Source: Agathobaculum sp. NTUH-O15-33 (GTDB lineage: Bacteria; Bacillota; Clostridia; Oscillospirales; Butyricicoccaceae). From it: DNA of 64,000 nucleotides. The position numbers and the translations under genes are program-made. Below are positions 1-64,000 of the stretch, in pieces; the stretch's first letter is position 1, and every line of letters begins with the position of its first letter. Where the stretch lies: contig NZ_CP136187.1 of the NCBI RefSeq assembly GCF_033193315.1, forward strand, positions 558,001 to 622,000, given 5' to 3'. The notes under the pieces were generated by a model. That model was given only the letters and a program-made list of their open reading frames with translations, had not been told where the DNA came from and ran no database searches.

Positions 1-63
1 TGATAGATTTTTTGAACCTACCCACTGGATGCCCCTACCGGAGCCGCCGAAGGAGGAGAATGC

Positions 64-243
64 ATGAAAAACTGTGATATTATCTATGCGCTGGCCCAAA
101 AGGTCATCGATACCATCTATGGCGAGTGGCACCACGAAGGGCATATTGAACTGGAGCATTCGGATGATTTTGCCTTTTCGCTGGATGGTCGAATGTATCA
201 GGTCATCTTAAAGGACTGCGGAGAGGAGACCCGCCATGAATGA
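64..243 (+). CDS. Small phage protein, 59 aa, unknown function
   Basis: Short open frame that starts with ATG seven bases after a strong GGAGGAG ribosome binding site. Its stop overlaps the start of the next gene by 8 bases, so the two are probably translationally coupled. The product is acidic and histidine-rich with no membrane segment or recognisable motif. I do not recognise the family. It lies in the middle-to-late accessory region of the prophage, upstream of the late regulator. Confidence 0.7.
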   Translation: MKNCDIIYALAQKVIDTIYGEWHHEGHIELEHSDDFAFSLDGRMYQVILKDCGEETRHE

Positions 244-1036
244 TCAGGACAAGCCCGTGAAATTCCGCGACCCCAAGACGGGGAAAGTGATTAATATCAA
301 AACTGGCGTGGAAATGTTTTGCCGCGGCAAACGCTGTGATACTTGCCCGATACACTCAATACATCACGATGATTATTGCTCGGTGTGGGCTGCTGACCAC
401 CCCGTCGAAGCCGCCGGACTGATGGGATATGAGGTGGTGGAGGAGCCTAAAAAGGACGTGCTGTGCAGATATTGCGGGGAAAAGATGCGACCTTACCCAC
501 ATCAAGGAAACTTCTGGTTCGAATGCAAGTGCGGAAGTCGTTCCCCCGTTATTTGGCACGGAACAGAAGAAACCGCATACGAGGCGGCTATGAAAACGCC
601 ACAAAAGGAGGGGCCCATGGAACAGAACGCGAAGCCACGCATCTGCGAGGTACTGGGAGGAAAAGATAACCCGATAGAACCGGGGGAACACTTTATGTTT
701 CGCGGGATGGAAGGCTATTTTTTCATAACGGGGACAGGAGACCTCGTTAGCGTGGATGGCGATGCGCATATCTTTTATACGCGTGCGGCTGCCCTTATTA
801 ACTGTCCTGACCGCATAATCCGCAAGCCACGATTCGCGGAGAAGGAAGTGGCGGATGCAAAAGCTCTTGTACGGATTTTAGGAGCGACTCAAGTCAAGAG
901 GACAGAATACGGAGGGAATCTGCACGCCGTTATCGGGGACAATGCGGAGGTTGTCGTCAATCAGGACCTCTTCCCCTCGCTCATTCCCGGCCAGTCCGTC
1001 AGAATCAAGGACATTGTGGGGGGCGGGGATGATTAA
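236..1036 (+). CDS. Phage protein with two Cys-rich zinc-binding-like motifs, 266 aa
   Basis: The N-terminal 110 residues hold two cysteine clusters: CRGKRCDTC with a later HHDDYC, and CRYCGEKM followed by ECKCG. The second resembles the zinc ribbon of Lar-type restriction-alleviation proteins (CxxCG, aromatic, ExxxCG), but this is only a motif match. The C-terminal part after about residue 130 resembles no family I know. It starts inside the preceding gene. Function unknown; a small regulatory or anti-restriction role is possible but not shown. Confidence 0.6.
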   Translation: MNDQDKPVKFRDPKTGKVINIKTGVEMFCRGKRCDTCPIHSIHHDDYCSVWAADHPVEAAGLMGYEVVEEPKKDVLCRYCGEKMRPYPHQGNFWFECKCGSRSPVIWHGTEETAYEAAMKTPQKEGPMEQNAKPRICEVLGGKDNPIEPGEHFMFRGMEGYFFITGTGDLVSVDGDAHIFYTRAAALINCPDRIIRKPRFAEKEVADAKALVRILGATQVKRTEYGGNLHAVIGDNAEVVVNQDLFPSLIPGQSVRIKDIVGGGDD

Positions 1037-1253
1037 ATTTTTATCAGCATGGGCGTATGTTTTCACTTTTGTTAGCATCTCGTTTGGATTTTTAGCTGTT
1101 TCTGCAACTATTGCTAGGCTAAGTATCAAGGCTGTTGATAAGCTTATATATGCATGGGTACACCTTTCAGCAGCCGGTAAAAACGTACTTGATTACCTAC
1201 ATAACCGCAACGAATATAACCGATGGAAGCGCGAACAAAACAGAGAGAATTAA
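1029..1253 (+). CDS. Small membrane protein, 74 aa
   Basis: The start overlaps the end of the previous gene by 8 bases and follows a G-rich Shine-Dalgarno stretch. Residues 5 to 28 form one hydrophobic segment, then an amphipathic and charged tail ending in NRWKREQNREN. No family is recognised. The longer frame that begins at 942 would overlap the previous gene by 95 bases and has no better ribosome binding site, so the shorter start is chosen. Confidence 0.5.
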   Translation: MIKFLSAWAYVFTFVSISFGFLAVSATIARLSIKAVDKLIYAWVHLSAAGKNVLDYLHNRNEYNRWKREQNREN

Positions 1254-1264
1254 CGGGAGGCAAT

Positions 1265-1687
1265 ATGACCGCAAAAGAATGGTTAAGCAGAGGGTGGGAA
1301 ATTGACGGATCGATAAAGGAGTTGCAGGAAGCAAAGGGGGCGGCATTTACTCGCGCAACAAGCATTACGGCTTGCGGCGCAAGCGGAGTTTGCGTACAGG
1401 AATCGCGGGGAAATAGCAGTGAACGAAAGATGTTGGCCTATGCAGAATACGATGACGCTATAGACGAGCTAACGGCAAATCTATTCTGTGTACAAGGTGA
1501 AATTGTGCGGGCTATATCAAAGTTGAACAACCCTGTGCATCAACGTATTCTCACAGCTCGGTATGTAAACTTCAAAGAGTGGAAGTGGATTATGAGAGAT
1601 ATCCACTATGAGCGAGCGCAGATGTTCAGGGAACACAGTCAAGCGCTTCGCGAAATTGAAGAAATCGTGAGACCCAATGATACTTAG
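1265..1687 (+). CDS. DUF1492 / ArpU-RinA-like late transcription regulator, 140 aa
   Basis: The protein has a long helical N-terminal half and a C-terminal region of the sigma-like helix-turn-helix type (HQRILTARYVNFKEWKWI, then MRDIHYERAQMFREHSQALREIEEI). That layout fits the DUF1492 and ArpU/RinA group of phage late-gene activators. The start is the ATG after GGGAGGC. It sits directly upstream of the tRNA and packaging genes, where such activators usually lie. The natural target would be a late promoter between here and the terminase, but I cannot define that site. Confidence 0.75.
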   Translation: MTAKEWLSRGWEIDGSIKELQEAKGAAFTRATSITACGASGVCVQESRGNSSERKMLAYAEYDDAIDELTANLFCVQGEIVRAISKLNNPVHQRILTARYVNFKEWKWIMRDIHYERAQMFREHSQALREIEEIVRPNDT

Positions 1688-1765
1688 ATAGGTGGTATTA
1701 TGATATTGAGCAAAGCCCCGAAGGGGTGAACTCAAGGGACAAGCTCCTCCCATTTTTCCTCTCCC

Positions 1766-1789
1766 CCCGCCCTGCAATCGCGGGGCGGG
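1766..1789 (+). other. Stable GC hairpin upstream of tRNA
   Basis: CCCGCCC pairs with GGGCGGG around a 10-base loop. No U-run follows, so it is not a classical terminator. It lies 4 bases before the 5' end of the tRNA and could be a processing or boundary structure. Confidence 0.4.
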
Positions 1790-1793
1790 ACAC

Positions 1794-1867
1794 GCCGGTG
1801 TAGTTCAATGGTAGAACATCAGCCCTCCAAACTGATTACGCGGGTTCGATTCCCGCTACTGGCTCCA
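1794..1867 (+). tRNA. Phage tRNA-Gly(UCC), atypical anticodon loop, CCA encoded
   Basis: The full cloverleaf can be drawn: acceptor GCCGGTG/TACTGGC with two G-U pairs, D stem GTTC/GAAC, T arm GCGGG-TTCGATT-CCCGC, discriminator T and encoded CCA. The anticodon loop reads CCTCCAA, giving anticodon TCC (Gly). Two positions deviate from normal bacterial tRNA-Gly: position 33 is C instead of the near-universal U, and the 31-39 pair is a C-A mismatch. The tRNA may therefore decode poorly or serve another purpose. Confidence 0.88.
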
Positions 1868-2028
1868 CCACTGGACTGTGTGCCATCCGTAACCAGTCGG
1901 ACGCATGGCCGCGATAAGGCTGCATACCGCCACGCTAAACAAGGCATATCGGCGGTATATGATCGGCGGCAGGTGCGGGAGCCGCGCTGGTCTACATATC
2001 CGGTCGTGCGGGCTGGAACTTATCTGAC
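1868..2028 (+). other. Gene-free, structured stretch behind the tRNA
   Basis: No credible gene is present, but there is internal complementarity. ATACCGCC at about 1925 pairs with GGCGGTAT at about 1951, and further GC-rich short inverted repeats are scattered through the stretch. It ends at a terminator. It could be the 3' part of the tRNA transcript or a separate structured RNA. Confidence 0.35.
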
Positions 2029-2060
2029 AAAGCAGCTTCGGTGACGGGGCTGCTTTTGTT
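2029..2060 (+). terminator. Rho-independent terminator after tRNA-Gly unit
   Basis: AAAGCAGC pairs with GCTGCTTT around a 12-base loop, followed by TTGTTGTT. It separates the tRNA transcript from the promoter of the next gene. Confidence 0.7.
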
Positions 2061-2061
2061 G

Positions 2062-2090
2062 TTGAAACATCTTTTGCTATGTAGTACTAT
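2062..2090 (+). promoter_or_regulatory. Sigma-A promoter of the ADP-ribosyltransferase moron
   Basis: TTGAAA, 17-base spacer, TACTAT, placed 22 bases before the start codon at 2113. It is independent of the late operon. Confidence 0.75.
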
Positions 2091-2112
2091 AAAGAAAACA
2101 AAATCGTGAGGC

Positions 2113-2730
2113 GTGCTAAAAGTGCAAAGAAGATATTTAAAGAATTTGAGGAAACGGTTTAGAACTTTTAACGAGGAATCGGTGCGCGCTTGGGCAGAAA
2201 ACAATTACGGGGACTGGCTAAAAAACATTCAACAACAAGATACGGAGCCAGATAGCCCGTGCGAACGCTTTTATCGGTATTACACGCAGGGTATTGGAGA
2301 GGTAGTAAATCAACATTTGCGTTCGGGGGCTGAAATAGATTCTTTTTTTCAAGATGGGCCTGTGACTACTGATATGATGCAAGCAGCGATTGCGGAAATG
2401 CATATGCTTCCGTGCCCGGATGATATCGTAACATACAGATACGTTGACCCGAAAGTGTGGGGTCTCATGAAACGTGATGCATCTTTGATATATGACCTCG
2501 CATTTTTAAGCACTACATTAACTCGCGATACAGTAGCTCAAAGACGATATGCATGCAATAAGCATAGCTACCTTATGGAGATATTTGTGCCTAAAGGAAC
2601 CCCGTGTGCTTACGTCGAGTTAATAGCCGACATGCAGGAGAACGAGTTACTGTTTCCACCCAAAACAAAATTACGGATTTTATCCAAGCCGCTTTTGTCT
2701 AAGCGGATTTCGTGCATTATTGAGAATTAA
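2113..2730 (+). CDS. Phage mono-ADP-ribosyltransferase (ADPrib_exo_Tox type), 205 aa
   Basis: The C-terminal half matches the VIP2/C3-like ADP-ribosyltransferase fold. It has the NAD-binding arginine in TYRYVD (R109) and the STS-type motif FLSTTLT (S133). The strand MEIFVPKGTPCAYVE follows, and the catalytic ExE appears as QENELLFPP (E176, E178). The QENE context suggests arginine-type modification, but this is inference. The N-terminal 95 residues are unassigned. No signal peptide is visible, so it would act inside the host cell or be packaged. The GTG start at 2113 is the first possible start after an in-frame stop at 2107. The gene has its own promoter and terminator and lies between the tRNA and the HNH gene, so it is a moron. 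Confidence 0.85.
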   Translation: MLKVQRRYLKNLRKRFRTFNEESVRAWAENNYGDWLKNIQQQDTEPDSPCERFYRYYTQGIGEVVNQHLRSGAEIDSFFQDGPVTTDMMQAAIAEMHMLPCPDDIVTYRYVDPKVWGLMKRDASLIYDLAFLSTTLTRDTVAQRRYACNKHSYLMEIFVPKGTPCAYVELIADMQENELLFPPKTKLRILSKPLLSKRISCIIEN

Positions 2731-2739
2731 GAGAATAGG

Positions 2740-2770
2740 AAACCACCTTACATGTAGTAGGGTGGTTTTA
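2740..2770 (+). terminator. Terminator of the ADP-ribosyltransferase gene
   Basis: AAACCACCT pairs with AGGGTGGTTT, followed by TATTATG. A near copy, including the ATTATG tail, ends the second moron gene at 11476 to 11510. Confidence 0.85.
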
Positions 2771-2798
2771 TTATGGCATAAAGAGAGGGCAGGAGGCT

Positions 2799-3149
2799 GT
2801 GAATGCAGTAACACAAGAACAAATCAGACAATGGATAGCAGACGGAAACGAACTAGCCTTTTATACCTGCTATACATGGAAGAAGAAGCGCCGTGAAGTT
2901 CTGGCGTTGGATAAGAACGAATGCCAGAAGTGTAAGGCGCGCGGCAAGTACAGCAAGGCGACCATGGTACACCACAACAAACACTTACGGGATAGGCCGG
3001 ACCTTGCCCTTGCCATATGGGACATAAAGCCCGATGGGTCAAAGGAACGTCAGCTTATATCCCTGTGTGACGATTGCCACGAAGAGGAACACCCGGAGCG
3101 GTTGAAGCAGTACAAGAAGAAGAAACCGATAACGGATGAACGGTGGTAG
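2799..3149 (+). CDS. Phage HNH endonuclease, 116 aa
   Basis: GTG start after GGCAGGAGG. The protein carries CxxC (CQKC), the histidine pair VHHNKHLRDRPDLAL, a second CxxC (CDDCHEE) and a terminal basic tail. This is the usual layout of HNH nucleases encoded next to the terminase in HK97-type phages, where the nuclease works with the terminase during DNA packaging. The residues for zinc and the metal-finger active site are present. Confidence 0.9.
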   Translation: MNAVTQEQIRQWIADGNELAFYTCYTWKKKRREVLALDKNECQKCKARGKYSKATMVHHNKHLRDRPDLALAIWDIKPDGSKERQLISLCDDCHEEEHPERLKQYKKKKPITDERW

Positions 3150-3256
3150 GATACCCCCGGTCAAATAAAAACGGAAATTAATGCGCGCCGTATCCACTCG
3201 GCATGGTGCAAGACAAAAGAGATTTTCACGCGCGCGAGAGAAAAGAGGTGGTATGG

Positions 3257-3583
3257 GTGGCGCGAAAAACGAATAGAGAGAAGCTGCGAGATGCAATCCG
3301 CGAAGAGTTGGCAAAGCAGCTTGAGCGTAATGGAACGAAAGAGAAGTATTATCTTGACTTGGTGGATGATTACATGGATATGTGGGACACCAAGAACGGA
3401 TTAACGGACGATATTAAGAAGCGCGGTGAAAAAGTCACATTCACCACCGCCAGCGGGTCAAATATCAAAACAAATGATTCGGTGGGAGACCGGCTAAAGG
3501 TAAACGCGCAAATGCTTAAGTTGCTTGATAGCATGGGCATTAAGCCGGTGCAGGTAGAAGGTTTCGACAATGACGAAATGTAA
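3257..3583 (+). CDS. Terminase small subunit (P27-like)
   Basis: A helical protein with a conserved central stretch (KEKYYLDLVDDYMDMWDTKN) and C-terminal DRLKVNAQMLKLLDSMGI, typical of P27-family small terminases. It recognises the packaging site and feeds DNA to the large subunit. The frame is open back to an ATG at 3203, but that has no ribosome binding site, while GAGGTGG lies four bases before the GTG at 3257. The end overlaps the large-subunit start by 14 bases. Confidence 0.8.
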   Translation: MARKTNREKLRDAIREELAKQLERNGTKEKYYLDLVDDYMDMWDTKNGLTDDIKKRGEKVTFTTASGSNIKTNDSVGDRLKVNAQMLKLLDSMGIKPVQVEGFDNDEM

Positions 3584-5228
3584 ATACATAGACGACTATA
3601 TTGCTGCCATCGGATCGGGTACTATTCCTGCATCGAAGGAAATTAAACAGGCCGTCGTTTACATTGAAAGCAAGCTAGACGATTCGGACGTATTTGTGGA
3701 CACCGAGAAGACCGAAAAAGCGAAGGAGCTGATCGAGCGGTATTTTAATATGAAGCTGTTCGATTGGGAACTGTTTGTGCTGGCTCTGGTCCATTGTTAT
3801 TACCGATCTACGGATACTGTTGTTTTCGGGGAGTTTCTTATAATGATGGGGCGCGGAAACGGTAAAAACGGGTTCATTTCCGGGGTGGCGTGGTATCTAT
3901 CCACTAAATACCATGGAGTGGACGGGTATAACGTCGATATCATAGCCAATTCAGAAGATCAGGCGAAAACGTCATTCGATGATATCTACGAAATGCTTGA
4001 GCGGACGTGGGAAAAATCTAAGCGCTTCTTCTATAAGTCCAAGGAGATAATTAGAAATTCAAACACGGGAAGTTATATCAAATTCAACACGTCGAACGCC
4101 AAGACCAAGGATGGTAAGCGTTCGGCGTGTTTGATTTTTGACGAAATCCACGAATACGAAAACAGCGACACCATCAAGGTATTTCGTTCCGGATTCGGCA
4201 AGCGGAAACATAGCCGGACATTTTACATTACGACAAACGGATATGTGCGGGACGGCGTTTTAGACGACCGTTTACAGATTGCCCATGATGTTTTAAATGG
4301 AGAGATCAAGCAATCACGTCTTTGCCCGCTGATCTACAAAATGGATGACGACGCAGAAGTAGACGACAAAACGCTTTGGGTTAAAGCAAATCCGTCCTTG
4401 CCGTACCTTCCAACTCTGCAACTTGAAATGGAGCAGAACTACATTGACAAAGAGTACGACACATCGGTATCTTTGGACTTTTACACCAAACGCATGAATT
4501 TACCTCGTTCGGACAAAGAAATTGCTGTCACCGACTGGGAAAACATCGCTGCGACGAATCTGGAATTGCCAGACATGGAGGGGTGGACATGCACATGCGG
4601 AATTGACTATGCAAAGATCAACGACTGGGCGTCTGTCAACCTGCACTTCCGGCGGGGGAATGAACGGCTCGATATCAATCACTCGTGGCTTTGCATCCGC
4701 TCTGCGGATTTGCAGAGGATTAAAGCACCATGGCGCGAATGGGTTGGCATGGGACTTGTAACGATTGTGGACGACGTAGAAATATCACCCGATTTGTTAG
4801 CGGATTACATCCGCGAACAGATGCAGAAATATTACATCGTTAAAATTGCGATGGACAACAACCGATTCGACCTGATGAAGCGCGCCATGCGTAAGGTAGG
4901 GTTTGCCCCGGAGTACAAGAATCTATGGTTGGTGCGTCCAAGCGATATTTACAAGGTGCAGCCGGTAATCGGAAGTTGTTTTAATAATCGTTATTTTGCG
5001 TGGGGCGACTGTCCGCCGTTGCGGTGGGCAACCAACAACACCAAACTTGTGCGGCGAGGCCGGGTCGATGGAACAGATACGGGCAATTTTTATTACGCAA
5101 AGATTGAAGCCAAAAGCAGAAAGACAGACCCCTTCATGGCGCTAGTAGCATCAATGGTTATCGAGGATGCCTTGGGTGACGGAATGGGTTATGGCGAGCT
5201 GACAAACCTTGGCGTGATTACAGGGTGA
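3570..5228 (+). CDS. terL: Terminase large subunit, 552 aa
   Basis: The ATPase domain has Walker A GRGNGKNG (residues 94 to 101) and Walker B ACLIFDE (D191, E192). The C-terminal RNase H-like nuclease has acidic motifs at DYAKINDWA and IAMDNNRFD. Full length for the Terminase_1 (HK97-like) family. It pumps DNA into the prohead and cuts the concatemer. Overlap with the small subunit implies coupled translation. The next gene starts 13 bases downstream. Confidence 0.95.
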   Translation: MTKCKYIDDYIAAIGSGTIPASKEIKQAVVYIESKLDDSDVFVDTEKTEKAKELIERYFNMKLFDWELFVLALVHCYYRSTDTVVFGEFLIMMGRGNGKNGFISGVAWYLSTKYHGVDGYNVDIIANSEDQAKTSFDDIYEMLERTWEKSKRFFYKSKEIIRNSNTGSYIKFNTSNAKTKDGKRSACLIFDEIHEYENSDTIKVFRSGFGKRKHSRTFYITTNGYVRDGVLDDRLQIAHDVLNGEIKQSRLCPLIYKMDDDAEVDDKTLWVKANPSLPYLPTLQLEMEQNYIDKEYDTSVSLDFYTKRMNLPRSDKEIAVTDWENIAATNLELPDMEGWTCTCGIDYAKINDWASVNLHFRRGNERLDINHSWLCIRSADLQRIKAPWREWVGMGLVTIVDDVEISPDLLADYIREQMQKYYIVKIAMDNNRFDLMKRAMRKVGFAPEYKNLWLVRPSDIYKVQPVIGSCFNNRYFAWGDCPPLRWATNNTKLVRRGRVDGTDTGNFYYAKIEAKSRKTDPFMALVASMVIEDALGDGMGYGELTNLGVITG

Positions 5229-5241
5229 AGGGGGTGATAGA

Positions 5242-6423
5242 TTGGGACTTAATTTTAAACGCTGGCTGTTGGAGAAGCTTGGCGGAGATCAAGCGCGTGT
5301 GACGGCGGAGGATATAGCAGCAAATAAAATGCTTGGCTTGTCCGCTGAAATCTACGTCCGGGAGCTGGCGTTTTGGCAGTGCGTCAATTTGATAGCAAAC
5401 GCGGTAAGTAAATGCGAGTTTAAAACCTTTCAAGGCGGGAAAGAGACGAAAGGAGAAGAGTATTACCGGTGGAATGTAGAGCCTAATAAAAACCAGAATA
5501 GCAGCGTGTTTATGCAAAAGATGATATCCAAACTGTTTGCAAATAACGAAGTACTGGTAATAGAAGCAAACGGACAGCTGTTGATAGCGGATAGTTATTC
5601 TCGCAAGGAATACGCCTTGCTGGAAGATGTTTTCGAGCAGATAACGGTTGGAACATTCCGATTTGACCGTACTTTTGTTCAATCCGACGTTTTGTTTATT
5701 TCGCTTCACAGTCACGATATGCGACCGCTGGTTAATGGGCTGTATGAGACATACAAAGCCCTGATTGACTATGGCGTGCGGTCATACAACAAGTCGCGCG
5801 GGATGAAGGGCGTTATTAGTTTAGATGCCATAATTCCGGGAGATCAGTCAACAAAGGACGCGCTTGACACCCTAAAGAATAACGGATACAAAGACTTTGC
5901 AAGCGCAGAAAACGCCGTTATGACTTTAGGCCGAGGAATGACTTACACCGATCTGGGTAGCAAAACATATTCCAATGAAGGGACGCGAGATATACGCGCC
6001 ATGATTGACGATGTATCAGATTTCACGGCGCGGGCATTCGGCGTTCCACCTGCGTTACTATCGGGCGACGTGCAAGGCGTGTCGGATGCGTTAGACCAAT
6101 TCTTAACGTTTTGCATAGATCCTTTATGCGACATGATTGGGGAAGAAATAAACCGGAAGCTATACGGAAAAGAAATGCTGCACGGCGACTATTTGCGGAT
6201 TGATACTAAGTGCGTCAAACACGTGGATTTGCTTAGCGTGTCGACGGCTATTGACAAACTGATTGCGTCCGGTGCATTCAGCATTAACGATATCCGCGAC
6301 GTAGTAGGCGAACCGCCCATCGACGAACCGTGGGCAAACCAACATTTTATGACCAAGAATTATTCGACCGTGCAAGACCTGCTAGAAGCATTAAATCAAA
6401 ATCTAAACCCGGAAACGGGTTAA
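5242..6423 (+). CDS. Portal protein, HK97 family, 393 aa
   Basis: TTG start preceded by AAGGGGGTGAT. The N-terminus has the FWQCVNLIANAVSKCEF signature of phage portals, and the C-terminal part has the SDFTARAFGVPPALLSGD motif of HK97-type portals. It forms the dodecameric ring at the capsid vertex through which DNA is packaged. Position between terminase and protease is canonical. Confidence 0.93.
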   Translation: MGLNFKRWLLEKLGGDQARVTAEDIAANKMLGLSAEIYVRELAFWQCVNLIANAVSKCEFKTFQGGKETKGEEYYRWNVEPNKNQNSSVFMQKMISKLFANNEVLVIEANGQLLIADSYSRKEYALLEDVFEQITVGTFRFDRTFVQSDVLFISLHSHDMRPLVNGLYETYKALIDYGVRSYNKSRGMKGVISLDAIIPGDQSTKDALDTLKNNGYKDFASAENAVMTLGRGMTYTDLGSKTYSNEGTRDIRAMIDDVSDFTARAFGVPPALLSGDVQGVSDALDQFLTFCIDPLCDMIGEEINRKLYGKEMLHGDYLRIDTKCVKHVDLLSVSTAIDKLIASGAFSINDIRDVVGEPPIDEPWANQHFMTKNYSTVQDLLEALNQNLNPETG

Positions 6424-6440
6424 AACATGGAGGTGAAAAA

Positions 6441-7187
6441 GTGAAAAAGTACTACGCCCTTGAGCAAGAGGGAAACAGCGCATGCGTCACGGTCTACGGG
6501 GACATCACATCATGGCCGTGGATGGAAAGCGATGTATCGGCCTATATGCTGTCTAAGCAAATTGACGGCATCGAAGCAGACCAAATCGATGTGTACATCA
6601 ATTCGTATGGCGGTGAAGTGTCAGAGGGGCTTGCTATTTACAACGCCCTAAAGAGACATAAGGCAAAGGTAACCACGCACTGCGATGGTTTTGCGTGTTC
6701 GGCGGCATCTGTTGTATTTATGGCGGGCGATGAACGCATTATGGGTGATGCGTCGCTGCTAATGATTCACAATGCGTGGAGCGGCGCAACCGGTAACGCT
6801 GCGGAGCTTCGCAAGGCAGCGGACGATCTGGACACAATCAGTGCGGCGGCGGCAAATGCCTACCGCGCGGCAGTCAATATTGACGATGCAAAATTAGATC
6901 AGATGCTTGCGGAAGAGACATGGATTGCGCCGCAGGACGCGGTAGACATGGGGTTCGCAACTGGAATTGAAAAGTACGAGCAACCGAGTGTTCCAGCGGC
7001 AAGCGCCAGAACTGCGGTGCTGGCAAAGATGCAAGCGAAGCCAATTATCGCGGCAAACGTAAATGTTGATACTGACGCGATCGTTGAAAAAGTATTTGCA
7101 AAGCTGACGCGAGAAGCAGAACCTAAACAGGAGACTAAATCGAATACATTTTTGAATGCGCTTATGCGCGGGAAGGAAGCAAAATGA
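6441..7187 (+). CDS. ClpP-like (S14) prohead protease, 248 aa
   Basis: GTG start after GGAGGTGAAAAA. The ClpP-type nucleophile serine lies in GFACSAASV and the catalytic histidine in LMIHNAW. These are the signatures of the head-maturation proteases that replace the U35 type in many Firmicute siphophages. It removes the N-terminal scaffolding (delta) domain of the capsid protein. The stop overlaps the capsid start by 4 bases. The linker after about residue 185 is repetitive and variable. Confidence 0.93.
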   Translation: MKKYYALEQEGNSACVTVYGDITSWPWMESDVSAYMLSKQIDGIEADQIDVYINSYGGEVSEGLAIYNALKRHKAKVTTHCDGFACSAASVVFMAGDERIMGDASLLMIHNAWSGATGNAAELRKAADDLDTISAAAANAYRAAVNIDDAKLDQMLAEETWIAPQDAVDMGFATGIEKYEQPSVPAASARTAVLAKMQAKPIIAANVNVDTDAIVEKVFAKLTREAEPKQETKSNTFLNALMRGKEAK

Positions 7188-8389
7188 AGAATCTTGACAA
7201 AGTGAAGCAGGAGCAGGAAAAGTTCCGCCAGAAGTTGGCGGAAACCGTAAAGGAGGGTGACGAGGAAGCGGTTGCGCAAGCGTTTGGCGAGTTCGCGCAG
7301 GGCGTACAGGAATCGATTCTTGCCGAAGCGCAAGAGATGATGCAGTGCACGGATACTACCGTGCTTGCCTCTCGCGGCGTACGTCAGCTTACGGGAGAGG
7401 AGACCAAGTACTACCAGAAAGCCATTGAGGCCATGCGATCTAGTAATCCCAAACAGGCCCTTACGGACATGGATGTTGTCATGCCGAAAACGGTCATTGA
7501 CGCGGTATTTGACGATCTGACTGATAAGCACCCGCTGCTGGATGCAATCGGATTCCAGAACACGTCCGGTATGATCGAAATGCTTGTTAACACCGGCACC
7601 AAGCAGCTTGCAACGTGGTCGCCGCTGACCGCCGAAATCGTGAAGGAACTGACCGGCGGCTTTAAAAAGGTGAACATGGGACTGAATAAGCTTTCGGCGT
7701 TTATCCCGGTGGCAAAGGCGATGCTCGACCTCGGCCCGGCATGGCTTGACCGCTATGTGCGAACGATTTTGCAGGAAGCGCTTTATCTCGGACTTGAGGA
7801 AGCGATTGTTAACGGCACCGGCAAGGATCAACCGATCGGAATGAATCGGCAGGTCGGAGATGGCGTGACTGTTACCGGCGGCGTATACCCCGAAAAGGCG
7901 ACCGTTCCACTGAATAGCCTCGACCCGGTTACTTACGGAACTTTGCTTTCCGGAATGACCATCACGCCGAACGGACATTACCGTACTGTTGAAAGCGTAG
8001 TGATGATCGTCAACCCCAACGACTACCTGACAAAGATTATGCCCGCAACCACGGTGCGCACGGCGGACGGTACTTACACCCGCGACGTGTTCCCGTTCCC
8101 GACCACGGTTATTCAGTCGGTGCAGGTGCCGGAGAACCGAGCCATTATCGGCCTTGCGGATCGATACTTTATGGGCGTTGGTACTGGCAAGTCTGGCAAG
8201 ATCGAATATTCGGACGAATACCACTTCCTCGAAGATGAGCGTGTTTATTTGGTCAAACTGTACGGACACGGCGAACCGCTGGATAACAACGCATTTGTTT
8301 ACGCCGATATCTCTGGATTGAAGCCGGTCGTGCAGGAAGTCGTTGTGAACGAAGTAAAGGGCACCGTTAAAACCAAGGAACAGGCGTAA
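7184..8389 (+). CDS. Major capsid protein, HK97 fold, 401 aa
   Basis: The first about 100 residues are charged and coiled-coil-like (the delta domain cleaved on maturation). The HK97-type body follows with typical stretches such as MPKTVIDAVFDDLTDKHPLLDAIGF and LGLEEAIVNGTGKDQPIG, and a C-terminal RYFMGVGTGKSGKIEYSDEYHF. Codon use is more GC-rich and regular than in flanking phage genes, as expected for a highly expressed gene. Confidence 0.95.
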   Translation: MKNLDKVKQEQEKFRQKLAETVKEGDEEAVAQAFGEFAQGVQESILAEAQEMMQCTDTTVLASRGVRQLTGEETKYYQKAIEAMRSSNPKQALTDMDVVMPKTVIDAVFDDLTDKHPLLDAIGFQNTSGMIEMLVNTGTKQLATWSPLTAEIVKELTGGFKKVNMGLNKLSAFIPVAKAMLDLGPAWLDRYVRTILQEALYLGLEEAIVNGTGKDQPIGMNRQVGDGVTVTGGVYPEKATVPLNSLDPVTYGTLLSGMTITPNGHYRTVESVVMIVNPNDYLTKIMPATTVRTADGTYTRDVFPFPTTVIQSVQVPENRAIIGLADRYFMGVGTGKSGKIEYSDEYHFLEDERVYLVKLYGHGEPLDNNAFVYADISGLKPVVQEVVVNEVKGTVKTKEQA

Positions 8390-8404
8390 TTAAGGGGGCG
8401 GGTC

Positions 8405-8710
8405 ATGGCGTTACCTGATGGGCTGCTGGAAGCCGCCCGGAACTACTTAGATATCACGTGGGATGATCCGGACGGCGATAAAAAGCTGTCCGGAATCATT
8501 GAACGTGGTACGAAATACCTAAATAAAGTTGCGGGCGCGGAACTTGACTACACGGTCGAGGACGCGCCCCGCGCACTTTTATTAGATTATGTCCGTTATG
8601 TACGGGCCGAAGCGCTGGACGAGTTTCAGACGAATTACCTGCACGAACTTCTTACCCTGCAAATCGGGGAGGTGAAGCGCATTGATTCAAAACAAGAAGC
8701 AAACATTTAA
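8405..8710 (+). CDS. Head-tail connector, gp6-like, 101 aa
   Basis: A short helical protein (LLEAARNYLDITWDD, LSGIIERGTKYLNKVAG, ALLLDYVRYVRAEALDEF) matching the phage gp6-like DNA-packaging connector family that sits under the portal. RBS AGGGGGCGGGTC. It overlaps the next gene by 29 bases in another frame. Confidence 0.85.
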   Translation: MALPDGLLEAARNYLDITWDDPDGDKKLSGIIERGTKYLNKVAGAELDYTVEDAPRALLLDYVRYVRAEALDEFQTNYLHELLTLQIGEVKRIDSKQEANI

Positions 8711-9029
8711 CGATGGGATTGTAAAAGTCTACGCAGTGGACGACCAAGATCGGTTAACGCTTAAAGAAACGCTGCGTTTTCACCGGAGGACAGTCGGAAT
8801 CAAACGATACTATACGGCAATGCAAGTAAGCCAAAAGGTAGACGCGGTGTTGCGCTGCCCGTTTAGGGATTCCGTGGCCGCGCTGGATATGGCGTTAATC
8901 GGCGATGTACAGTACAGGATCGATTTTGTGCAGTATCCGGAAGATGCGGCTCCGCCGGTCATGGATTTAACGTTACAAAAGATCGGCGCGTTTTATGATA
9001 TGGAGGTGCCGAATGAGAGTACCACTTGA
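8682..9029 (+). CDS. Head closure / head-tail adaptor protein, 115 aa
   Basis: TTG start after GGGGAGGTGAAGC. A beta-rich small protein (VDAVLRCPFRDSV, AALDMALIGDVQYRID, YPEDAAPPVMDLTLQKI) in the position of the SPP1 gp16-like stopper. It should close the connector after DNA packaging. Identification rests mainly on size, fold-like pattern and position. Confidence 0.7.
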   Translation: MIQNKKQTFNDGIVKVYAVDDQDRLTLKETLRFHRRTVGIKRYYTAMQVSQKVDAVLRCPFRDSVAALDMALIGDVQYRIDFVQYPEDAAPPVMDLTLQKIGAFYDMEVPNESTT

Positions 9030-9399
9030 TGAACTGGGGGATGCGGTAAACGAAGCGCTATCCGAGTATGCAGACGAGGTAGACGATGCATTAAAACGCG
9101 CGGTTGATAAGACGATGAAGGAGGCAGACGCGGAAATCCGTTCTAACATCACGTTTAGAAACCGAACAGGGGACTATGTAAAGGCCTTTGCCACTACGCC
9201 CGCTTCGATGCGGAAGGGGAAAGCGTATAATCGGACTTGGTATGTCAAAGCCCCGCACTATCGCCTTACGCACTTGTTAGAGAACGGGCATCTGAACAGG
9301 GACGGAAGCCGCGCCCGCGCCTTTCCACATATTCGGTATGGAGCAAAGCTCGCAGAGAAAAACCTCGCGCCGAACTTTAAAAAGGAGTTATCCAAATGA
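9013..9399 (+). CDS. HK97 gp10-like tail completion protein, 128 aa
   Basis: The ATG at 9013 follows GGAGGTGCCGA; the frame is open to 8995 but this start is better placed. The sequence has the gp10 signature: a helical N-terminus with TMKEADAEIRSN, then RNRTGDYVKAFATTPA, and YRLTHLLENGHLNRDG with the conserved LLExGH motif. It takes part in joining head and tail. The end overlaps the next gene by 4 bases. Confidence 0.88.
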   Translation: MRVPLDELGDAVNEALSEYADEVDDALKRAVDKTMKEADAEIRSNITFRNRTGDYVKAFATTPASMRKGKAYNRTWYVKAPHYRLTHLLENGHLNRDGSRARAFPHIRYGAKLAEKNLAPNFKKELSK

Positions 9400-9719
9400 C
9401 AGAGAAGAAAATCCGCGAGCTGCTGGAATCTACAGGAATCACAACCGGCAGGGGACATTTTACTACCCCTAAGAAACTGCCGTATATGGTCTATATGGTT
9501 TCTGATAGCCCGCCGGTAGCCAGTGACTATGAAACCGTGGGCCGAATGCCGCACTACCGCGTGGAGTTTTACGCAACGCGAAAAGATGAAAAGGCTGAAA
9601 GAAAAATCGAGCAAGCGCTTGAGGGCGCGGGGGTCGTGCTAGAAAAATATGAGGTCGAAATCCCGGAACAAAGGATGATAGAAACGATCTATGAATTTGA
9701 CACTTTAGAGGTGAAATAA
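9396..9719 (+). CDS. Tail terminator-like protein, 107 aa
   Basis: Small protein between the gp10-like gene and the tail tube, the slot of the tail terminator that caps the tube. The pattern PYMVYMVSDSPPVASDYETVGRMPHYRVEFYATRKDEKAERKIEQAL, with a terminal IYEFDTLEVK, fits that family in Clostridial phages. Assignment is by gene order and size. Confidence 0.65.
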   Translation: MTEKKIRELLESTGITTGRGHFTTPKKLPYMVYMVSDSPPVASDYETVGRMPHYRVEFYATRKDEKAERKIEQALEGAGVVLEKYEVEIPEQRMIETIYEFDTLEVK

Positions 9720-10274
9720 ATGTCTGATAAAAAGAAATTTGTGCTGGGTTCCGGCGAACTATTTGCGCTGGAATACACCGGCGCAATCCCAAGCGACGAG
9801 ATTATTGAGACCGAGGAAAACCGACTGGGCCTGATCTCTGGCGGCGCTACCATCGAGTACAAGCCGAACTTTTACACGGTTGAGGACGATATTGGGCTGT
9901 GCAAGGAACCCATCCTAACGTCCGAGGCGTTGACGCTGAAAACCGGCGTTATGACACCGGACATGTCCTTTGTTGACAAGGCCGCACCGACCGTGAAAAC
10001 AACGACCGCCGCGAATACCAAGACAACGAAGATCGGAGGGCTGAAAAACGCGGACGGGAAGAAGTATCTAGTGCGTTTTAAACATGTGCCTGCCGCGAAC
10101 CCTGATTACAATTTGAGATTTACCATGATCGGCGTAAACCAGAGTGGGTTCTCGCTGGGCATGGTAAAGGACAAGGAAGTAATCGTAGATATGGAGTTTG
10201 CCGCAACCCCGATGGACAATACCGGAGCGCTTGGCCGGTTCGATGAACCTGCGGCTTTGGAAGGAGGGGCCTAA
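9720..10274 (+). CDS. Major tail tube protein, 184 aa
   Basis: A beta-rich protein with no cysteine-rich or membrane segments, directly before the tail chaperone genes. The RBS is AGAGGTGAAATAA and it ends in LEGGA. It should polymerise into the tail tube around the tape measure. No second Ig-like domain is present. Confidence 0.85.
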   Translation: MSDKKKFVLGSGELFALEYTGAIPSDEIIETEENRLGLISGGATIEYKPNFYTVEDDIGLCKEPILTSEALTLKTGVMTPDMSFVDKAAPTVKTTTAANTKTTKIGGLKNADGKKYLVRFKHVPAANPDYNLRFTMIGVNQSGFSLGMVKDKEVIVDMEFAATPMDNTGALGRFDEPAALEGGA

Positions 10275-10579
10275 TGTACGACCTAACAGCGGTGCGCCGC
10301 CGTTACTTTAAGGTCAAGCTTTCCAACGGTCGCGTAATCGACCTTGAGCCGCCAAAACTGAAAACGCTGAATCGGCTGGTGCACGTGGCTAAAGGCGGGC
10401 AGGAACCGGAAGAGCTTGATGAAACATTTGAACTATTTTCGAGGCTTTTGAGCAAGAATAAACAGCACTACCGTATCTGCGCCGCACAGGTGGAGGAATG
10501 GTTTGACTGGGATGAAATGATCGGAATCCTTACGGAATTTTTCGGTTGGCTGAATCAGGAGAAACGCGACCCAAACTGA
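10274..10579 (+). CDS. Tail assembly chaperone G, with -1 frameshift signal at its end
   Basis: The first of two overlapping frames before the tape measure gene. Its last codons read GAC CCA AAC TGA, which creates the heptamer C CCA AAC at 10570 to 10576 immediately before the stop. A -1 slip there joins it to the downstream frame, as in the lambda gpG/gpGT arrangement. Product G is 101 aa; the fusion would be about 189 aa. Both forms recruit tail tube protein to the tape measure. Confidence 0.85.
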   Translation: MYDLTAVRRRYFKVKLSNGRVIDLEPPKLKTLNRLVHVAKGGQEPEELDETFELFSRLLSKNKQHYRICAAQVEEWFDWDEMIGILTEFFGWLNQEKRDPN

Positions 10580-10842
10580 CAATCCCGTATTGTCCGGGAG
10601 AAAATGACGATGCGGGAGAAATGGAACCGATCAATACACTAGACTGTAAGTTTGTAGCGGATTATGCAGGACTCACACTTTCCGATGTTGAGAACTTATC
10701 AGTCCTTGAATTTTGGCTGCTGCTGCATGATGCGGTGACGTACCGACTAAGCGAAACCAAGGAGGGACGCGAGTATCTTGAAAAAAGCACTAGGTTAAGG
10801 CAGACACAACCTAACTTGGATAAATTAAGAAAAATACATTGA
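10546..10842 (+). CDS. Tail assembly chaperone T part, reached by -1 frameshift
   Basis: This open frame lies -1 relative to the preceding gene and contains the stretch FVADYAGLTLSDVENLSVLEFWLLLHDAV and TKEGREYLEKSTRLRQTQP, typical of the T portion in Clostridial siphophages. It has no ribosome binding site of its own. The usable part starts with CTG at 10576 after the slip site. The stop codon TGA at 10840 overlaps the -35 box of the next gene's promoter. Confidence 0.82.
   Translation: MAESGETRPKLTIPYCPGENDDAGEMEPINTLDCKFVADYAGLTLSDVENLSVLEFWLLLHDAVTYRLSETKEGREYLEKSTRLRQTQPNLDKLRKIH
10570..10576 (+). promoter_or_regulatory. Programmed -1 ribosomal frameshift site CCCAAAC
   Basis: The heptamer fits X XXY YYZ in the zero frame (GAC CCA AAC) and is followed directly by the zero-frame stop TGA. 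Decoding continues as CTG ACA ATC in the T frame. Confidence 0.85.
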
Positions 10843-10867
10843 AAAGCCTCCCCCTTTTAGATATAAT
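10839..10867 (+). promoter_or_regulatory. Sigma-A promoter of the second moron
   Basis: TTGAAA (10839 to 10844), 17-base spacer, TATAAT (10862 to 10867), inside an otherwise tightly packed tail operon. The -35 box overlaps the stop of the upstream chaperone gene. Confidence 0.85.
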
Positions 10868-10895
10868 AATTCCAATAGAGGGGAGAGCGATATTT

Positions 10896-11468
10896 ATGGA
10901 AGAAGAAAAAACACCGAATAAGAAGAAACTGGTCGATCGGATATTTAAGCCTGTAATGATTATATGCGCGATCATTATTGTTTGTAGCATTATTGCACTA
11001 AAGCTTTCGACTTGGAACGATGCGCGCAGGATAGAAAATATCATGCAGAATGGCACGACAGAACAAAAAATACAAGTTATCTTCACGGAACACTTTGAAA
11101 AGGACTATGACCTAGTTAATAGCTCGTTTGATGAAGAGTTCAAGGTAGCGGAGCTGACCCTTAGAGAGAAGTACGAAAGCACAATAGATTATTCAGTTAA
11201 AAATGCCGCAGTTGCATTTATAGGATTAGCAAAATACCTGTTCCAAATTGAAGGAATTGAAAGTATTTCAGTTGACTTTAATTACACATTCCTAGACGAA
11301 TACGGGAATGAGAGCGAAAAACCCGGTATTTTATCGGGAACAACAAAAGAAGAAATGAGCGATGTGAACTACGATAACTTCCCCAATATGGTGTGGGATG
11401 ATTACACAAAGCTTGAGAAAGTTGCACGGTTTATCGTGTCCCCGGCACTAAAAAAAGCATCGGAATAG
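10896..11468 (+). CDS. Moron-encoded membrane-anchored protein, 190 aa
   Basis: The ATG at 10896 follows GGGGAGAG. Charged N-terminus (EEEKTPNKKKLVDRIFKP), one strongly hydrophobic segment (VMIICAIIIVCSIIALKL, about residues 25 to 42), then about 145 residues of charged soluble domain that should face outside. No family is recognised. It interrupts the conserved order tail chaperone to tape measure and has its own promoter and terminator. It is more AT-rich than its neighbours. A superinfection-exclusion or lysogenic-conversion role is plausible but inferred only from this setting. Confidence 0.75.
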   Translation: MEEEKTPNKKKLVDRIFKPVMIICAIIIVCSIIALKLSTWNDARRIENIMQNGTTEQKIQVIFTEHFEKDYDLVNSSFDEEFKVAELTLREKYESTIDYSVKNAAVAFIGLAKYLFQIEGIESISVDFNYTFLDEYGNESEKPGILSGTTKEEMSDVNYDNFPNMVWDDYTKLEKVARFIVSPALKKASE

Positions 11469-11475
11469 CACAAAT

Positions 11476-11510
11476 AAAACCACCTTGTTTTACAGGGTGG
11501 TTTTATTATG
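11476..11510 (+). terminator. Terminator of the second moron
   Basis: AAAACCACC pairs with GGGTGGTTTT, followed by ATTATG. It shares the stem and the ATTATG tail with the terminator at 2740 to 2775. Confidence 0.85.
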
Positions 11511-11526
11511 CTTGATTGTGGAGTAG

Positions 11527-13371
11527 GTGATAGAAATAGCTACTAAAATACAAGGAATCACTGTTGAGATTGGCGGCGAAACAAAAGAATTTAACAAAGC
11601 GGTGCAGGATGCCGGGAAACAGACGCGCACCTTGCAAAACGAGCTGCGCGAGGTGGAAAAGGCATTAAAGCTTGACCCCACCAACATAGACCTTTTGCGG
11701 CAGCGGCAAACCCTGCTAGGTCAGTCGGTTGATACCACCAGATCAAAACTGCAAGCGCTACAACAGGCGCAAGAAAAGATGTCGAAAGCTAACGCCGCTA
11801 ATGCTGACTGGGAAGCCGCATATGCGCCGCTGGGTAAAGCGATTGACGAAACACAAACCGCGCTGAAAAAACTCATGCGCCAACAAAACGATGTGGAGGA
11901 TGCTTTTTCAAACGGCGAGATCAGCGCGAGCGAGTACAAAAACTTTTACAAAGAATTGTACAAACTCGAACTAAAATCAAAGGATTTGATAGCGCAAAAG
12001 AAAAAGCTGGACGCGCGGTTTTCTGATGGGCATATAAGCGATGCGGATTATCGCAAATTTCAACGCGAGCTATCAAAAAGCGAGAAAGAGTTAGAAGGAC
12101 TTGAAAAGGAATTTAAAAGTGCCGACGCATCTGCGGGAAGATTTGGCGCTGTCATGGGAGAGGTTGGGGATAAGGCAAAAAAACTAAGCGAAAAGTTTAA
12201 AGGGGTATCAACTGCCGCTGCTGGATTAATTGGTTCGGCTGTTGCGGCAGTAGAGGGGACCCGCGATCTACGCCTTAATCTTAGTGTTCTGGAGGAGAAC
12301 GCGCGACAGGCTGGTGTAAGCCTTGACACGACGAGTGCGGCAATGGAAACACTGAGCGGAATATCTGATGAAACAGATTCAAACGTTGAAACATTGTCTA
12401 ACCTGCTTGCTGCTGGCGTAAAAGATAACCAAATGCAAAAGGCGATTGAAAATGTCGCCGGAGCCTATATCAAATTCAAAGACACGCTAAAAATGGAATC
12501 TCTGGCTGATAGCTTGCAAGAATCATTAGCCACTGGCACAGCTACGGGCCAGTTTGCAGAATGGCTTGACCGCGTTGGGGTTGGCGTTGATGCTTTTAAC
12601 GCGCGGCTACAAGAATCGTTTACATACAGCGATCGGCTTGACCTTGCGTTAGCAACGATGGCATCGGCGGGAATGGAAGATGTTTATCAGTCGTACCTTA
12701 AAAATAATCAAGAATCCACGGCATACAACGTGAATATGTTTCAGTTTCAAGTTACGATTTCGCGGTTAGCGGACGCGGTGCTGCCTCTAGTCAACGATGC
12801 GTTAGGGCAACTGCTGGAAATCATAAGCGGGCTTGTATCTTGGTTTTCTGGTTTGGACGAGAAAACAAAGCGTTTCATAGCGACAGCGATAACGGTTGTG
12901 GCTGTAATATCGCCGCTATTAAGCCTTCTGGGCGCGCTGGGAGGAATAATGAATAAAAACACGCTTATTATTTTAGGTGTTGTAGCGGCGCTTGCTCTTT
13001 TGGCTGGTGCCATTGCGGTCATTATGGGTAAGGGGGATCAAATGACAGAAGCTGCACGGGGAATAGGAAATGCAGTTAGTGGGATTGCGTCGGGGAATAA
13101 TATACCGCAATACGCCAGCGGCACCAAAAGTCACCCCGGCGGCCTTGCCCTTGTGGGAGAGAAAGGCGCGGAACTGTTGGAACTGCCGCGCGGCTCGCGG
13201 GTCTATTCCAACCGAGAGACCCGGCAAATGCTTGGAGAGGGCGCGGCGGGTGCGTCGACCGAAATCTATCATATCAATATAACGGTGGATCATCTGAACG
13301 ATATCCAGCAAATTATTAAAATGACCAAGGATGCGCGCCGTATGGAACGCATGGGGAAGGTGAATGCCTGA
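11527..13371 (+). CDS. Tape measure protein, 614 aa
   Basis: The N-terminal about 230 residues are long coiled coil (GGETKEFNKAVQDAGKQTRTL, ELREVEKALKLDPTNIDLL). The middle holds a helical region and two hydrophobic segments at about residues 450 to 500. The C-terminus carries YASGTKSHPGGLALVGEKGAE, a motif seen in many Firmicute tape measures. Short for the family, predicting a short tail. GTG start after TGGAG; the start is somewhat uncertain. Confidence 0.9.
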   Translation: MIEIATKIQGITVEIGGETKEFNKAVQDAGKQTRTLQNELREVEKALKLDPTNIDLLRQRQTLLGQSVDTTRSKLQALQQAQEKMSKANAANADWEAAYAPLGKAIDETQTALKKLMRQQNDVEDAFSNGEISASEYKNFYKELYKLELKSKDLIAQKKKLDARFSDGHISDADYRKFQRELSKSEKELEGLEKEFKSADASAGRFGAVMGEVGDKAKKLSEKFKGVSTAAAGLIGSAVAAVEGTRDLRLNLSVLEENARQAGVSLDTTSAAMETLSGISDETDSNVETLSNLLAAGVKDNQMQKAIENVAGAYIKFKDTLKMESLADSLQESLATGTATGQFAEWLDRVGVGVDAFNARLQESFTYSDRLDLALATMASAGMEDVYQSYLKNNQESTAYNVNMFQFQVTISRLADAVLPLVNDALGQLLEIISGLVSWFSGLDEKTKRFIATAITVVAVISPLLSLLGALGGIMNKNTLIILGVVAALALLAGAIAVIMGKGDQMTEAARGIGNAVSGIASGNNIPQYASGTKSHPGGLALVGEKGAELLELPRGSRVYSNRETRQMLGEGAAGASTEIYHINITVDHLNDIQQIIKMTKDARRMERMGKVNA

Positions 13372-15356
13372 TGGCGTTGATGTACCGTGAAAAAACGGTT
13401 TGGCGATTAAAAGCGATAGAAACCGGCGTGTCAAATGTAAGATACAATCACGCCATGCGGTGGCGCTGTGATGCGTACAAGATCAGCGCGGGTTCGTTGC
13501 AAGTATCATATAAGCCGAACGGACAGTACTTTGTGGTGCCGGTTACGCCTAGTTCGGAAGCGTATGCGAATATAGTAATTGGTCGTCAGGAAATAAGGCA
13601 GTCGTCTTCGGGTGCGACAATCTATGATATACACGAAATGTACAGTTTCCAAGGAACTGTAGATGCATCGGAAGGGTACTACACATCGCTAATTTGTATG
13701 CCTAGCGATATGATTGCAGAATGCCTTGAACTGTCGCAGTACTTTTTAGTTATTGACAACGTAAGCAAAAGAACAGACGTGTATTTTGTAGTGGAGTATC
13801 AAATTGATACCCCGTTACAGGTAACGGATATCACGGTAGACACGACGACCACTGACGGAGTAATCACGGTAGCATGGAAAACGCAATCGCAAACAGCGTT
13901 TGCAATGCAAATATTGGACAGCGCAGGAGCCATTGTTTACGACGTTGAGCAAGAAGAAGCCGAGGATATGCAACACGTTTTAGCTGCGCGCCTACTAGGT
14001 ACAGGGAATTATAAAATACGTGTTAAAACGGCAACGTTTGTTACGACACAGCGCGACGTAGCGTTTGCGCACTTTTCGGACATGGACGGGTACTATCCCG
14101 GAACGATATCGGAATGGGCCGAGCGTGATATCTACCTTGCGCGAAAACATGCCGAGATCGTATCATTCGAGCCTGACGGCGTGGCACAACGTCGGGAACA
14201 GGATATTAGAGCCTATTGGACGAGCAACAACCAGCACGGCTATTCACTGCTTGTTAAGCAAAACGGCAATGTGCTGCGGACGTATGCGGGACGCACCGAT
14301 ACCGCTATCACAATACCGGCGAACACGCTGGCGCGAGGGTTGACGGAGCTTGAATTGACATTAAGTTATGTACCGGACTGGGGAACGGAGGCGGATACGG
14401 TGTATACCACAAAAACAATTACATTTGATGCTTACGGCACGCCGCCGGCGCCGGTACTGACTATCGCGGGAACGGTTAACACCGCATTTCCTACAGTCAC
14501 ATGGACGGCGGAAGATCAATACAATTTTCGGCTGCAAGTTCTATCTGGCGGTACGGAAATACAAGATACTGGCGAGGTTCCGAGTGAGCAACGACAATAT
14601 CAACTGATAGACCCGCTACCCAACGGTACATATCTGTTACGACTGACGGTGCGCAACGAATACGGCCTATATTCGCCTACGGCAGAAAAAACGATAACAG
14701 TGTCATATGTGCTTCCACAAAAGCCGGTGATTTATTGCGCGGGAGATACGCGGGCGGGCGCTATCAACGTTCGCGTATTTAATGCGGCGCAGGGGAATTT
14801 CGATCATTGCGATTTATTCCGCCGAGCTGCTGGCGGTGACTGGGTGCGTGTGCTGGCCGGTCAACCCAAGTCATTTACTTGGGACGATTACGCTGTTGCA
14901 TCCGGGGAAAAGTACGAATACCGCGCACGGGCGATCAGTAACACATCGGGATATCAAGACGGCGATGCGGGCAGCGCTTCGGTGGACGTGACCGGGACAG
15001 AACTATTTGAACCGGATGCGCCAGCGGAGCGTATTATTTTGCGGTTAGAACCGGAGCGCACCGAGACCCCTAGACGGGGAGTGTATTTAATGGAATATGC
15101 GGGAGCAAACGCGCCGTCCGTTGAGTATGGAGAAGATCGCTATTCTACCGTGTCTGCGTCTTTTTACGCAACACGAAAAGATGCCGAGCAGTTAAAAAAA
15201 TTGTATTTCGATGCGGCAACATTGATTTATAGGGACAATCGCGGGAGATTGTTTTATGGTTGCTTGAGCGGAGAACCGCAAATTAAAGATGATGCCTACG
15301 GGTGGTGTAAGGTTTCTTTCCTGTTCACCGAAACAAGGCATGCGGAGGGCGTATGA
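13371..15356 (+). CDS. Distal tail protein with Ig/FN3-like repeats, 661 aa
   Basis: The protein starts with a tail-associated domain and continues with three or four beta-sandwich repeats of the fibronectin III style (PLQVTDITVDTTTTDGVITVAWK, PPAPVLTIAGTVNTAFPTVTW, then LPQKPVIYCAGDTRAGAINVRV). The last about 120 residues form another domain. Position right after the tape measure suggests the distal tail or tail-tip component carrying carbohydrate-binding decorations. The ATG overlaps the tape measure stop. Confidence 0.78.
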   Translation: MALMYREKTVWRLKAIETGVSNVRYNHAMRWRCDAYKISAGSLQVSYKPNGQYFVVPVTPSSEAYANIVIGRQEIRQSSSGATIYDIHEMYSFQGTVDASEGYYTSLICMPSDMIAECLELSQYFLVIDNVSKRTDVYFVVEYQIDTPLQVTDITVDTTTTDGVITVAWKTQSQTAFAMQILDSAGAIVYDVEQEEAEDMQHVLAARLLGTGNYKIRVKTATFVTTQRDVAFAHFSDMDGYYPGTISEWAERDIYLARKHAEIVSFEPDGVAQRREQDIRAYWTSNNQHGYSLLVKQNGNVLRTYAGRTDTAITIPANTLARGLTELELTLSYVPDWGTEADTVYTTKTITFDAYGTPPAPVLTIAGTVNTAFPTVTWTAEDQYNFRLQVLSGGTEIQDTGEVPSEQRQYQLIDPLPNGTYLLRLTVRNEYGLYSPTAEKTITVSYVLPQKPVIYCAGDTRAGAINVRVFNAAQGNFDHCDLFRRAAGGDWVRVLAGQPKSFTWDDYAVASGEKYEYRARAISNTSGYQDGDAGSASVDVTGTELFEPDAPAERIILRLEPERTETPRRGVYLMEYAGANAPSVEYGEDRYSTVSASFYATRKDAEQLKKLYFDAATLIYRDNRGRLFYGCLSGEPQIKDDAYGWCKVSFLFTETRHAEGV

Positions 15357-16408
15357 CGGACTTTGAGTTTTTGTCACAAAGGGGGCGGACAGTATCGTAC
15401 CGGTATGAATTGCTTGACAAGTCGGACATGTACCGGCGCGACCTGACAACGGTCATTAACTGCACAATCACTTATGATGCAGAAAGCGACCTAAAGGTAT
15501 CGGCCAACATCGAAATGGGAGACGATCAGGATGTTGACTACGCAAACGATCGTATTCGCGTAGTGTGTGTTGTTCAGTGCGGCGGGGAACGCCGGGAGTA
15601 TCCGTTGTGGACGTTTCTTCTTTCTTCTCCGGCCCGAGAATCTGACGGGACGGTGGCCGAGAGAAATATTGAAGCGTACAGCAAATTGCAGGTTTATGCC
15701 GACGACAAGGTGGAGAGCCGCCACATCGTCACACGCGGAACAAACGTGGTAAACGAGGTAATCCGTTTGCTTGGAGTAAAGACATACCGCCTACCTGCGA
15801 GCGGACTGACATTGGCGACAGACAGCGAATGGGAGATCGGTACGCCAAAACTAGAGATTATCAACGGATTGTTGGAAACGATCAATTATACCAGTTTGCG
15901 CGTTGCTGCGGACGGATATTTTGAAGCAGAACCGTATGTGCTTCCGGCAGACCGAACTGTTGATTTTGCGTACATTGACGACGGTGTGAACCTGTTAGGC
16001 CGCAGCGTTGTTGACGATTTCGATCTGTTTTCCGTGCCCAACGTGTTCGTACGGTACGTGGACAACCCTGATGCAGACCCGTTGCGGTCTGTGTACGTTA
16101 ACGACAACCCGCATTCTCCGTCGTCCACGATTGCACGGGGACGGCGAATCACGAGCTGTGAGCAAGTTAAGGACGTAGCCGACCAAGCGACGCTTGACGA
16201 CTTGACGCGACGAGCGGCTTCTACGGCATCACAGATTTATTCATCCGTCACGTTCACGACCGGAGCCATGCCGGTGCACGGATTTGCAAACATCATTCGC
16301 CTGCGGCACGGATTGCTGGATGGAAAATACGAAGAGATTTCGTGGGAGCTTCCGTGTCTGGCCGGTGAGCTGATGACCCACACGGCGCGGAAGGTGGTGC
16401 AAGTGTAA
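15353..16408 (+). CDS. Baseplate hub / tail-tip protein, 351 aa
   Basis: It overlaps the previous gene by 4 bases. The sequence pattern (DMYRRDLTTVINCTITYDAESDLKVSANIEM, YPLWTFLLSSPARE, EVIRLLGVKTYRLPASG) fits the gp27-like hub proteins that connect the tail tube to the tail tip in Clostridial siphophages. No peptidase domain is seen. Name given from order and pattern. Confidence 0.7.
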   Translation: MTDFEFLSQRGRTVSYRYELLDKSDMYRRDLTTVINCTITYDAESDLKVSANIEMGDDQDVDYANDRIRVVCVVQCGGERREYPLWTFLLSSPARESDGTVAERNIEAYSKLQVYADDKVESRHIVTRGTNVVNEVIRLLGVKTYRLPASGLTLATDSEWEIGTPKLEIINGLLETINYTSLRVAADGYFEAEPYVLPADRTVDFAYIDDGVNLLGRSVVDDFDLFSVPNVFVRYVDNPDADPLRSVYVNDNPHSPSSTIARGRRITSCEQVKDVADQATLDDLTRRAASTASQIYSSVTFTTGAMPVHGFANIIRLRHGLLDGKYEEISWELPCLAGELMTHTARKVVQV

Positions 16409-16596
16409 TGGACATCAAAACGGCGGTTGTGACTGGCGTGGAAGAAACAAAGGTAAAGGTCAGGTTTTCTGCCGACGAACAAGCGTCGTCCTTGTCCTAT
16501 TCGGTGCTTGCGAGCTGCACGCCGCGTATTGGCGACATGGCGCTGATGCTACGGACAAGTACAAGCTATATTTGCATAGGGACAGTGAAGAAATAG
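16408..16596 (+). CDS. Small baseplate protein, 62 aa
   Basis: It overlaps the hub gene by one base. The beta-rich sequence (KTAVVTGVEETKVKVRFSADEQ, YSVLASCTPRIGDMALML) looks like a single OB-type barrel, as in gp5-like hub partners. It lies between the hub and BppU genes. Function inferred from position. Confidence 0.65.
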   Translation: MDIKTAVVTGVEETKVKVRFSADEQASSLSYSVLASCTPRIGDMALMLRTSTSYICIGTVKK

Positions 16597-16606
16597 GAGG
16601 ACTGCT

Positions 16607-17497
16607 ATGCTGGTTGAAACACACAACATATTACTTGATGTGACCGACCCGCGCGTGCTGGATACCGCGCTGACGCTGGTACGAAACGATGTTAAAGCCA
16701 ACGTGCTGCATATACAACTTGCGGGCGTAGATGATTGGTCTAACGTTACGGGCATCATCAAGTATTTACGATCCGACGGGTCGTGCATTATAGATGATGT
16801 GGCGATCACAAGCGGGTATGTCGATCATGTTGTTCCGGTCGCCGCGCTGAATGTGGCGGGCGAGGTGCGGTGCGAGGTTGCGCTAATGCGCGATGGCGCG
16901 CGAGCCACAACAAACCAAATCATTTTCACCGTGCGCGCGGATATTGACAGCGACGGCGTGAAAGCTGATGATCGGTTCCCGGTGTTGGAAAAAGCACTGG
17001 AACAAATTAAAGAAATCGACAGCGTAGCGATACTGAATGCGGAAAAAGAACGCGGAACTGCCGAGCAACAACGCCAAGCCAACGAGGTGGAGCGTCAAAG
17101 GCAAGAAGAGCAGCGGGAGGCAGACCACGCCGAGATGCTGGTCTGGGAGCCATACGACCCGGAGACGCAATACCAGACAAACAACAAGGTATCGCTTAAC
17201 GGATCAAGCTACGCGTGCAAGGTGCCATGCCGGGGCATTATGCCGCCGGATGATAGGTGCTGGGTGCTGATCGCGGCGAGGGGAGATAAGGGCGAGCGGG
17301 GTAAGGATGGAAAGGTAGGCAAAACCGGAGAACAAGGGCCGCAAGGTTTGCGCGGCGATAGCGGCATCACAACGCCCGTAGACGGCTTTTACACGCTGTA
17401 CGTCAACGATGATGGAGACTTAATAGCGCGCTATCCTGCCAGCGCAGATGCGCCGCCGTTGTCGATTCGTGACGGCCTACTAATACTTACGGTCTAG
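16607..17497 (+). CDS. BppU-type upper baseplate protein with collagen-like segment, 296 aa
   Basis: Residues 1 to 115 match the BppU N-terminal domain (LDVTDPRVLDTALTLVRND, VANVTG-like turn, VPVAALNVAGEVRCEVALM). A charged coiled coil (NAEKERGTAEQQRQANEVERQ) follows, then a carbohydrate-binding-like piece (YDPETQYQTNNKVSLNGSSY). About nine Gly-X-Y triplets (GDKGERGKDGKVGKTGEQG) come next, then a C-terminal tip. It attaches receptor-binding proteins to the baseplate. RBS AGGAGGACTGCT. Confidence 0.88.
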   Translation: MLVETHNILLDVTDPRVLDTALTLVRNDVKANVLHIQLAGVDDWSNVTGIIKYLRSDGSCIIDDVAITSGYVDHVVPVAALNVAGEVRCEVALMRDGARATTNQIIFTVRADIDSDGVKADDRFPVLEKALEQIKEIDSVAILNAEKERGTAEQQRQANEVERQRQEEQREADHAEMLVWEPYDPETQYQTNNKVSLNGSSYACKVPCRGIMPPDDRCWVLIAARGDKGERGKDGKVGKTGEQGPQGLRGDSGITTPVDGFYTLYVNDDGDLIARYPASADAPPLSIRDGLLILTV

Positions 17498-17505
17498 GAG
17501 GACTT

Positions 17506-17982
17506 ATGGCAGAAACAAAAGAAATTATTCTTGGAAGCGTGGCTGGCCCAATAGGCAAAAAGGGGAAGAGCCAATACGAGGCAGCCGTCGAGGGCGGTTA
17601 CAGCGGCACTGAACAGCAATACGATCAAGCCGCCGCTGACATGCCGGAGCACATGGAGGACGCGGCAAAGCATTTCTCCACGGAGGATAGGGCGAAGCTG
17701 GCAAACGCGGTGGGTAAGCCGCTGGCGGCCACGGCCACGATCACGCCTACTTGGACGGGAAGCTATCCATATTCACAGACGATTTCCATTCCGGGTGTCA
17801 CGGCGACGTGTACGGTGGACGTGCGGCTTGCGCCAGAGGCATCGGTACAGGCGGCACAGCAGTATCAGGTGCTAGGGCTGCAAGACGGCGGGCAGGCGGC
17901 GGGGAGTATTACGCTGCGGGCTTATGGAGCTCTGAATACGGTGGATATCCCGATCAGTGTGACGATTGGAGGGGATGGCTGA
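17506..17982 (+). CDS. Tail/baseplate accessory protein, 158 aa
   Basis: ATG after AGGAGGACTT. The N-terminal part has GPIGKKGKSQYEAAVEGGYSG, a segment often attached to phage tail fibres. The C-terminal part is beta-rich and Ala/Thr-rich, a likely small fibre head. The stop overlaps the next start (ATGATG arrangement), so the genes are coupled. Confidence 0.6.
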   Translation: MAETKEIILGSVAGPIGKKGKSQYEAAVEGGYSGTEQQYDQAAADMPEHMEDAAKHFSTEDRAKLANAVGKPLAATATITPTWTGSYPYSQTISIPGVTATCTVDVRLAPEASVQAAQQYQVLGLQDGGQAAGSITLRAYGALNTVDIPISVTIGGDG

Positions 17983-18908
17983 TGAGTATCAATATTCCGG
18001 GGTCGGGAATCTGGGTGCCGGGGACGGATATGCTGGTTAATGGCGGGCTTTTGGTCAATCAGAGGCAGCAAACGTCGTACAGGGTGCCGCACAACACTTA
18101 CACCGTAGATCGCTGGAAATCCAACTTGGACGCGCAGATCGATGTAGTAAGCGACGGTATTAAGGTGCATTCGTTGGGAAACGTATATGCAGGGATATGG
18201 CAGCACTCAGAAAATATGTATGTGCAATCGGGCGATACCTACACATTTAGCGTTGACTTCCCAGAAACGCCGGTACCGGGATGGTATATAGACTTACATA
18301 TGGTACCGGTCACGGAGGGAAATCCGGGTGTTACGGCAAGTACTGTAGGCAAGAATCTACAGAAGGGCATCAACGCCGTCACGGCAACTGTGCCAAATGG
18401 CATTAATGGACTGTACTATTTTCGGGGATTTATCTGTAACGCCCTTGCGGAGGATACCGTCGCCCACATCCACCGCGCCAAGTTGGAACCCGGCCCCATC
18501 TCTACGCTGATGTATGACGCGCCGCCGGATATGGCAGTGGAGGAGGCGAGGTGTAAGAGGTATTTTGAAAGACTTGGTAATGCGCAGAGCGGAAAGCTGA
18601 CGAATTGGACATACATTCCGCAAGGATCGGCACAAGCAATATTTTCTATTGCGTATTCCGCGAAACGAGTCGTTCCAACCGTTGCACTTAGCGCGCCAGA
18701 TCAATACCGGGTGCTTTTACGTGAATCGGCGACGGGCAACATTTTTAGGGCACCAACAGTTATCGCCTTGGCCACAAACGAGGTTTCCAAAACAACTGCA
18801 ACGGTCACTGCCGCAATCGGCACAACCGACCGACCAGCGCATGGCATGTTACAGCGAACAGATGTCGCAACATCTGCATGGATCAATATTGACGCAGAAA
18901 TCCACTAA
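17982..18908 (+). CDS. Receptor-binding tail protein, copy 1, 308 aa
   Basis: Beta-rich protein starting MSINIPGSG with MLVNGGLLVNQRQQTSYRVPHNTYTVDRW near the N-terminus, the pattern of phage tip proteins with a carbohydrate-binding module. The central stretch KLEPGPISTLMYDAPPDMAVEEARCKRYFE closely resembles the one in the gene at 19499, and both end in D-A-E-I-H/Y. They are tandem paralogues and probably determine host range. Confidence 0.75.
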   Translation: MSINIPGSGIWVPGTDMLVNGGLLVNQRQQTSYRVPHNTYTVDRWKSNLDAQIDVVSDGIKVHSLGNVYAGIWQHSENMYVQSGDTYTFSVDFPETPVPGWYIDLHMVPVTEGNPGVTASTVGKNLQKGINAVTATVPNGINGLYYFRGFICNALAEDTVAHIHRAKLEPGPISTLMYDAPPDMAVEEARCKRYFERLGNAQSGKLTNWTYIPQGSAQAIFSIAYSAKRVVPTVALSAPDQYRVLLRESATGNIFRAPTVIALATNEVSKTTATVTAAIGTTDRPAHGMLQRTDVATSAWINIDAEIH

Positions 18909-18920
18909 GGAGGAACCAAA

Positions 18921-19271
18921 ATGCCAGAACAAGAACCCATCAAAGTCTACGTCAAAGTAGACGATCAAAACCGCATTACTGCCGTAGGCAGCAGCATCTT
19001 TATTACTGATCCCACCGGCTGGGTGCAGATCGATGAGGGCTACGGCGACCACTACGCCCACGCGCAGTCACAGTACTTTGATAGCCTGACCACCGGTGAT
19101 GGCGTGTATAGGTACAAGCTGGAAGCCGATAAAGCCGTGGAGCGCAGTGCTGAGGAGATCGCAGCAGATGCGGCGGCGAAGCCTACACCCGCGCCCACCG
19201 CGCAGGAAGATGCGGACGCGCTGTTGGTAGACCATGAATACAGATTAACTTTGCTTGAATTGGGGGTATAA
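18921..19271 (+). CDS. Tail-associated protein, 116 aa
   Basis: RBS AAGGAGGAACCAAA. The sequence IKVYVKVDDQNRITAVGSSIFITDPTGW and the Ala-Pro-rich linker before a short helical C-terminus (HEYRLTLLELGV) are typical of small proteins encoded beside the XkdX gene in Firmicute prophages. Exact role unknown. Confidence 0.65.
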   Translation: MPEQEPIKVYVKVDDQNRITAVGSSIFITDPTGWVQIDEGYGDHYAHAQSQYFDSLTTGDGVYRYKLEADKAVERSAEEIAADAAAKPTPAPTAQEDADALLVDHEYRLTLLELGV

Positions 19272-19273
19272 GA

Positions 19274-19429
19274 ATGTTGTACAGAACTTTAAAGCGCATG
19301 ATCGAACGCGGCCAGACCGTCGGGATGGCCGAAAAGTTGGATATCTTCTTTGCGGCGGACAAGATCAGCGAAGCGGAATACACGGAGCTGACCGGAATGA
19401 TGGTGCAGGAGGTAAACCACAATGCATAA
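19274..19429 (+). CDS. XkdX family small protein, 51 aa
   Basis: ATG two bases after the previous stop (TAA GA ATG). The sequence LKRMIERGQTVGMAEKLDIFFAADKISEAEYTELTGMM is the helical XkdX signature found at the end of the tail module in PBSX-like and related phages. Too short for many gene finders. It overlaps the tiny frame at 19422. Confidence 0.8.
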   Translation: MLYRTLKRMIERGQTVGMAEKLDIFFAADKISEAEYTELTGMMVQEVNHNA

Positions 19430-19475
19430 GGTGGAAAATGTAAAAATCTGGGGGGGGGGGGATAAAAACCCCTAA
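19422..19475 (+). other. Short upstream frame running through a G12 tract
   Basis: ATG CAT AAG GTG GAA AAT encodes a 17-residue frame that passes through twelve consecutive G (19450 to 19461) and stops at 19473. With 11 or 14 G the same frame would stay open to a stop at 19504, overlapping the start codon of the receptor-binding gene at 19499. It could be a length-sensitive coupling peptide. Confidence 0.4.
19450..19461 (+). repeat. Homopolymer G12 tract
   Basis: Twelve G in a row, the longest homopolymer noticed in the window, 38 bases before the start codon of the second receptor-binding gene. Confidence 0.9.
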
Positions 19476-19498
19476 TTACCCGTTAGGCGGTGGCTACT

Positions 19499-20365
19499 AT
19501 GACTAACATACATGGTAGCGGTATGCCGACAAGCAATCCGAATTTGCTGGATAACCCGTGGTCTCAGATAAACCAGAGGGGGAAAACAGAGTACATTGGC
19601 AAGGTATACGGTGTCGACCGTTGGTTTGCACAAAACAATATGGAAAAGGTTGTCGTGCAAGACAGTTACGTTACGCTGGTTCCCGGAACTGATTATTCAT
19701 CTTTTGCCCAACATATTGAAAGGTTTTCTGAATTGGCTAATAAGACGGTTACGCTATCTGCCATCGTGAGAGGTGTTGCGGGCCAATGTGTCGGCCTATA
19801 TATTAATCCTTGGGATTATGGCGACGGTGTTTACTTAACCGGGGCGAATTGGCAGTTAATTAGTGTAACAATGAATTTGGCGAACTTGGCCAGATGCGAA
19901 ATCGCAATATATGCAGACCGAAGCGGAAACAAAAACAGACTTGATGTGCGAGCCGTCAAGCTGGAACTCGGCCCTGCCTCTACCCTAGCCTATGACGCGC
20001 CGCCGAACTATCAACAGGAACTCGCGAAGTGTCAACGGTACTTTTATAGTACGCTGAATAACGACGGCGAACGCGGGGCGCTGTCCCGCGAAGCGTTTAA
20101 TGTCAGTACGGCAAACATTTCCTACGGCTCAGGCGCTGAATTTCCGGTTGAAATGCGCACTGTACCAACAATTACGCTGTACTCAGGCGTTTCACGTACC
20201 GCTGGCAAGGTGGCGTATGGAACTGATGGCGCGGATTGCGTGGGACTTGCCGAAGCGCAGTTTGTGGGCAAAACTGGATTTCGCCAAATTCGTATATTAG
20301 ACGACCCACACATGCCGGGTAATCAAGCATCGTTCCATTATACAGCCGACGCAGAAATCTACTAG
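19499..20365 (+). CDS. Receptor-binding tail protein, copy 2, 288 aa
   Basis: ATG chosen because AGGCGG lies 8 bases upstream; a GTG at 19490 would sit on top of that site. The N-terminus NIHGSGMPTSNPNLLDNPWSQINQRG and core KLELGPASTLAYDAPPNYQQELAKCQRYF mark it as a paralogue of the gene at 17982. The C-terminal about 90 residues differ more, as expected for receptor-binding tips under diversifying selection. Expression could be modulated by the G12 tract upstream. Confidence 0.75.
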   Translation: MTNIHGSGMPTSNPNLLDNPWSQINQRGKTEYIGKVYGVDRWFAQNNMEKVVVQDSYVTLVPGTDYSSFAQHIERFSELANKTVTLSAIVRGVAGQCVGLYINPWDYGDGVYLTGANWQLISVTMNLANLARCEIAIYADRSGNKNRLDVRAVKLELGPASTLAYDAPPNYQQELAKCQRYFYSTLNNDGERGALSREAFNVSTANISYGSGAEFPVEMRTVPTITLYSGVSRTAGKVAYGTDGADCVGLAEAQFVGKTGFRQIRILDDPHMPGNQASFHYTADAEIY

Positions 20366-20393
20366 GCCCACGCGGGCCGGGAAGGAAAATAAT

Positions 20394-20660
20394 ATGGACA
20401 ACCGTATCCAGCAGATAAAAGAAAGGCTCCGAGCAACAACGCCCGGAGCATGGAAGGTATGGTTTTCGGATACCGAAAGATTCAGCCCTACAATGCCGGA
20501 TGAAGATCCCTGCATTACGACTGAATCAGGAGACTATATCGCACAGACAACGTATGACGGTCTGTCAAGCACGTGTAGGCCAACGATGTACGCGGATGCG
20601 GAGTTTATTGCGCATGCGAAGGAGGATATTGAATATCTATTGGGCCTGTTAAAAATCTAG
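20394..20660 (+). CDS. Ead/Ea22-like phage protein, 88 aa
   Basis: The pattern IQQIKERLRATTPGAWKVW followed by MYADAEFIAHAKEDIEYLLGLL is the Ead/Ea22-like signature (TPGPW, DAxFIAxARxDIxxLL) found in many phage accessory regions. Function unknown. RBS GGGAAGGAAA. Confidence 0.7.
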   Translation: MDNRIQQIKERLRATTPGAWKVWFSDTERFSPTMPDEDPCITTESGDYIAQTTYDGLSSTCRPTMYADAEFIAHAKEDIEYLLGLLKI

Positions 20661-20678
20661 GGAAGCGAGGCACATACA

Positions 20679-20957
20679 GTGACGCAAAATACAGCAATAT
20701 CCATCGGCCTGCTGATCGGGCTGATTGGCTGTTTTGTCGGTCTGACCGGGTGGCTATCCGCACGGGACAAACGCACCGGCGACGACCGCGAATGGCGCGG
20801 TGAGGTAAACGCAAAACTGGACGTGATCGTCGGCATTAAAACCGACGTAGAACGTCTGGAAAAGACAGTGAATTGCCATGGCGAACGACTGGCAAAGGTG
20901 GAAGCCAGCGCCACACAGGCACATAAACGGATTGATAGGCAGGAGGGTAAAGAATGA
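20679..20957 (+). CDS. Holin-associated protein, TM plus coiled coil, 92 aa
   Basis: GTG start. Residues 6 to 26 form one membrane segment (AISIGLLIGLIGCFVGLTGWL), then a charged linker and a coiled coil (KTDVERLEKTVNCHGERLAKVEASATQAHKRIDRQ). This is XhlA-like in layout and lies immediately before the holin, overlapping it by 4 bases. It probably assists lysis at the membrane. Confidence 0.7.
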   Translation: MTQNTAISIGLLIGLIGCFVGLTGWLSARDKRTGDDREWRGEVNAKLDVIVGIKTDVERLEKTVNCHGERLAKVEASATQAHKRIDRQEGKE

Positions 20958-21223
20958 ATATTAAAGTAAGAATTAAGAACCCCGTATTCTGGGTGCAGAT
21001 TTTGGGTGGCGTATTGCTGACGGCGCTAGGCTATAACGCTATGCAGCCGCAGGACTTGACCACGTGGGCAGGACTTTGGGAGCTGCTAAAGGGCGTTGCG
21101 TTAAATCCGTATTTACTTGGCCTGTGCGTCTGGAATGCGTGGTCGGCGCTAAACGACCCCACAACCAGCGGCGTTACGGACAGCGACCGAGCCAAGGGCT
21201 ACGACAAGCCCCTAGAGAGGTGA
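20954..21223 (+). CDS. Phage holin, phi LC3 family, 89 aa
   Basis: IKVRIKNPVFWVQILGGVLLTALGYN and the later NPYLLGLCVWNAWSALNDPTTSGVTDSDRAKGYDKP are the conserved blocks of the phi LC3-type holin, with two membrane segments and the terminal T-x-G-x-x-DS-x-x-A-x-x-Y motif. It permeabilises the membrane to release the endolysin, which is encoded 4 bases downstream. Confidence 0.93.
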   Translation: MNIKVRIKNPVFWVQILGGVLLTALGYNAMQPQDLTTWAGLWELLKGVALNPYLLGLCVWNAWSALNDPTTSGVTDSDRAKGYDKPLER

Positions 21224-21227
21224 TATT

Positions 21228-22013
21228 GTGAAAACCGTACTTATTATTTCCGGTCACGGCGGCACGCCATACGACCCCGGCGCGGGCGGCTGCGGCGAGG
21301 TTGAAGCCGTGCAGACGCGCGTAGTGGCGCAGATGATCTATGATGCAATGCGTAAGGTGGGCGGGTTGTGTCCTGTTCTATACGACACAAAAAAAGATGC
21401 ATATAAGGTGCTGCGCGGGGGCGGCAGCTTGCCTCTGGTGGGCGTAGACTATGTGATTGAATGCCATCTGAACGCCTGCGTCAACGACGAGCGCGGCGAC
21501 GGGCACACGACGGGAACCGAAGTGCTGGTACATACCAGCGAAAAGGGCGTGGCCGTGGAAGAAGCAATCGCGCGTCGAATCGCGGCGTTTGGTCTGAAAA
21601 ATCGCGGTGTGAAGCGCCGGGGTGATCTTCTGGTGATGAACACCGTCAAGCGGCACGGCATCAGTCACGCGCTGATTGAATTTTGTTTTATCGACGACCG
21701 GGACGACATGAACGTTTTCTTGCCAAACCGTGAGAAGATCGCGCGGGCGGTTGTGGCTGGTGTATGTGAAGGATTTGGAATTGAATATGAGGAGGACACC
21801 GAAATGAGCACACAAGAAATGAAGAAGATGATCCGCGAGGAGATCGAAGCCTACATGGGCGAGCGGGAAGCAAAGCCCGTAAGCAAGTATGCGGAGGGCG
21901 CATGGGATAGGGCAACGAGAGCCGGGATCACGGACGGCACTATGCCGCGCGGGTTCTCCACGCGCGAGCAGGATATCGTACTGCTTGATCGATGCGGACT
22001 GATCGGGAAGTGA
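21228..22013 (+). CDS. N-acetylmuramoyl-L-alanine amidase endolysin, 261 aa
   Basis: The N-terminal Amidase_3 domain has the zinc ligands H10 (SGHGG), a Glu near residue 24, and the histidine in ECHLNA, with catalytic Glu in ALIEFCFIDD. After about residue 185 a helical linker leads to a C-terminal module (YAEGAWDRATRAGITDGTMPRGFSTREQDIVLLDRCGLI). This module resembles the short cell-wall-targeting repeats of Clostridial phage lysins. Last gene of the lysis cassette, followed by a strong terminator. Confidence 0.92.
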   Translation: MKTVLIISGHGGTPYDPGAGGCGEVEAVQTRVVAQMIYDAMRKVGGLCPVLYDTKKDAYKVLRGGGSLPLVGVDYVIECHLNACVNDERGDGHTTGTEVLVHTSEKGVAVEEAIARRIAAFGLKNRGVKRRGDLLVMNTVKRHGISHALIEFCFIDDRDDMNVFLPNREKIARAVVAGVCEGFGIEYEEDTEMSTQEMKKMIREEIEAYMGEREAKPVSKYAEGAWDRATRAGITDGTMPRGFSTREQDIVLLDRCGLIGK

Positions 22014-22020
22014 ATATGAC

Positions 22021-22062
22021 AAAAGCCCTCGCCAACCGCAATGGTCAGCGAGGGCTTTTTAT
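22021..22062 (+). terminator. Strong terminator at end of late operon
   Basis: AAAAGCCCTCGC pairs with GCGAGGGCTTTT around a 16-base loop, followed by T5. The reverse strand also has a T-run, so it may act in both directions. Confidence 0.9.
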
Positions 22063-22073
22063 TTAAGACATAG

Positions 22074-22168
22074 AAAAACCACCCTTAAACTTTGAGAGGT
22101 AGCAGGGTGGGACTTCTATTAAACTATACCATATTTTAACTTTAAGATATGGCCTCGGAATGTTTATG
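22074..22168 (-). ncRNA. Small phage RNA gene next to orphan cas7 operon, about 95 nt
   Basis: The minus strand carries a perfect promoter (TTGACA at 22203 to 22198, 17-base spacer, TATAAT at 22180 to 22175). A classical terminator follows: CCACCCT pairs with AGGGTGG at 22110 to 22079, then T5 down to 22074. The predicted transcript begins near 22168 and contains no credible reading frame. It can form a 5' hairpin (CCATAT with ATATGG) before the terminator hairpin. No type I-C repeat handle was found in it. Regulatory RNA, RNA anti-CRISPR or crRNA-like partner of Cas7 are all open. Confidence 0.7.
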
Positions 22169-22174
22169 TGTTGT

Positions 22175-22203
22175 ATTATAGCGCAACTGGTTTGCTTTGT
22201 CAA
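22175..22203 (-). promoter_or_regulatory. Consensus sigma-A promoter of the small RNA
   Basis: TTGACA, 17-base spacer, TATAAT on the minus strand, starting 22 bases beyond the stop codon of the gene at 22225. Confidence 0.9.
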
Positions 22204-22224
22204 GGCCGGTCGGAAAACTTGTTG

Positions 22225-22743
22225 CTATTTTTTCGATCCTCTTGATGCTACGTGGCGATCATCCCACGATATCAGCGTCCAGCCTTTCCAGTGCATCGTT
22301 TTGTTTTTCTTCCGCGTTCCGGCCATAGAAGCTTTAACCATAATGATCCCGCTTGCGGCTTGCTTCGGCGTGCCGTCTATAATATCGGCATGCTCGCGGA
22401 AAAACCGGATTAGGTTAACGCACTCATATGTTTTTCCCTCCGGGGAGCGGATTACCCAACCTTTAGCGGTTGGCCATTTGTCGGGCGGCGTGTTGGCTAC
22501 CAGTTTCGCTTGTTCTTTCTGTATTCGGGCTGCATGCCCGTATTCTATGGCTTGCCGTCTGCGTAATTCTGTAGCGCACGTCCGGCTGCATGTCTGCTTT
22601 TGGTCTGCTGGCGGGCAAGGAAATTCTTTGCCGCAGATCACGCAGACATTATAGTGCTGCCTAGCCAGTCCGGCACAACGGTACGAACAGTATTTGGCCC
22701 CGGCACGGCTAACGGGCTTTCCACAGTACAAGCAGCGGCTCAT
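22225..22743 (-). CDS. Phage zinc-finger protein, 172 aa
   Basis: Two treble-clef-type zinc motifs fill residues 1 to 60 (CLYCGKPVSRAGAKYCSYRC and CVICGKEFPCPPADQKQTCSRTC). The C-terminal half has the SPEGKTYECVNLIRFFREHADII pattern and ends with KTMHWKGWTLISW. That half resembles a small domain common in Clostridial phages and in NUMOD-like modules of homing endonucleases. No nuclease motif is visible. Last gene of the leftward operon, 15 bases after cas7. A DNA- or RNA-binding role is inferred. Confidence 0.6.
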   Translation of the reverse strand: MSRCLYCGKPVSRAGAKYCSYRCAGLARQHYNVCVICGKEFPCPPADQKQTCSRTCATELRRRQAIEYGHAARIQKEQAKLVANTPPDKWPTAKGWVIRSPEGKTYECVNLIRFFREHADIIDGTPKQAASGIIMVKASMAGTRKKNKTMHWKGWTLISWDDRHVASRGSKK

Positions 22744-22758
22744 AACCACGCCCCCTTT

Positions 22759-23592
22759 TTATTTGACCAATTCACCGCAAACGTATTCTTCCATTGTTAT
22801 ACGCGTGCCTTCGGCCTGCATGTCCACATCGTAAAACGGCCACTGGTCGGACGGCGAAATCGAAACGCTACGAAATACGCGCGCAGGGGAGCAAACGCCA
22901 TTCCGGCAATCGTGTTCCCACCAGAACAGGCGGTGCAATTCCATACTGCCCGCTGGTCGAAAACTAGATTCGTCGCCATTAAACATGTGCAGAATGGCGC
23001 GTTTTAGTATGGGCACATCATCATCTGAAAAACCTGTCTTTTCGGCAAGTTGCGGATGAATGCCGCCGTGAAACACGTAAACACCGCGATCTACAATGGA
23101 CTTATTGCCGAATGTATCAGATGCACGCTTGTCGCCCGTTTCTTCCGCGTTAACGCTACGAGTTACTGCATAATCACGGAAAAACACAGGCGTAAGCGAT
23201 TTTGCAAATGATATGGTCACTGGCCCACGCACGGGAACCGAAGCGTCGCCGGTACCCTTGAAGGCGAATACTTGGCCAAATGCGCGAACATCAAACCAAT
23301 GTTGACAGCAGATATCTCGTATAGTATCTCTGCTCATTTTTTTATCAAAGCCCGGCGTGGTTTTTAGACGCATATCAAGGCTTTTGCATCCGTCATCGCT
23401 GCGTTCATTCGACTGTACGAAGATGCGCTGGCCGTCGTCTTGTAGCCGGTTGCGAATTTTGCGCTTGATGCAGACGGATGTTATTTCCCCCAAACCTTCG
23501 TAATCGGTGCGGGGGCGGTTGCCGTTCGTGGGGTCGCCGTTCGGGTTTGCGCCGTCTACAATGATAACACCCATGAAGTCAATTCGGTTCAT
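22759..23592 (-). CDS. cas7: Orphan type I-C Cas7 (Csd2) protein in prophage, 277 aa
   Basis: Full-length match to Cas7/Csd2, the backbone subunit of type I-C Cascade that coats crRNA. Diagnostic blocks are NPNGDPTNGNRPRTD (16 to 30), GEITSVCIKRKIRNRL (35 to 50), DVRAFGQVFAFKG (101 to 113), VRGPVTISFAKSLTP (121 to 135), KSIVDRGVYVFHGGI (164 to 178) and LAEKTGFSDDD (182 to 192). MELHRLFWWEHD (217 to 228) completes the set. No truncation or frameshift is seen. No cas3, cas5, cas8, cas1, cas2, cas4 or repeat array is present in the window. The ATG overlaps the HTH gene stop (ATGA), so it is translated with a regulator. Possible roles are a decoy that poisons host Cascade or an RNA-binding protein using the nearby small RNA. 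Both are inference. Confidence 0.95.
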   Translation of the reverse strand: MNRIDFMGVIIVDGANPNGDPTNGNRPRTDYEGLGEITSVCIKRKIRNRLQDDGQRIFVQSNERSDDGCKSLDMRLKTTPGFDKKMSRDTIRDICCQHWFDVRAFGQVFAFKGTGDASVPVRGPVTISFAKSLTPVFFRDYAVTRSVNAEETGDKRASDTFGNKSIVDRGVYVFHGGIHPQLAEKTGFSDDDVPILKRAILHMFNGDESSFRPAGSMELHRLFWWEHDCRNGVCSPARVFRSVSISPSDQWPFYDVDMQAEGTRITMEEYVCGELVK

Positions 23593-23939
23593 TCCTGATC
23601 GTCCTCGTCTTCCATTACGCGGGTTACGGTGACCAACCCCAGCACATCGGCCATCATCAAACGGTCGTATTCCGCGCGACCGCCACGTGTTTCCCAATTT
23701 TCAATAGTGCGGAGCGGAATGGCGAAGCGTTCAGCAAATTTTGCTTGTGTCATTCCTACGGCTGCACGCATGTCTTTGATCGACATATGCGCGACATCCC
23801 AAATGTTTGTTAGGTCAGCAACAAACTGGTTGGCATCTTCGGGTGCCCACTCAGGGCACCCGACTTCACCAATAAACTGCTCCGCGCTTTCGCATTCCAT
23901 TGCGTCGCGGATTAAATCGTAGTACTTTTTGTACGTCAT
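23589..23939 (-). CDS. XRE-like helix-turn-helix regulator, 116 aa
   Basis: The C-terminal HTH reads SIKDMRAAVGMTQAKFAERFAIPLRTIENWETRGGRAEYDRLMMADVLGL, a YiaG-like DNA-binding fold. The N-terminal 60 residues (YYDLIRDAMECESAEQFIGEVG) form a separate helical part. The ATG at 23939 has GAAAGGA 9 bases upstream; the frame opens 3 codons earlier. It overlaps cas7 by 4 bases and likely controls its own operon, possibly at the palindrome near 24533. Confidence 0.8.
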   Translation of the reverse strand: MTYKKYYDLIRDAMECESAEQFIGEVGCPEWAPEDANQFVADLTNIWDVAHMSIKDMRAAVGMTQAKFAERFAIPLRTIENWETRGGRAEYDRLMMADVLGLVTVTRVMEDEDDQE

Positions 23940-23953
23940 TTTATACATTCCTT

Positions 23954-24127
23954 TCAGTCGTTGACTAAATCAAGGTTTGCGACATCGTAGCCGATGTCGT
24001 TTAGTACATCCTCTTCCGTGACCATTAGGCGAACGTCTAACAGCTCGCAAGCCTCTTCGATGGTCATGCTGTGATTTGTCATAATGGTTCCCAGAACCTC
24101 GCCGGTTAGCGTGTTAATTAGTTTCAT
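23954..24127 (-). CDS. Small phage protein, 57 aa
   Basis: ATG after AAAGGATGTATTATC. Sequence MKLINTLTGEVLGTIMTNHSMTIEEACELLDV resembles small proteins that precede type II toxin-antitoxin-like HTH genes in Firmicute prophages, but no function is known. Second gene of the leftward operon. Confidence 0.65.
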   Translation of the reverse strand: MKLINTLTGEVLGTIMTNHSMTIEEACELLDVRLMVTEEDVLNDIGYDVANLDLVND

Positions 24128-24141
24128 GATAATACATCCTT

Positions 24142-24495
24142 TCAAAATTCCATTGCGAGAATCATTTCTGCGATCTTGACCTGATAGGTCAATTCGCCGC
24201 GCAGGTTAGCCTTGCGGGATTTCAGGTCTACGAAGCCATCCCCGCGTCGGCTGCCGCCGTTGATATACACGCGGTCAAAATTGCCCTTTGTCCAACGGGT
24301 CAGGGTGCGGGTGTAGCCGTCTGCGATCACGGTCATATTGTTTGTGAACTTCGTGGCGATGACGGTAATCTGTTGGGCAATGAACTTGGCCCGTTCCCAC
24401 GCTCTCCGCAAGCATTCGCCAAAAGGAAGGTGGCAAAAATTGCGTTTGACACGCCAAGCGGCTTTCATGATTTCAGACATGTTATACTTTTTCAT
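24142..24495 (-). CDS. First gene of the leftward accessory operon, 117 aa
   Basis: ATG after ACGGAGGCAAACAAA. Contains MSEIMKAAWRVKRNFCHLPFGECLRRAWERAK, a short motif shared by many small phage and plasmid proteins of Clostridia, and a basic C-terminal half. Function not known. It lies 39 bases downstream of the promoter -10 box and leads a tight operon with the HTH, cas7 and zinc-finger genes. Confidence 0.65.
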   Translation of the reverse strand: MKKYNMSEIMKAAWRVKRNFCHLPFGECLRRAWERAKFIAQQITVIATKFTNNMTVIADGYTRTLTRWTKGNFDRVYINGGSRRGDGFVDLKSRKANLRGELTYQVKIAEMILAMEF

Positions 24496-24527
24496 TTTGT
24501 TTGCCTCCGTTCCTTTACTGTGATTAC

Positions 24528-24556
24528 ATTATACCACTTGTTTGGTGGTACGTCAA
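24528..24556 (-). promoter_or_regulatory. Promoter and palindromic operator of the cas7 operon
   Basis: On the minus strand TTGACG (24556 to 24551), 17-base spacer, TATAAT (24533 to 24528). The spacer contains the inverted repeat ACCAC-N7-GTGGT (24533 to 24549), a likely operator. A related half site GGTGGT recurs at 24560. Confidence 0.8.
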
Positions 24557-24628
24557 TAGGTGGTGCGTTATTTTGCGGCTAAAAGATGTACAAGTTTTAG
24601 ATTGTTGTTTTGTGCATAATATCTCCCA

Positions 24629-24657
24629 TTGACACAATCGAACGAATGTTCTATAAT
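24629..24657 (+). promoter_or_regulatory. Consensus promoter with embedded LexA (SOS) box
   Basis: TTGACA (24629 to 24634), 17-base spacer, TATAAT (24652 to 24657). The spacer ends with CGAACGAATGTTC (24639 to 24651), which matches the Gram-positive LexA box GAAC-N4-GTTC exactly. LexA binding there would block RNA polymerase until DNA damage. Confidence 0.88.
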
Positions 24658-24678
24658 TAGCCCATGAGAGGTGATCCC

Positions 24679-24918
24679 ATGGAGCAAAAGATGTATATTG
24701 ATGTCCTAGCCCTATGGGCCAAAGACGGCAAGATAATCCCCAAGGCGATCAAGGTAGACGGCGAGCGCCACAAGATCGACCGCGTGATAAGCACTCGCCC
24801 GGCCTCGTCCCTAAAAACCGAGCAGGAAGGTATTCGCTATACCATTCAGATCGGACAGCGGCAGGACTTCTTATTTCGTGAAGGGGATAGGTGGTATCTT
24901 TCGGTGCGGCAGTCATAA
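24679..24918 (+). CDS. SOS-controlled small protein, 79 aa
   Basis: ATG at 24679 follows AGAGGTG. The sequence YIDVLALWAKDGKIIPKAIKVDGERHKIDRVISTRPASSLKTEQEGIRYTI and the end RWYLSVRQS belong to a family I know from Clostridial SOS loci beside Y-family polymerase genes; the biochemical role is not established. The LexA box upstream fits. Here it stands alone, without a polymerase gene, at the accessory end of the prophage. Confidence 0.75.
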   Translation: MEQKMYIDVLALWAKDGKIIPKAIKVDGERHKIDRVISTRPASSLKTEQEGIRYTIQIGQRQDFLFREGDRWYLSVRQS

Positions 24919-24956
24919 TATCGGTCGCTTTTTCCAGACTTCCTAAATATTACTCC

Positions 24957-24985
24957 TTGTTTATCACGCTTCACTGTTCCATAAT
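24957..24985 (+). promoter_or_regulatory. Possible promoter of the gene at 25024
   Basis: TTGTTT, 17-base spacer, CATAAT. Moderate match to sigma-A consensus, 38 bases before the start codon. Confidence 0.45.
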
Positions 24986-25023
24986 TTAGATACGAACTAT
25001 ATTGAAAATTATGGGGGTGCGTT

Positions 25024-25371
25024 ATGACAAAGAGATTTAGCAGCGCCGAGCTGGTGAAATGTGCGTATGCGTGCTATAAGGATGGAATAGTATGCGGACA
25101 CGGATTTATGGGCACGGATTTTATGGAAAATACCGATCCGGAGATTAAGGACAAGTACATAAAGCTACCAATGCGGGACAGTTGGAAATTCCGCAATGCC
25201 ATATCCGAAATCGTATACGACAACTTAAAGTTGTTACGTGCGTACTATAACGATCCGGGCGACAAGGATATAGAACAGCAGATAGAATCGTTGTTTAACA
25301 TTCGTAAATTTGTAAAGAAGAAGCAACAGGAAAACATTGCCGATTGTACGATTAACCATGACGTGATATGA
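25024..25371 (+). CDS. Hypothetical protein, 115 aa
   Basis: ATG after GGGGGTGCGTT. A soluble, charged protein with one CYKDGIVCGHGF stretch and a basic C-terminal helix (FNIRKFVKKKQQEN). No family recognised. It lies between the SOS gene and the BlaI-like pair and is probably phage cargo. Confidence 0.6.
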   Translation: MTKRFSSAELVKCAYACYKDGIVCGHGFMGTDFMENTDPEIKDKYIKLPMRDSWKFRNAISEIVYDNLKLLRAYYNDPGDKDIEQQIESLFNIRKFVKKKQQENIADCTINHDVI

Positions 25372-25409
25372 TTTACAATATAGGTTAATTACAATAGGGG
25401 GTAAAGCAT

Positions 25410-25844
25410 ATGCAAAAACTGAAATTGTCCAACACGGAAGAATATTTGATGAATATATTCTGGGCGGAGAATGCTCCGCTTACAAGCGCCGATCTAGTGC
25501 GGTTATCAGAAGAAAAGGAGTGGAGCAGCGCCTATATCCATAGAATGCTTGCATCGCTGAAAACAAAAAAGTTTATAGCAACGTGCGGTGTGACACAGGA
25601 AGACAATCATTACTCACGGCTATTTAAGCCGTGTTTTAGCAAGGACGAGTATATAGTAAAAATTCTCAAGGAAAAGAACGTAGGCACAGCGTCTTTCGGT
25701 AAAATTGCAATGGGACTTGTGAAAAAAGCGACGGGTAAAAAGGCGGAGGAACAAAATAAAAAACTGGTAGCCGACCTTCAGGATATGATAGATCAGTTCA
25801 GGGGAAAGATTGAAGAAATCGAGGGCGGCAGTAATTCGGAATGA
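25410..25844 (+). CDS. BlaI/MecI-like repressor, 144 aa
   Basis: Winged-helix repressor: LSNTEEYLMNIFWAENAPLTSADLVRLSEEKEWSSAYIHRMLASLKTKKFI, then a helical dimerisation and coiled-coil tail. In the family it dimerises on operator DNA and is inactivated by proteolysis triggered by a membrane peptidase. TTACAATA occurs twice just upstream (25379 and 25391) and may be the operator. The stop overlaps the peptidase start as ATGA. Confidence 0.85.
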   Translation: MQKLKLSNTEEYLMNIFWAENAPLTSADLVRLSEEKEWSSAYIHRMLASLKTKKFIATCGVTQEDNHYSRLFKPCFSKDEYIVKILKEKNVGTASFGKIAMGLVKKATGKKAEEQNKKLVADLQDMIDQFRGKIEEIEGGSNSE

Positions 25845-26995
25845 AAATAACCCTGTTTTCTTTTTTCTCAGCGATTTTTTGGAGTGGCATTTTAATTATT
25901 GCGATTTACTTTTTGCGAAAAACACAGTATAAGCGTTATTTTGGCATGTTTACGATCGTCCTGCTGTATTTGTTCTGCGCTGTCAGAATGTTCTTTCCGT
26001 TGGAATTTTCGCATGTGTATATCATCAACGACCAGACGGTATATCCGCAAATTTACAAGGCATTGACGAGCGATGGGGGATTCGGAACTGGCATATCCTT
26101 GCTTCGCGTTGTGGGTGCGGTGGAAATCAGCGTATTTGCCTTTTTATTAATACGTTATATCGCAAATTACCACAAGGCATTAAAAACCATTAAACGATAT
26201 GCCGCATTAGTTCGCAGCGAGCGCACGCAAGACATATTGGGTGAGATAAAGCGTCTTACGAAGAAGAACCTTGACGTTTCTGTTCTTACTGTCAGCAATA
26301 TTGATACGCCGTTTGGGTTTGGTATTTTCCGAAAAATGATATTGCTGCCTCGCAAAGACTATACGGATGAAGAATTGCGCTATATCCTGCTGCATGAATA
26401 CACGCATCTTATTAATCGGGATATTCTGGTTAAGCTTCTGGTTTCGCTTTTCTGCATGTTTTTCTGGTGGTTTCCGGTATCCCATCTTCTTAAGCGGGAC
26501 TTGGAACAAACTTTGGAGATTAAGTGCGATCTATCGGTTTCAAATCACTTGAACATGAGCGAGCGAGCCAGTTATCTACAAACGATCGTAAACACACTAA
26601 ACAATAATAAATCGCAAAATACATTGCCATATGCCGCAACTGCTTTACTTGCTGGCCGCAAAAACACGAATATAGAGGTCAGAGAGCGCTTTAAAATGGT
26701 CACAAACTACGGTACGGGAAGGATTCGCCATGTAATAAACGTACTTATTGTATGCGTATTTGGCTTGCTGCTAATCTTGTCCTATTCCGTTATTTCACAA
26801 CCTAGCTTTGAAGCGCCGGAAAGCACCGAGCCGGATGCAGTAGATTTCGACCCGTCGAACGCTTATATCCAACGCGAGGCGGACGGCTATTGGCTATATA
26901 TTGACGACATTCCGCAGGTGCCCATAAAAGAGGATGAAGCGGAATTTTACCGCAATTTGGGGTTTACGATTATAGAAAGCGGGGATGAAAAGTGA
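25841..26995 (+). CDS. BlaR1-like M56 membrane metallopeptidase, 384 aa
   Basis: Three or four membrane segments, then the M56 zinc motif HEYTHLINRD and the downstream EIKCDLSVS with the third ligand, and another membrane segment near residue 300. The extracytoplasmic C-terminus is only about 65 residues, ending FDPSNAYIQREADGYWLYIDDIPQV. It lacks the penicillin-binding sensor domain of true BlaR1, so the inducer is unknown. Last gene of the prophage, 75 bases before the tRNA fragment. It may sense cell-wall stress during lysogeny. Confidence 0.85.
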   Translation: MKITLFSFFSAIFWSGILIIAIYFLRKTQYKRYFGMFTIVLLYLFCAVRMFFPLEFSHVYIINDQTVYPQIYKALTSDGGFGTGISLLRVVGAVEISVFAFLLIRYIANYHKALKTIKRYAALVRSERTQDILGEIKRLTKKNLDVSVLTVSNIDTPFGFGIFRKMILLPRKDYTDEELRYILLHEYTHLINRDILVKLLVSLFCMFFWWFPVSHLLKRDLEQTLEIKCDLSVSNHLNMSERASYLQTIVNTLNNNKSQNTLPYAATALLAGRKNTNIEVRERFKMVTNYGTGRIRHVINVLIVCVFGLLLILSYSVISQPSFEAPESTEPDAVDFDPSNAYIQREADGYWLYIDDIPQVPIKEDEAEFYRNLGFTIIESGDEK

Positions 26996-27013
26996 CCGCC
27001 ACAGAACAGCGCT

Positions 27014-27036
27014 TGTTGCACCAACTGTTGCACCAA
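27014..27036. repeat. Direct repeats, likely integrase arm sites
   Basis: TGTTGCACCAA occurs twice, at 27014 and 27026, period 12 bases, 35 to 45 bases inside the tRNA fragment that marks the attachment site. Confidence 0.6.
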
Positions 27037-27070
27037 TTCCCGAAAACCCGCATGGTGTCTAGCTTCGTGT

Positions 27071-27120
27071 CCTGCCTTACAAGCAGAGGGTCAGCGGTTC
27101 GAGCCCGTTAACTCCCACCA
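27071..27120 (+). other. Prophage attachment site: 3' fragment of tRNA-Val(UAC)
   Basis: The sequence reads as anticodon stem-loop CTGCCTTACAAGCAG (anticodon TAC), variable loop, T arm and acceptor ending in CTCCCACCA, exactly the 3' two thirds of a bacterial tRNA-Val. The 5' acceptor strand and D arm are absent. This is what remains at the distal junction when a phage integrates into a tRNA gene. The intact tRNA and integrase should lie beyond the left edge. Confidence 0.82.
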
Positions 27121-27496
27121 TCAAAAAAAGACGCCTTGGGGCGTCTTTTTTGTTTTTGCAAGTGCAGAACAGACTGGGCTCATCATGAACCAACCGGTAG
27201 CGGGTCAGCGGTTCGAGCCCGTTAACTCCCACCATCAAAAAAGACGCCTTGGGGCGTCTTTTTTGTTTTGCAGGTGCAAAACAGACTGGGCTCATCATGA
27301 ACCAACCGGCAGCGGGTCAGCGGTTCGAGCCCGTTAACTCCCACCATAAAAAAAGATGCCTTAGGGCGTCTTTTTTGTTTTTGCAAGTGCAGAACAGACT
27401 GGGCTCATCATGAACCAACCGGCAGCGGGTCAGTGGTTCGAGCCCGTTAACTCCCACCATCAAAAAAGACGCTTTGGGGCGTCTTTTTTTGTTTTT
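27088..27496 (+). repeat. Four-copy tandem array of tRNA 3' end plus terminator, period about 113 bp
   Basis: Units begin at about 27091, 27205, 27317 and 27430. Each holds the tRNA-Val T arm and acceptor with CCA, a rho-independent terminator (AAGACGCC with GGGCGTCTT and a T-run) and, except the last, a spacer with GGGCTCATCATGAACC. Units differ at only a few positions. No gene is present. The array looks like repeated duplication of the tRNA end with its terminator. Confidence 0.88.
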
Positions 27497-27535
27497 TATG
27501 GATACGGTGGGCCGGCGGGAGGAAACATTTACCGA

Positions 27536-27564
27536 TTGCATAGATAGGCTATATATGGTACAAT
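27536..27564 (+). promoter_or_regulatory. Promoter of abrB-like gene
   Basis: TTGCAT, 17-base spacer, TACAAT, 20 bases before the start codon. Confidence 0.7.
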
Positions 27565-27584
27565 TTCCTCTAGAGGTGATATGT

Positions 27585-27833
27585 GTGAAATCCACGGGAA
27601 TGGTTAGAAGAAGTGATGAGCTTGGGCGGATTGTGATACCGATGGAGCTGCGCCGTACATTGGATATAAAAATCAAGGACGCGCTGGAGATCTTTGTTGA
27701 CGGGGAACTAATCGTTTTGCAGAAATACGAACCGGCCTGTATTTTTTGTGACAATGCAAGGGATGTTATCCGGTTTAAAGGGAAAAACGTGTGCCCGGAC
27801 TGCTTGAAAGAGATGACCAATGTTAATGCATAA
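27585..27833 (+). CDS. AbrB/SpoVT-type transcription regulator with zinc-like tail, 82 aa
   Basis: The swapped-hairpin AbrB DNA-binding domain reads STGMVRRSDELGRIVIPMELRRTLDIKIKDALEIFVDGELIVLQKY. A short tail with two CxxC pairs (CIFCDNARDV, CPDCLKEM) may bind zinc. Such one-domain regulators control transition-state and sporulation genes in Firmicutes; the target here is unknown. GTG start after AGAGGTGAT. Confidence 0.88.
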   Translation: MKSTGMVRRSDELGRIVIPMELRRTLDIKIKDALEIFVDGELIVLQKYEPACIFCDNARDVIRFKGKNVCPDCLKEMTNVNA

Positions 27834-27836
27834 ACC

Positions 27837-27873
27837 AAATCCCCGGAGCGCCTGTAGGCGCTCCGGGGATTTG
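27837..27873 (+). terminator. Terminator after abrB-like gene
   Basis: AAATCCCCGGAGCGCC pairs perfectly with GGCGCTCCGGGGATTT around TGTA. The tail has few T, so strength comes from the stem. Confidence 0.75.
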
Positions 27874-27942
27874 TCAAAGAGGGAAAAAAGGGTGAATCGG
27901 GCCGTTCGCGATCAGTTTTGGCAACGCACTGAGTGGGATGCG

Positions 27943-29235
27943 TCAGCCTTGCGCGGTTTCGGCCTGTGCACGGTGCTTTAGGATGCGGCGGCCCAACAGG
28001 GTCGTCATGAAAATGCCCAAAAGAGACAGGCAGACCAGCAGGGCGAAAATGATCATATACGCCGTGGTGGGGTCGAAATGATCGATGATGGTGCCGAATA
28101 CGGTATAGCCCCAAAGCTGCGGAGAATAACCGATAAAGGAGGCGACCGACATGGCGGCCGCGCCCATTTCAGCGGGAACGTTGGACTCGCCGATGGGCGC
28201 GAAGTACACGCCGCGTACCAAATAGCAGAACACGGAAATGATCATCAACACGATCATCGCCGGAATGACGAGGGTGGAGGTCTTGGGAATCAGGAGGGAA
28301 ACGGCCAGCATGGCCGCCAGAATGATATAGCAGAAGCGCATCCAGTGCGCGCTGGTTTTAAACTTTTGATCCGCGAAAATGCCGGATACCGGGCCGGATA
28401 TGAAGCGGACCACCGAGGTGTTGACCAAGCCGAAGATGCCGACCATGGCTGCGGGCAACAGATAAACGGACTGCAAATAAGGAACGAAGTAGGTGCTGAC
28501 CGCGGTGAAGGTCGCGTAAACGCAGGAGGCGGCGATGCCGGTCATCCATATCTCCGGCATTTTCAGCGCCTTGATCAGACCGGAGAAGGCGATCTTGGTT
28601 TTGCCCGCGCCCGTCTTTACTTGGATCAAATTTTCTTCCGGCACGATGAACCAAACGAGAAGCGCGGATACCAGCGTGACCGCCGCGTTGAACACCATGG
28701 CGGCCTTGATGCCGAAGAACGTGCTGCCCAGAACCGTATAAAGGATGATGCAAACGCCGTTTTGCAGGAAATCCGCTAAGCCGCGGCCAAATTCCAGAAA
28801 GCCGAAGGCGGTCGCCTGTTTATCCTCTTTCGCGACTGCGCGCACGCTTTTGAGAACGGTTGCCCAGTAAAGCGGTTCGGTGAACAGACCGATGATGATG
28901 AAGCAAGGCAGCAGCAGCGCAAAATTGGTGGTGGGCGTGAGCGCGATAAACAGGCCCACCGCGCCGACGATCAGCGTATCGACGGTCAGTACCTTGCGCG
29001 CCGAGAAACGATCCTGAATCCAGCCCAGCGGCACGTTGCCGAAGGTGGACATAGCGCCGATGATTCCCATCAAAACGCCGAACTGCGCGTGCGAAACGCC
29101 GAGCGCATCGACGTAAGGATTGTATAGCACCTCGCGGATCGCGTTGAAGGAATAGATGATCTGGCTGTTTGCAACAATGATGATAAAGCGAATGAGTGTT
29201 TTCCGATCAAAGCCTAACCGGCTTAAAATGTTCAT
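27943..29235 (-). CDS. MFS transporter, 430 aa
   Basis: Twelve hydrophobic segments with the MFS loop 2-3 motif GWIQDRFSARKV and a central charged loop. Similar in style to the UhpC/GlpT-like and organic-anion groups; no substrate motif is clear. The start at 29235 has GGGGG 9 bases upstream, while an ATG 3 codons earlier would overlap it. Encoded 26 bases downstream of the isomerase-like gene on the same strand, so the two likely share a catabolic substrate. Confidence 0.85.
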   Translation of the reverse strand: MNILSRLGFDRKTLIRFIIIVANSQIIYSFNAIREVLYNPYVDALGVSHAQFGVLMGIIGAMSTFGNVPLGWIQDRFSARKVLTVDTLIVGAVGLFIALTPTTNFALLLPCFIIIGLFTEPLYWATVLKSVRAVAKEDKQATAFGFLEFGRGLADFLQNGVCIILYTVLGSTFFGIKAAMVFNAAVTLVSALLVWFIVPEENLIQVKTGAGKTKIAFSGLIKALKMPEIWMTGIAASCVYATFTAVSTYFVPYLQSVYLLPAAMVGIFGLVNTSVVRFISGPVSGIFADQKFKTSAHWMRFCYIILAAMLAVSLLIPKTSTLVIPAMIVLMIISVFCYLVRGVYFAPIGESNVPAEMGAAAMSVASFIGYSPQLWGYTVFGTIIDHFDPTTAYMIIFALLVCLSLLGIFMTTLLGRRILKHRAQAETAQG

Positions 29236-29261
29236 AAAAGGCATCCCCCTATATTGCCGCC

Positions 29262-30209
29262 TTACAGCGCGCCGCGGTAGTCTTCCACCAGTTTGCGCAG
29301 GCGCTCTCCCGTTTCTCGGGCGCGGGCTAGATACCCCGTATCCGTGGGATCGTTGCTGGAAACCTCTAAAACGATCGGATACTCATAAGGCGACTGCGCG
29401 ACCAGCTTGGCAAAGCCGTCCCAGTCATACTTGCCCTCGAACGGCAGGCGGTGCTGGTCGCAGTGGGTCATTTTGATATCGTCCTCCCAGCAGTCCGGCG
29501 ACTGAAGGCCGATGTTATCCGAGGTGTGGATGAAGAACATGCGGTCCACATAGCGCTTGGGCAATTCCAAGCAGTCGGTCTTGCTCGTGACCAGAGCGTG
29601 GCCGGTATCGCAGCAGTAGCCGAGGAAATCGCTGTCATACCGGTCAAAGAGCAGATCGAATTGATAGATCTGGTGCTCGTTCGGCGTGCCGAGCAGGTTT
29701 TCCACGCACAGCCGCACGCCGCGCGTTTTGCAGTAAAATTCCAGCTCGTCAAAGGATTTGCAGACCTGCGCGTAGTAGCGGTCGCGGAAGGACGGGTCTT
29801 CTTCAAACGCGCGGTAGGGCAGCTGCATGTGCAAAACGATCTCGGACGTGTCCAGCAAATACGCCATGTCCACGCGGTTTTTGATCAGCTCAACGCCAGC
29901 AATGCGGTTAAACTCGTTTTCCGAGGTGTAGTCGCGGCGGTTTTCGCGCTCCCAACGGTATTTGTACTTGCCGAGCACATTGGTGCGGTGGTGGCCTTCG
30001 GTGGCGTGGATGCCCTTCATTTTCAGGTTGTATTTTTTCATCCAGCCGCGGATTTGCAGCATCTCCATTACGGAGTAAGTGTACTCGCCATCCCAGTTGT
30101 GGCACCAGTGCACGTGGGAAAAGCCCGCGTCCGCGATCGCCTTGAGGCAATCCTCGATCTCGTAGATGTTTTGGCTCTCTCCGAGCCAATCGGTGTTGAA
30201 TGCTAACAT
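29262..30209 (-). CDS. Sugar phosphate isomerase/epimerase-like TIM-barrel protein, 315 aa
   Basis: AP-endonuclease-2 type TIM barrel with the metal-site patterns KMKGIHATEGHH, CVENLLG (Glu), YCCDTGHAL (Asp, His), FFIHTSDN and PIVLEVSS (Glu). Such proteins isomerise or epimerise ketoses and inositols with a divalent metal. AAGGA lies 10 bases before the ATG. Probably co-transcribed with the MFS gene to its left, suggesting uptake and conversion of one sugar or polyol. Confidence 0.85.
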   Translation of the reverse strand: MLAFNTDWLGESQNIYEIEDCLKAIADAGFSHVHWCHNWDGEYTYSVMEMLQIRGWMKKYNLKMKGIHATEGHHRTNVLGKYKYRWERENRRDYTSENEFNRIAGVELIKNRVDMAYLLDTSEIVLHMQLPYRAFEEDPSFRDRYYAQVCKSFDELEFYCKTRGVRLCVENLLGTPNEHQIYQFDLLFDRYDSDFLGYCCDTGHALVTSKTDCLELPKRYVDRMFFIHTSDNIGLQSPDCWEDDIKMTHCDQHRLPFEGKYDWDGFAKLVAQSPYEYPIVLEVSSNDPTDTGYLARARETGERLRKLVEDYRGAL

Positions 30210-30327
30210 TGCAGCGACATCCTTTCTTGATTACAGTGAAGTTTTTTAACAGGGGCTTTGCTTGGATGTATTTAGCATACAGGCCGACGCGGCAATGCAA
30301 AATGGAAAAACTATAGAACAAAGGGGG

Positions 30328-30560
30328 AATAAAATAAGGGGCTGTAAAAAAACTGTTGCAAAACAGAAGAATACCCAAATGTCATTCTGAACGAAGTGAA
30401 GAATCTCGCGCGAACGCGCGGAATTTACGCTGGGAACGCGCGTTCGCGCGAGATTCTTCGTCGCTTCGCTTCTCAGAATGACAAAATTGGTAGCATTCTT
30501 CGCTTTGCAACAGTTTTCTATTCATTTGTAAGAACTTATTTTACAGCCCCTTATTTTATT
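30328..30560. mobile_element. MITE-like palindromic element, about 233 bp
   Basis: The ends are inverted repeats (AATAAAATAAGGGGCTGTAA and its complement) and the inside is a nested palindrome. TGTCATTCTGAACGAAGTGA faces TTCGCTTCTCAGAATGACA, and GAATCTCGCGCGAACGCGCG faces its complement. No gene fits inside. The right terminal repeat supplies the stop codon of the solute-binding gene at 30556, so insertion happened at that gene's end. The 118 bases from 30210 to 30327 show nothing notable. Confidence 0.75.
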
Positions 30561-31854
30561 GGGAAAAGTGGAAGGCGGCGGCTTGCGCCAGCGCTTCCGG
30601 GGTGTCGGCGGCGCGCTCGGCCGCTGACACATCCTCGAATAAATACGTCATTTTTGTGCGGATGTCGGCGGTGACCGGGAGGAAAATGGTATAATCCAGC
30701 ATGTACATCGATCCGGTCAAAAACGCATTGTTATGAAATACCGCGTTCTCCGCGGCCGAAACAGAGGCCGGCAGGTGGTAGGTGGTCACACAATGGTTGA
30801 CGGAGTTTTGACTATCCGCAAACGCAATGGTGAGGATTTCTTCGATGTCCTTTTGGTGGCGGCTGCCGGAATCGATGACATATACCATGGGGTGGGAAAT
30901 GGTGATGGGCCGCCCGCCTTGCCGTACGGCGGGGAACAGAATGGGCACGTACTGCTCGATCACATCGTCCGCCAGCGCGCCGCATTCGATCATCACGTCG
31001 TACAGTGAATAGCTGGCGCCGAAATACACCGCTGCATCGCCGCTGGCGAACGCCTGATTGACGGCGACCCATTCCCATTCGGTCAGATCGGGCGGCAGCA
31101 GACCCTCCTGCGTCAGCGATTGATAAAAGCGGAGCATTTCCGCATAACGTTGTTCGTCAAAGGTGATGGAGCCGTCCGGCTTGCCCTCCAGCGCGCCATA
31201 GGCGCTGGCAAGCATATAGAAAAATTGGCCGTTCGGCGGGCGGTGCAGCAGGCCGTACCGAAAGCCGCCCTGCGCTTTCGCGGCGCGGGCGATATCGATC
31301 AGCGCCTCCATGGTAAACTCGCCGCGCGCGGTGCGTTCGGGCAGGGCCGAGGCTTCCGTCGCCGTGTAGCCCGCGGCGCGCAGCGCGTCCTTGTGGATAA
31401 AAACCATCTGCACATCCAGATCGATCGGCATGCCCCAATATTGCCCTTCGTATTCCACGCTGGACCAAACGGTGGGGAAGTACTCTTGCTGAAACAGCTC
31501 GCCGCGCAGCAGTTCGTCCATAGGGGCGATCACGCCGCCGTCCGCCAGCGCGCCGATGTATTCGTGACCGGTCGCAAACAGGTCGAGCCGTCCCTCCTCG
31601 TGCCGTTTTTCGCAAAGGGCCTGATACTCATCCCAGTCCGCGTCGCGGTATTTTTCTACTTGCAAGGCATAGGGACGGTCAGGGTGCCGCGCGTTAAAGG
31701 TCTGAACGGCTTGGTACAAATTCGTGTAGCGCGTATCCTCATAGCCCCAGTTTAAAATATTCAGCTCGGTGATCTGGGCCTGCCGCCCGGAACAGCCGCA
31801 CAGCAACGTAAGGCAGGCCGCCAGCGCCAGCGCCGCCGCGTTTTTTGCTTTCAT
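30556..31854 (-). CDS. Extracellular solute-binding lipoprotein (ABC sugar-binding type), 432 aa
   Basis: Signal peptide with lipobox LTLLCGC at residues 15 to 21, then a family 1 solute-binding fold (LNILNWGYEDTRYTNL, EGRLDLFATGHEYIGALADGGVIAPMDELL). ATG at 31854 has GGGGGTGG 10 bases upstream. No permease or ATPase genes follow. It is divergent from the histidine kinase at 31987, so it may present a ligand to that sensor instead of feeding a transporter. The C-terminus ends within the palindromic element. Confidence 0.88.
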   Translation of the reverse strand: MKAKNAAALALAACLTLLCGCSGRQAQITELNILNWGYEDTRYTNLYQAVQTFNARHPDRPYALQVEKYRDADWDEYQALCEKRHEEGRLDLFATGHEYIGALADGGVIAPMDELLRGELFQQEYFPTVWSSVEYEGQYWGMPIDLDVQMVFIHKDALRAAGYTATEASALPERTARGEFTMEALIDIARAAKAQGGFRYGLLHRPPNGQFFYMLASAYGALEGKPDGSITFDEQRYAEMLRFYQSLTQEGLLPPDLTEWEWVAVNQAFASGDAAVYFGASYSLYDVMIECGALADDVIEQYVPILFPAVRQGGRPITISHPMVYVIDSGSRHQKDIEEILTIAFADSQNSVNHCVTTYHLPASVSAAENAVFHNNAFLTGSMYMLDYTIFLPVTADIRTKMTYLFEDVSAAERAADTPEALAQAAAFHFSQ

Positions 31855-31986
31855 CGGATGATCCACCCCCATTAATTGCTTTTATTGTACAGGATGAGCG
31901 CGGATTTTGCAAACTGCTTGAGCGCTTGGGCTGCGCATGCTATAATAGCGGTAAACAATGCGTATGGGCGGAAGGGATATGAAGCT

Positions 31987-33861
31987 ATGCGGACACGGTC
32001 GATTCGCGGCTATCTGATGCAGTCCCATCTGCGTATCTCGGCTATTTTGATCGCCGCTATTTTCGTGCTTTCCATTTCGGCCATGTTCCTTACCGTGCAT
32101 TTACAAAGCGCGGGCCACGCGGCCGAAAATGCAGAGGTGCTGCGCCGGTCCGTCGAACGCTTTTGGGAAGCGTATGAACAGCAGGGCAAAACGCTAAACC
32201 GCAGCCAAAGCATCCGCATCTATTTGGCCTATGCCGCGCAGGGCGGCATGGAGGATGCGGAAACCGCGCCGCCCGAGCTGCCCGGCGGCGTGGCGCTCTA
32301 TGATCTTGGTCGGCAGATCTACCCCACGACCCGCTATCCGGCCGCGCTGCCCGAAACCGCGCAGACGCGGCAAACCTTCGTGCATACCCTTTCAGAAACA
32401 CAGATCGGTTACTTTACGCCGTTTTATAATTTTACAGGAAGCGAGGTGCTGGGCTACCTCTGCTTTCCTGTTCCGCTCGAAAGCCTGAGCCGTTCCGTGC
32501 GGCAGGCCATGCCCGAAACGGTGGGCTATCAGGTGTGCGACAGCGAGGGCCGGGTGCTGCTTGACGTGCAGCGGGGCTACCGCTATGTGCGTGAAGCGGC
32601 GCATGATACGCAGGGGACGGCCATGCCGTGCACCGCGTCGGTCGATATGGAAAGCGGCTACCAGTCGGTTCTGTTGTTGCTGCTGTGCCTGATCCCGATC
32701 AGCGTTTTTGTTTTCGCCGTCAGCGCGGTATTTTCCCGGCGCATCGCGGGGCGGCTGATCCAGCCGATCAACTCGCTCATCGCATCGATCAAGCGCAATG
32801 AGATGGGCGATCTGGGATATGTCAGCATTTATGAATCCGAATTAGAGGAAATCGACCTATTGTCCCGTTCGTACCAGTCGCTCATGGCGCGCATCGGCGA
32901 ATTGATGGATAAAAACCAAAAGGAAAATTTGCTGCGCATCGAATCCGAACTCGATGTGCTGCAAGAAAAGATTAATCCGCACTTTTTGTTTAACACGCTG
33001 GAACTGATCAGCAGCCAAGCCATTTTGGAGGACGCCGATCAAACCGCCGTGCTGACGCAAAAGCTGGGCACGTTATTTCGCTATAACCTGCGCGCGCCCG
33101 ATGTCATACCGCTAAAGCGCGAGCTGCAATATGCCAAAGACTATCTGTACCTACAAAACGTGCGCTTTAACCACTTGATCCGCTGCGCATACCGGGTGGA
33201 CGACCGGTTGCTCCGGCAGCCGGTGCCTAAGCTGACGCTGCAGCCGCTGCTGGAAAACTGCTTTCAGCATGGCTTCGCGGACAGTTCAAACCAACCGCAT
33301 CAAATTGACCTGACCATTTGCGCGCAGGCGGAGCTGCTGCGTATATGGATCGACGACGACGGCGCGGGCATGCCCCCTGAACAGCTTGCGCAGCTGGAAG
33401 CCGCGCTGCGGCAGGACGCGGAGAATTTCGCGCATTTCATTCAGCGGCGAGAGCATATCGGCTTGCGCAATGTACACGCGAGGCTTTGCTTGCAATACCA
33501 TATCGGCAAAGCGATTTGGCTGTCGCGCAGCCCGCTTGGCGGCGTGCGGGTGGAGATATGCATCCCGCGCATGGAGGAGGAAAAAAGGAGGGGATGGCCC
33601 GTGCTGCGTGTGATCGTGGTGGACGACAATGATTTGATACGCAAAAGCATTATCAAGCGCGTGGATTGGGAAGGGCTGGGCCTTGTCTGCGTCGGCGAAG
33701 CCGCGGACGGGCACCGGGCTTATGAACTGATCGAGGAGCTGGAAGCCCTCTATTGTCATTACCGATGTAAAAATGCCGATCGCGGATGGATTTTATACCA
33801 TCGGGCGCTGTCACAACAACTTTCCGGAAGTGCAGTTTATCATCATCAGCGGCTACGATGA
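31987..33861 (+). CDS. YesM-type sensor histidine kinase, frame runs on into the response regulator
   Basis: TM segment at residues 15 to 38, an extracytoplasmic domain to about 220, a second TM, HAMP (RRIAGRLIQPINSLIASIKRN), then the His-kinase motif NPHFLFNTLELISSQ, the HATPase N-box LQPLLENCFQHGFAD and G-box DDDGAGMPPEQ. The kinase should end near residue 530, but no stop occurs. The frame continues through an A6 run (33581 to 33586) into the receiver domain and ends at 33861 after a frameshift. With one A fewer the kinase would stop near 33612. Confidence 0.85.
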   Translation: MRTRSIRGYLMQSHLRISAILIAAIFVLSISAMFLTVHLQSAGHAAENAEVLRRSVERFWEAYEQQGKTLNRSQSIRIYLAYAAQGGMEDAETAPPELPGGVALYDLGRQIYPTTRYPAALPETAQTRQTFVHTLSETQIGYFTPFYNFTGSEVLGYLCFPVPLESLSRSVRQAMPETVGYQVCDSEGRVLLDVQRGYRYVREAAHDTQGTAMPCTASVDMESGYQSVLLLLLCLIPISVFVFAVSAVFSRRIAGRLIQPINSLIASIKRNEMGDLGYVSIYESELEEIDLLSRSYQSLMARIGELMDKNQKENLLRIESELDVLQEKINPHFLFNTLELISSQAILEDADQTAVLTQKLGTLFRYNLRAPDVIPLKRELQYAKDYLYLQNVRFNHLIRCAYRVDDRLLRQPVPKLTLQPLLENCFQHGFADSSNQPHQIDLTICAQAELLRIWIDDDGAGMPPEQLAQLEAALRQDAENFAHFIQRREHIGLRNVHARLCLQYHIGKAIWLSRSPLGGVRVEICIPRMEEEKRRGWPVLRVIVVDDNDLIRKSIIKRVDWEGLGLVCVGEAADGHRAYELIEELEALYCHYRCKNADRGWILYHRALSQQLSGSAVYHHQRLR

Positions 33862-35185
33862 TTTTGTCTACGTCAAGCAGGCGATTCAGCTCAACGTGGT
33901 CAATTACATATTAAAGCCCATTGATTCGGACGAGCTGACCGAAACCCTGAAAAAAGCGCGCGATCAAGTATACCAATACCGGCGCGACCGGCAGGAACGG
34001 CAGCAAACACAGGTATACCGCAGGCATTATCAGGAGCAGCGGGTCGCAAACCTGTTCCAAAGGTTTTTTACCTATAAAATTGATTATATGGACCTGCAAG
34101 AGCAGCTTGATCAGGCTGGCTATCCGCTGCGCAATCCCTGCTGCGCCTGTGTGTGCATCAATTTTTGCGCGCCCGGCGGAGACAGCGCGCACACCCTTGC
34201 CACCGCCGCGACCGCGCAGCTTGAACAGGCGCTGGAAGCGCTATATCTTTTTAGCACCTGCAAGCTGCTGCATGTGTATAAAAATATCTATGCCGCGGTG
34301 TGTACCTACCGGGAGCGCGCCCCGCTTTCAGCGGCCGTGCGGGAAAAGACGTATCAGGCCATCGCGCAGGGGTTTCGGCTGGACGGGGAAACCAAGCTAT
34401 GGCTTTCGTGGAGCGATACGTTGGAATGCGCGCAGCTGACGCAGGCGTATCAGCAGTGCTTGCAGCGGATGTTCAACCGCTTTACACAAACGGAGCAAAC
34501 GGTGTTCGTCGGCCCGGCGCAGGGCGGGGCGAGCGTTGCGGGAGCCCTGACGCCGTTGCTTGACCGGCTGGAAATCGCGCTCGATCTGCATTTGAAGGGC
34601 GAGGGAAAAGCTGCGGTCCGCCAAATCGTCGCGCAAACCGCGCAGTCCCCGCGGCTGATCTTAGAGTATTTGCCGCGCGTTTTTCTCATGCTGGATGGAA
34701 AGGTGGACAACCGCTTATCGATTCGGGAATTTGATCCCTCGCTGCAAAAATACCATCTGCTTCGGTTTTATGATCTCCCCCAGATGGAAGAAACGCTATG
34801 CCGGCTTGTGGACAGCATTGTTTACCCGGCGGAAACGATCGATATCGGCGCTCAGGTGATCGCCTATATCGACAGATCCTTCACGCAGCAGCTGACGCTG
34901 CGCGAGCTGGGCGATCTGTTCCATGTCAACCATATTTATCTGGGGCAGCTCGTCAAGAAAAAGACGGGGATGCTGTTTAACGCTTACCTAAGCAGGCTGC
35001 GGTTGGAGCGAGCCAAGGAACTGATCGAGGCCGATCCCTCCATTGTGCTCAAGGACCTCTCCTACTCGCTCGGCTTTGCGGATTCGCACTATTTCACCAA
35101 GGTGTTCAAGCAAAACGTCGGTCTGACGCCAACCGAATACCGCGACCAAATGCTGCAAAACCATAGCCGTAAAGGGTGTGAATAA
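33601..35185 (+). pseudogene. AraC/YesN-type response regulator broken by a +1 frameshift
   Basis: GTG at 33601 is 7 bases after AAGGAGGGG. The receiver starts LRVIVVDDNDLIRKSI and reads correctly to EELE. At 33745 one extra base shifts the frame; after it the sequence continues as PSIVITDVKMPIADGF with phosphoacceptor Asp and later the Lys in ILKPI. The C-terminus is a two-HTH AraC domain (LTLRELGDLFHVNHIYLGQLV, LKDLSYSLGFADSHYFTKVFK). It would act with the kinase upstream. Removing one base restores a full 528-residue regulator, so this is a recent mutation or a sequencing error. Confidence 0.85.
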
Positions 35186-35221
35186 AGTTTCCGCAATGGA
35201 GAACAGAAATGTTCTCATACA

Positions 35222-35257
35222 CAAAAGCGCTCCTGCTTGCAGGGGCGCTTTTCTTTT
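35222..35257 (+). terminator. Terminator after response regulator
   Basis: AAAAGCGC-T-CCTGC pairs with GCAGG-G-GCGCTTTT, followed by CTTTT. Confidence 0.85.
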
Positions 35258-35320
35258 GCGGGATTCCATGTTATGGGATACCTTTGTGTGAAATGTGAAC
35301 AAATATATTCTGAATTTTTT

Positions 35321-35489
35321 TCCTAACAGGAAAAACAATAGGAGGTATTCAATAAATAAACTTGTAATGATTAGTGCAATTAACTAAAAAAATAAGAACA
35401 GTTTAAAATAAACTTGTGGTAAATATAAAAATATGCTATATTGTGAGTAAGTAAAATATCCTGATAGGAAATATAATATCCTTGCAGGA
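35321..35489. promoter_or_regulatory. Promoter and three TCCT-N3-AGGA palindromes upstream of the glycyl radical operon
   Basis: A promoter TTGTGG, 17 bases, TATATT lies at 35414 to 35442. TCCT-N3-AGGA palindromes occur at 35321, 35459 and 35479; the last two are exactly 20 bases apart and just downstream of the expected start. This pattern fits a dimeric regulator. The rest of the gene-free stretch 35258 to 35573 is AT-rich leader. Confidence 0.6.
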
Positions 35490-35573
35490 AAAACGGCTGG
35501 ACAGAAAAGATGATTTTGTTTGGCCGCGCACGTTTACACCATCCAACACCGATCACATAAGGAGGGACTAATC

Positions 35574-37955
35574 ATGGCGCAAAAGTCTTACATGGAACGC
35601 GTGGAGCGGCTCAAGAGCCGCGTCTTAAACACACGGCCGGAAATGGATCTGGAAAACGCGGTGCTGCTCACACGCGGTTTTCAGGAATCCGAAGGAGAAC
35701 CGCTGGTCGTGCAGAAAGCCTATGCATTCCGCAAGCAATGCATGGAAAAAACGGTTAAGATATGGGACGATGAACTGATCGTGGGCAACTCCGGCAGCAA
35801 GCAGCGCGGCGGACTGCTGTGCGCGGACACTTGCTGGTCCGTGCTGGACGATGAACTGGACACCATCAGCACGCGGGAATACGATCCGTTTTACCTGACC
35901 GACAAGGACCGCAAAGACTTTTTAGAGATCGTCCGCCCTTATTGGAAGGGGCGATCCACCTATGAAAAATGGCTGGTGCAAATTCCGGAGGAAACCAAAA
36001 TACTGCGCGATTGCGGCGTGCTGTATATCAACCGCAAGGCGGTGCGCGGCTGGGGCGAAACGACCGCGGGCTACGCAACGATCATCAATGAAGGCATCGA
36101 AGGGCTGCTGAAAAAGATCGAGGAGGTCCGCTCCACGCTGGACATCACAAAGCCCGGACACTATGAAAAAATGACCTACCTGCGTGCTCTTTCCATCAGC
36201 GCGGAAGGCATCGTCCTGTTGGCAAAGCGCTACGCGGCGGAAGCGCGCCATCTGGCCGAAGCGGAGCAGGACGCGAAACGCAAGACGGAGCTTTTAGACA
36301 TAGCCGCCGTTTGCGAGCGCGTGCCCGAAAAACCGGCCGGCACCTTCCGCGAGGCGATGCAGTCCTTTTACTTTTACCAAACCTGTATCATCATGGAGCA
36401 AAACGCAGCCAGTTACAACCCGGGCCGCATGGATCAATACCTATATCCCTTCTACAAGGCGGATCTGGAGGCCGGGCGCATCACAGAGGACGAGGCGCAA
36501 GAGCTGCTGGACTGCCTTTGGGTCAAGTTCAGCGAACCCTGCCTGTTTCAAGATGCGGTGACCGCCAAATTCTCCGCCGGTTATCCGATGTTCCAAAACC
36601 TCTGCGTGGGCGGCGTCGACCGGCGCGGCATGGACGCGGTGAACGATCTGTCCTACATGATCTTGCAGGCTACCATGGATGTGCAGCTTTATCAGCCGTC
36701 CCTGTCGGTGCGGTACAATATGGCGCGCAATCCGAACAAGTTCCTGAAAAAGGTGGTGGAGGTGCTCAAGCTGGGCACCGGTTTCCCGGCGTTCCACTGC
36801 GACGAGGTCGGCATCTCCATGATGCTGAACAAGGGCATCCCGCTGCCGGAAGCGTACGAATGGAACCCTTGCGGCTGTGTCGAGACCAACCTGTCGGGCA
36901 AGCAGCGGTGCTACACTTCCTACGCGGACTACAATATGGGTTCCGCGGTGGAGTTCGCGCTGCTCAACGGCCGCAGCCGCAAGTACGACCGGCAGGCATC
37001 CGTTCCAACCGGCGACGCGCTGCAATTTAAAAGCTATGAGCAGTTCCTCAAGGCGGTCAAAGCGCAGCTAGCCTATGAGATCAAAGCGGTCGTGGCTGGC
37101 AACCACGTTTGCGACGATATCTGCCTTGAGCGCGTGTGTCCCGCCCTTTCGCTCTCGTTTGCGGAGTGCATTGAAAACGCAAAGGATTATGCGTGGGGCG
37201 GCGCGAAGTATAACCTCGGTAACGGCATCGACGCAATCGGTGTTGCCGATCTGGTCAACAGCGTTTACGCAGTCAAAAAGCTGGTTTTTGACGACAAGAG
37301 CGTTTCCATGCAGCGTTTGTTGGACTCGCTGGCAGCCGATTTCGTCGGCTACGAGGATGTGCAGCAGCTCTGTCTCGCCGCGCCCAAGTACGGCAACGAC
37401 GATGAAGAGGTCAATGCGCTCACGGCCGATCTGTTCACGTTTGTGGCGGACTATATCGAAGAATTTGAAAGCCGGTTCGGCCGCATGACTTCCGGCATCC
37501 TGCCGGTCTCGGGCAATACCCCCTTTGGGCTGGAGGTGGGCGCGCTGCCCTCTGGCCGCAACGCCTTCAAGCCGCTGGCCGACGGCGTCAGCCCCACCGG
37601 CGGCACCGATATGGAGGGCATGGGCGCGATCCTAAAGACCGTGTCCTATATCCCGCACGCGCGCTTCTCGCAGGGCACACTGCTCAACCTGAAACTCGAC
37701 CCGTCGTTCAACAAGGGCGCGGGCTCGACCGAGGCGCTGATGAGCTTCCTCAAGACCATGTGTACGCTCGGCGTGTTCCACGTGCAATTCAATGTGATCG
37801 ATAAAGAGACGCTGCTCAAGGCGCAGGAGCATCCGGAGGATTATAAGGGCCTGCTGATCCGTGTGGCGGGCTACACCGCGTATTTCACCGAACTCGGTAA
37901 AGAGGTGCAGGATGATATCATCTCCCGTACATCCCACACCTCGGTATGCTGCTAG
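35574..37955 (+). CDS. Glycyl radical enzyme (pyruvate formate-lyase-like), substrate unassigned, 793 aa
   Basis: Ten-strand barrel enzyme with the catalytic cysteine and base in NPCGCVETN (C435, E437) and the C-terminal radical loop RVAGYTAYF (G766). The length and motifs fit the CutC/HypD/IslA branch, not true pyruvate formate-lyase. The residue after GCVE is Thr, not the Pro I expect in choline lyase, and there are no microcompartment genes. The operon partner is a BCCT carrier, so a quaternary amine or a taurine- or isethionate-like zwitterion is a reasonable guess. ATG after AAGGAGGGACTAATC. Confidence 0.9.
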   Translation: MAQKSYMERVERLKSRVLNTRPEMDLENAVLLTRGFQESEGEPLVVQKAYAFRKQCMEKTVKIWDDELIVGNSGSKQRGGLLCADTCWSVLDDELDTISTREYDPFYLTDKDRKDFLEIVRPYWKGRSTYEKWLVQIPEETKILRDCGVLYINRKAVRGWGETTAGYATIINEGIEGLLKKIEEVRSTLDITKPGHYEKMTYLRALSISAEGIVLLAKRYAAEARHLAEAEQDAKRKTELLDIAAVCERVPEKPAGTFREAMQSFYFYQTCIIMEQNAASYNPGRMDQYLYPFYKADLEAGRITEDEAQELLDCLWVKFSEPCLFQDAVTAKFSAGYPMFQNLCVGGVDRRGMDAVNDLSYMILQATMDVQLYQPSLSVRYNMARNPNKFLKKVVEVLKLGTGFPAFHCDEVGISMMLNKGIPLPEAYEWNPCGCVETNLSGKQRCYTSYADYNMGSAVEFALLNGRSRKYDRQASVPTGDALQFKSYEQFLKAVKAQLAYEIKAVVAGNHVCDDICLERVCPALSLSFAECIENAKDYAWGGAKYNLGNGIDAIGVADLVNSVYAVKKLVFDDKSVSMQRLLDSLAADFVGYEDVQQLCLAAPKYGNDDEEVNALTADLFTFVADYIEEFESRFGRMTSGILPVSGNTPFGLEVGALPSGRNAFKPLADGVSPTGGTDMEGMGAILKTVSYIPHARFSQGTLLNLKLDPSFNKGAGSTEALMSFLKTMCTLGVFHVQFNVIDKETLLKAQEHPEDYKGLLIRVAGYTAYFTELGKEVQDDIISRTSHTSVCC

Positions 37956-38035
37956 GGCGTTAACTGGAAACGGATGCCACGGCGCGGGCGTTTCATGGTT
38001 CGCGTTGCGGTCTTGTAAAAAAGGAGGGCAACCAC

Positions 38036-39607
38036 ATGAAAAAGGAAGGGAAAAAGCGCGGGCTACTCGGCACGGTCGAGCCTATTGTATTCTTCCCTGC
38101 ATTCATTGTCATGGTAGGCGTCACGATCATCGGTATCTTTAACTACGAAGCGCTGCTGTCCGGCCTGCTCACAGTTTACCAGTGGGCGACGACAAACTTC
38201 GGTTGGACCTATGCGGTGATTACGGTGATCAATCTGGTCATCTGTCTGATTTTGTTCGTTCATCCGGTCGGCAAAATCCGTCTGGGCGGTAAGGATGCGA
38301 AACCGGAACTGAGCGGCTTTGCATGGTTCGCCATCACGCTGACCAGCACCATCGGTATCTCGCTGATCATGTGGGGCAGCGTGGAACCCATCGTACACTT
38401 TACCAATCCCCCGGCCTTTGCCGGCGTGGCTCCGTACTCCGAGGGCGCCGCGACCTTTGCGCTCAGCACGGGCTATATCCACTGGTCATTCAACCAATAC
38501 GCGCTTTACACCTTCGCGGCGGTAGCGGTGGCGATCGCGCACTTTAACCATAAGCAGCCGCTTAGCGTCGGCGCGGGCATGTACTTTGCAACCGGCGGCA
38601 ATAAACTGGCGGGCAAAATCGCGGACGCTTTGTGCTTGGTCGTGATTGTCGGCGGTATCGCCACCTCACTCGGCATCGGCATCACGCAGCTTTCCACCGG
38701 TCTGAATTACTCCTTTGGTCTGGAACGGACCGATCTGCTGAATTTGGTGGTAGCGGCGGCGCTTGTCATCACATACAGCGCGGCGAGCGTTTCCGGTATC
38801 AAACGCGGCATTTCCTTTGTCAGCAATGTGAATGTTTGGATTTTCTTTGGCCTGCTGCTGTTCGTTCTGTTTGTTGGGCCCACGCTGTTTATCAACAAAC
38901 TGGGCCTGCAATCGCTCGGCGACTTTTTGGACAGCGGCATCAGGCGCACGCTGATGCTGGGCCCCATTACGGAGGACCCGTGGCATGATAACTGGACGCT
39001 CAACTTCTTTATCGCCAACGCGGCGTACGCGCCGCTGATGGGCGTGTTCCTCGCCAAGCTGGGCAAGGGCCGCACGGTGCGTCAGTTCGTCGGCGTCAAC
39101 CTCGGCATATGCTCCATTTTCAATATTGTTTGGTTCAACATCTTTGGCGGCGCTTCCATCTATTCTCAGATACATGGGCTGGATCTCGCGGGCATCATGG
39201 AAGCGGAGGGCTTGCAGAGCGCCGCGTTCGCGTTCTTCGCTTCGCTGCCGCTGGGCAAGATCATCGTGCCGATTTTCACGATCGCGATTTTCCTCTCATT
39301 CGTTACCATGGCGGAATCCATGTGCACGTCCATGTCCGCGCTCAGCATGCGCGGCGGTCTGGCGGCGAATGAGGATGAGCCCAACAATGCCTTGAAGCTG
39401 GTTTGGGGCGTGTTTGTGGGCGTGCTGGCCTATTTCCTGCTCGGGCTGATGGGCGTGGACGTGATCAAGTATACTTACATGGTATTTGGGTTCCCAATCT
39501 TTATTGTCATGGGCATCACGATCTATTCGCTTTGCAAGTATATGTTCTTCCCGAATTTTCAGCTGCTCGCGACACTCAAGGGAATGTTCCGGAAGAAGGA
39601 GCCTTGA
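38036..39607 (+). CDS. BCCT-family transporter, 523 aa
   Basis: Twelve membrane segments and the BCCT hallmark TSTIGISLIMWGSVEPIVHFTNPP plus the aromatic stretch STGYIHWSFNQYALYTFAAVAV. The family carries betaine, choline, carnitine and related zwitterions by ion coupling or exchange. It has no long C-terminal osmosensory tail. It lies between the glycyl radical enzyme and its activase, so it should import that enzyme's substrate. RBS AAAAAAGGAGGGC. Confidence 0.92.
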   Translation: MKKEGKKRGLLGTVEPIVFFPAFIVMVGVTIIGIFNYEALLSGLLTVYQWATTNFGWTYAVITVINLVICLILFVHPVGKIRLGGKDAKPELSGFAWFAITLTSTIGISLIMWGSVEPIVHFTNPPAFAGVAPYSEGAATFALSTGYIHWSFNQYALYTFAAVAVAIAHFNHKQPLSVGAGMYFATGGNKLAGKIADALCLVVIVGGIATSLGIGITQLSTGLNYSFGLERTDLLNLVVAAALVITYSAASVSGIKRGISFVSNVNVWIFFGLLLFVLFVGPTLFINKLGLQSLGDFLDSGIRRTLMLGPITEDPWHDNWTLNFFIANAAYAPLMGVFLAKLGKGRTVRQFVGVNLGICSIFNIVWFNIFGGASIYSQIHGLDLAGIMEAEGLQSAAFAFFASLPLGKIIVPIFTIAIFLSFVTMAESMCTSMSALSMRGGLAANEDEPNNALKLVWGVFVGVLAYFLLGLMGVDVIKYTYMVFGFPIFIVMGITIYSLCKYMFFPNFQLLATLKGMFRKKEP

Positions 39608-39650
39608 ACGGCAGTGTCCAAACGGCGTAAGGTGCAGAAAGGTGTAAGAC

Positions 39651-40625
39651 ATGGATAGGACCGCACCGATCCTCAGGATCGAAAAAATTTCTTTGCAGGA
39701 CGGCGCCGGGCTGCGAACGGTAGTGTTTTTCAAGGGCTGTCCGCTGCGCTGCGCATGGTGCTCCACGCCGGAGTCGCAGGATGCGCGGCCGGAGCGCTAC
39801 TATCAACAGGGCAAATGCACGCTGTGCGAACGCTGCGTGCAGGCTTGCCCCGCACAGGCGCTGTCCATACCGGCGGGCGGCGGGGCGATCGTCTGGGACA
39901 CGGAAAAATGTACGCGCTGCTTCCGGTGCGTCGCTGCCTGTCCGGCGAAAGCGACCCAGATTTACGGCGTCAACATGACGGTAAAGGACGTAATGCGGCA
40001 CATCCACCGGGATGAGGTGTTCTACTTCCACTCGGGCGGCGGCGTCACGCTGAGCGGCGGCGACGTGCTTTGTTACCCCGAATTTGCCAGAGACCTGCTG
40101 GCTGAATGCAAGGCGGCGGCCATTCATACCGCGGCGGAACTGACGATGTATGGAGATTACAAAAGGATCGCCATGCTGTTCCCACTGTTGGATAGCGCCC
40201 TGATTGACTTAAAGCTGATGGATGCGGAGCAGCACCGGCGGTGGACGGAAAAGGACAACGAGGGGATTCTGGCCAATATTCGCAGGGCGAGCGGGGATTT
40301 CGGCACGGTACCCATGCATATGCGGGTGCCGCTGATCGAGGGCGTCAATGACGACGAGGAAAACTTGACGCAGACCGCGGCGTTCTGCGCCGAACTGCCG
40401 AGCTGCGAAACGCTGGAATTTCTGCCGTACCATCGGCTGGGGCAGGAGACCTACCGGTACCTTGGCCGCACCTATACCTTGCACGACCTGCCGGCCATGA
40501 CGCCGCAGGCGGCGCAGGAAAGAATCGCCTGCCTGACCGGACGGACATGGCCGTTTCAAATCAAGATTTCCGGCGAGCCGGCGGGGAAAGCGGCCGCGCC
40601 ACCCATTCCCGCCGCGCCCGGCTAA
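39651..40625 (+). CDS. Glycyl radical enzyme activating enzyme (radical SAM), 324 aa
   Basis: Radical SAM motif CPLRCAWC near residue 30 binds the SAM cluster. Two ferredoxin-type sets follow (CTLCERCVQACP and CTRCFRCVAACP), the insert typical of activases for non-PFL glycyl radical enzymes. The SAM-binding GGG motif is present as HSGGGVTLSGGD. It installs the glycyl radical on the enzyme encoded at 35574. The last 15 residues are an Ala/Pro tail. Confidence 0.94.
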   Translation: MDRTAPILRIEKISLQDGAGLRTVVFFKGCPLRCAWCSTPESQDARPERYYQQGKCTLCERCVQACPAQALSIPAGGGAIVWDTEKCTRCFRCVAACPAKATQIYGVNMTVKDVMRHIHRDEVFYFHSGGGVTLSGGDVLCYPEFARDLLAECKAAAIHTAAELTMYGDYKRIAMLFPLLDSALIDLKLMDAEQHRRWTEKDNEGILANIRRASGDFGTVPMHMRVPLIEGVNDDEENLTQTAAFCAELPSCETLEFLPYHRLGQETYRYLGRTYTLHDLPAMTPQAAQERIACLTGRTWPFQIKISGEPAGKAAAPPIPAAPG

Positions 40626-40632
40626 TGGCAAA

Positions 40633-40664
40633 AGCAAGGCCGCCACGTTTGTGGCGGCCTTGCT
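40633..40664. terminator. Bidirectional terminator between activase and XRE-cupin gene
   Basis: AGCAAGGCCGCCAC pairs perfectly with GTGGCGGCCTTGCT around GTTT. Confidence 0.8.
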
Positions 40665-40676
40665 CGATGGTGAAAT

Positions 40677-41276
40677 TTATGTTGTTTTGGGTGCGTTCGG
40701 GTCCTCATATATTTCCACCCAACTGCTGATACATGCTTCCGGCGATGTGTTGACGACCGTGTGCGGCGTTTGCGCGCGGATCATGATGCAGTCGCCTTCG
40801 ACCAGATCGTACTTGGTGCCGTCCCCCAGCTCGACCGACATCGTGCCCTTGGATATGATGCCAAACTCATCGTAGCTATGGATCGAGTTATAATGCTCGT
40901 TTGCGCCGCCGCTTAGCGTCATGATATTGATTTTAAAATGCGGACTGCCCTCGTACACGGCTTCAAAACGCATCATGTCCGAAAAGTTGTAGATTAGGCA
41001 GCGTTCGTTGCCGCGCAAAACATAGGAGGAATGATCGTTGGCGGTGCTGAGCAGTTCGTCGCTGGTCTTGGTCGCCATCAGCTCATTCGCCGTGATCCCG
41101 AGCGCATAGCATATTTTCTGAATATTGTTGATGGACGGGTTGCCCACTCCGTTTTCAATTTTACTCAGAAATCCCGCAGAAAGTCCGGTTAGCTCGGACA
41201 GGGCCTGCAGCGTCATTTTTTTCTTTTGGCGACACATCCGCAAATGCATCCCTCTGCTTTTTTGCTCCGCGTTCAT
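40677..41276 (-). CDS. XRE-cupin transcription regulator, 199 aa
   Basis: N-terminal HTH (MTLQALSELTGLSAGFLSKIENGVGNPSINNIQKICYALGI) and C-terminal cupin (GGANEHYNSIHSYDEFGIISKGTMSVELGDGTKYDLVEGDCIMI), the PuuR-like layout that senses a small molecule. The ATG at 41276 has AGGTG 8 bases upstream. It converges on the glycyl radical operon and is the best candidate for its local regulator. Confidence 0.9.
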   Translation of the reverse strand: MNAEQKSRGMHLRMCRQKKKMTLQALSELTGLSAGFLSKIENGVGNPSINNIQKICYALGITANELMATKTSDELLSTANDHSSYVLRGNERCLIYNFSDMMRFEAVYEGSPHFKINIMTLSGGANEHYNSIHSYDEFGIISKGTMSVELGDGTKYDLVEGDCIMIRAQTPHTVVNTSPEACISSWVEIYEDPNAPKTT

Positions 41277-41354
41277 CTGTTTCACACCTGCTTATCTCAA
41301 TCTTCAGCAACGCTTAGGCCGTGAAAAGTCCGGCGCCGCACGCTCATGTATCAC

Positions 41355-41391
41355 ATTATACCGTATTTACGGCTTTCTGACAATCAGAAAG
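41355..41391 (-). promoter_or_regulatory. Promoter of the XRE-cupin gene with overlapping palindrome
   Basis: On the minus strand TTGTCA (41383 to 41378), 17 bases, TATAAT (41360 to 41355). The 19-base palindrome CTTTCTGACAATCAGAAAG (41373 to 41391) covers the -35 box, a typical autoregulatory operator. Confidence 0.75.
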
Positions 41392-41527
41392 TACGGAGGC
41401 CGCATCTTTCATTCCCGGCCTTGGCCGGCGGAGCGATAGGGGATGGATAAGGCTTGTAACCCTCAATAAATGTGCTATACTTTTGAATAAGATGCGGATG
41501 CATTATTTTAATGGGAGGCGGAAATCC

Positions 41528-42346
41528 ATGCAGTATGTAAAGCTAAACAACGGCGAAAAAATCCCGCAGCTGGGCCTTGGCGTATTTCAAACGCCGGACG
41601 GCGCGCAAACGGCAAACGCGGTCAAGTGGGCGCTGGAGGCTGGCTACCGGCATATTGACACCGCGCGCTTTTACGGCAACGAACAGAGCGTTGGCGACGG
41701 CTTGCGGGAAAGCGGCGTTGCGCGTCAGGATATTTTTCTGACGACTAAGCTGTGGAACGATGATGTACGCAAGCGCCGTGCGAAGGAGGCCTTCGCGGAA
41801 AGCCTTGCCGCTTTGCAGACCGACTATGTCGATCTGTACCTGATCCACTGGCCCGTGGACGGCTTCGAGCAGGCGTGGGCCGATATGGAGGAGCTTTACG
41901 CGGCCGGAAAGATTAAATCCATCGGCGTGAGCAACTTCAATCAAAGCCATTTGGAGCGGCTTGCGGCGGTCGCCAAGGTGCGGCCCGCTATCAATCAAAT
42001 CGAAAGTCATCCGTATTTCAACAATCAGGCGCTGATCAACGCATGCTTCCGCCAAGGGATCGCGGTCGAGGTTTGGAGCCCGCTCGGCGGCAACGGCAGC
42101 AACCTGCTCAAAGACGAGGTGCTGGGCGAACTGGCGCGGAAATACGGCCGTTCCACGGCGCAGATCGTTCTGCGGTGGGACATTCAGCGAAATGTTGTGG
42201 TCATCCCGAAATCCGCGCATCGGGAGCGCATCGTTTCCAACATGGCGCTTTTCGACTTTGAACTGAGCGAAGAGGATATGCGGGCGATCGACGCGCTGGA
42301 TAAAAATCAGCGCGTGGGCCCGGACCCGGACCATGTTGATTTTTAA
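41528..42346 (+). CDS. Aldo/keto reductase, 272 aa
   Basis: NADPH-dependent reductase of the AKR superfamily. The catalytic tetrad is visible: Asp in HIDTARFYGNE, Tyr in the same motif, Lys in TTKLWN, His in YLIHWPVD. Cofactor motif VIPKSAHRERI is at the C-terminus. ATG after GGGAGGCGG; an upstream frame has no good start. Substrate unknown. Confidence 0.93.
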   Translation: MQYVKLNNGEKIPQLGLGVFQTPDGAQTANAVKWALEAGYRHIDTARFYGNEQSVGDGLRESGVARQDIFLTTKLWNDDVRKRRAKEAFAESLAALQTDYVDLYLIHWPVDGFEQAWADMEELYAAGKIKSIGVSNFNQSHLERLAAVAKVRPAINQIESHPYFNNQALINACFRQGIAVEVWSPLGGNGSNLLKDEVLGELARKYGRSTAQIVLRWDIQRNVVVIPKSAHRERIVSNMALFDFELSEEDMRAIDALDKNQRVGPDPDHVDF

Positions 42347-42357
42347 GCGTTGCATAC

Positions 42358-42398
42358 AAAAAGATCGCGCTGTGAAAAGCAGCGCGATCTTTTTGTTT
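42358..42398 (+). terminator. Terminator after aldo/keto reductase
   Basis: AAAGATCGCGCTG pairs with CAGCGCGATCTTT, followed by TTGTTTT. It may also serve the convergent gene at 42401. Confidence 0.85.
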
Positions 42399-42400
42399 TG

Positions 42401-44008
42401 TCAGCCGGTAAAGGCGCCGATCAGGCCGCCGAGGCCGTCCGTCTCAAAAATGCGGCGGTAATGATCGAGCTCTCCGCCGATGATCTCATCGATCGCCTTC
42501 ATGCCGAGCATTTCGACCGGGGCCTTGTCGTCCGTCAGCAGGCGGCCGCCGGAGGCGTAAGGCGTAAGCTGCGCGGAAACGGTTCGCATCATTTGCCGCA
42601 GCTCGCCGTCCGGCAGGCGCGAAAGAGCGGCCGTCAGATTGGCGGCGCAGTCCACGTCCATCGAAGCGAACAGCTCGCAGTTGGTGTTGTTCTCCACTTC
42701 GGCGGTGTATACGTGGGGAAAAACCGAAGCGATCGTGTCGGACAGGTACTCGTTGATGGAGTTTGCCTGTTCGGAATACATATTCATATTGACCACGATA
42801 ACGCCGCTAGGTTTTAAATGGTCCTTCAACTGCTCAAAAAACTCGACAGAGGACATTTGAAACGGAATGGTGATATCCTGATAAGCGTCGATCATGATCA
42901 CATCGTACCGCTGATCGGTCTGCGCCAGAAAGGCGCGGCCATCGTAGGTGGTGACGGGGATGTCGGCGGATAGATCGAAGTATTCGTGCGCCAGATCGGT
43001 GATCTGCTGGTCAATCTCCACGCCCTCGGTTTGTATCTGGGGAAAGTAGCGCGCGCACTGGGTGGCGTATGTGCCGGTTCCCATGCCGAGAATGAGCAGA
43101 TCGAGCGGCGCGTCCGCCGCCGCGCCCGTCATCAGCGGGGCGGCAAGCGCGTAATCGTAATACATGCCGGTCAAGCCGCCCTCTTTCATTTTGACCGACT
43201 GTACGCCCGCCATCACGTTGGTGGACAGAATAACGGCGCGGTCGGTCTCGCGCACTTGCAGGTAGTTGTAGATGGATTCGCTTTCGCTCAGCACGCCGTC
43301 CTGCCAGAAAGCCAGACGGACGCGCGGCGCGGCAGCGCAGCTAAAGGCGAAAACCAGCGCCGTTAAAAGGCACAGCCCTTTTTTCACCCCGGCGGATAGA
43401 AAATAGACAACGCACAGCGCCAGCAGGATGCCCGCGAAGATCAAAAAGGTGATCGCGGTACCGACGGCGGGGATGGTGATGAAGGTGGGGGTAAAGGTGC
43501 CGATGATGCTGCCGATGGTGTTCAAGGCGTTCAGCGTGCCGACGGTGCGGCCGTTGTCCTCCAAGTTGTCCATCGTGTATTTGGCGAGCGAAGGCGTTAC
43601 CGTGCCGAGCAGCAGCAGCGGAAAAACGAACAGACACAGGCAGGCCGCGAAGGCCGCGAAGATGAGGAACTGCTGCCGCACGAACACCGCCATCACGACC
43701 GAGATGCCCGCGATGACGAATGTGCCGACGAGCGGGATACACGCGATCCAGATGCCGGCGAAGAGGATGCGGCGGTACAGCCGGTCGGGATCGGGGTTTT
43801 TATCCGCGCTGCGGCCGCCCCAGACGTTGCCAAGCGCCATGGCGATCATGATCGTGCCGATAATGATGGTCCAAACAATCTGCGAGGAACTGAAATAGGG
43901 GGCGAGCAGCCGGCTCGCGCCCAGTTCGACTGCCATGACCGACATGCCCGAAAAAAACTCGGTCAAGTAAAGAAAGGTCTTGCTTTTTAAAATATTCCGC
44001 TTTTTCAT
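42401..44008 (-). CDS. Membrane-fused spermidine-synthase-like protein, 535 aa
   Basis: The N-terminal about 220 residues form seven or so membrane segments (FFSGMSVMAVELGASRLLAPYFSSSQIVW). The C-terminal half is a Rossmann methyltransferase-like aminopropyltransferase domain with LLILGMGTGTYA (SAM-type loop), EGVEID and DVIMIDAY. The usual spermidine synthase substrate Asp motif is only partly matched (Ala-Tyr after the Asp), so polyamine synthesis is not certain. ATG after CAGGAGG. Confidence 0.82.
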   Translation of the reverse strand: MKKRNILKSKTFLYLTEFFSGMSVMAVELGASRLLAPYFSSSQIVWTIIIGTIMIAMALGNVWGGRSADKNPDPDRLYRRILFAGIWIACIPLVGTFVIAGISVVMAVFVRQQFLIFAAFAACLCLFVFPLLLLGTVTPSLAKYTMDNLEDNGRTVGTLNALNTIGSIIGTFTPTFITIPAVGTAITFLIFAGILLALCVVYFLSAGVKKGLCLLTALVFAFSCAAAPRVRLAFWQDGVLSESESIYNYLQVRETDRAVILSTNVMAGVQSVKMKEGGLTGMYYDYALAAPLMTGAAADAPLDLLILGMGTGTYATQCARYFPQIQTEGVEIDQQITDLAHEYFDLSADIPVTTYDGRAFLAQTDQRYDVIMIDAYQDITIPFQMSSVEFFEQLKDHLKPSGVIVVNMNMYSEQANSINEYLSDTIASVFPHVYTAEVENNTNCELFASMDVDCAANLTAALSRLPDGELRQMMRTVSAQLTPYASGGRLLTDDKAPVEMLGMKAIDEIIGGELDHYRRIFETDGLGGLIGAFTG

Positions 44009-44074
44009 ACGGCGTTTTCCTCCTGCTTCCTGCCCGTATTATAGCACCGCCGGTGGTATAATTCATTTAATTTG

Positions 44075-44105
44075 GATATAATAGCCGCTTTGCGGCTATT
44101 ATATC
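44075..44105. promoter_or_regulatory. Perfect 14-bp palindrome carrying TATAAT on both strands
   Basis: GATATAATAGCCGC pairs exactly with GCGGCTATTATATC around a 3-base loop. Lies between the divergent genes at 44008 and 44276, and each arm holds a -10-like box. Confidence 0.6.
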
Positions 44106-44196
44106 ACAACCGGAATGAGGCGGCAACCGCGTTCATTCGTTGGAGAAACAGAAAAAAGATTAAAATGGTATGGGAGCAAAATGTAAGGCTAACATA

Positions 44197-44225
44197 TTGC
44201 TTTTGGCCGAAAGGTCCGATATAAT
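44197..44225 (+). promoter_or_regulatory. Promoter of the hybrid kinase gene
   Basis: TTGCTT, 17-base spacer, TATAAT, 51 bases before the start codon at 44276. Confidence 0.65.
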
Positions 44226-44275
44226 AGATATAAATGTTTAGCGGGGCATACCGTTGCGGGTAAGGAGAATTGAGA

Positions 44276-46663
44276 ATGGATCACCATTGCGATACGGGGC
44301 ATCAACAGGAGCTGGAACAAAAATATCAGGCCAGAACGCGGAATTTCCAGTGGATGATGGATGAATACGTGGGCAACGTGTATGTCAGCGACATGGAAAA
44401 CTACGAACTGCTTTACCTGAATAAAAATGCCTGCGACACCCTGCGTACACGGCCGGAAGCTGTATTAGGAAGAAAATGCTATGAAGTGATTCAAGGCAGG
44501 ACCTCGCCCTGCCCCTTCTGCACCAACGACCGCATCTGCGAGGAAGAGGTATACGAATGGGAGTTTTTCAACCCCGTTTTAGAGCGTACCTTTATGATTA
44601 AAAACCGCGTGATCGACTGGAACGGCCGCCGCGCACGCATTGAGCTGTCGCATGATATGTACAGCACGGAGTACAAGCTTGCCAAAAAGGACCGGGAGCG
44701 GGAAGCGCTGATCCGGACGATTCCGGGCGGCTTTGCCCGCGTGGATGCATCCGACCGGCGCACGATCCTTTGGTATGGCGCCGGTTTTTTGCAGCTGATC
44801 GGCTACACCAAAGAGCAATTTGAACAGGAACTGCACGCGCAGTGTACTTATATACATCCCGACGATCTGACGCGCATGCATGCCCTGATGCAGACAATCA
44901 AAGAGACCGGGGAAAGCGAGATCATGGAGATCCGCGTGATTACACATAGCGGCGAAACCAGAATATTAATGATCACGCTGTGCTACGTAGGCGGTGAAAA
45001 CAGCTGGGATGGCATTTCGTCCTATTACAGCGTCAGCATCGATGTGACCCGGGAACGGCTCGAGCAGTCGCGGCAGCGAAAGGCGCTCGAGGAAGCTTAT
45101 CAGGCCGCCCGCGTCGCCAATGACGCCAAAACGAATTTCTTATCCTCCATGTCCCACGATATCCGCACGCCGATGAACGCCATTATGGGCATGACGGCCA
45201 TCGCGCAGCTGAATCTGTCCGTGCCCGACAAGGTGCGCGATTGCTTGGAAAAGATCAATGTTTCCAGCAAGCATCTGCTCAGCCTGATCAACGAGGTTTT
45301 GGATATGTCCAAAATCGAAAGCGGCAAGATCGATCTGATCCCCGAGGAGGTCGATCTGCCCGATCTGATCCAGAACGTGGTCGACATGTGCAGGCCGATG
45401 AGCATGGAGAAAAAACTGGAATTTCAGGTCAATGTCAGTCAGGTACGGCATGAAAAGGTCATCACCGATGGCGACCGTTTGCAGCAGGTATTCACCAACC
45501 TGCTCTCCAACGCGATCAAATATACGTCCGAAGGCGGCTCGATCCGGCTGATGATCCATGAACGTCCCTCGGCGATCCCGAATAAGGGCCAGTACGAGTT
45601 TGTTTTCAGCGATACCGGTATCGGCATGGCGGAGGACTATATCCCGCATATCTTTGAACCGTTTTCGCGCGCGGAGGATTCCCGCATCAGCAAGATCCAG
45701 GGCACGGGGCTCGGCATGGCCATCACGGAAAACATCGTGCGTATGATGAACGGTACAATCGATGTCAAGAGCGAGCCGGGCGTGGGCAGTGAGTTTACGG
45801 TCTCCGTACCGTTGGAGCTGAGCGAGCAGGAGGAAGCGTACGAGGGCGAATTGTCCGGCCTGCCGGTATTGGTGGTGGACGACGATCAAATCGTTTGCGA
45901 AAGCGCGGCGGCGCTGCTGCAGGAACTGGGCATGCGCGGTTATTGGGTGCTGTCCGGCGCGGAAGCCGTTGAGCGCGTGGTGGACGCGCATGCGAGCGCG
46001 GATGATTTCTTCGCCGTGATACTGGATTGGAAAATGCCGGAGATGGACGGACTGGAGACGCTAAAAGCCATTCGGCAGCACCTTGGGGAGGATGTGCCGA
46101 TCATCATCATCTCCGCCTATGACTACTCGAATATTGAAGAGGAATTTCTGCGCGCCGGGGCGGACGCCTTTATCACCAAGCCGCTGTTTAAGTCCAAGAT
46201 GCTGCATGTGCTCCAGCTGTTTTGCTCGGTGAACCGCACAGAAAGCGCGGGCGCCGAGCCCGCCGAAAAATATCCCGCCTTAAAGGACAAGCAGGTGCTG
46301 CTGGCCGAGGATAATGAGCTGAATCGCGAGATCGCGACCGAGCTGCTGGAAATGCAGGGCCTTCGGATCGACAGCGTGGAAAACGGGCAAAGCGCCGTGG
46401 AACGGTTCCGGGATTCCGCGCCCGGCGCGTACAGCGCGATACTGATGGACATCCAAATGCCGGTCTTGGGCGGCTATGACGCCACCGCCGCGATCCGTGC
46501 GATGGACCGGCCCGATGCGAAAACCATACCGATCCTCGCCCTCACAGCCAATGCCTTCATAACCGATGTGGGCATGGCGCGCAGCGTCGGCATGAACGAT
46601 CACATCGCAAAGCCGATCGATATCGATCGTTTGATGGATGTGTTAGCCAAATGGATGCTGTAA
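44276..46663 (+). CDS. Hybrid sensor histidine kinase with two receiver domains, 795 aa
   Basis: No membrane segment is seen, so it is cytoplasmic. Domains in order: a PAS-like module with a Cys-rich loop (QGRTSPCPFCTNDRICEE), a second PAS with PAC-like end, HisKA (NFLSSMSHDIRTPMNAIMGM), HATPase (FTNLLSNAIKYTSEGGS, FSDTGIGMAED, GTGLGMAI), receiver 1 (VLVVDDDQI, ILDWKMPEMDG) and receiver 2 (VLLAEDNELN, ILMDIQMPVLGG). No DNA-binding output. ATG chosen for AAGGAG 8 bases upstream. Confidence 0.93.
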   Translation: MDHHCDTGHQQELEQKYQARTRNFQWMMDEYVGNVYVSDMENYELLYLNKNACDTLRTRPEAVLGRKCYEVIQGRTSPCPFCTNDRICEEEVYEWEFFNPVLERTFMIKNRVIDWNGRRARIELSHDMYSTEYKLAKKDREREALIRTIPGGFARVDASDRRTILWYGAGFLQLIGYTKEQFEQELHAQCTYIHPDDLTRMHALMQTIKETGESEIMEIRVITHSGETRILMITLCYVGGENSWDGISSYYSVSIDVTRERLEQSRQRKALEEAYQAARVANDAKTNFLSSMSHDIRTPMNAIMGMTAIAQLNLSVPDKVRDCLEKINVSSKHLLSLINEVLDMSKIESGKIDLIPEEVDLPDLIQNVVDMCRPMSMEKKLEFQVNVSQVRHEKVITDGDRLQQVFTNLLSNAIKYTSEGGSIRLMIHERPSAIPNKGQYEFVFSDTGIGMAEDYIPHIFEPFSRAEDSRISKIQGTGLGMAITENIVRMMNGTIDVKSEPGVGSEFTVSVPLELSEQEEAYEGELSGLPVLVVDDDQIVCESAAALLQELGMRGYWVLSGAEAVERVVDAHASADDFFAVILDWKMPEMDGLETLKAIRQHLGEDVPIIIISAYDYSNIEEEFLRAGADAFITKPLFKSKMLHVLQLFCSVNRTESAGAEPAEKYPALKDKQVLLAEDNELNREIATELLEMQGLRIDSVENGQSAVERFRDSAPGAYSAILMDIQMPVLGGYDATAAIRAMDRPDAKTIPILALTANAFITDVGMARSVGMNDHIAKPIDIDRLMDVLAKWML

Positions 46664-46680
46664 TATGACCGAGAACCCAA

Positions 46681-46717
46681 AGCGCCGCACCGCCGTGAAA
46701 AACGGCTGTGCGGCGCT
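46681..46717. terminator. Bidirectional terminator between kinase and ABC genes
   Basis: AGCGCCGCA pairs with TGCGGCGCT, with an inner CCGT/ACGG stem. Confidence 0.75.
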
Positions 46718-46721
46718 TTGC

Positions 46722-47466
46722 TTATTCCCAGCGGAAAAAACGGAGGGCGGCCGCGATACAAACGACCGCGATGCAGGCCATGAGGAGGACCGGCAACAGC
46801 ACGCTTTCCGCGGGCAGGCCAAGGGACGCGGCCTTGAGCAGCTTTATACCCTGCGTCAGCGGCAAAAGATCCGCCGCCCTTTGCAGCGCCGCGGGCATGA
46901 CTTCGTAGGGAAGCGTGGCGCCGGAAAAAATCAGCATGGGGAAGTAAAGAATACTGGCGAGAACGCTCGCCGTTTTTTCATTGGGCGCTACGCCGCCCAC
47001 CAGCATGCCGATACTGAACATGGAAAGCAGCACCAGCGCATAGCCGCAGAAGAACTGCGGTAGCGAACCGTGGATGCGCAGCCCGAAAAAGGCCGTGCCG
47101 GCCAGCCAAAGAAGCAGCAGCGAAGCGACGGCATACAGCGTATAGATCGCGACCTGCACCAGCAGGATCAGCGCGGGACTGACGGGCGTTACCTGAAAAC
47201 GCTTGAGAATCTTACGGCTGCGATAATCCGATACCACCAGCGGCAGACCCATTACGCCGCCGGCGCAAATGGAGATCGCCGCGAGCGCGCCGAAGGAACT
47301 GTCTAAAAAGGTATGGTCCGCGCCCGGATACGCGGGTCTGCCGCCGTAAATCACCCCCAGAACGGTCAATACGATGAGCGGCATGCAGATGGCGAAAATA
47401 AACATGTCCATTCCCCGCAGGGAGAGCTTCCAGCTCGGTTTTAAACATCGTGCGAAACGTTTTCAT
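46722..47466 (-). pseudogene. ABC-2 type permease, frameshifted near its N-terminus
   Basis: Six membrane segments and the GGVAPNEKTASVLASILYFPMLIFSGATLPYE block mark an ABC-2 exporter permease. The natural start is at 47466 (MKTFRTMFKTEL), overlapping the ATPase gene end by 26 bases, but one extra base near 47430 breaks the frame. Removing it reads TELKLSLRGMDMFIF and joins the rest. As it stands, the long frame starts only at 47411. Confidence 0.85.
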
Positions 47467-48184
47467 CAGGCTGTTCCTCCTCTGTGTACCAAAGATAAGC
47501 GTCCTCAAAGCGTTCGTAGGGACTGGCGGCGATCGCCTCCGCGACGGTGCCGCAAAAAATGCTTTGCCCCTGCTTTAAGATGCAAATGCTGTCGCAAAGC
47601 GCTTGCACCTCGTCCATGAAATGTGAGGTGAGCAGAATGGTGAGCCCCTGCTCCTTGAGCGCGGCAAGGGCTTTCCACACCTCGCGCCGGGCGTGGGGAT
47701 CAAGTCCGGTCGTCAGTTCGTCCAGAAAGACCACCTCGGGGTCGGGCAATAGGGCAAGCACGATAAACAGCCGCTGCCGCTGGCCGCCGGACAGCGCCTG
47801 AACGAAACTGCCGCTCTTTTCGGCGATGCCGAACCGCGCGAGCAGGGCGCGGTAATCCGCGGGCGCGCGGTAGAGCGAAGCCGTGACCTCACACAGCTCG
47901 CGCACGGTGATCCGTTCCTGATAGTTGCCCTCCTGAAACTGCACGCCCACACGCTGAAACAGCTGCTTCCTGTTTGTTCGCGGCTCTTGCCCTAAAATGC
48001 GCACGGTCCCGCCGTCCGGCCGTCTGGTCCCCAGCATGCACTCCATGGCCGTGGTCTTGCCCGCGCCGTTTGCGCCCAGCAGACCGAATATGGCGCCGCG
48101 CGGAACCGATAGGTCGAGCGCGCGCACGGCGTGCACGCCGCCGTAAGATTTGGACAGCTGCCGCGCGCAGATCGCATATTCCAT
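47441..48184 (-). CDS. ABC exporter ATPase, 247 aa
   Basis: Walker A GANGAGKTT at about residue 37, signature SGGQRQRL, Walker B VVFLDEL and the H-loop LLTSHFMDE. DrrA/CcmA-type ATPase that pairs with ABC-2 permeases for drug or lipid export. ATG after AAAGGAGGTTTTTTT. Controlled by the MerR-type operator just upstream. Confidence 0.93.
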   Translation of the reverse strand: MEYAICARQLSKSYGGVHAVRALDLSVPRGAIFGLLGANGAGKTTAMECMLGTRRPDGGTVRILGQEPRTNRKQLFQRVGVQFQEGNYQERITVRELCEVTASLYRAPADYRALLARFGIAEKSGSFVQALSGGQRQRLFIVLALLPDPEVVFLDELTTGLDPHARREVWKALAALKEQGLTILLTSHFMDEVQALCDSICILKQGQSIFCGTVAEAIAASPYERFEDAYLWYTEEEQPDENVSHDV

Positions 48185-48214
48185 AAAAAAACCTCCTTTT
48201 GTTTTGGTAACAAA

Positions 48215-48246
48215 AGAATACCACCGGCCAAAGGGCTGGTGGTAAA
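48215..48246 (-). promoter_or_regulatory. MerR-type promoter with 19-bp spacer and dyad
   Basis: On the minus strand TTACCA (48245 to 48240), 19-base spacer, TATTCT (48220 to 48215). The spacer is an inverted repeat ACCACCAGCC-N4-GGCCGGTGGT. A 19-base spacer with dyad symmetry is the hallmark of MerR-family activation. Confidence 0.78.
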
Positions 48247-48254
48247 GTGGAGAC

Positions 48255-48998
48255 TTAGGAATATTGACTTTTCATCTCGCGCAGCAGGTTCCGCATGGCA
48301 CGGGCGTTTTGTTCCGCCGCTTGCAGGGAAAGGAGCAGCTTGTCGCAGACGGCGATAATGTCATCGTCCACCCTCGGCGTGTTGAGCGCCGCGTGGATAT
48401 CGGTGTGCGGATCGCTCGACAATTCGTGCAGCAGTCGCAGGATTGCCTCCAGCGAGTAGTTGGCGCACCGCAGCGAGCGGATGATCTTTAACCGGCGGAT
48501 ATCCTCGCCCGTATAAACGCGGAAGCCGTTTTCCCGCCGTTTCACCGTCAACAGTCCGTTCATTTCCCAATTTCGCAAGGTGTCCACCGAAATGCCGAGC
48601 GCGCGTGAGACCGCTTGCCGGTTTTGGAGCGCGCCGCTTTCCGCGGGTTCGCCGGCTAGCAAAAGCCGCACGATGCGGATGGCCTCCTCCGCGTTTTGCC
48701 GCTCCTGCCGCACCTGCGCGATATAGTCGTCGGTCAGCCGGATGGCGGCGTCAAAATCGCCCGCCGCCGCGGTCTTGACTGTGCGGACGATCTTTTTGCG
48801 CAGCCCGTTTTGCAGCACCTCGACCCGAAAAGCAAGGCGGGCGAGCCGGAACTGCGCGATATGCTGCTCCGTAAATACGCGGTAGCCGTTTGCAAGCCGC
48901 CGTGCGCGCGGGACTAAGCCCAGCTCCTCATAAAGCCGCACGGTATTGGGATGGATACCGATCATTTTTGCCACCTGCGCGGTCCGATAGGTTTGCAT
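48255..48998 (-). CDS. Regulator with two MerR-type DNA-binding domains, 247 aa
   Basis: First MerR HTH: YRTAQVAKMIGIHPNTVRLYEELGLVPRARRLANGYRVFTEQHI. A second, separate one begins about residue 125: NRQAVSRALGISVDTLRNWEMNGLLTVKRRENGFRVYTGEDI. A C-terminal coiled coil follows. Most MerR proteins have only one such domain, followed by an effector domain. ATG has AAGGAGGGCGG upstream. It lies 70 bases upstream of the exporter operon it probably controls. Confidence 0.88.
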   Translation of the reverse strand: MQTYRTAQVAKMIGIHPNTVRLYEELGLVPRARRLANGYRVFTEQHIAQFRLARLAFRVEVLQNGLRKKIVRTVKTAAAGDFDAAIRLTDDYIAQVRQERQNAEEAIRIVRLLLAGEPAESGALQNRQAVSRALGISVDTLRNWEMNGLLTVKRRENGFRVYTGEDIRRLKIIRSLRCANYSLEAILRLLHELSSDPHTDIHAALNTPRVDDDIIAVCDKLLLSLQAAEQNARAMRNLLREMKSQYS

Positions 48999-49113
48999 AG
49001 CGCCGCCCTCCTTTTGTTCTATTATAGCATAACACAAAAAGGATTAGTAATTAGAGGACGGAGAAATCCGCACAAAACTAAAGAAAATCTAAGGGTATGT
49101 AGGAGATGGCACT

Positions 49114-49659
49114 ATGACCGCACAAGCAACGAGAATTACCGCATTGTACGAGCGTTTGAGCCGTGACGATGAATCACAAGGGGAAAGCAACAGCATTATC
49201 AACCAAAAAGCGTTTTTAGAGAACTACGCCAAGCGAAACAATTTTACTAACATTCGCCATTTCACAGACGATGGCGTAAGCGGCACGACCTTTGACCGCA
49301 AAGGTTTCCAAGCCATGATTGCCGAAGTGGAGGCAGGAACGGTTGCGACCATCATCGTCAAGGACATGAGCCGATTTGGACGAGATTATCTGAAAGTTGG
49401 TCTTTACACCGACGTTTTGTTCAAGGACAAGGGTGTGCGCTTTATCGCCATCAATAACGATATCGACAGTGACAAGCAGGGCGATAACGATTTTACTCCC
49501 TTTTTGAATATCATGAACGAGTGGTACGCCAAAGCTTCCAGTCGGAAAATACAGGCGATTTTCAAATCCCGTATGCTGGAGGGCAAGCGTGTATCGCCCA
49601 GTGTTCCCTATCTAAAGAATGAATCAAAATCTATTGACAAATGTGTTTACAAGCAGTAA
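49114..49659 (+). pseudogene. Truncated large serine recombinase, N-terminal 170 residues
   Basis: Catalytic domain of the TndX/CcrB-like recombinases from Firmicute mobile elements: ITALYERLSRDDE with the nucleophile Ser, RHFTDDGVSGTTFDRKGFQ, VKDMSRFGRDYLKVG. The frame diverges after KRVSPSVPYL, exactly where the low-GC BlaI-like operon begins, so the recombinase and zinc-ribbon domains are lost. A remnant of an integrative element. RBS TAGGAGATGG. Confidence 0.85.
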
Positions 49660-49688
49660 ACTAATAATAGAGTTTACTGCTTGTAAAC
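49634..49688 (+). promoter_or_regulatory. Promoter and double palindromic operator of the BlaI-like operon
   Basis: TTGACA (49634), 17 bases, TAAACT (49657). GTTTACAAGCAGTAAAC (49645 to 49661) and its exact reverse complement (49672 to 49688) form a 44-bp inverted repeat. Each arm is itself a palindrome GTTTAC-N5-GTAAAC, typical for dimeric BlaI-family repressors. Confidence 0.85.
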
Positions 49689-49704
49689 AAAAGGAGGTAC
49701 AGTA

Positions 49705-50067
49705 ATGATTGAATACAAATTAGGCGAAGTTGAGATGCGGTTTGCAGATATTATTTGGAAGAATGAGCCGCTACCATCGGGAGAACTTGTAAAACTTGCA
49801 GAAAAGGAACTTAGTTGGAACCGGTCAACTACATACACGATTTTGCGGCGGCTTTGTCAACGAGGTATGTTCCAAAATGAAAAAGGAAAGGTTACTTCTC
49901 TTGTTTCAAAGGCGGATTTTATTTCTGCACAAAGTGAAAAGTTTGTTGAGGAAACTTTCTCTGGATCGCTCCCGAAGTTTTTAGCTTCCTTTGCCAGACG
50001 AAAAAAACTGTCCGATAATGAGATAGAGGAAATACAAAAGTTTATTGATGAACGCAGGGAGGTGTAG
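49705..50067 (+). CDS. BlaI/MecI-like repressor, second copy, 120 aa
   Basis: Winged helix: GEVEMRFADIIWKNEPLPSGELVKLAEKELSWNRSTTYTILRRLCQRGMFQNEKG, with the C-terminal dimer helix KLSDNEIEEIQKFIDERREV. Closer to classical BlaI in length than the copy at 25410. It should bind the 44-bp operator upstream. RBS AAAGGAGGTACAGTA. Followed by the peptidase gene after 2 bases. Confidence 0.92.
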   Translation: MIEYKLGEVEMRFADIIWKNEPLPSGELVKLAEKELSWNRSTTYTILRRLCQRGMFQNEKGKVTSLVSKADFISAQSEKFVEETFSGSLPKFLASFARRKKLSDNEIEEIQKFIDERREV

Positions 50068-50069
50068 CC

Positions 50070-51827
50070 ATGTTAGATGGATTATTCTTATCTGTGCTGA
50101 ACATGAGCATAACGGCAAGCCTTGTAATACTCGTTGTGCTTCTGGTAAGGCTTCTACTGAAAAAAGCTCCCAAAACTTTTTCTTATGCTCTATGGATAGT
50201 TGTTTTGTTTCGGCTTATTTGTCCGTTTTCATTTGAAAGTGCGATTGGCTTGCTGCCTATTAACAAAACCCCCATTCCACAGGATATTATGTATAGCACC
50301 GAGCCACAAATTGATACAGGGATAAATATAGTCGATAGCATCGTAAATCCGATACTGCCCGTTGCAAACAATATGGGTGAGAGCATTAATCCTTTGCAGG
50401 TGTGGGTACTTGTTGGAAGTACCATTTGGGTATTTGGTATGCTGATAATGCTAATTTATAGCATTATACAATTTGTGAGGTTAAAGCGAAAACTTGTTGG
50501 TGCAACACCGCTGCGAGGTAATATTTATCTTGCAGACCACATTAGCTCCCCCTTTGTCATGGGATTTATTAAACCTAACATATATTTGCCATCTTCAATG
50601 GCTAAAACTGAACAGGCATTTATCATTGCACACGAAAACTACCATATAAAGCGATTTGACCATATTGCAAGGATCCTCGGATTTATCGCTCTCACTATCC
50701 ACTGGCTTAACCCCCTTGTATGGCTTGCCTTTGTTTTATCGGGTAAGGATATGGAAATGTCATGTGATGAGGCTGTGATGAGGGAAATGGATACTGATAT
50801 TCGTGCGGAATACTCCAAGTCCTTACTGCGTTTTGCGACAGGCAGAAAAATTATTGCTGCCACACCTCTCGCCTTTGGCGAGGGCGATACAAAAGAAAGG
50901 GTAAAAAATGTCATGCAGTATAAAAGACCGATGCTGTGGGTGTCTATCATTGCAGTTATAGCGGTTGTCTGCGTTGTTGTAGGATTAATGAGCAATTCTA
51001 AATCAGAACCGGCATCAACACAAACGGGAAATCAGTCAATTGAACAATTATGGGAAAATCGCACAGAGTATGTAGGCAATAATGTAGCTGTAGGAAATAT
51101 TATCTTAGGTCTTAGCTTCCCCGAAAAATTAAAATACAATGGAATTGAACTTCATACATCAGAGCCGCCTTATAGCATCACTGTGGACTTTGAGACTGAC
51201 ACCGACACGAGAAACTTTTACACAGGGGAACTCAATCAAACACCACTAAAACAAAATGCAATTATTATGTTCTCTTTAATTGAAAATGTAGAACAAATTA
51301 TTTTTAATTTTGATGATGGTAAAAACCCATACGCCGAAACCTTTTACCGAGATTCAGCCCAAGCGATTATGGAAGATGAAAATTTGTTTGCAAGGACAGA
51401 AACTCTGGAAAGCTTTATTAGCTTTATAGAAGAAATATCAATTAAGTTGGATGCCAACACAGATGTGCAAAGCAATTCGCAAAGAGATATGAAATATAAA
51501 ACAGAGTCAGAATTTCTTAACAGTCCAGACGGTGTGAAATTTCAGTCCACGGCTTACAAGGCAGCTAAAGCATATCTAAGCGGCAATACAGATGAGCTGT
51601 TGCAATATGCTACGGAAAGCCTAACAATTGACACAACGCATGATTTATTCAAAGACATTGACTACATGATTTTGAAATGGAGCCTTGATGATATAAAGGA
51701 TAAGGACAAAATTCACGCTGCTTATGAGTTTAAGCTAAAGGGAGATGATTCCGTTTCTTATGTATCAATGGAACTGATAAGGCTTGATAGTGAATGGAAA
51801 GTTGATACTGTAGGAATAGAAAAATAG
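50070..51827 (+). CDS. BlaR1-like M56 peptidase with large extracellular domain, 585 aa
   Basis: Membrane segments at about residues 5 to 25, 35 to 50, 105 to 130 and 285 to 305. The M56 zinc motif HENYHIKRFDH and the downstream EMSCDEAVM give the ligands. The extracellular C-terminal about 270 residues are not a penicillin-binding domain. They hold a lipoprotein-like linker and two small domains of the kind attached to M56 proteins in Clostridia. The gene looks AT-rich against its neighbours and probably arrived with the mobile element. Confidence 0.85.
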   Translation: MLDGLFLSVLNMSITASLVILVVLLVRLLLKKAPKTFSYALWIVVLFRLICPFSFESAIGLLPINKTPIPQDIMYSTEPQIDTGINIVDSIVNPILPVANNMGESINPLQVWVLVGSTIWVFGMLIMLIYSIIQFVRLKRKLVGATPLRGNIYLADHISSPFVMGFIKPNIYLPSSMAKTEQAFIIAHENYHIKRFDHIARILGFIALTIHWLNPLVWLAFVLSGKDMEMSCDEAVMREMDTDIRAEYSKSLLRFATGRKIIAATPLAFGEGDTKERVKNVMQYKRPMLWVSIIAVIAVVCVVVGLMSNSKSEPASTQTGNQSIEQLWENRTEYVGNNVAVGNIILGLSFPEKLKYNGIELHTSEPPYSITVDFETDTDTRNFYTGELNQTPLKQNAIIMFSLIENVEQIIFNFDDGKNPYAETFYRDSAQAIMEDENLFARTETLESFISFIEEISIKLDANTDVQSNSQRDMKYKTESEFLNSPDGVKFQSTAYKAAKAYLSGNTDELLQYATESLTIDTTHDLFKDIDYMILKWSLDDIKDKDKIHAAYEFKLKGDDSVSYVSMELIRLDSEWKVDTVGIEK

Positions 51828-52088
51828 CCCGCTTTCCAAGTTAACAACAAAAAGAAAGAGGATTGTCATGTTTTTTGATGCTTTCAAAACCAATAAAACT
51901 AAAAAAGGAGTATAACACCACAATCCGCCTGTGATACCTTAGCTTCTTATTGCCCAAACACACAAAAGAATAGTTATGTCAATGCCCGATTGAAGTTATT
52001 TAAGTCGGGCATTTTTGCGTTCATGGTGCTGCATTGCCGTTCCCCACCGCCCCCATTCAGACAAAAAAATCTAAATGGAGGAACGGTT
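51828..52088 (+). other. Gene-free junction of the decayed mobile element
   Basis: After the peptidase gene there is AT-rich sequence without open frames. A short inverted repeat (GCCCGATTGAAG, later AAGTCGGGC) ends in TTTTTGCG at about 52015, a possible terminator. The remainder up to 52305 is covered by gene fragments. Confidence 0.5.
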
Positions 52089-52263
52089 ATGGAAATCACC
52101 ATACAAATAAACGGACAAGCTCTGCCCATGGAGGTCAGCATTGAGGTCTATACCTTTCTCGACCAAGCAGCACATACTTACCCCCGAACAAATCGCTTGC
52201 CGTAAGGAAACCATGAGCGACAAAATCATGCGGCTAATTAAGCGTGATACTGATACAAAATAA
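52089..52263 (+). pseudogene. Fused gene fragments of an integrative element
   Basis: ATG after TGGAGGAACGGTT opens MEITIQINGQALPMEVSIEVYTFLDQA, the N-terminus of a small sigma-like protein common in Firmicute integrative elements. After about 30 codons another frame takes over, reading LTPEQIACRKETMSDKIMRLIKRDTDTK to a stop at 52263. Two gene ends have been joined by deletion. Confidence 0.6.
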
Positions 52264-52305
52264 AAACCGCACTGTGTCCTTGACAAATTGTCCGAAAGGC
52301 TGGCG

Positions 52306-53562
52306 TTATAAGGGAGTGTTTGCATAGTCAGAACCGGGCCGCGCCGCCGAGCGTTTGCCCGCGCCAATGGCGAAGCTTGCGGCCGCCGCGACGGCCGCCA
52401 ACAGCATATTCACCGCCCATAGCGGCATATAGCCCAACCCCGCTTTGACGAGCACACCCCCGAGATAGGAGCTTACAAACGCGCCGATCTGATGTCCGAT
52501 CAAGGTGAAACCGTATAGGATGGCCATTTGATCGGCCCCGAATTTGCGGGTGATAATACCGGAGGTGGGCGGCACGGTGGCGTCGCCGCTCATGCCAAGC
52601 AGCGCTGTGGCGACAAAGGCAAAGGGAACCGTCTTTGGCAAAATTAAAAAACCTAAAGAAATAAAGACTCTTGCGGCATAGACGCAGCCAAGAATATTTT
52701 TCATACGAAATTTCGTGCCGAGAAAACCAACGGCCACAGCGCCTATCATCGTGGCGACCCCGTAAACAGTCAGGGTAAGAGAAGCCGTTTTCCCGGGGAT
52801 GCCATAGGACAGGTATTGTGAAAACAAGTGACTTTCTATGATCGACATATTGAAGCCGCAGGTGGAAAAACCGATGGCGATCAAGCGGTAGTCCCGATCT
52901 TGAAGCGCTTCCTTTAAAATAGAAGAGAGCGACCGATCGCGCAGGCTTTCGTCTTTCGGCTGTATCGCAGTCGCCTGATTCGTTCTGGCAAGCCAAAGGG
53001 CGACGGGGACCATCGTGAGGAAGGGGAGCGCGGTAACAGTCATGGCGGTATGGATACCAAATTTGGAAATAAGGGTTTCGAGGCCGGGGGACATCAGCGC
53101 ATCCCCAATGCCGGCGCTTGCCTGCACGATACCGGAAACAACGGCCGCACGGCGTTCTCCAAGGATCGGCGTGATCGCGCCCATCACGATACCAAAGCAT
53201 AGCCCCGTTGTTCCAAACGGTAAAACCAAGCCGAAGAAAATAAAAAGCGAGGGTAGGCCTCGGCATAAGGGCGTGACGGCAAGGCCGGTCACGGTGAATA
53301 AGATGCCGAGAAGGATCACAAAGGTGTTGGATTTTTTTAGCGCCAACATGCCGAGAAAGGGCTGCGCGAATCCATATACCAAGGCCCCCGCGCCAATGCA
53401 CAGGCTGACGCCCGCGTAATCCACGCCCGTTACCGGGAGCAGTCCGTTCATCATGATCCCATAATTATCATGAACGCCCTGCATCACGCCGTGGACTAGG
53501 CAGGCTGCTGCCACAATGATGATCGCCTGAAAAATTCCCTTTGTTTTCTCGTTATCCCGCAT
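52306..53562 (-). CDS. MFS transporter, 418 aa
   Basis: Twelve membrane segments. N-terminal GIFQAIIIVAAACLVHGVMQGVHDNYGIMMNGLLP and the GFAQPFLGMLALKKSN loop place it among MFS carriers of the CynX/oxalate-like group. The ATG at 53562 is the last start before the first membrane segment; the frame is open 32 codons further without a good start. Divergent from a LysR gene that probably controls it. Confidence 0.85.
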   Translation of the reverse strand: MRDNEKTKGIFQAIIIVAAACLVHGVMQGVHDNYGIMMNGLLPVTGVDYAGVSLCIGAGALVYGFAQPFLGMLALKKSNTFVILLGILFTVTGLAVTPLCRGLPSLFIFFGLVLPFGTTGLCFGIVMGAITPILGERRAAVVSGIVQASAGIGDALMSPGLETLISKFGIHTAMTVTALPFLTMVPVALWLARTNQATAIQPKDESLRDRSLSSILKEALQDRDYRLIAIGFSTCGFNMSIIESHLFSQYLSYGIPGKTASLTLTVYGVATMIGAVAVGFLGTKFRMKNILGCVYAARVFISLGFLILPKTVPFAFVATALLGMSGDATVPPTSGIITRKFGADQMAILYGFTLIGHQIGAFVSSYLGGVLVKAGLGYMPLWAVNMLLAAVAAAASFAIGAGKRSAARPGSDYANTPL

Positions 53563-53697
53563 CGTGTCGATCGTCCTTTCGGTATTTCGGATTGCATCCC
53601 GCCCTGCTTTCCTATATAATACACACAAGAAAAGGTTTTGTAAAATTGAAATATTCAAAATAACGATTCGATAAAACTGAATTATTGAGGAGAAAAC

Positions 53698-54606
53698 ATG
53701 GATCTGAAATACTTACATACCTTCCGCACGATCGTAAGCGAAGGCGGATTCTGCAAGGCCGCGGAAAAGTTAAACTACACGCAATCCACCATCACCTTTC
53801 AGATCGGACGGCTCGAGCAGGAATTATCCGCAAATCTTTTTGAAAAGATCGGGCGCAAAATGGTCCTGACAAAAGCGGGCGAGCATCTGGTGCCCTACGT
53901 TGATGAGATTCTGCAATCCGTTGACAAACTGCGCTTTTTTGAGGATGATATAGCGCAATGCCAAGGGGATATTAGGATCGGTATCGCCGAAACCATGCTG
54001 TGCTACCAATTCCCCGCGATCCTGAAAGAATTTCATAGGCGAGCGCCCAAGGCCCGCTTGTTTTTGCGCTCTATGAACTGCTATGATATCCGCAATGAGC
54101 TTTTTGCGGGCACGCTGGATATCGGCGTTTTTTACGAGGATGTCGGCGGCTTTGGCTCGGGCCTCACGACGCAGACCTTGGGCGGTTATCCGCTTATTCT
54201 GGTGGCTTCGCCCGAAGTGAAACGCGGTTTCCCGGATTTTGTTACGCCGGACCGGGTCGTGCCGGTCCCGTTTATCATCAACGAGCCAAACTGTATCTTC
54301 AGGCAGCTGTTTGAGCAATACCTGCGGGAAAAGTCCATCATCCTCGACCACACCATTGAATTGTGGAGCATTCCCACCATCAAAAACCTTGTCAAAAATG
54401 ATGTCGGCGTTTCTTTCCTGCCCGCCTTCACGGTGCGGGAAGAGCTGGAAAGCGGCGCGCTGGTAGAAATTCCGATCGATCTGTCGGATGCGACCATCAC
54501 GGCTGTTTGCGCGCACCATAAAAACAAGTGGATCAGTCCGCTGATGCGGCTGTTTCTGGATCTGTGCAGTGAAAAGCTGCCGATAAAAAAGGCCGCGGTC
54601 ATCTGA
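53698..54606 (+). CDS. LysR-type transcription regulator, 302 aa
   Basis: N-terminal winged HTH (MDLKYLHTFRTIVSEGGFCKAAEKLNYTQSTITFQIGRLEQELSANLFEK) and a C-terminal effector-binding domain of usual length. Encoded divergently from the MFS gene, the classic LysR arrangement, with 135 bases between them. RBS GAGGAGAAAAC. Confidence 0.93.
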   Translation: MDLKYLHTFRTIVSEGGFCKAAEKLNYTQSTITFQIGRLEQELSANLFEKIGRKMVLTKAGEHLVPYVDEILQSVDKLRFFEDDIAQCQGDIRIGIAETMLCYQFPAILKEFHRRAPKARLFLRSMNCYDIRNELFAGTLDIGVFYEDVGGFGSGLTTQTLGGYPLILVASPEVKRGFPDFVTPDRVVPVPFIINEPNCIFRQLFEQYLREKSIILDHTIELWSIPTIKNLVKNDVGVSFLPAFTVREELESGALVEIPIDLSDATITAVCAHHKNKWISPLMRLFLDLCSEKLPIKKAAVI

Positions 54607-54620
54607 CCGCAGCCTTTTTT
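54585..54620 (+). terminator. Terminator after lysR gene
   Basis: AAAAAAGGC-CGCGGTC pairs with GACCGCAGCC-TTTTTT around ATCT. It overlaps the last codons of the gene. Confidence 0.85.
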
Positions 54621-54636
54621 GTCATAAAAGTGCAAT

Positions 54637-54667
54637 AAAAAAGAACGTCCCATGGGCGTTCTTTTTA
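54637..54667 (-). terminator. Terminator of the cold-shock gene
   Basis: AAAAAGAACG pairs with CGTTCTTTTT around TCCCATGGG; a U-run on the minus strand follows the cold-shock gene. Confidence 0.8.
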
Positions 54668-54676
54668 TAAGTCAAC

Positions 54677-54886
54677 TTATTCCGGGATAACGTTGACAGC
54701 GCGCATCTTGCTGCTGTTCTTGGGATCAACCTCGGACTCGAACGAAACGCGCTGGCCTTCGTTCAGGGACTTGTAACCATCGGACTGGATGGCGGAGAAG
54801 TGAACGAACAGATCGTCGCTGCCGTCGTCGTTCTGGATGAAGCCAAAGCCCTTTTCAGCGTTAAACCATTTTACCGTACCTGTCAT
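54677..54886 (-). CDS. Cold-shock protein, CspA family, 69 aa
   Basis: Complete cold-shock domain with RNP1 KGFGFIQ and RNP2 DLFVHFSAI; binds single-stranded nucleic acid as RNA chaperone. ATG is preceded by AGGAGGTATCTGAGATT. The gene has a long 5' leader of about 120 bases, typical for cold-shock mRNAs. Confidence 0.95.
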
Positions 54887-55042
54887 AATCTCAGATACCT
54901 CCTAAAAAAATTCGATCCTCGTGCCATTAAAAAAACTCACGCTCCGGAAATCATCAAATCGGTCAATGACTTACCGCGAGGTGAGTTGATTGATACATTT
55001 GGACGTGAGTACACTATAACATAGTCGATTGCCGCTTGTCAA
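54887..55042 (-). promoter_or_regulatory. Promoter and long leader of the cold-shock gene
   Basis: On the minus strand TTGACA (55042 to 55037), 18 bases, TATAGT (55018 to 55013). The 120-base leader contains GACGTGAGT and GAGCGTGAG-like repeats and ends with the Shine-Dalgarno. A structured, temperature-responsive leader is likely. Confidence 0.65.
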
Positions 55043-55179
55043 ACCTTATTTGAAAAGGTGCATAAAAAATATTTCGTGTCCAGTAAAAAACAGGAATATT
55101 GTCATTTCCGCTTCCATTTTCCGGCAAAGAACGCGCCGCTGCCGCGCTATACTGGAAAAACAAGGGAGGCATCACGAAC

Positions 55180-57525
55180 ATGGACAAGCAGAAAACCAAA
55201 CGATCGGCGCCGCAGGCAGTGGGGCGGGCGGCGGCGCTCTTCGCGCAGGCTTTTTCAGAGGAACGGCTGCGCTTCTTGCTGCGCGGAATAGAACGGTTCG
55301 CGCTCTGCGCGGTACTCTCGCGCGGCACCGTGCTCGGCGGATATGCCCCTTTCGGACTGGCCATGGCCGCCGCGCTGATGGTGCGCGGGGCAGGGCTTTC
55401 CGCGATCGGCGGCGTGTTCTTCGGCGCGATGCTGCTGCAAGGCGGCACGCGCAGCGCGGTATACGCAGCGGCGGCGCTGCTCGTATTATGCGTGGTCAAT
55501 GTGTGCGGCGGATTAAAATGCGTGCAAAAGCGCTGGTTCGCCTCCACGGTGGCGGCGCTGGCGGGCGCGGCGTGCACCTTTGTGTTCCTGCCTGTCGGGC
55601 AGGCGCTCAACACGGCGGCGATCTTTACTTTCGTGGCCGCGCAGGGGCTTACCTTCGCCGCGTGCTGGGCGTACGGTGTGGCGCTATCGCCGCCGCGCGA
55701 AGAAAGCGATTGGCGAAGGCCGGCCACATTGCTGGCGCTGACCGCGACCGTGCTGCTCTCGCTGGCTGATCTGGACTTTTTCAGCTTACTTGCGCCGGCG
55801 CGGGTGCTGGCGCTGCTTACGGTGCTGGCGGCCGGCTACCTCGGCGGCCCGGCGAGCGGCGCGGCGGCGGGCGTGGCCTTTGGCGCGGCAATGGATTTGT
55901 CGGTTGGGCAGGGGGCGCTGTTTACCTGCTGCTACGGACTGTGCGCGCTGGTTGCGGGCCTGTTCCGCGAAAACGGCCGCGCCCCGTATGCGCTGACCGC
56001 GCTGGGCGCGGGAATCTGCGCCGCGATGCTGGGCGCGGACAGCGTGCTGTTTGTGCCCATGCTGATTGAATTGATCTGCGCGGTGGCGTTTTTCGCCGCT
56101 CTGCCAAGCTTTGTCTGGAACGCGCTGCGGCAAACGCTGCTGCCTGATACGCTGCTGGGCGAGGCCGCGCAAAAGCGCGTGCGCCGTTCAGCGGGACAGT
56201 GCGCGAGCGAGGTGGCGCAGGCGTTTTACGAGCTTTATCTCGCCATGCTCACCGGCGTATCCGCCGGAAAAGCGGCGGGCGACCAGAATGTACATGCGGT
56301 ATTTGACCGTGCGAGCGACCGGGTATGCAAAAATTGCGTGCTTTGTTCGCAGTGCTGGCAGCGCGATTATGTGACCACGCTTGCCGCTTTAAACGATGTG
56401 ACCCAGCCCATGCTCAAACGGGGCCGGGCCGAGCTTTCGGATTTTCCCTATCATTTCGCCTCGCGCTGCGTGCGCCTGCCCGAATTGATGCGCGCGATCA
56501 ACAGCGCGCTGTTTGCCCTGCGAGAACGGCAAAGCCTAAAGCAGCAGGAAGCGGAAAACCAGAACCTGCTGGCGCGGCAATACGCGGGCATCACGGATAT
56601 CCTGCGCCAAGTGAGCGCCGAAGCGACGCAGGACTACACCGCCCAGCCCATGCGGGAGCGGCAGGTACGCCGCTATGCCGCCGCCTTCGGCTGGATCGAC
56701 CGGGTGAGCGTGCTGCGCGACGCGAGCGGGCGCATGGTGGTTGAACTGTACGGCGAGGGCATCGGCGATGTGGAAAAGCAGTCCGGCGGCTTTTCGGCCG
56801 GCCTGTCCGCGCTGCTCGGCGTGGGCCTGACCGCGCCCAAAAGGGTGGAGGACGAGCTTGGCACGCGTCTTGTGATGCGTGAGCGCGCGCCCTTTCGCGC
56901 GGTCGTGGGCGCGGGGCGGCAGCAAAAGGAAGGCTCCGCGGTCTCGGGCGACAGCGGCTGTTATTTCCTGACCGACGACGGCGTGGCCTGCCTCTTGCTC
57001 GCGGACGGTATGGGTACGGGCGCGGCGGCCGCGCAGGACAGCCGCACCCTGCTTTCTTCGATGGAGCGCTTTCTCCGCGCAGGCATCACGCCGGTGGACG
57101 CGCTGAAAGCGGTATCTCCCGCGTTTCGTCTGCGCTCGGCGGGCATGCGCTTCATCACGCTCGACACCTTGACCGTCGACCTATTCACCGGCAAAGCGGA
57201 AAGCCTCAAGTGCGGCGCGGCGCCGTCCTACCTGCGGATCGGTGGGCGCTGGACCAAGCTGGATACGAAGACCCTGCCCATCGGTTTGGCGGAGGAGGAT
57301 GGACACTCCGAGACCGTGCCGCTGCGTCTGGGCCATGGCGATCTGTTCGTGATGCTGTCCGACGGCGTATCGGACGGCGTGGATGACGGATGGGTGCTGG
57401 AGACCCTGCAAAAGCACGCGAGCGAAGGCGCAAAGGAGCTGGCCGCCCATTTGGTGACCGAGGCGCGCGGACGCGGCACGGACGACGACCGGACGGCGCT
57501 GGTGCTGCGTATTGAGAAAAACTGA
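55180..57525 (+). CDS. spoIIE: Stage II sporulation protein E, 781 aa
   Basis: The N-terminal about 300 residues hold ten or so membrane segments. A middle regulatory region follows (CKNCVLCSQCW Cys cluster, typical of Clostridial SpoIIE), then the C-terminal PP2C phosphatase with LADGMGTGAAA and LSDGVSDGVDD metal motifs. It dephosphorylates SpoIIAA to activate sigma-F in the forespore, so the organism is likely a spore former. ATG after GGGAGGCATC. Confidence 0.95.
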   Translation: MDKQKTKRSAPQAVGRAAALFAQAFSEERLRFLLRGIERFALCAVLSRGTVLGGYAPFGLAMAAALMVRGAGLSAIGGVFFGAMLLQGGTRSAVYAAAALLVLCVVNVCGGLKCVQKRWFASTVAALAGAACTFVFLPVGQALNTAAIFTFVAAQGLTFAACWAYGVALSPPREESDWRRPATLLALTATVLLSLADLDFFSLLAPARVLALLTVLAAGYLGGPASGAAAGVAFGAAMDLSVGQGALFTCCYGLCALVAGLFRENGRAPYALTALGAGICAAMLGADSVLFVPMLIELICAVAFFAALPSFVWNALRQTLLPDTLLGEAAQKRVRRSAGQCASEVAQAFYELYLAMLTGVSAGKAAGDQNVHAVFDRASDRVCKNCVLCSQCWQRDYVTTLAALNDVTQPMLKRGRAELSDFPYHFASRCVRLPELMRAINSALFALRERQSLKQQEAENQNLLARQYAGITDILRQVSAEATQDYTAQPMRERQVRRYAAAFGWIDRVSVLRDASGRMVVELYGEGIGDVEKQSGGFSAGLSALLGVGLTAPKRVEDELGTRLVMRERAPFRAVVGAGRQQKEGSAVSGDSGCYFLTDDGVACLLLADGMGTGAAAAQDSRTLLSSMERFLRAGITPVDALKAVSPAFRLRSAGMRFITLDTLTVDLFTGKAESLKCGAAPSYLRIGGRWTKLDTKTLPIGLAEEDGHSETVPLRLGHGDLFVMLSDGVSDGVDDGWVLETLQKHASEGAKELAAHLVTEARGRGTDDDRTALVLRIEKN

Positions 57526-57598
57526 TTTTTACGCGGTCGATTTGGTTTAAAATAAGGCCTGCGCGGTGATACTTCCCATAAAAGGGAGGTATTCCGTT

Positions 57599-57865
57599 AT
57601 GGTCAAAGGTGTGAGCCGGCGTGTGGTCGTGGTGGAGCCGGACAACCGTGCTCTGTTTGAGCAGGCGATTTTTTTAGTGCGCGATCACACGGTGTCGCAG
57701 GGCGAGGTGCTGCGCGAAGCCTGCCGGATCGCGGACCGGTATCTGGTCGCGGGCACGGTGCGGCGGCCTCGGCGGCGCTACCGGCTATGGCAGGTGCTGG
57801 CGGCTTTTGCGCTCGGCGCGGCGGTGAGCTGCCTGATCTGGGCGGCCGCAGTGTTCCTTTTGTAA
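57599..57865 (+). CDS. Small protein with C-terminal membrane anchor, 88 aa
   Basis: ATG after AAAGGGAGGTATTCC. The soluble part RVVVVEPDNRALFEQAIFLVRDHTVSQGEVLREACRIADRYL is followed by a basic stretch and one hydrophobic segment (WQVLAAFALGAAVSCLIWAAAVFLL). Such small tail-anchored proteins occur beside sporulation genes in Clostridia. Function unknown. Confidence 0.7.
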   Translation: MVKGVSRRVVVVEPDNRALFEQAIFLVRDHTVSQGEVLREACRIADRYLVAGTVRRPRRRYRLWQVLAAFALGAAVSCLIWAAAVFLL

Positions 57866-57879
57866 ATAATCTGTCAATT

Positions 57880-57912
57880 ACGGCCCCTGCCACTTGTCTA
57901 GGCGGGGGCCGC
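57880..57912 (+). terminator. GC-rich hairpin after the small gene
   Basis: GGCCCCTGCC pairs with GGCGGGGGCC around ACTTGTCTA. No clear T-run, so termination is only probable. Confidence 0.5.
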
Positions 57913-57922
57913 TTGCTATACT

Positions 57923-57985
57923 GGAATTAGGAATTAGGAATTAGGAATTAGGAATTAGGAATTAGGAATTAGGAATTAGGAATTT
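57923..57985 (+). repeat. Nine tandem copies of heptamer GGAATTA
   Basis: Uninterrupted 7-bp repeat, about 8.9 copies, between the hairpin and the dedA-like gene, ending 35 bases before its start codon. A variable-number repeat candidate. Confidence 0.92.
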
Positions 57986-58019
57986 ACCTGATATAGGTTG
58001 GAAGAAGGTTCAAGATGGT

Positions 58020-58526
58020 ATGACGGCAGATCAATTTTTTGCGCTGTTTCACCAATACGGCCTGATCTTAGTCTGCGCGGTGATGTTTTGTGAATATATG
58101 AATTTGCCCGGTTTTCCGGCGGGCATTATTATGCCGTGCGTTGGCGTGCTGATCGCGCAGAGCGAGCTGTCGCTGTTGCTGACGATCGCGCTGTCCATCG
58201 TTTTCGGCTTGTTGGGCAGTCTGGTGATCTACGCGTTGTGCTACTGGGGCGGCGAGCCGATCATGCGCAAGCTGTTTGGCAAGAGTAAAAAATTCAACTC
58301 TTTTGTCGCACGGTGCAACGATTTTATTGAAATGCACCGGGGCAGAGGGTTGGCCTACTGCCGCATCGTGCCCGTGCTGCGTACCATTGTATCCATCCCC
58401 GCGGGGCTGCTGCGCATGCCGGTCAAATGGTTTATCGGCTGGTCCGCGGCGGGCATCGCGGTATGGAACACGGTGCTGATTTCCTTTGGCTACTTTTTCA
58501 GCGAGAAAATTTTGATCATGTTTTAA
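58020..58526 (+). CDS. DedA family membrane protein, 168 aa
   Basis: The DedA/SNARE-associated pattern: ENYLPGIP-like CEYMNLPGFPAGIIMPCVGVLIA, then YWGGEPIMRKLFGKSKKF and the conserved RIVPVLRTIVSIPAGLLRMPVKWFIGWSAAG. Five or so membrane segments. The family is linked to lipid carrier recycling (undecaprenyl phosphate) and membrane-potential homeostasis. GGTTCAAG upstream is a weak ribosome binding site. Confidence 0.9.
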   Translation: MTADQFFALFHQYGLILVCAVMFCEYMNLPGFPAGIIMPCVGVLIAQSELSLLLTIALSIVFGLLGSLVIYALCYWGGEPIMRKLFGKSKKFNSFVARCNDFIEMHRGRGLAYCRIVPVLRTIVSIPAGLLRMPVKWFIGWSAAGIAVWNTVLISFGYFFSEKILIMF

Positions 58527-58543
58527 ATTAGTGGAATGCTAGC

Positions 58544-58575
58544 AAAACGGGCGGCCTGTGGTCGCCCGTTTTGGT
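58544..58575. terminator. Bidirectional terminator between dedA-like and MATE genes
   Basis: AAAACGGGCG pairs with CGCCCGTTTT around GCCTGTGGT; T or A runs on both strands. Confidence 0.8.
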
Positions 58576-59940
58576 TTAAGTTTGCGCCAGCGGAAGCGGC
58601 TGCTTTAGTTCCCTGTGAAGCCGCGCGGCCATCCACAGCGCGATGACGGCGGAAAGCACATCCGCCACCGGTTGTGCATAAAGGATGCCGTGCAGACCGA
58701 AGAGCCTTGGCAAAAGCAGCATGACGGGCACAAAGCAAAGTCCCTGCCTGCATGCGCCAAGAAAACAGCCCTCCTTCGCTTTGCCCAGCGCAAGGAAAAG
58801 TGAGGAATATACCGTATAAAAACCAAACAGCACAAAGGATAGACCATTTGCCCGCAGGGCCGTCCGGCCGATGCGGATCATTTCCATATCGTCTCTTGTA
58901 AACTGCGCCATGACCGGCGTGGCGCATAGAGCGGCCAGAAGGCCGAAGACCGCGCAAAATACCGTGGACCAGACGATAGTAGTCTTGATCGCTTCGTGTA
59001 AGCGGTCAAACCGTTTGGCGCCGTAGCTATAACCGGCGATCGGCTGCAAGCCTTTTAAAAAGCCGAATACCATCAAACTGCCCACGGACATGATCTTGGT
59101 GACAGGTCCCATCGCGGCAAGGGCGGAGCCGCCGTATTTCATCGCGCCGTTGTTGATCATAGAGATGGAAAGGCTCGTGAGCACCTGAAACGCCAGCGTG
59201 GGAATGCCGATCTTCAAAATTTCGGATAGGATTTCGCGGGAAAAGCAGCAATCCTTGATGCGGAAACGGAAGACGCTCTTTTTGCGTAGGATATAGCCGA
59301 GATAGACCAGCGTGGAAACGAACTGCGAAAGCGCCGTGGCCATGGCGGCGCCGGTGATGCCCAGATCCAGCCCGTAGATAAAAATAGGGTCCAATATCAC
59401 ATTCAGCACCGCCCCTGTCAGCAGGACGAACATCGTTGTTTTGGCCGCGCCTTCGCTCGATACGATATTATTCATGGTAACATTGAACACATTGAAGAGG
59501 GAGCCGGCGATATAAATGCGGGTATAGGCGACGGCATAAGGCATAACGCTGTCAATCGTACCCATGCGCCTTAAAAGGGGACCAAGAAAAACAAGCGCGC
59601 AAACGATCACGGCCGCGCCAACGGCAATGCTGCTGTATAGGGCGGTGCTGGCCACCTTGTTTGCGTTTTCCTTGTCTCCCTTGCCGAGCAGCCGGGATAG
59701 GTAGGAGGCCGCGCCGTTGCCGAACAGCAGCCCCAAGCCTACAACGACCTGTCCGAGCGGATAGGCCACGGTGATCGCGCCCATGGGATCGGTACCCAGA
59801 CCGCCGACAAAGTACGCATCCGCCAAATTGTACAGCGCGTTTATCATCATTCCGATCATGGTGGGCAGGCCGAGCGCCAAAAGCGCTTTGGGCATCGGCG
59901 CGCTGCCCAGCAGTTCCATTTTTGTATTACGTTCCTTCAT
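58576..59940 (-). CDS. MATE family efflux transporter, 454 aa
   Basis: Twelve membrane segments with the MATE signatures LGLPTMIGMMINALYNLADAYFVGGLG and the internal repeat ILKIGIPTLAFQVLTSLSISMINN. Exports drugs or metabolites against a cation gradient. ATG at 59940 has AAAGGAG 7 bases upstream; the frame is open 35 codons further through the operator region, which is unlikely to be coding. Divergent from a PadR regulator. Confidence 0.93.
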   Translation of the reverse strand: MKERNTKMELLGSAPMPKALLALGLPTMIGMMINALYNLADAYFVGGLGTDPMGAITVAYPLGQVVVGLGLLFGNGAASYLSRLLGKGDKENANKVASTALYSSIAVGAAVIVCALVFLGPLLRRMGTIDSVMPYAVAYTRIYIAGSLFNVFNVTMNNIVSSEGAAKTTMFVLLTGAVLNVILDPIFIYGLDLGITGAAMATALSQFVSTLVYLGYILRKKSVFRFRIKDCCFSREILSEILKIGIPTLAFQVLTSLSISMINNGAMKYGGSALAAMGPVTKIMSVGSLMVFGFLKGLQPIAGYSYGAKRFDRLHEAIKTTIVWSTVFCAVFGLLAALCATPVMAQFTRDDMEMIRIGRTALRANGLSFVLFGFYTVYSSLFLALGKAKEGCFLGACRQGLCFVPVMLLLPRLFGLHGILYAQPVADVLSAVIALWMAARLHRELKQPLPLAQT

Positions 59941-59983
59941 GCAGAACGCTCCTTTCACTTGACACGAGTTGCGGTTTATAGTA

Positions 59984-60035
59984 CTATAAATTATAGCATT
60001 TGTGATCACGGTGCCTATACTACTATAATTTATAG
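59984..60035. promoter_or_regulatory. Twin palindromic operators between MATE and PadR genes
   Basis: CTATAAATTATAG (59984 to 59996) and CTATAATTTATAG (60023 to 60035) are near-perfect palindromes, 39 bases apart. They lie inside a longer direct repeat continuing as CATTTGTG and CAAATGTC. The second includes the -10 box TATAAT of the padR promoter (-35 TTGTGA at 60000). Confidence 0.78.
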
Positions 60036-60065
60036 CAAATGTCAAGGGCGGAAAAGGAGCTTGTT

Positions 60066-60593
60066 ATGGCGACCATTGATTTAATCGTGCTGGGCATGTT
60101 AAAAAAAGAAGCGCTCAGCGCCTATGATATTCAGAAATTAGTGGAATATCGGAATATATCGCGGTGGGTGAAGATCAGTACCCCGTCCATTTATAAAAAA
60201 GTGCTTCAGTTGGAAGCGAAGGGGCTTGTCAAAAGCGAAACGGTGAAAGAAGGAAAAATGGCCGAGAAGGCCGTTTATTCTTTGACCGATGCGGGAGAAA
60301 GGGAATTTGAAAGCTTGATGCTTGAAATTTCGGCGAAGCCCATTCAAATTTTTTTGGATTTCAACGCGGTCATCGTCAATTTAGCCAGTCTGCCGCCGGA
60401 TAAGCAAGCGGCGTGCCTAACGGATATCGAAAGCAATGTGAAAACGCTGAAATCCTATTTGGAGGAAAACCTGCATAGCAAAGAAAACGCGCCGGAAATC
60501 CCCGAAACCGGCATGGCGGTTTTGCGGCAGCAGCTGGCGCTGGCCGAGTCGATCGAAACATGGATCGCTTCCCTAAAAGAAAGCTTTGGCTGA
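60066..60593 (+). CDS. PadR family transcription regulator, 175 aa
   Basis: Winged HTH IDLIVLGMLKKEALSAYDIQKLVEY with VKISTPSIYKKVLQLEAKGLVKSE, then a C-terminal helical dimer region of the long PadR class. Normally represses the divergent transporter until a drug or phenolic ligand binds. ATG at 60066 has AAGGAG 6 bases upstream; an upstream ATG at 60039 lies in the operator zone. Confidence 0.9.
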   Translation: MATIDLIVLGMLKKEALSAYDIQKLVEYRNISRWVKISTPSIYKKVLQLEAKGLVKSETVKEGKMAEKAVYSLTDAGEREFESLMLEISAKPIQIFLDFNAVIVNLASLPPDKQAACLTDIESNVKTLKSYLEENLHSKENAPEIPETGMAVLRQQLALAESIETWIASLKESFG

Positions 60594-60610
60594 AAAATGC
60601 AACAGCACAC

Positions 60611-60658
60611 AAAAAAGCGGCGCAAACGTAAAGTCTGCGCCGCTTTTTTTGTTTTTTT
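60611..60658. terminator. Bidirectional terminator between padR and EIIC-EAL genes
   Basis: AAAAAAGCGGCGCA pairs with TGCGCCGCTTTTTT around ACGTAAAGTC. Confidence 0.88.
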
Positions 60659-62723
60659 ATAATCGCATCAGATCGTCCGCCGGGATCGCGGGGCTGAAAA
60701 GGTAGCCTTGAAAGCGCCGGCAGCCAAGACTCAGCAGCAGGGTGTGAAGCGTCTCGTTTTCCACGTATTCCGCAACGACCTCAAAGCCGAGATCCCGGCC
60801 CAGATCGATCAGCGAGCGTACGATCTCCTGTGAGCGGGGGCTGTCCGGCAGGCTGCGGACGAGTGAGCCATCCAGCTTGACGAAGCGAAACGCGTTGTTT
60901 TGCAGATATTTGAGCGAGGTGTGGCCCATACTGAAATCATCGATCGCGGCGGCAACGCCGCTTTCGCGCAGCCGGTCAAGGTGGGCGGCGATGCGGTCGT
61001 ACCGTTCCACCGCGTCTTCCTCTGTGATCTCCAAACAGATGCAGTGGCCCAGACCCGATTGCTGAATCAGTTTGATGACGGCCGCGATAAAAGCGGGGTC
61101 GTCGATCTGCCCGGCCGTGACATTGACGGAGAGCTGAAACGTACTGCCCAGCCGTAAACGGAGACGGGCGGCGGCTTTTGCCGCGCTTTCCAATATGCGG
61201 TGCGTCAGCCCGTCGAAAAGCCCGTCCTCCTGCGCGAGGGCGACGGCGATCGGCGGGGCCACGGCGTGGCCGTGGTATTGCCAGCGCAGCAGCGCCTCCG
61301 CGCCGACGATGCGGCCGTGCTCGTCTACCTGCGGCTGATAGTAAACCGGGATTTCGCCGCGTTCCACATCCTGCCGGAGCTGGCTGACAAGCTGGTTGGC
61401 CATCACGCCCGTGCGGTCGTTCCGGCCCAGATAACCGCCCGCGGCGGGCGTATCCCGCTCGTCCCAGAAGGTGTGGATAAAATCGTCAAGCAAGGAATCC
61501 TCACGCGCCTTGCGCATGTGCTCGGACAGACGGATAAAAGGCGCGTAGAGTAATACCCCGGCGATCAGGATCACCAGTTGAACGATAACGCCCCGGAAGG
61601 AACCCGTGGCAATATAGCCGCTGAACAGCGCGGGCGTGGTCCAAGTGACCGAGTGCATCACAATGGGCAGAAAGCCCAGCGCCGTTGCCCCATAGGCGAT
61701 CACAAGGGATAGGATGGGCACGGCCAGAAAGGGGAGCAGCAGGACCGGATTCAAAATAACCGGCAAGCCGAACACGAGCAGCTCGTTCATATTAAAGATG
61801 GCAAAGGGAACGGCGGACCAGGCAAGCCGCCGGTCGTCCTTGTCGCGGGAAAACAGTAAAAGCGCCAGCAGCAGGCACAATGTAGCGCCGCAGCCGCCCA
61901 TGAGCGCGAAATTATCGAGAAACGCCTTGCCGACGATCAGGTCCGGCGCGGAATCGGCGGGGATAAAGTAGACCTGCGCCACCTGCTCCATCACGTTGCC
62001 GCCGTGCATGCCGCAGAACCACAGCAGATCGAGCAGCGTGACAAACAGCACGCCGCTGCCCAATTCGCCCGGCAGGTATTCAAAGACCCGCGCCATCGCG
62101 GTGGCCAGCAGGGTGTTGAGATCGGGCTGGCCGGTCACAAGCTGCAGCACGAGCGCCGCCAGCGCGAATACCGTGATGCACAGCGCCAGCGGAACGATCA
62201 TCGATACCGAGATGCGGAAATGCAGATCGGCCCCCGGGGCGTAGGAGCGGAAACGGTGCGGCAGGTAGGCGGTAAACGCATGGAACAGCCGCACGCCCAA
62301 GATCGCGCACAGCATGGCGCTGAACAGGCTGGTCGCGCTGCACGCGGAAAAGGGGAATTCGCCTGCGGGCGCGCCAAAAAACGCGATAAAGCAGCCGAGC
62401 GAGGCGATGACCGCCAGCAGGCGGAAGGAATCGTCGCGGGTCTGGTCCAGCGCGGAAGCATAGGCATAGCTGACGCCGCAGAGCAGATAGATCGAGATCA
62501 GCCCGAGGGTGGCGTCGTAGATCAGATCGAGCAGGCGCAGAAAGAAACCGCCCGCGGCCTGTTGCAGCGCCTCCTGCAAAGCGGGGACGGGCAGGCTGCG
62601 CAACATCAACGCGACCGAACCGGTGACCAGTATGGGCACAAGCATCAGCAGGCCCTTGCGCACGGATGAAAAAACGCGGCTGCGCTCCATCCGGTCGGTC
62701 AAGCGAAGCAATCTGTGGTACAA
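60657..62723 (-). CDS. PTS EIIC-like membrane domain fused to EAL phosphodiesterase, 688 aa
   Basis: Residues about 15 to 410 are an EIIC-type transport domain of the lactose/cellobiose style. It has ten or so membrane segments, GVSYAYASALDQ, FGAPAGEFPFSACSATSLF and NMNELLVFGLPVILNPVLLLPF. The C-terminal about 250 residues are an EAL domain with the expected residues: GAEALLRW, SVNVTAGQ (Asn), LEITEEDA (Glu), AIDDFSMG (Asp-Asp), VKLDGSLV (Lys), VVAEYVEN (Glu), FQGYLFS (Gln). It should hydrolyse c-di-GMP, perhaps tuned by a sugar. No EIIA or EIIB domain is present. The TTG start at 62723 follows GGGGAGG; an in-frame ATG lies 11 codons later. Confidence 0.85.
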   Translation of the reverse strand: MYHRLLRLTDRMERSRVFSSVRKGLLMLVPILVTGSVALMLRSLPVPALQEALQQAAGGFFLRLLDLIYDATLGLISIYLLCGVSYAYASALDQTRDDSFRLLAVIASLGCFIAFFGAPAGEFPFSACSATSLFSAMLCAILGVRLFHAFTAYLPHRFRSYAPGADLHFRISVSMIVPLALCITVFALAALVLQLVTGQPDLNTLLATAMARVFEYLPGELGSGVLFVTLLDLLWFCGMHGGNVMEQVAQVYFIPADSAPDLIVGKAFLDNFALMGGCGATLCLLLALLLFSRDKDDRRLAWSAVPFAIFNMNELLVFGLPVILNPVLLLPFLAVPILSLVIAYGATALGFLPIVMHSVTWTTPALFSGYIATGSFRGVIVQLVILIAGVLLYAPFIRLSEHMRKAREDSLLDDFIHTFWDERDTPAAGGYLGRNDRTGVMANQLVSQLRQDVERGEIPVYYQPQVDEHGRIVGAEALLRWQYHGHAVAPPIAVALAQEDGLFDGLTHRILESAAKAAARLRLRLGSTFQLSVNVTAGQIDDPAFIAAVIKLIQQSGLGHCICLEITEEDAVERYDRIAAHLDRLRESGVAAAIDDFSMGHTSLKYLQNNAFRFVKLDGSLVRSLPDSPRSQEIVRSLIDLGRDLGFEVVAEYVENETLHTLLLSLGCRRFQGYLFSPAIPADDLMRL

Positions 62724-62908
62724 GCGGCATCCACCTCCCCGTAGGCGGTACGAATTTTTACACAAAATCATTATATACGGTTATCAATGTTTTTTCCAGC
62801 CTTTTGCCTTATAATATGCGGGTTAAATTGTTGCCGGCTGCGGGTTTGCATTAAGTGGGGATTTATGCTATAATCTATCCTGTTATTCTATCGCTGTGGG
62901 GGAGAGAT

Positions 62909-63895
62909 ATGCAAATCGGCTCTGTTTTACTCGGCGGACGTGTGGCGCTCGCCCCGATGGCCGGGGTCACCGACCGGGCGTTTCGCCAGATATGCCGGGA
63001 ACACGGCGCCGCGCTCACCTATACCGAAATGGTATCGACCCGCGCGCTCGCCTATGGCGATAAAAAGACGCCGCGCTTGCTCAGCCTCGCGGAAAACGAG
63101 CGGCCCGCCGCCGCGCAGATCTTCGGGCACGACCCCGCGAGCATGGCCGAGGGGGCCAAAATCGCGTGCGCGCTTTCGGGCTGCGCCATCATCGATATCA
63201 ATATGGGCTGTCCCGCGCCCAAGATCGTGAACAACGGCGACGGTTCCGCGCTGATGCGCGACCCCGCCCTTGCCGCACGGATTATCGAAGCGGTGAAAAA
63301 CGCGGTGGACGTGCCGGTCACGATCAAGTTTCGCAAAGGGTGGGACGATAAAAGCGTTTGCTGCGTTGCGTTCGCCCGCATGGCCGAGCGCGCCGGGGCG
63401 GACGCGATCACGGTGCATGGCCGCACGCGGGCGCAGCAGTACAGCGGCCAAGCGGATTGGGACGCGATCCGCGCGGTCAAGGCCGCCGTGCATATTCCGG
63501 TAATCGCCAACGGCGATGTGTTTGAACCGGAGGATGTGCCGCGCATACTGGCCCATACGGGGGCGGATATGGTGATGATCGGCCGGGGCAGTCTGGGCGA
63601 TCCTTGGATCTTTTCGCGCGCGAACGCGCTGCTTGAGACCGGCGTGTGCCCGCCGCTGCCGCCGTTTGCGGAGCGGATCGACACCGCGGTGCGCCAGATT
63701 GAGCTGGCCGCCGCGCAGAAGGGCGAGCGCGTGGCCCTGCTGGAGGCGCGAAAGCATGTGAATTGGTATTTGAAAAGGGAACGGGGCGTCAAGGCCTTCA
63801 AGCAGCGCGTGTGCGCGCTCGAGCGGATGGAGGAGCTTTATCCGTTGGCCGAAGCGCTGAAACATGCGGTAGAAGACGGGCCGCCCTGTATATAA
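62909..63895 (+). CDS. dusB: tRNA-dihydrouridine synthase, DusB-like, 328 aa
   Basis: FMN-dependent TIM barrel with APMAGVTDRAFRQICREHGAALTYTEMVS, the catalytic Cys motif INMGCPAPKIVNNGDGSALM, and HGRTRAQQYSG plus the FMN phosphate motif IANGDVFEPED and MIGRGSLGDPWIF. Reduces specific uridines in the tRNA D-loop. ATG after GGGGGAGAG. It is followed 15 bases later by a sigma factor gene, probably the same operon. Confidence 0.95.
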   Translation: MQIGSVLLGGRVALAPMAGVTDRAFRQICREHGAALTYTEMVSTRALAYGDKKTPRLLSLAENERPAAAQIFGHDPASMAEGAKIACALSGCAIIDINMGCPAPKIVNNGDGSALMRDPALAARIIEAVKNAVDVPVTIKFRKGWDDKSVCCVAFARMAERAGADAITVHGRTRAQQYSGQADWDAIRAVKAAVHIPVIANGDVFEPEDVPRILAHTGADMVMIGRGSLGDPWIFSRANALLETGVCPPLPPFAERIDTAVRQIELAAAQKGERVALLEARKHVNWYLKRERGVKAFKQRVCALERMEELYPLAEALKHAVEDGPPCI

Positions 63896-63910
63896 GGAAA
63901 GGAGGCGCCC

Positions 63911-64000
63911 ATGAGCGAGGATAAAAACATCCTAGCCCGCGCGCGGCGCGGCGAGCTGCCCGCGTTTGAAGAGCTGGTAACGCTCTATGAAAAAAGGGTG
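63911..64000 (+). CDS. Sigma-70 family RNA polymerase sigma factor, N-terminal fragment at window edge
   Basis: ATG after GAAAGGAGGCGCCC. The 30 visible residues, SEDKNILARARRGELPAFEELVTLYEKRV, are the start of region 2 of ECF-type sigma factors (ARRGExxAFExLVxxYxxxV). The gene continues beyond the right edge. Confidence 0.75.
   Translation, partial: MSEDKNILARARRGELPAFEELVTLYEKRV

Follow-up and report, generated by a model that had tools for sequence, protein, structure and literature searches.

A stray Cas7 in an apparently self-regulated prophage operon, with host spacers against the same virus, suggests sabotage of host immunity from within

Introduction

Katz et al., in their 2024 study, reportedly found viral databases to be rich in orphan cas genes, and the anti-CRISPRs AcrIB3, AcrIB4 and AcrVIA2 are said to come from Listeria elements. 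These three Cas-derived proteins are homologues of Cas5, the C-terminal part of Cas8b and Cas3, respectively (PMC13131331, on Katz et al., 2024), and AcrIB3 is described in that review as taking the place of Cas5 and ruining the complex from inside. In the type I-C Cascade of D. vulgaris (7kha), seven Cas7 subunits wrap the crRNA together with Cas5c, Cas8c and two small subunits (PMC7684278). AcrIF25 and AcrIE10 act on Cas7-Cas7 interfaces (PMC13131331), the phage RNA RacrIF1 gives rise to an aberrant Cas6f-Cas7f subcomplex (PMC10651486), and a further case of an extra Cas7 is possibly described in PMC7242445. Self-targeting has been argued to be a sign of a CRISPR blocker (PMC7913775; PMC10810201), AcrIC11 being found in the extensively self-targeting Xanthomonas albilineans (PMC10810201), and anti-CRISPR-associated (Aca) proteins are HTH repressors (AcaFinder, PMC9765179).

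Here we describe an orphan type I-C cas7 carried by a prophage in a 64-kb stretch of bacterial DNA (the window). Like AcrIB3, AcrIB4 and AcrVIA2, it is a mobile-element gene homologous to a Cas subunit; unlike them, it encodes a full-length type I-C backbone subunit, Cas7, in an operon with an HTH gene and a candidate operator. AcrIB3 lacks a hook; in the window Cas7 no comparable single loss was identified. Curated models place the protein in the same family as the type I-C Cas7/Csd2 of D. vulgaris (7kha), and its basic residues are retained, but it has no cas5 or cas8 partner, falls outside the clade that holds its near operon-linked relatives and is changed at positions fixed there. The role we propose resembles that of RacrIF1 in that both would draw off Cascade parts, although RacrIF1 is an RNA mimic of the repeat and no ungapped mimic of this sort was found in the window's prophage. 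AcrIF25 and AcrIE10 likewise act on the Cas7 filament, but they are described as small proteins, each with a fold of its own and not homologous to Cas7. The AcrIC11 case is similar in that type I-C self-targeting is tolerated, there with an anti-CRISPR in the same genome; AcrIC11 differs in being KlcA-like and inhibiting Cas3, not Cascade. The likeness to Aca is one of layout, an HTH gene in one operon with a candidate inhibitor and a palindrome at the promoter.

A preliminary description of this DNA held that a Cas7-based anti-CRISPR would be new. That claim must be narrowed because Cas-derived anti-CRISPRs homologous to Cas5, Cas8b and Cas3 are already published (PMC13131331). Neither a Cas7-derived anti-CRISPR nor an orphan or prophage-borne cas7 was found in the literature searched, outside which most subscription papers lie; anti-CRISPRs of this kind are known already, and one made from Cas7 and regulated in this way is, as far as that literature goes, new.

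Results

A complete Cas7 without Cascade partners

The gene under study is the following:

22759..23592, minus strand: orphan type I-C cas7 (csd2), 277 aa, complete (TIGR02589, Pfam Cas_Cas7, PDB relatives)

The preliminary description had recognised a complete 277-residue type I-C Cas7 at this position, and we agree: the reading frame, whose strand was not given then and is the minus strand, is uninterrupted, and the family models concur. In profile searches the protein scored 284.6 bits against TIGR02589 (cas_Csd2; cut-off 182.25) over residues 3-251 and 232.6 bits (7e-69; cut-off 33.2) against Pfam Cas_Cas7, both far above chance, and the solved type I-C Cas7 chains 9jhb, 7kha and 8g9s match it with E values of 2e-37 to 2e-35. 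A fragment or frameshift of cas7 can be ruled out because the frame is open and of full length. Mutated RNA-binding residues had been named as evidence that would speak against the anti-CRISPR idea; the family's conserved basic residues are instead all retained, with R28, K43, R44, K45, R47, R103, R122 and R212 invariant in 26 aligned proteins including the window Cas7. We take these residues as crRNA-backbone contacts.

Searches of the whole 4.0-Mb genome found Cas7 (PF05107) twice, in the window and at 1532103-1532885, and Cas8c (PF09709) once, outside the window. The window cas7 therefore has no cas5c or cas8c partner, the sole Cas8c found in the genome lying 0.95 Mb off beside its own cas7. 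The earlier statement that the 64 kb hold no array stands, none having been found by a direct-repeat scan; of its companion statement, that no other cas gene is present, we can say that the genome's other Cas7 and its sole Cas8c are both outside the window. A type I-C operon joined to the gene just beyond the window, raised earlier as a possible objection, is not there, the operon being 0.95 Mb away. A remnant of a nearby cas operon was ruled out on the same distance and the array-free window.

The prophage around the gene

The cas7 lies inside a 39-kb tRNA-Val prophage bounded by att sites. The prophage is of HK97 type, as described previously, and terminase, portal, Clp-type protease and capsid genes lie between its ends. 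One end is formed by tRNA-Val and the adjoining integrase (545925-547268 of the source genome, G000), and the other lies in the window:

27096..27120, plus strand: attR, tRNA-Val 3' end (25 nt), first of four copies

The 25-nt tRNA-Val end occurs four times at 27096-27459, and 27083-27494 consist of a unit of about 113 bp repeated four times in tandem, every unit carrying the tRNA-Val 3' end that serves as the prophage attachment site. Next to attR, within the prophage, 25410-26995 encode a BlaI-like repressor (a weak match) and a BlaR1-like M56 peptidase. A protein with an ADP-ribosyltransferase domain (PF03496, 1.2e-12) is encoded at 2113-2730, upstream of the prophage terminase. Elsewhere in the window, a borderline Rfam match to the cspA thermoregulator was found at 54637-55030 on the minus strand (78.5 vs 78 bits). 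A prophage contig of a same-species genome shares three similar stretches with the window's prophage, about 1.3 kb in total, and the accessory end is not among them.

The preliminary description had also suggested that the solo Cas7 might occupy a phage RNA. This half of the proposal found no support: the best ungapped match of the prophage to the host repeat has 12/32 mismatches, as in shuffled sequence, so a repeat-mimicking RNA (Racr) in the prophage was ruled out.

The operon, its promoter and a candidate operator

The cas7 is the fourth gene of a minus-strand operon convergent with the amidase gene of the HK97-type prophage. The promoter region and the other members, in order of transcription, are:

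24528..24556, minus strand: promoter-like site TTGACG-17-TATAAT, 11/12 consensus matches (pattern match)
24532..24550, minus strand: candidate operator TACCAC-N7-GTGGTA, between -35 and -10
24142..24495, minus strand: first gene of the operon, 117 aa; phrog_28198 (8.5e-9), NF033948 (E 0.0019)
23954..24145, minus strand: small ORF, no convincing family (scanned as 23954-24136)
23589..23948, minus strand: HTH protein, 119 aa; phrog_25567 (1.3e-14)
22225..22749, minus strand: last gene, behind cas7; treble-clef/HNH-like zinc-finger protein; phrog_1271 (2.7e-9)

The N-terminus of the first gene's product carries a motif weakly like AcrIIA3 (18.2 bits against a cut-off of 70), and a PDB sequence search with this protein returned nothing below E 1.3. 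The HTH protein has its best PDB match in 2ppx, an uncharacterised protein (E 0.0008). As previously described, cas7 is coupled to the HTH gene, its ATG overlapping the HTH TGA by 4 nt (ATGA). Aca operators are typically palindromes at the promoter of the operon that holds the inhibitor, and the layout here is that of an acr-aca operon, with an HTH gene in the same operon and a palindrome overlapping the promoter. Judged from the sequence, the HTH protein is likely an Aca-like autorepressor of the operon.

The exact palindrome is present as a single copy in the window and in the prophage. Because 11% of shuffles of the 105 nt upstream of the operon hold a comparable palindrome, it means little by itself. 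The same palindrome was found at the same place, inside TTGACA-17-TATAAT, before the HTH-cas7 operons of the contigs L037, L039 and L047, and its core recurs ahead of the operon of a gut phage that encodes a related HTH protein (L101). L036 (where the contig starts at cas7), L041, L049, L099 and L100 lack the palindrome. A scan of the viral collection recovered the full promoter-operator in 15 contigs, in ten of which a similar HTH protein is encoded within 3.2 kb downstream and in five of which none is; four of the ten are near-identical, two are L037 and L039, and the HTH proteins were recognised by tblastn with E values up to 0.05, not by profile. Given these ten contigs, Cas7 would be one cargo of a wider operon type, and promoter-operator units with an HTH gene but without cas7 are present in other phage contigs. 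Comparison with the L234 and L235 operons found the HTH gene and cas7 in common with the window, the window's other operon proteins having no tblastn match there.

Several further features of this region can be recorded. In phage operons of L100 (3129-3821), L226 and L228, an HTH of this kind is fused to, or has as its neighbour, a zinc-finger-like protein resembling the one encoded behind the window cas7. A perfect consensus promoter at 22175-22203 (minus strand), just behind the operon, could drive a very stable RNA of about 150 nt (22014-22168, minus strand, z -6.95), whose terminal hairpin also forms part of the end of the amidase gene and which is weakly like the Bacillus sRNA ncr1175 (27.7 of 60 bits) and has no relative in the loci fetched.

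Host spacers against the prophage

Absence of type I-C systems from related hosts had been proposed as a finding that would count against the anti-CRISPR idea; a complete system is in fact present in the same genome. Family models identified cas3, cas5c, cas8c, cas7, cas4 and cas1, the cas2 reading frame was recognised by eye in the DNA, and the operon's own Cas7 (1532103-1532885) is 53% identical to the orphan. Among the 120 best relatives of the host Cas1, the few that bear names are labelled Ruthenibacterium, Oscillospiraceae and Butyricicoccus. The main array has 61 repeats, of which 60 were detected by script and one was concealed by a long gap. The second array, at G000 168917-170133 (L029), consists of 19 variant copies of that repeat and has no convincing cas match in 7 kb. 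The two arrays gave 78 spacers, or 77 sequences since sp2 and sp6 are identical, for which matches were sought in the prophage and, through a genome search, in the remaining chromosome. Among the sites found in the prophage were:

15620..15652, plus strand: protospacer of b2 (second array), 1/33 mismatch at position 18, flank CTT, in a phage tail gene
25107..25140, minus strand: protospacer of sp35, 2/34 mismatches at positions 14 and 15, flank CTC
24498..24530, plus strand: site resembling sp7 at the operon's 5' end, 8/33 mismatches, flank TTT

None of the b2 and sp35 mismatches is in the seed, and position 18 is not known to be read by type I complexes. Other matches to the prophage were those of sp54 (2 mismatches, at 4 and 25; flank GTC), sp36 (3 mismatches, flank CCC) and b5 (6 mismatches in the first eight positions, flank ATT). 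Elsewhere in the chromosome, sp56 matches another region, with a phage transposase and an endolysin, with 1 mismatch (position 18) and flank CTC, and b16 matches the same region with 5 mismatches and CTC; sp14 and sp4 both match, with 4 mismatches, a region that holds phage replication genes, and sp24, sp44 and sp19 have 5, 5 and 7, respectively. When shuffled spacers were compared with the window, the best of 600 comparisons had 10 mismatches.

The working flank, CTC or CTT, was inferred from the best spacer matches in other genomes of the genus, namely exact matches of sp3 (CTC) and sp37 (CTT) and a 1-mismatch match of b17 (CTC), these three in a same-species genome, with sp38 (2 mismatches, CTT) and sp59 (3 mismatches, CTT twice) in addition; running counter to this rule, sp33 (2 to 4 mismatches) is flanked by CAC or CAT. 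With this flank, b2 and sp35 look like working targets; the remaining matches look escaped or distant.

At most two mismatches together with a CTY flank were seen for 3/78 host spacers; an early survey reported self-targeting for 0.4% of all spacers and 18% of genomes (PMC6990116). Two type I-C genomes without the orphan, whose arrays were the two searched of twelve collected, served as controls, G023 of the same genus and the complete genome G095 of the same order. In G023, 0/78 spacers passed the same threshold and no off-array match was better than E 0.59. In G095, for which CTY may not be the flank, 0/171 parsed spacers passed, from an array that extends beyond the stretch used; its off-array matches placed on a spacer have 3 to 6 mismatches and flanks CGG, CGC or GTT, and the count leaves out the matches L218 (91%) and L220 and L221 (weaker), which were not placed on a parsed spacer. 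Escape mutations alone could explain the near-match spacers, sp14, sp4, b5 and sp7 having seed or flank changes. Because sp56 targets another element, the blocker need not be the window cas7, and other anti-CRISPRs may be present in the window's genome.

One further spacer bears on the protein itself. The nearest known relative of the window Cas7 is P0002 (83% identical), from short metagenome contigs (the longest of 4178 bases) that leave its gene context out of view, and sp55 encodes QSNWLNDDGC, identical to P0002 in 10/10 residues; the next best of the 78 spacers reached 7 of 11 residues against 121 Cas7 proteins. The homologous site in the window is:

23384..23416, plus strand: sp55-homologous site in cas7, 10/33 mismatches, flank CTT

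With this many mismatches the DNA match to the window cas7 is not significant alone; the protein match to P0002 is. The spacer is fifth from the leader end, as placed from the cas genes and a decayed far repeat. P0002 is likely phage-borne, and the core pattern of sp55 had 0 matches in viral contigs.

HTH-cas7 pairs in other genomes

The preliminary description had proposed a search for the order HTH-cas7-zinc finger in other prophages, and its HTH-cas7 part recurs: the HTH gene overlaps or directly precedes cas7 in L037, L039, L047 and L049, where a likely lysis gene (recognised by eye) follows cas7 in the opposite direction. Six host Cas proteins were used in tblastn to look for further cas genes around eight relatives in viral contigs, and four (L036, L037, L039, L041) have none nearby, L036 and L041 lying at contig ends and so visible as orphans on one side only. 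Among 19 relatives in species genomes two are orphans, both of Clostridium symbiosum ATCC 14940 (L047 and L049, the latter partly masked inside cas7), and cas8 adjoins in the other 17. The orphan cas7 is intact in the window, L036, L037, L039 and L047, in L037 beside a broken HTH frame. The Cas7 proteins of L036, L037 and L039 are 95-96% identical, like that of L047 from C. symbiosum; the HTH proteins of L039 and the window are 32% identical and both match phrog_25567.

In C. symbiosum ATCC 14940, HTH-cas7 is found on two prophage-like contigs, with a Cas7 diverged from the window's and with the promoter and palindrome in front of the pair in one of them (L047, not L049). The strain has type I-C cas3, cas5, cas8, cas7, cas4 and cas1, so that both orphan-bearing genomes checked carry type I-C. 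Its Cas8c frame (L141 4747-7320, 883 aa) apparently has two extra C-terminal Cas11-like copies. Of its 57 spacers the 46 free of N were used. None of these matches the orphan-cas7 contigs, and 14 match one 22-kb stretch of another contig (C73), with 0 to 2 mismatches and CTC throughout; in most of the 14 only the final base differs, and that base is probably where the next repeat begins. One more spacer that hits this contig, the fifteenth, has 3 mismatches and AGC. The self-targeted prophage has a contractile tail and differs from the orphan-cas7 contigs. Because so many near-exact targets are left intact, the type I-C system of this strain is probably blocked.

Such orphans are rare. A profile search (E 1e-75) found Cas7 of this kind in 36/394 genomes of the order and 38/397 of C. 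symbiosum's family, and cas8 adjoins cas7 in 58 of the 60 loci fetched, which are the stronger profile matches, the exceptions being the loci of the window and C. symbiosum. An orphan in named phage records was ruled out: among 50,697 records, the 4 with a Cas7 match all carry other cas genes near cas7.

Sequence change in the orphan-type proteins

We aligned 25 operon-linked near relatives with seven orphan-type proteins (window, P0002, L036, L037, L039, L041 and L047), P0002 being counted as orphan-type by likeness, its gene context not known. N179, present in 25/25 operon-linked proteins, is H, Y or T in 7/7 orphan-type ones; S236, which is S in 23/25 operon-linked proteins and A in most of the distant ones, is P in 7/7; and L22 is T or I in 6/7. 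Two main-clade proteins without known gene context, P0074 and P0083, have proline at 236 as well. A tree was built from 154 proteins. Of its rows, 131 group in one clade (SH-aLRT 93), among them all 23 near operon-linked ones used; outside this clade lie the seven orphan-type proteins and nine metagenome proteins without known gene context (P0005, P0006, P0009, P0010, P0015, P0020, P0031, P0037 and P0057). This quick tree, which has long branches (L041, 2.12) and from which the operon-linked rows L062 and L065 and proteins outside 255-310 aa were dropped beforehand, supports the exclusion, not the order among the excluded lines. For the two pairs computed, dN/dS is 0.136 (L037-L039) and 0.134 (L037-L036). 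These substitutions may reflect descent from an old sublineage of Cas7 and not a lost function.

Discussion

We give a rough probability of 0.55 to the reading that the prophage encodes a Cas7-derived anti-CRISPR that joins the host Cascade and spoils it. Circumstantial support for such blocking comes from the anti-prophage spacers, from the match of sp55 to P0002 and from the recurring HTH-cas7 operon with its operator. The locus shares two features with AcrIB3-like, Cas-derived anti-CRISPRs: a mobile element carries a Cas homologue, the window having no array and the genome no second Cas8c, and the host has a complete type I-C system and the spacers b2 and sp35 against the element, whose flanks are inferred to function. 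A lysogen would make the phage Cas7 from a strong promoter, probably also early in infection, until the operon's own HTH repressor shut the promoter down. The protein would then bind the host crRNA backbone or the growing Cas7 filament, replacing host Cas7 or mixed with it; if such a Cas7 kept its hold on RNA and on adjacent subunits yet failed at a later contact, it would poison the complex. The resulting complex could not complete interference because Cas8c/Cas11c would not be held, target DNA would stay closed or Cas3 would not be recruited, and the host would therefore tolerate spacers matching the integrated phage. Adaptation (Cas1-2-4) could meanwhile continue, so that lysogens might keep, and go on collecting, self-targeting spacers. 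The fuller statement, that a phage-borne Cas7 lineage apart from working type I-C Cas7 acts as a dominant-negative Cascade subunit under an Aca-like repressor (phrog_25567) through TACCAC-N7-GTGGTA in a near-consensus promoter, letting lysogens keep and collect such spacers, is tentative, and we would put it at somewhat worse than even odds.

Other explanations turn on what, if anything, is being inhibited, and by which gene. The orphan might act on another CRISPR type or RNA-guided defence rather than on this Cascade, for which the Cas3-like AcrVIA2, active on a type VI system, sets a precedent (PMC13131331); the operon, with its weak AcrIIA3-like N-terminal motif and its zinc-finger protein, may also be a general anti-defence operon. 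We consider this unlikely, since both orphan genomes checked carry type I-C and the self-targets belong to I-C arrays. The same AcrIIA3-like N-terminus (18.2 of 70 bits), together with the promoter-operator and HTH units that lack cas7 in other phage contigs, leaves some room for another gene of this prophage, or of another element, to be the anti-CRISPR while cas7 only travels along; this too seems improbable, the HTH gene and cas7 being the only genes found common to the window operon and L234/L235 by tblastn.

Passive cargo, a captured and functionless cas7 with self-targets surviving through mismatches, weak flanks or a silent host system, would fit the rarity of orphans (58/60 loci with cas8 beside cas7) and the seed and flank changes of several self-targets. 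It fits poorly with a cas7 kept intact in the window, L036, L037, L039 and L047, with a dN/dS of 0.13 in two pairs and with an HTH-cas7 order and operator that are the same in two distant lineages, and we give it little credence. About as doubtful is a working spare Cas7, supplied by the prophage to keep or tune host immunity against competing phages, which would account for the retained basic residues and the low dN/dS in related copies. The host, however, already makes its own Cas7 from a complete operon, aid to a system with spacers against the prophage itself would be harmful, and the operator layout like that of an anti-defence operon and the shared changes at otherwise fixed positions also speak against it.

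If a Cas7-derived anti-CRISPR is indeed encoded here, its operator, shared between phages, would offer a sequence handle for finding further anti-defence operons and genes in phages, and the C. symbiosum strain, with 14/46 spacers against a resident prophage, would be a natural system for adaptation under blocked interference. Cas7 repeats along the backbone of type I effectors, so a phage that turned it on its owner would, if this is true, show very directly how one component of an immune system can be made a poison.
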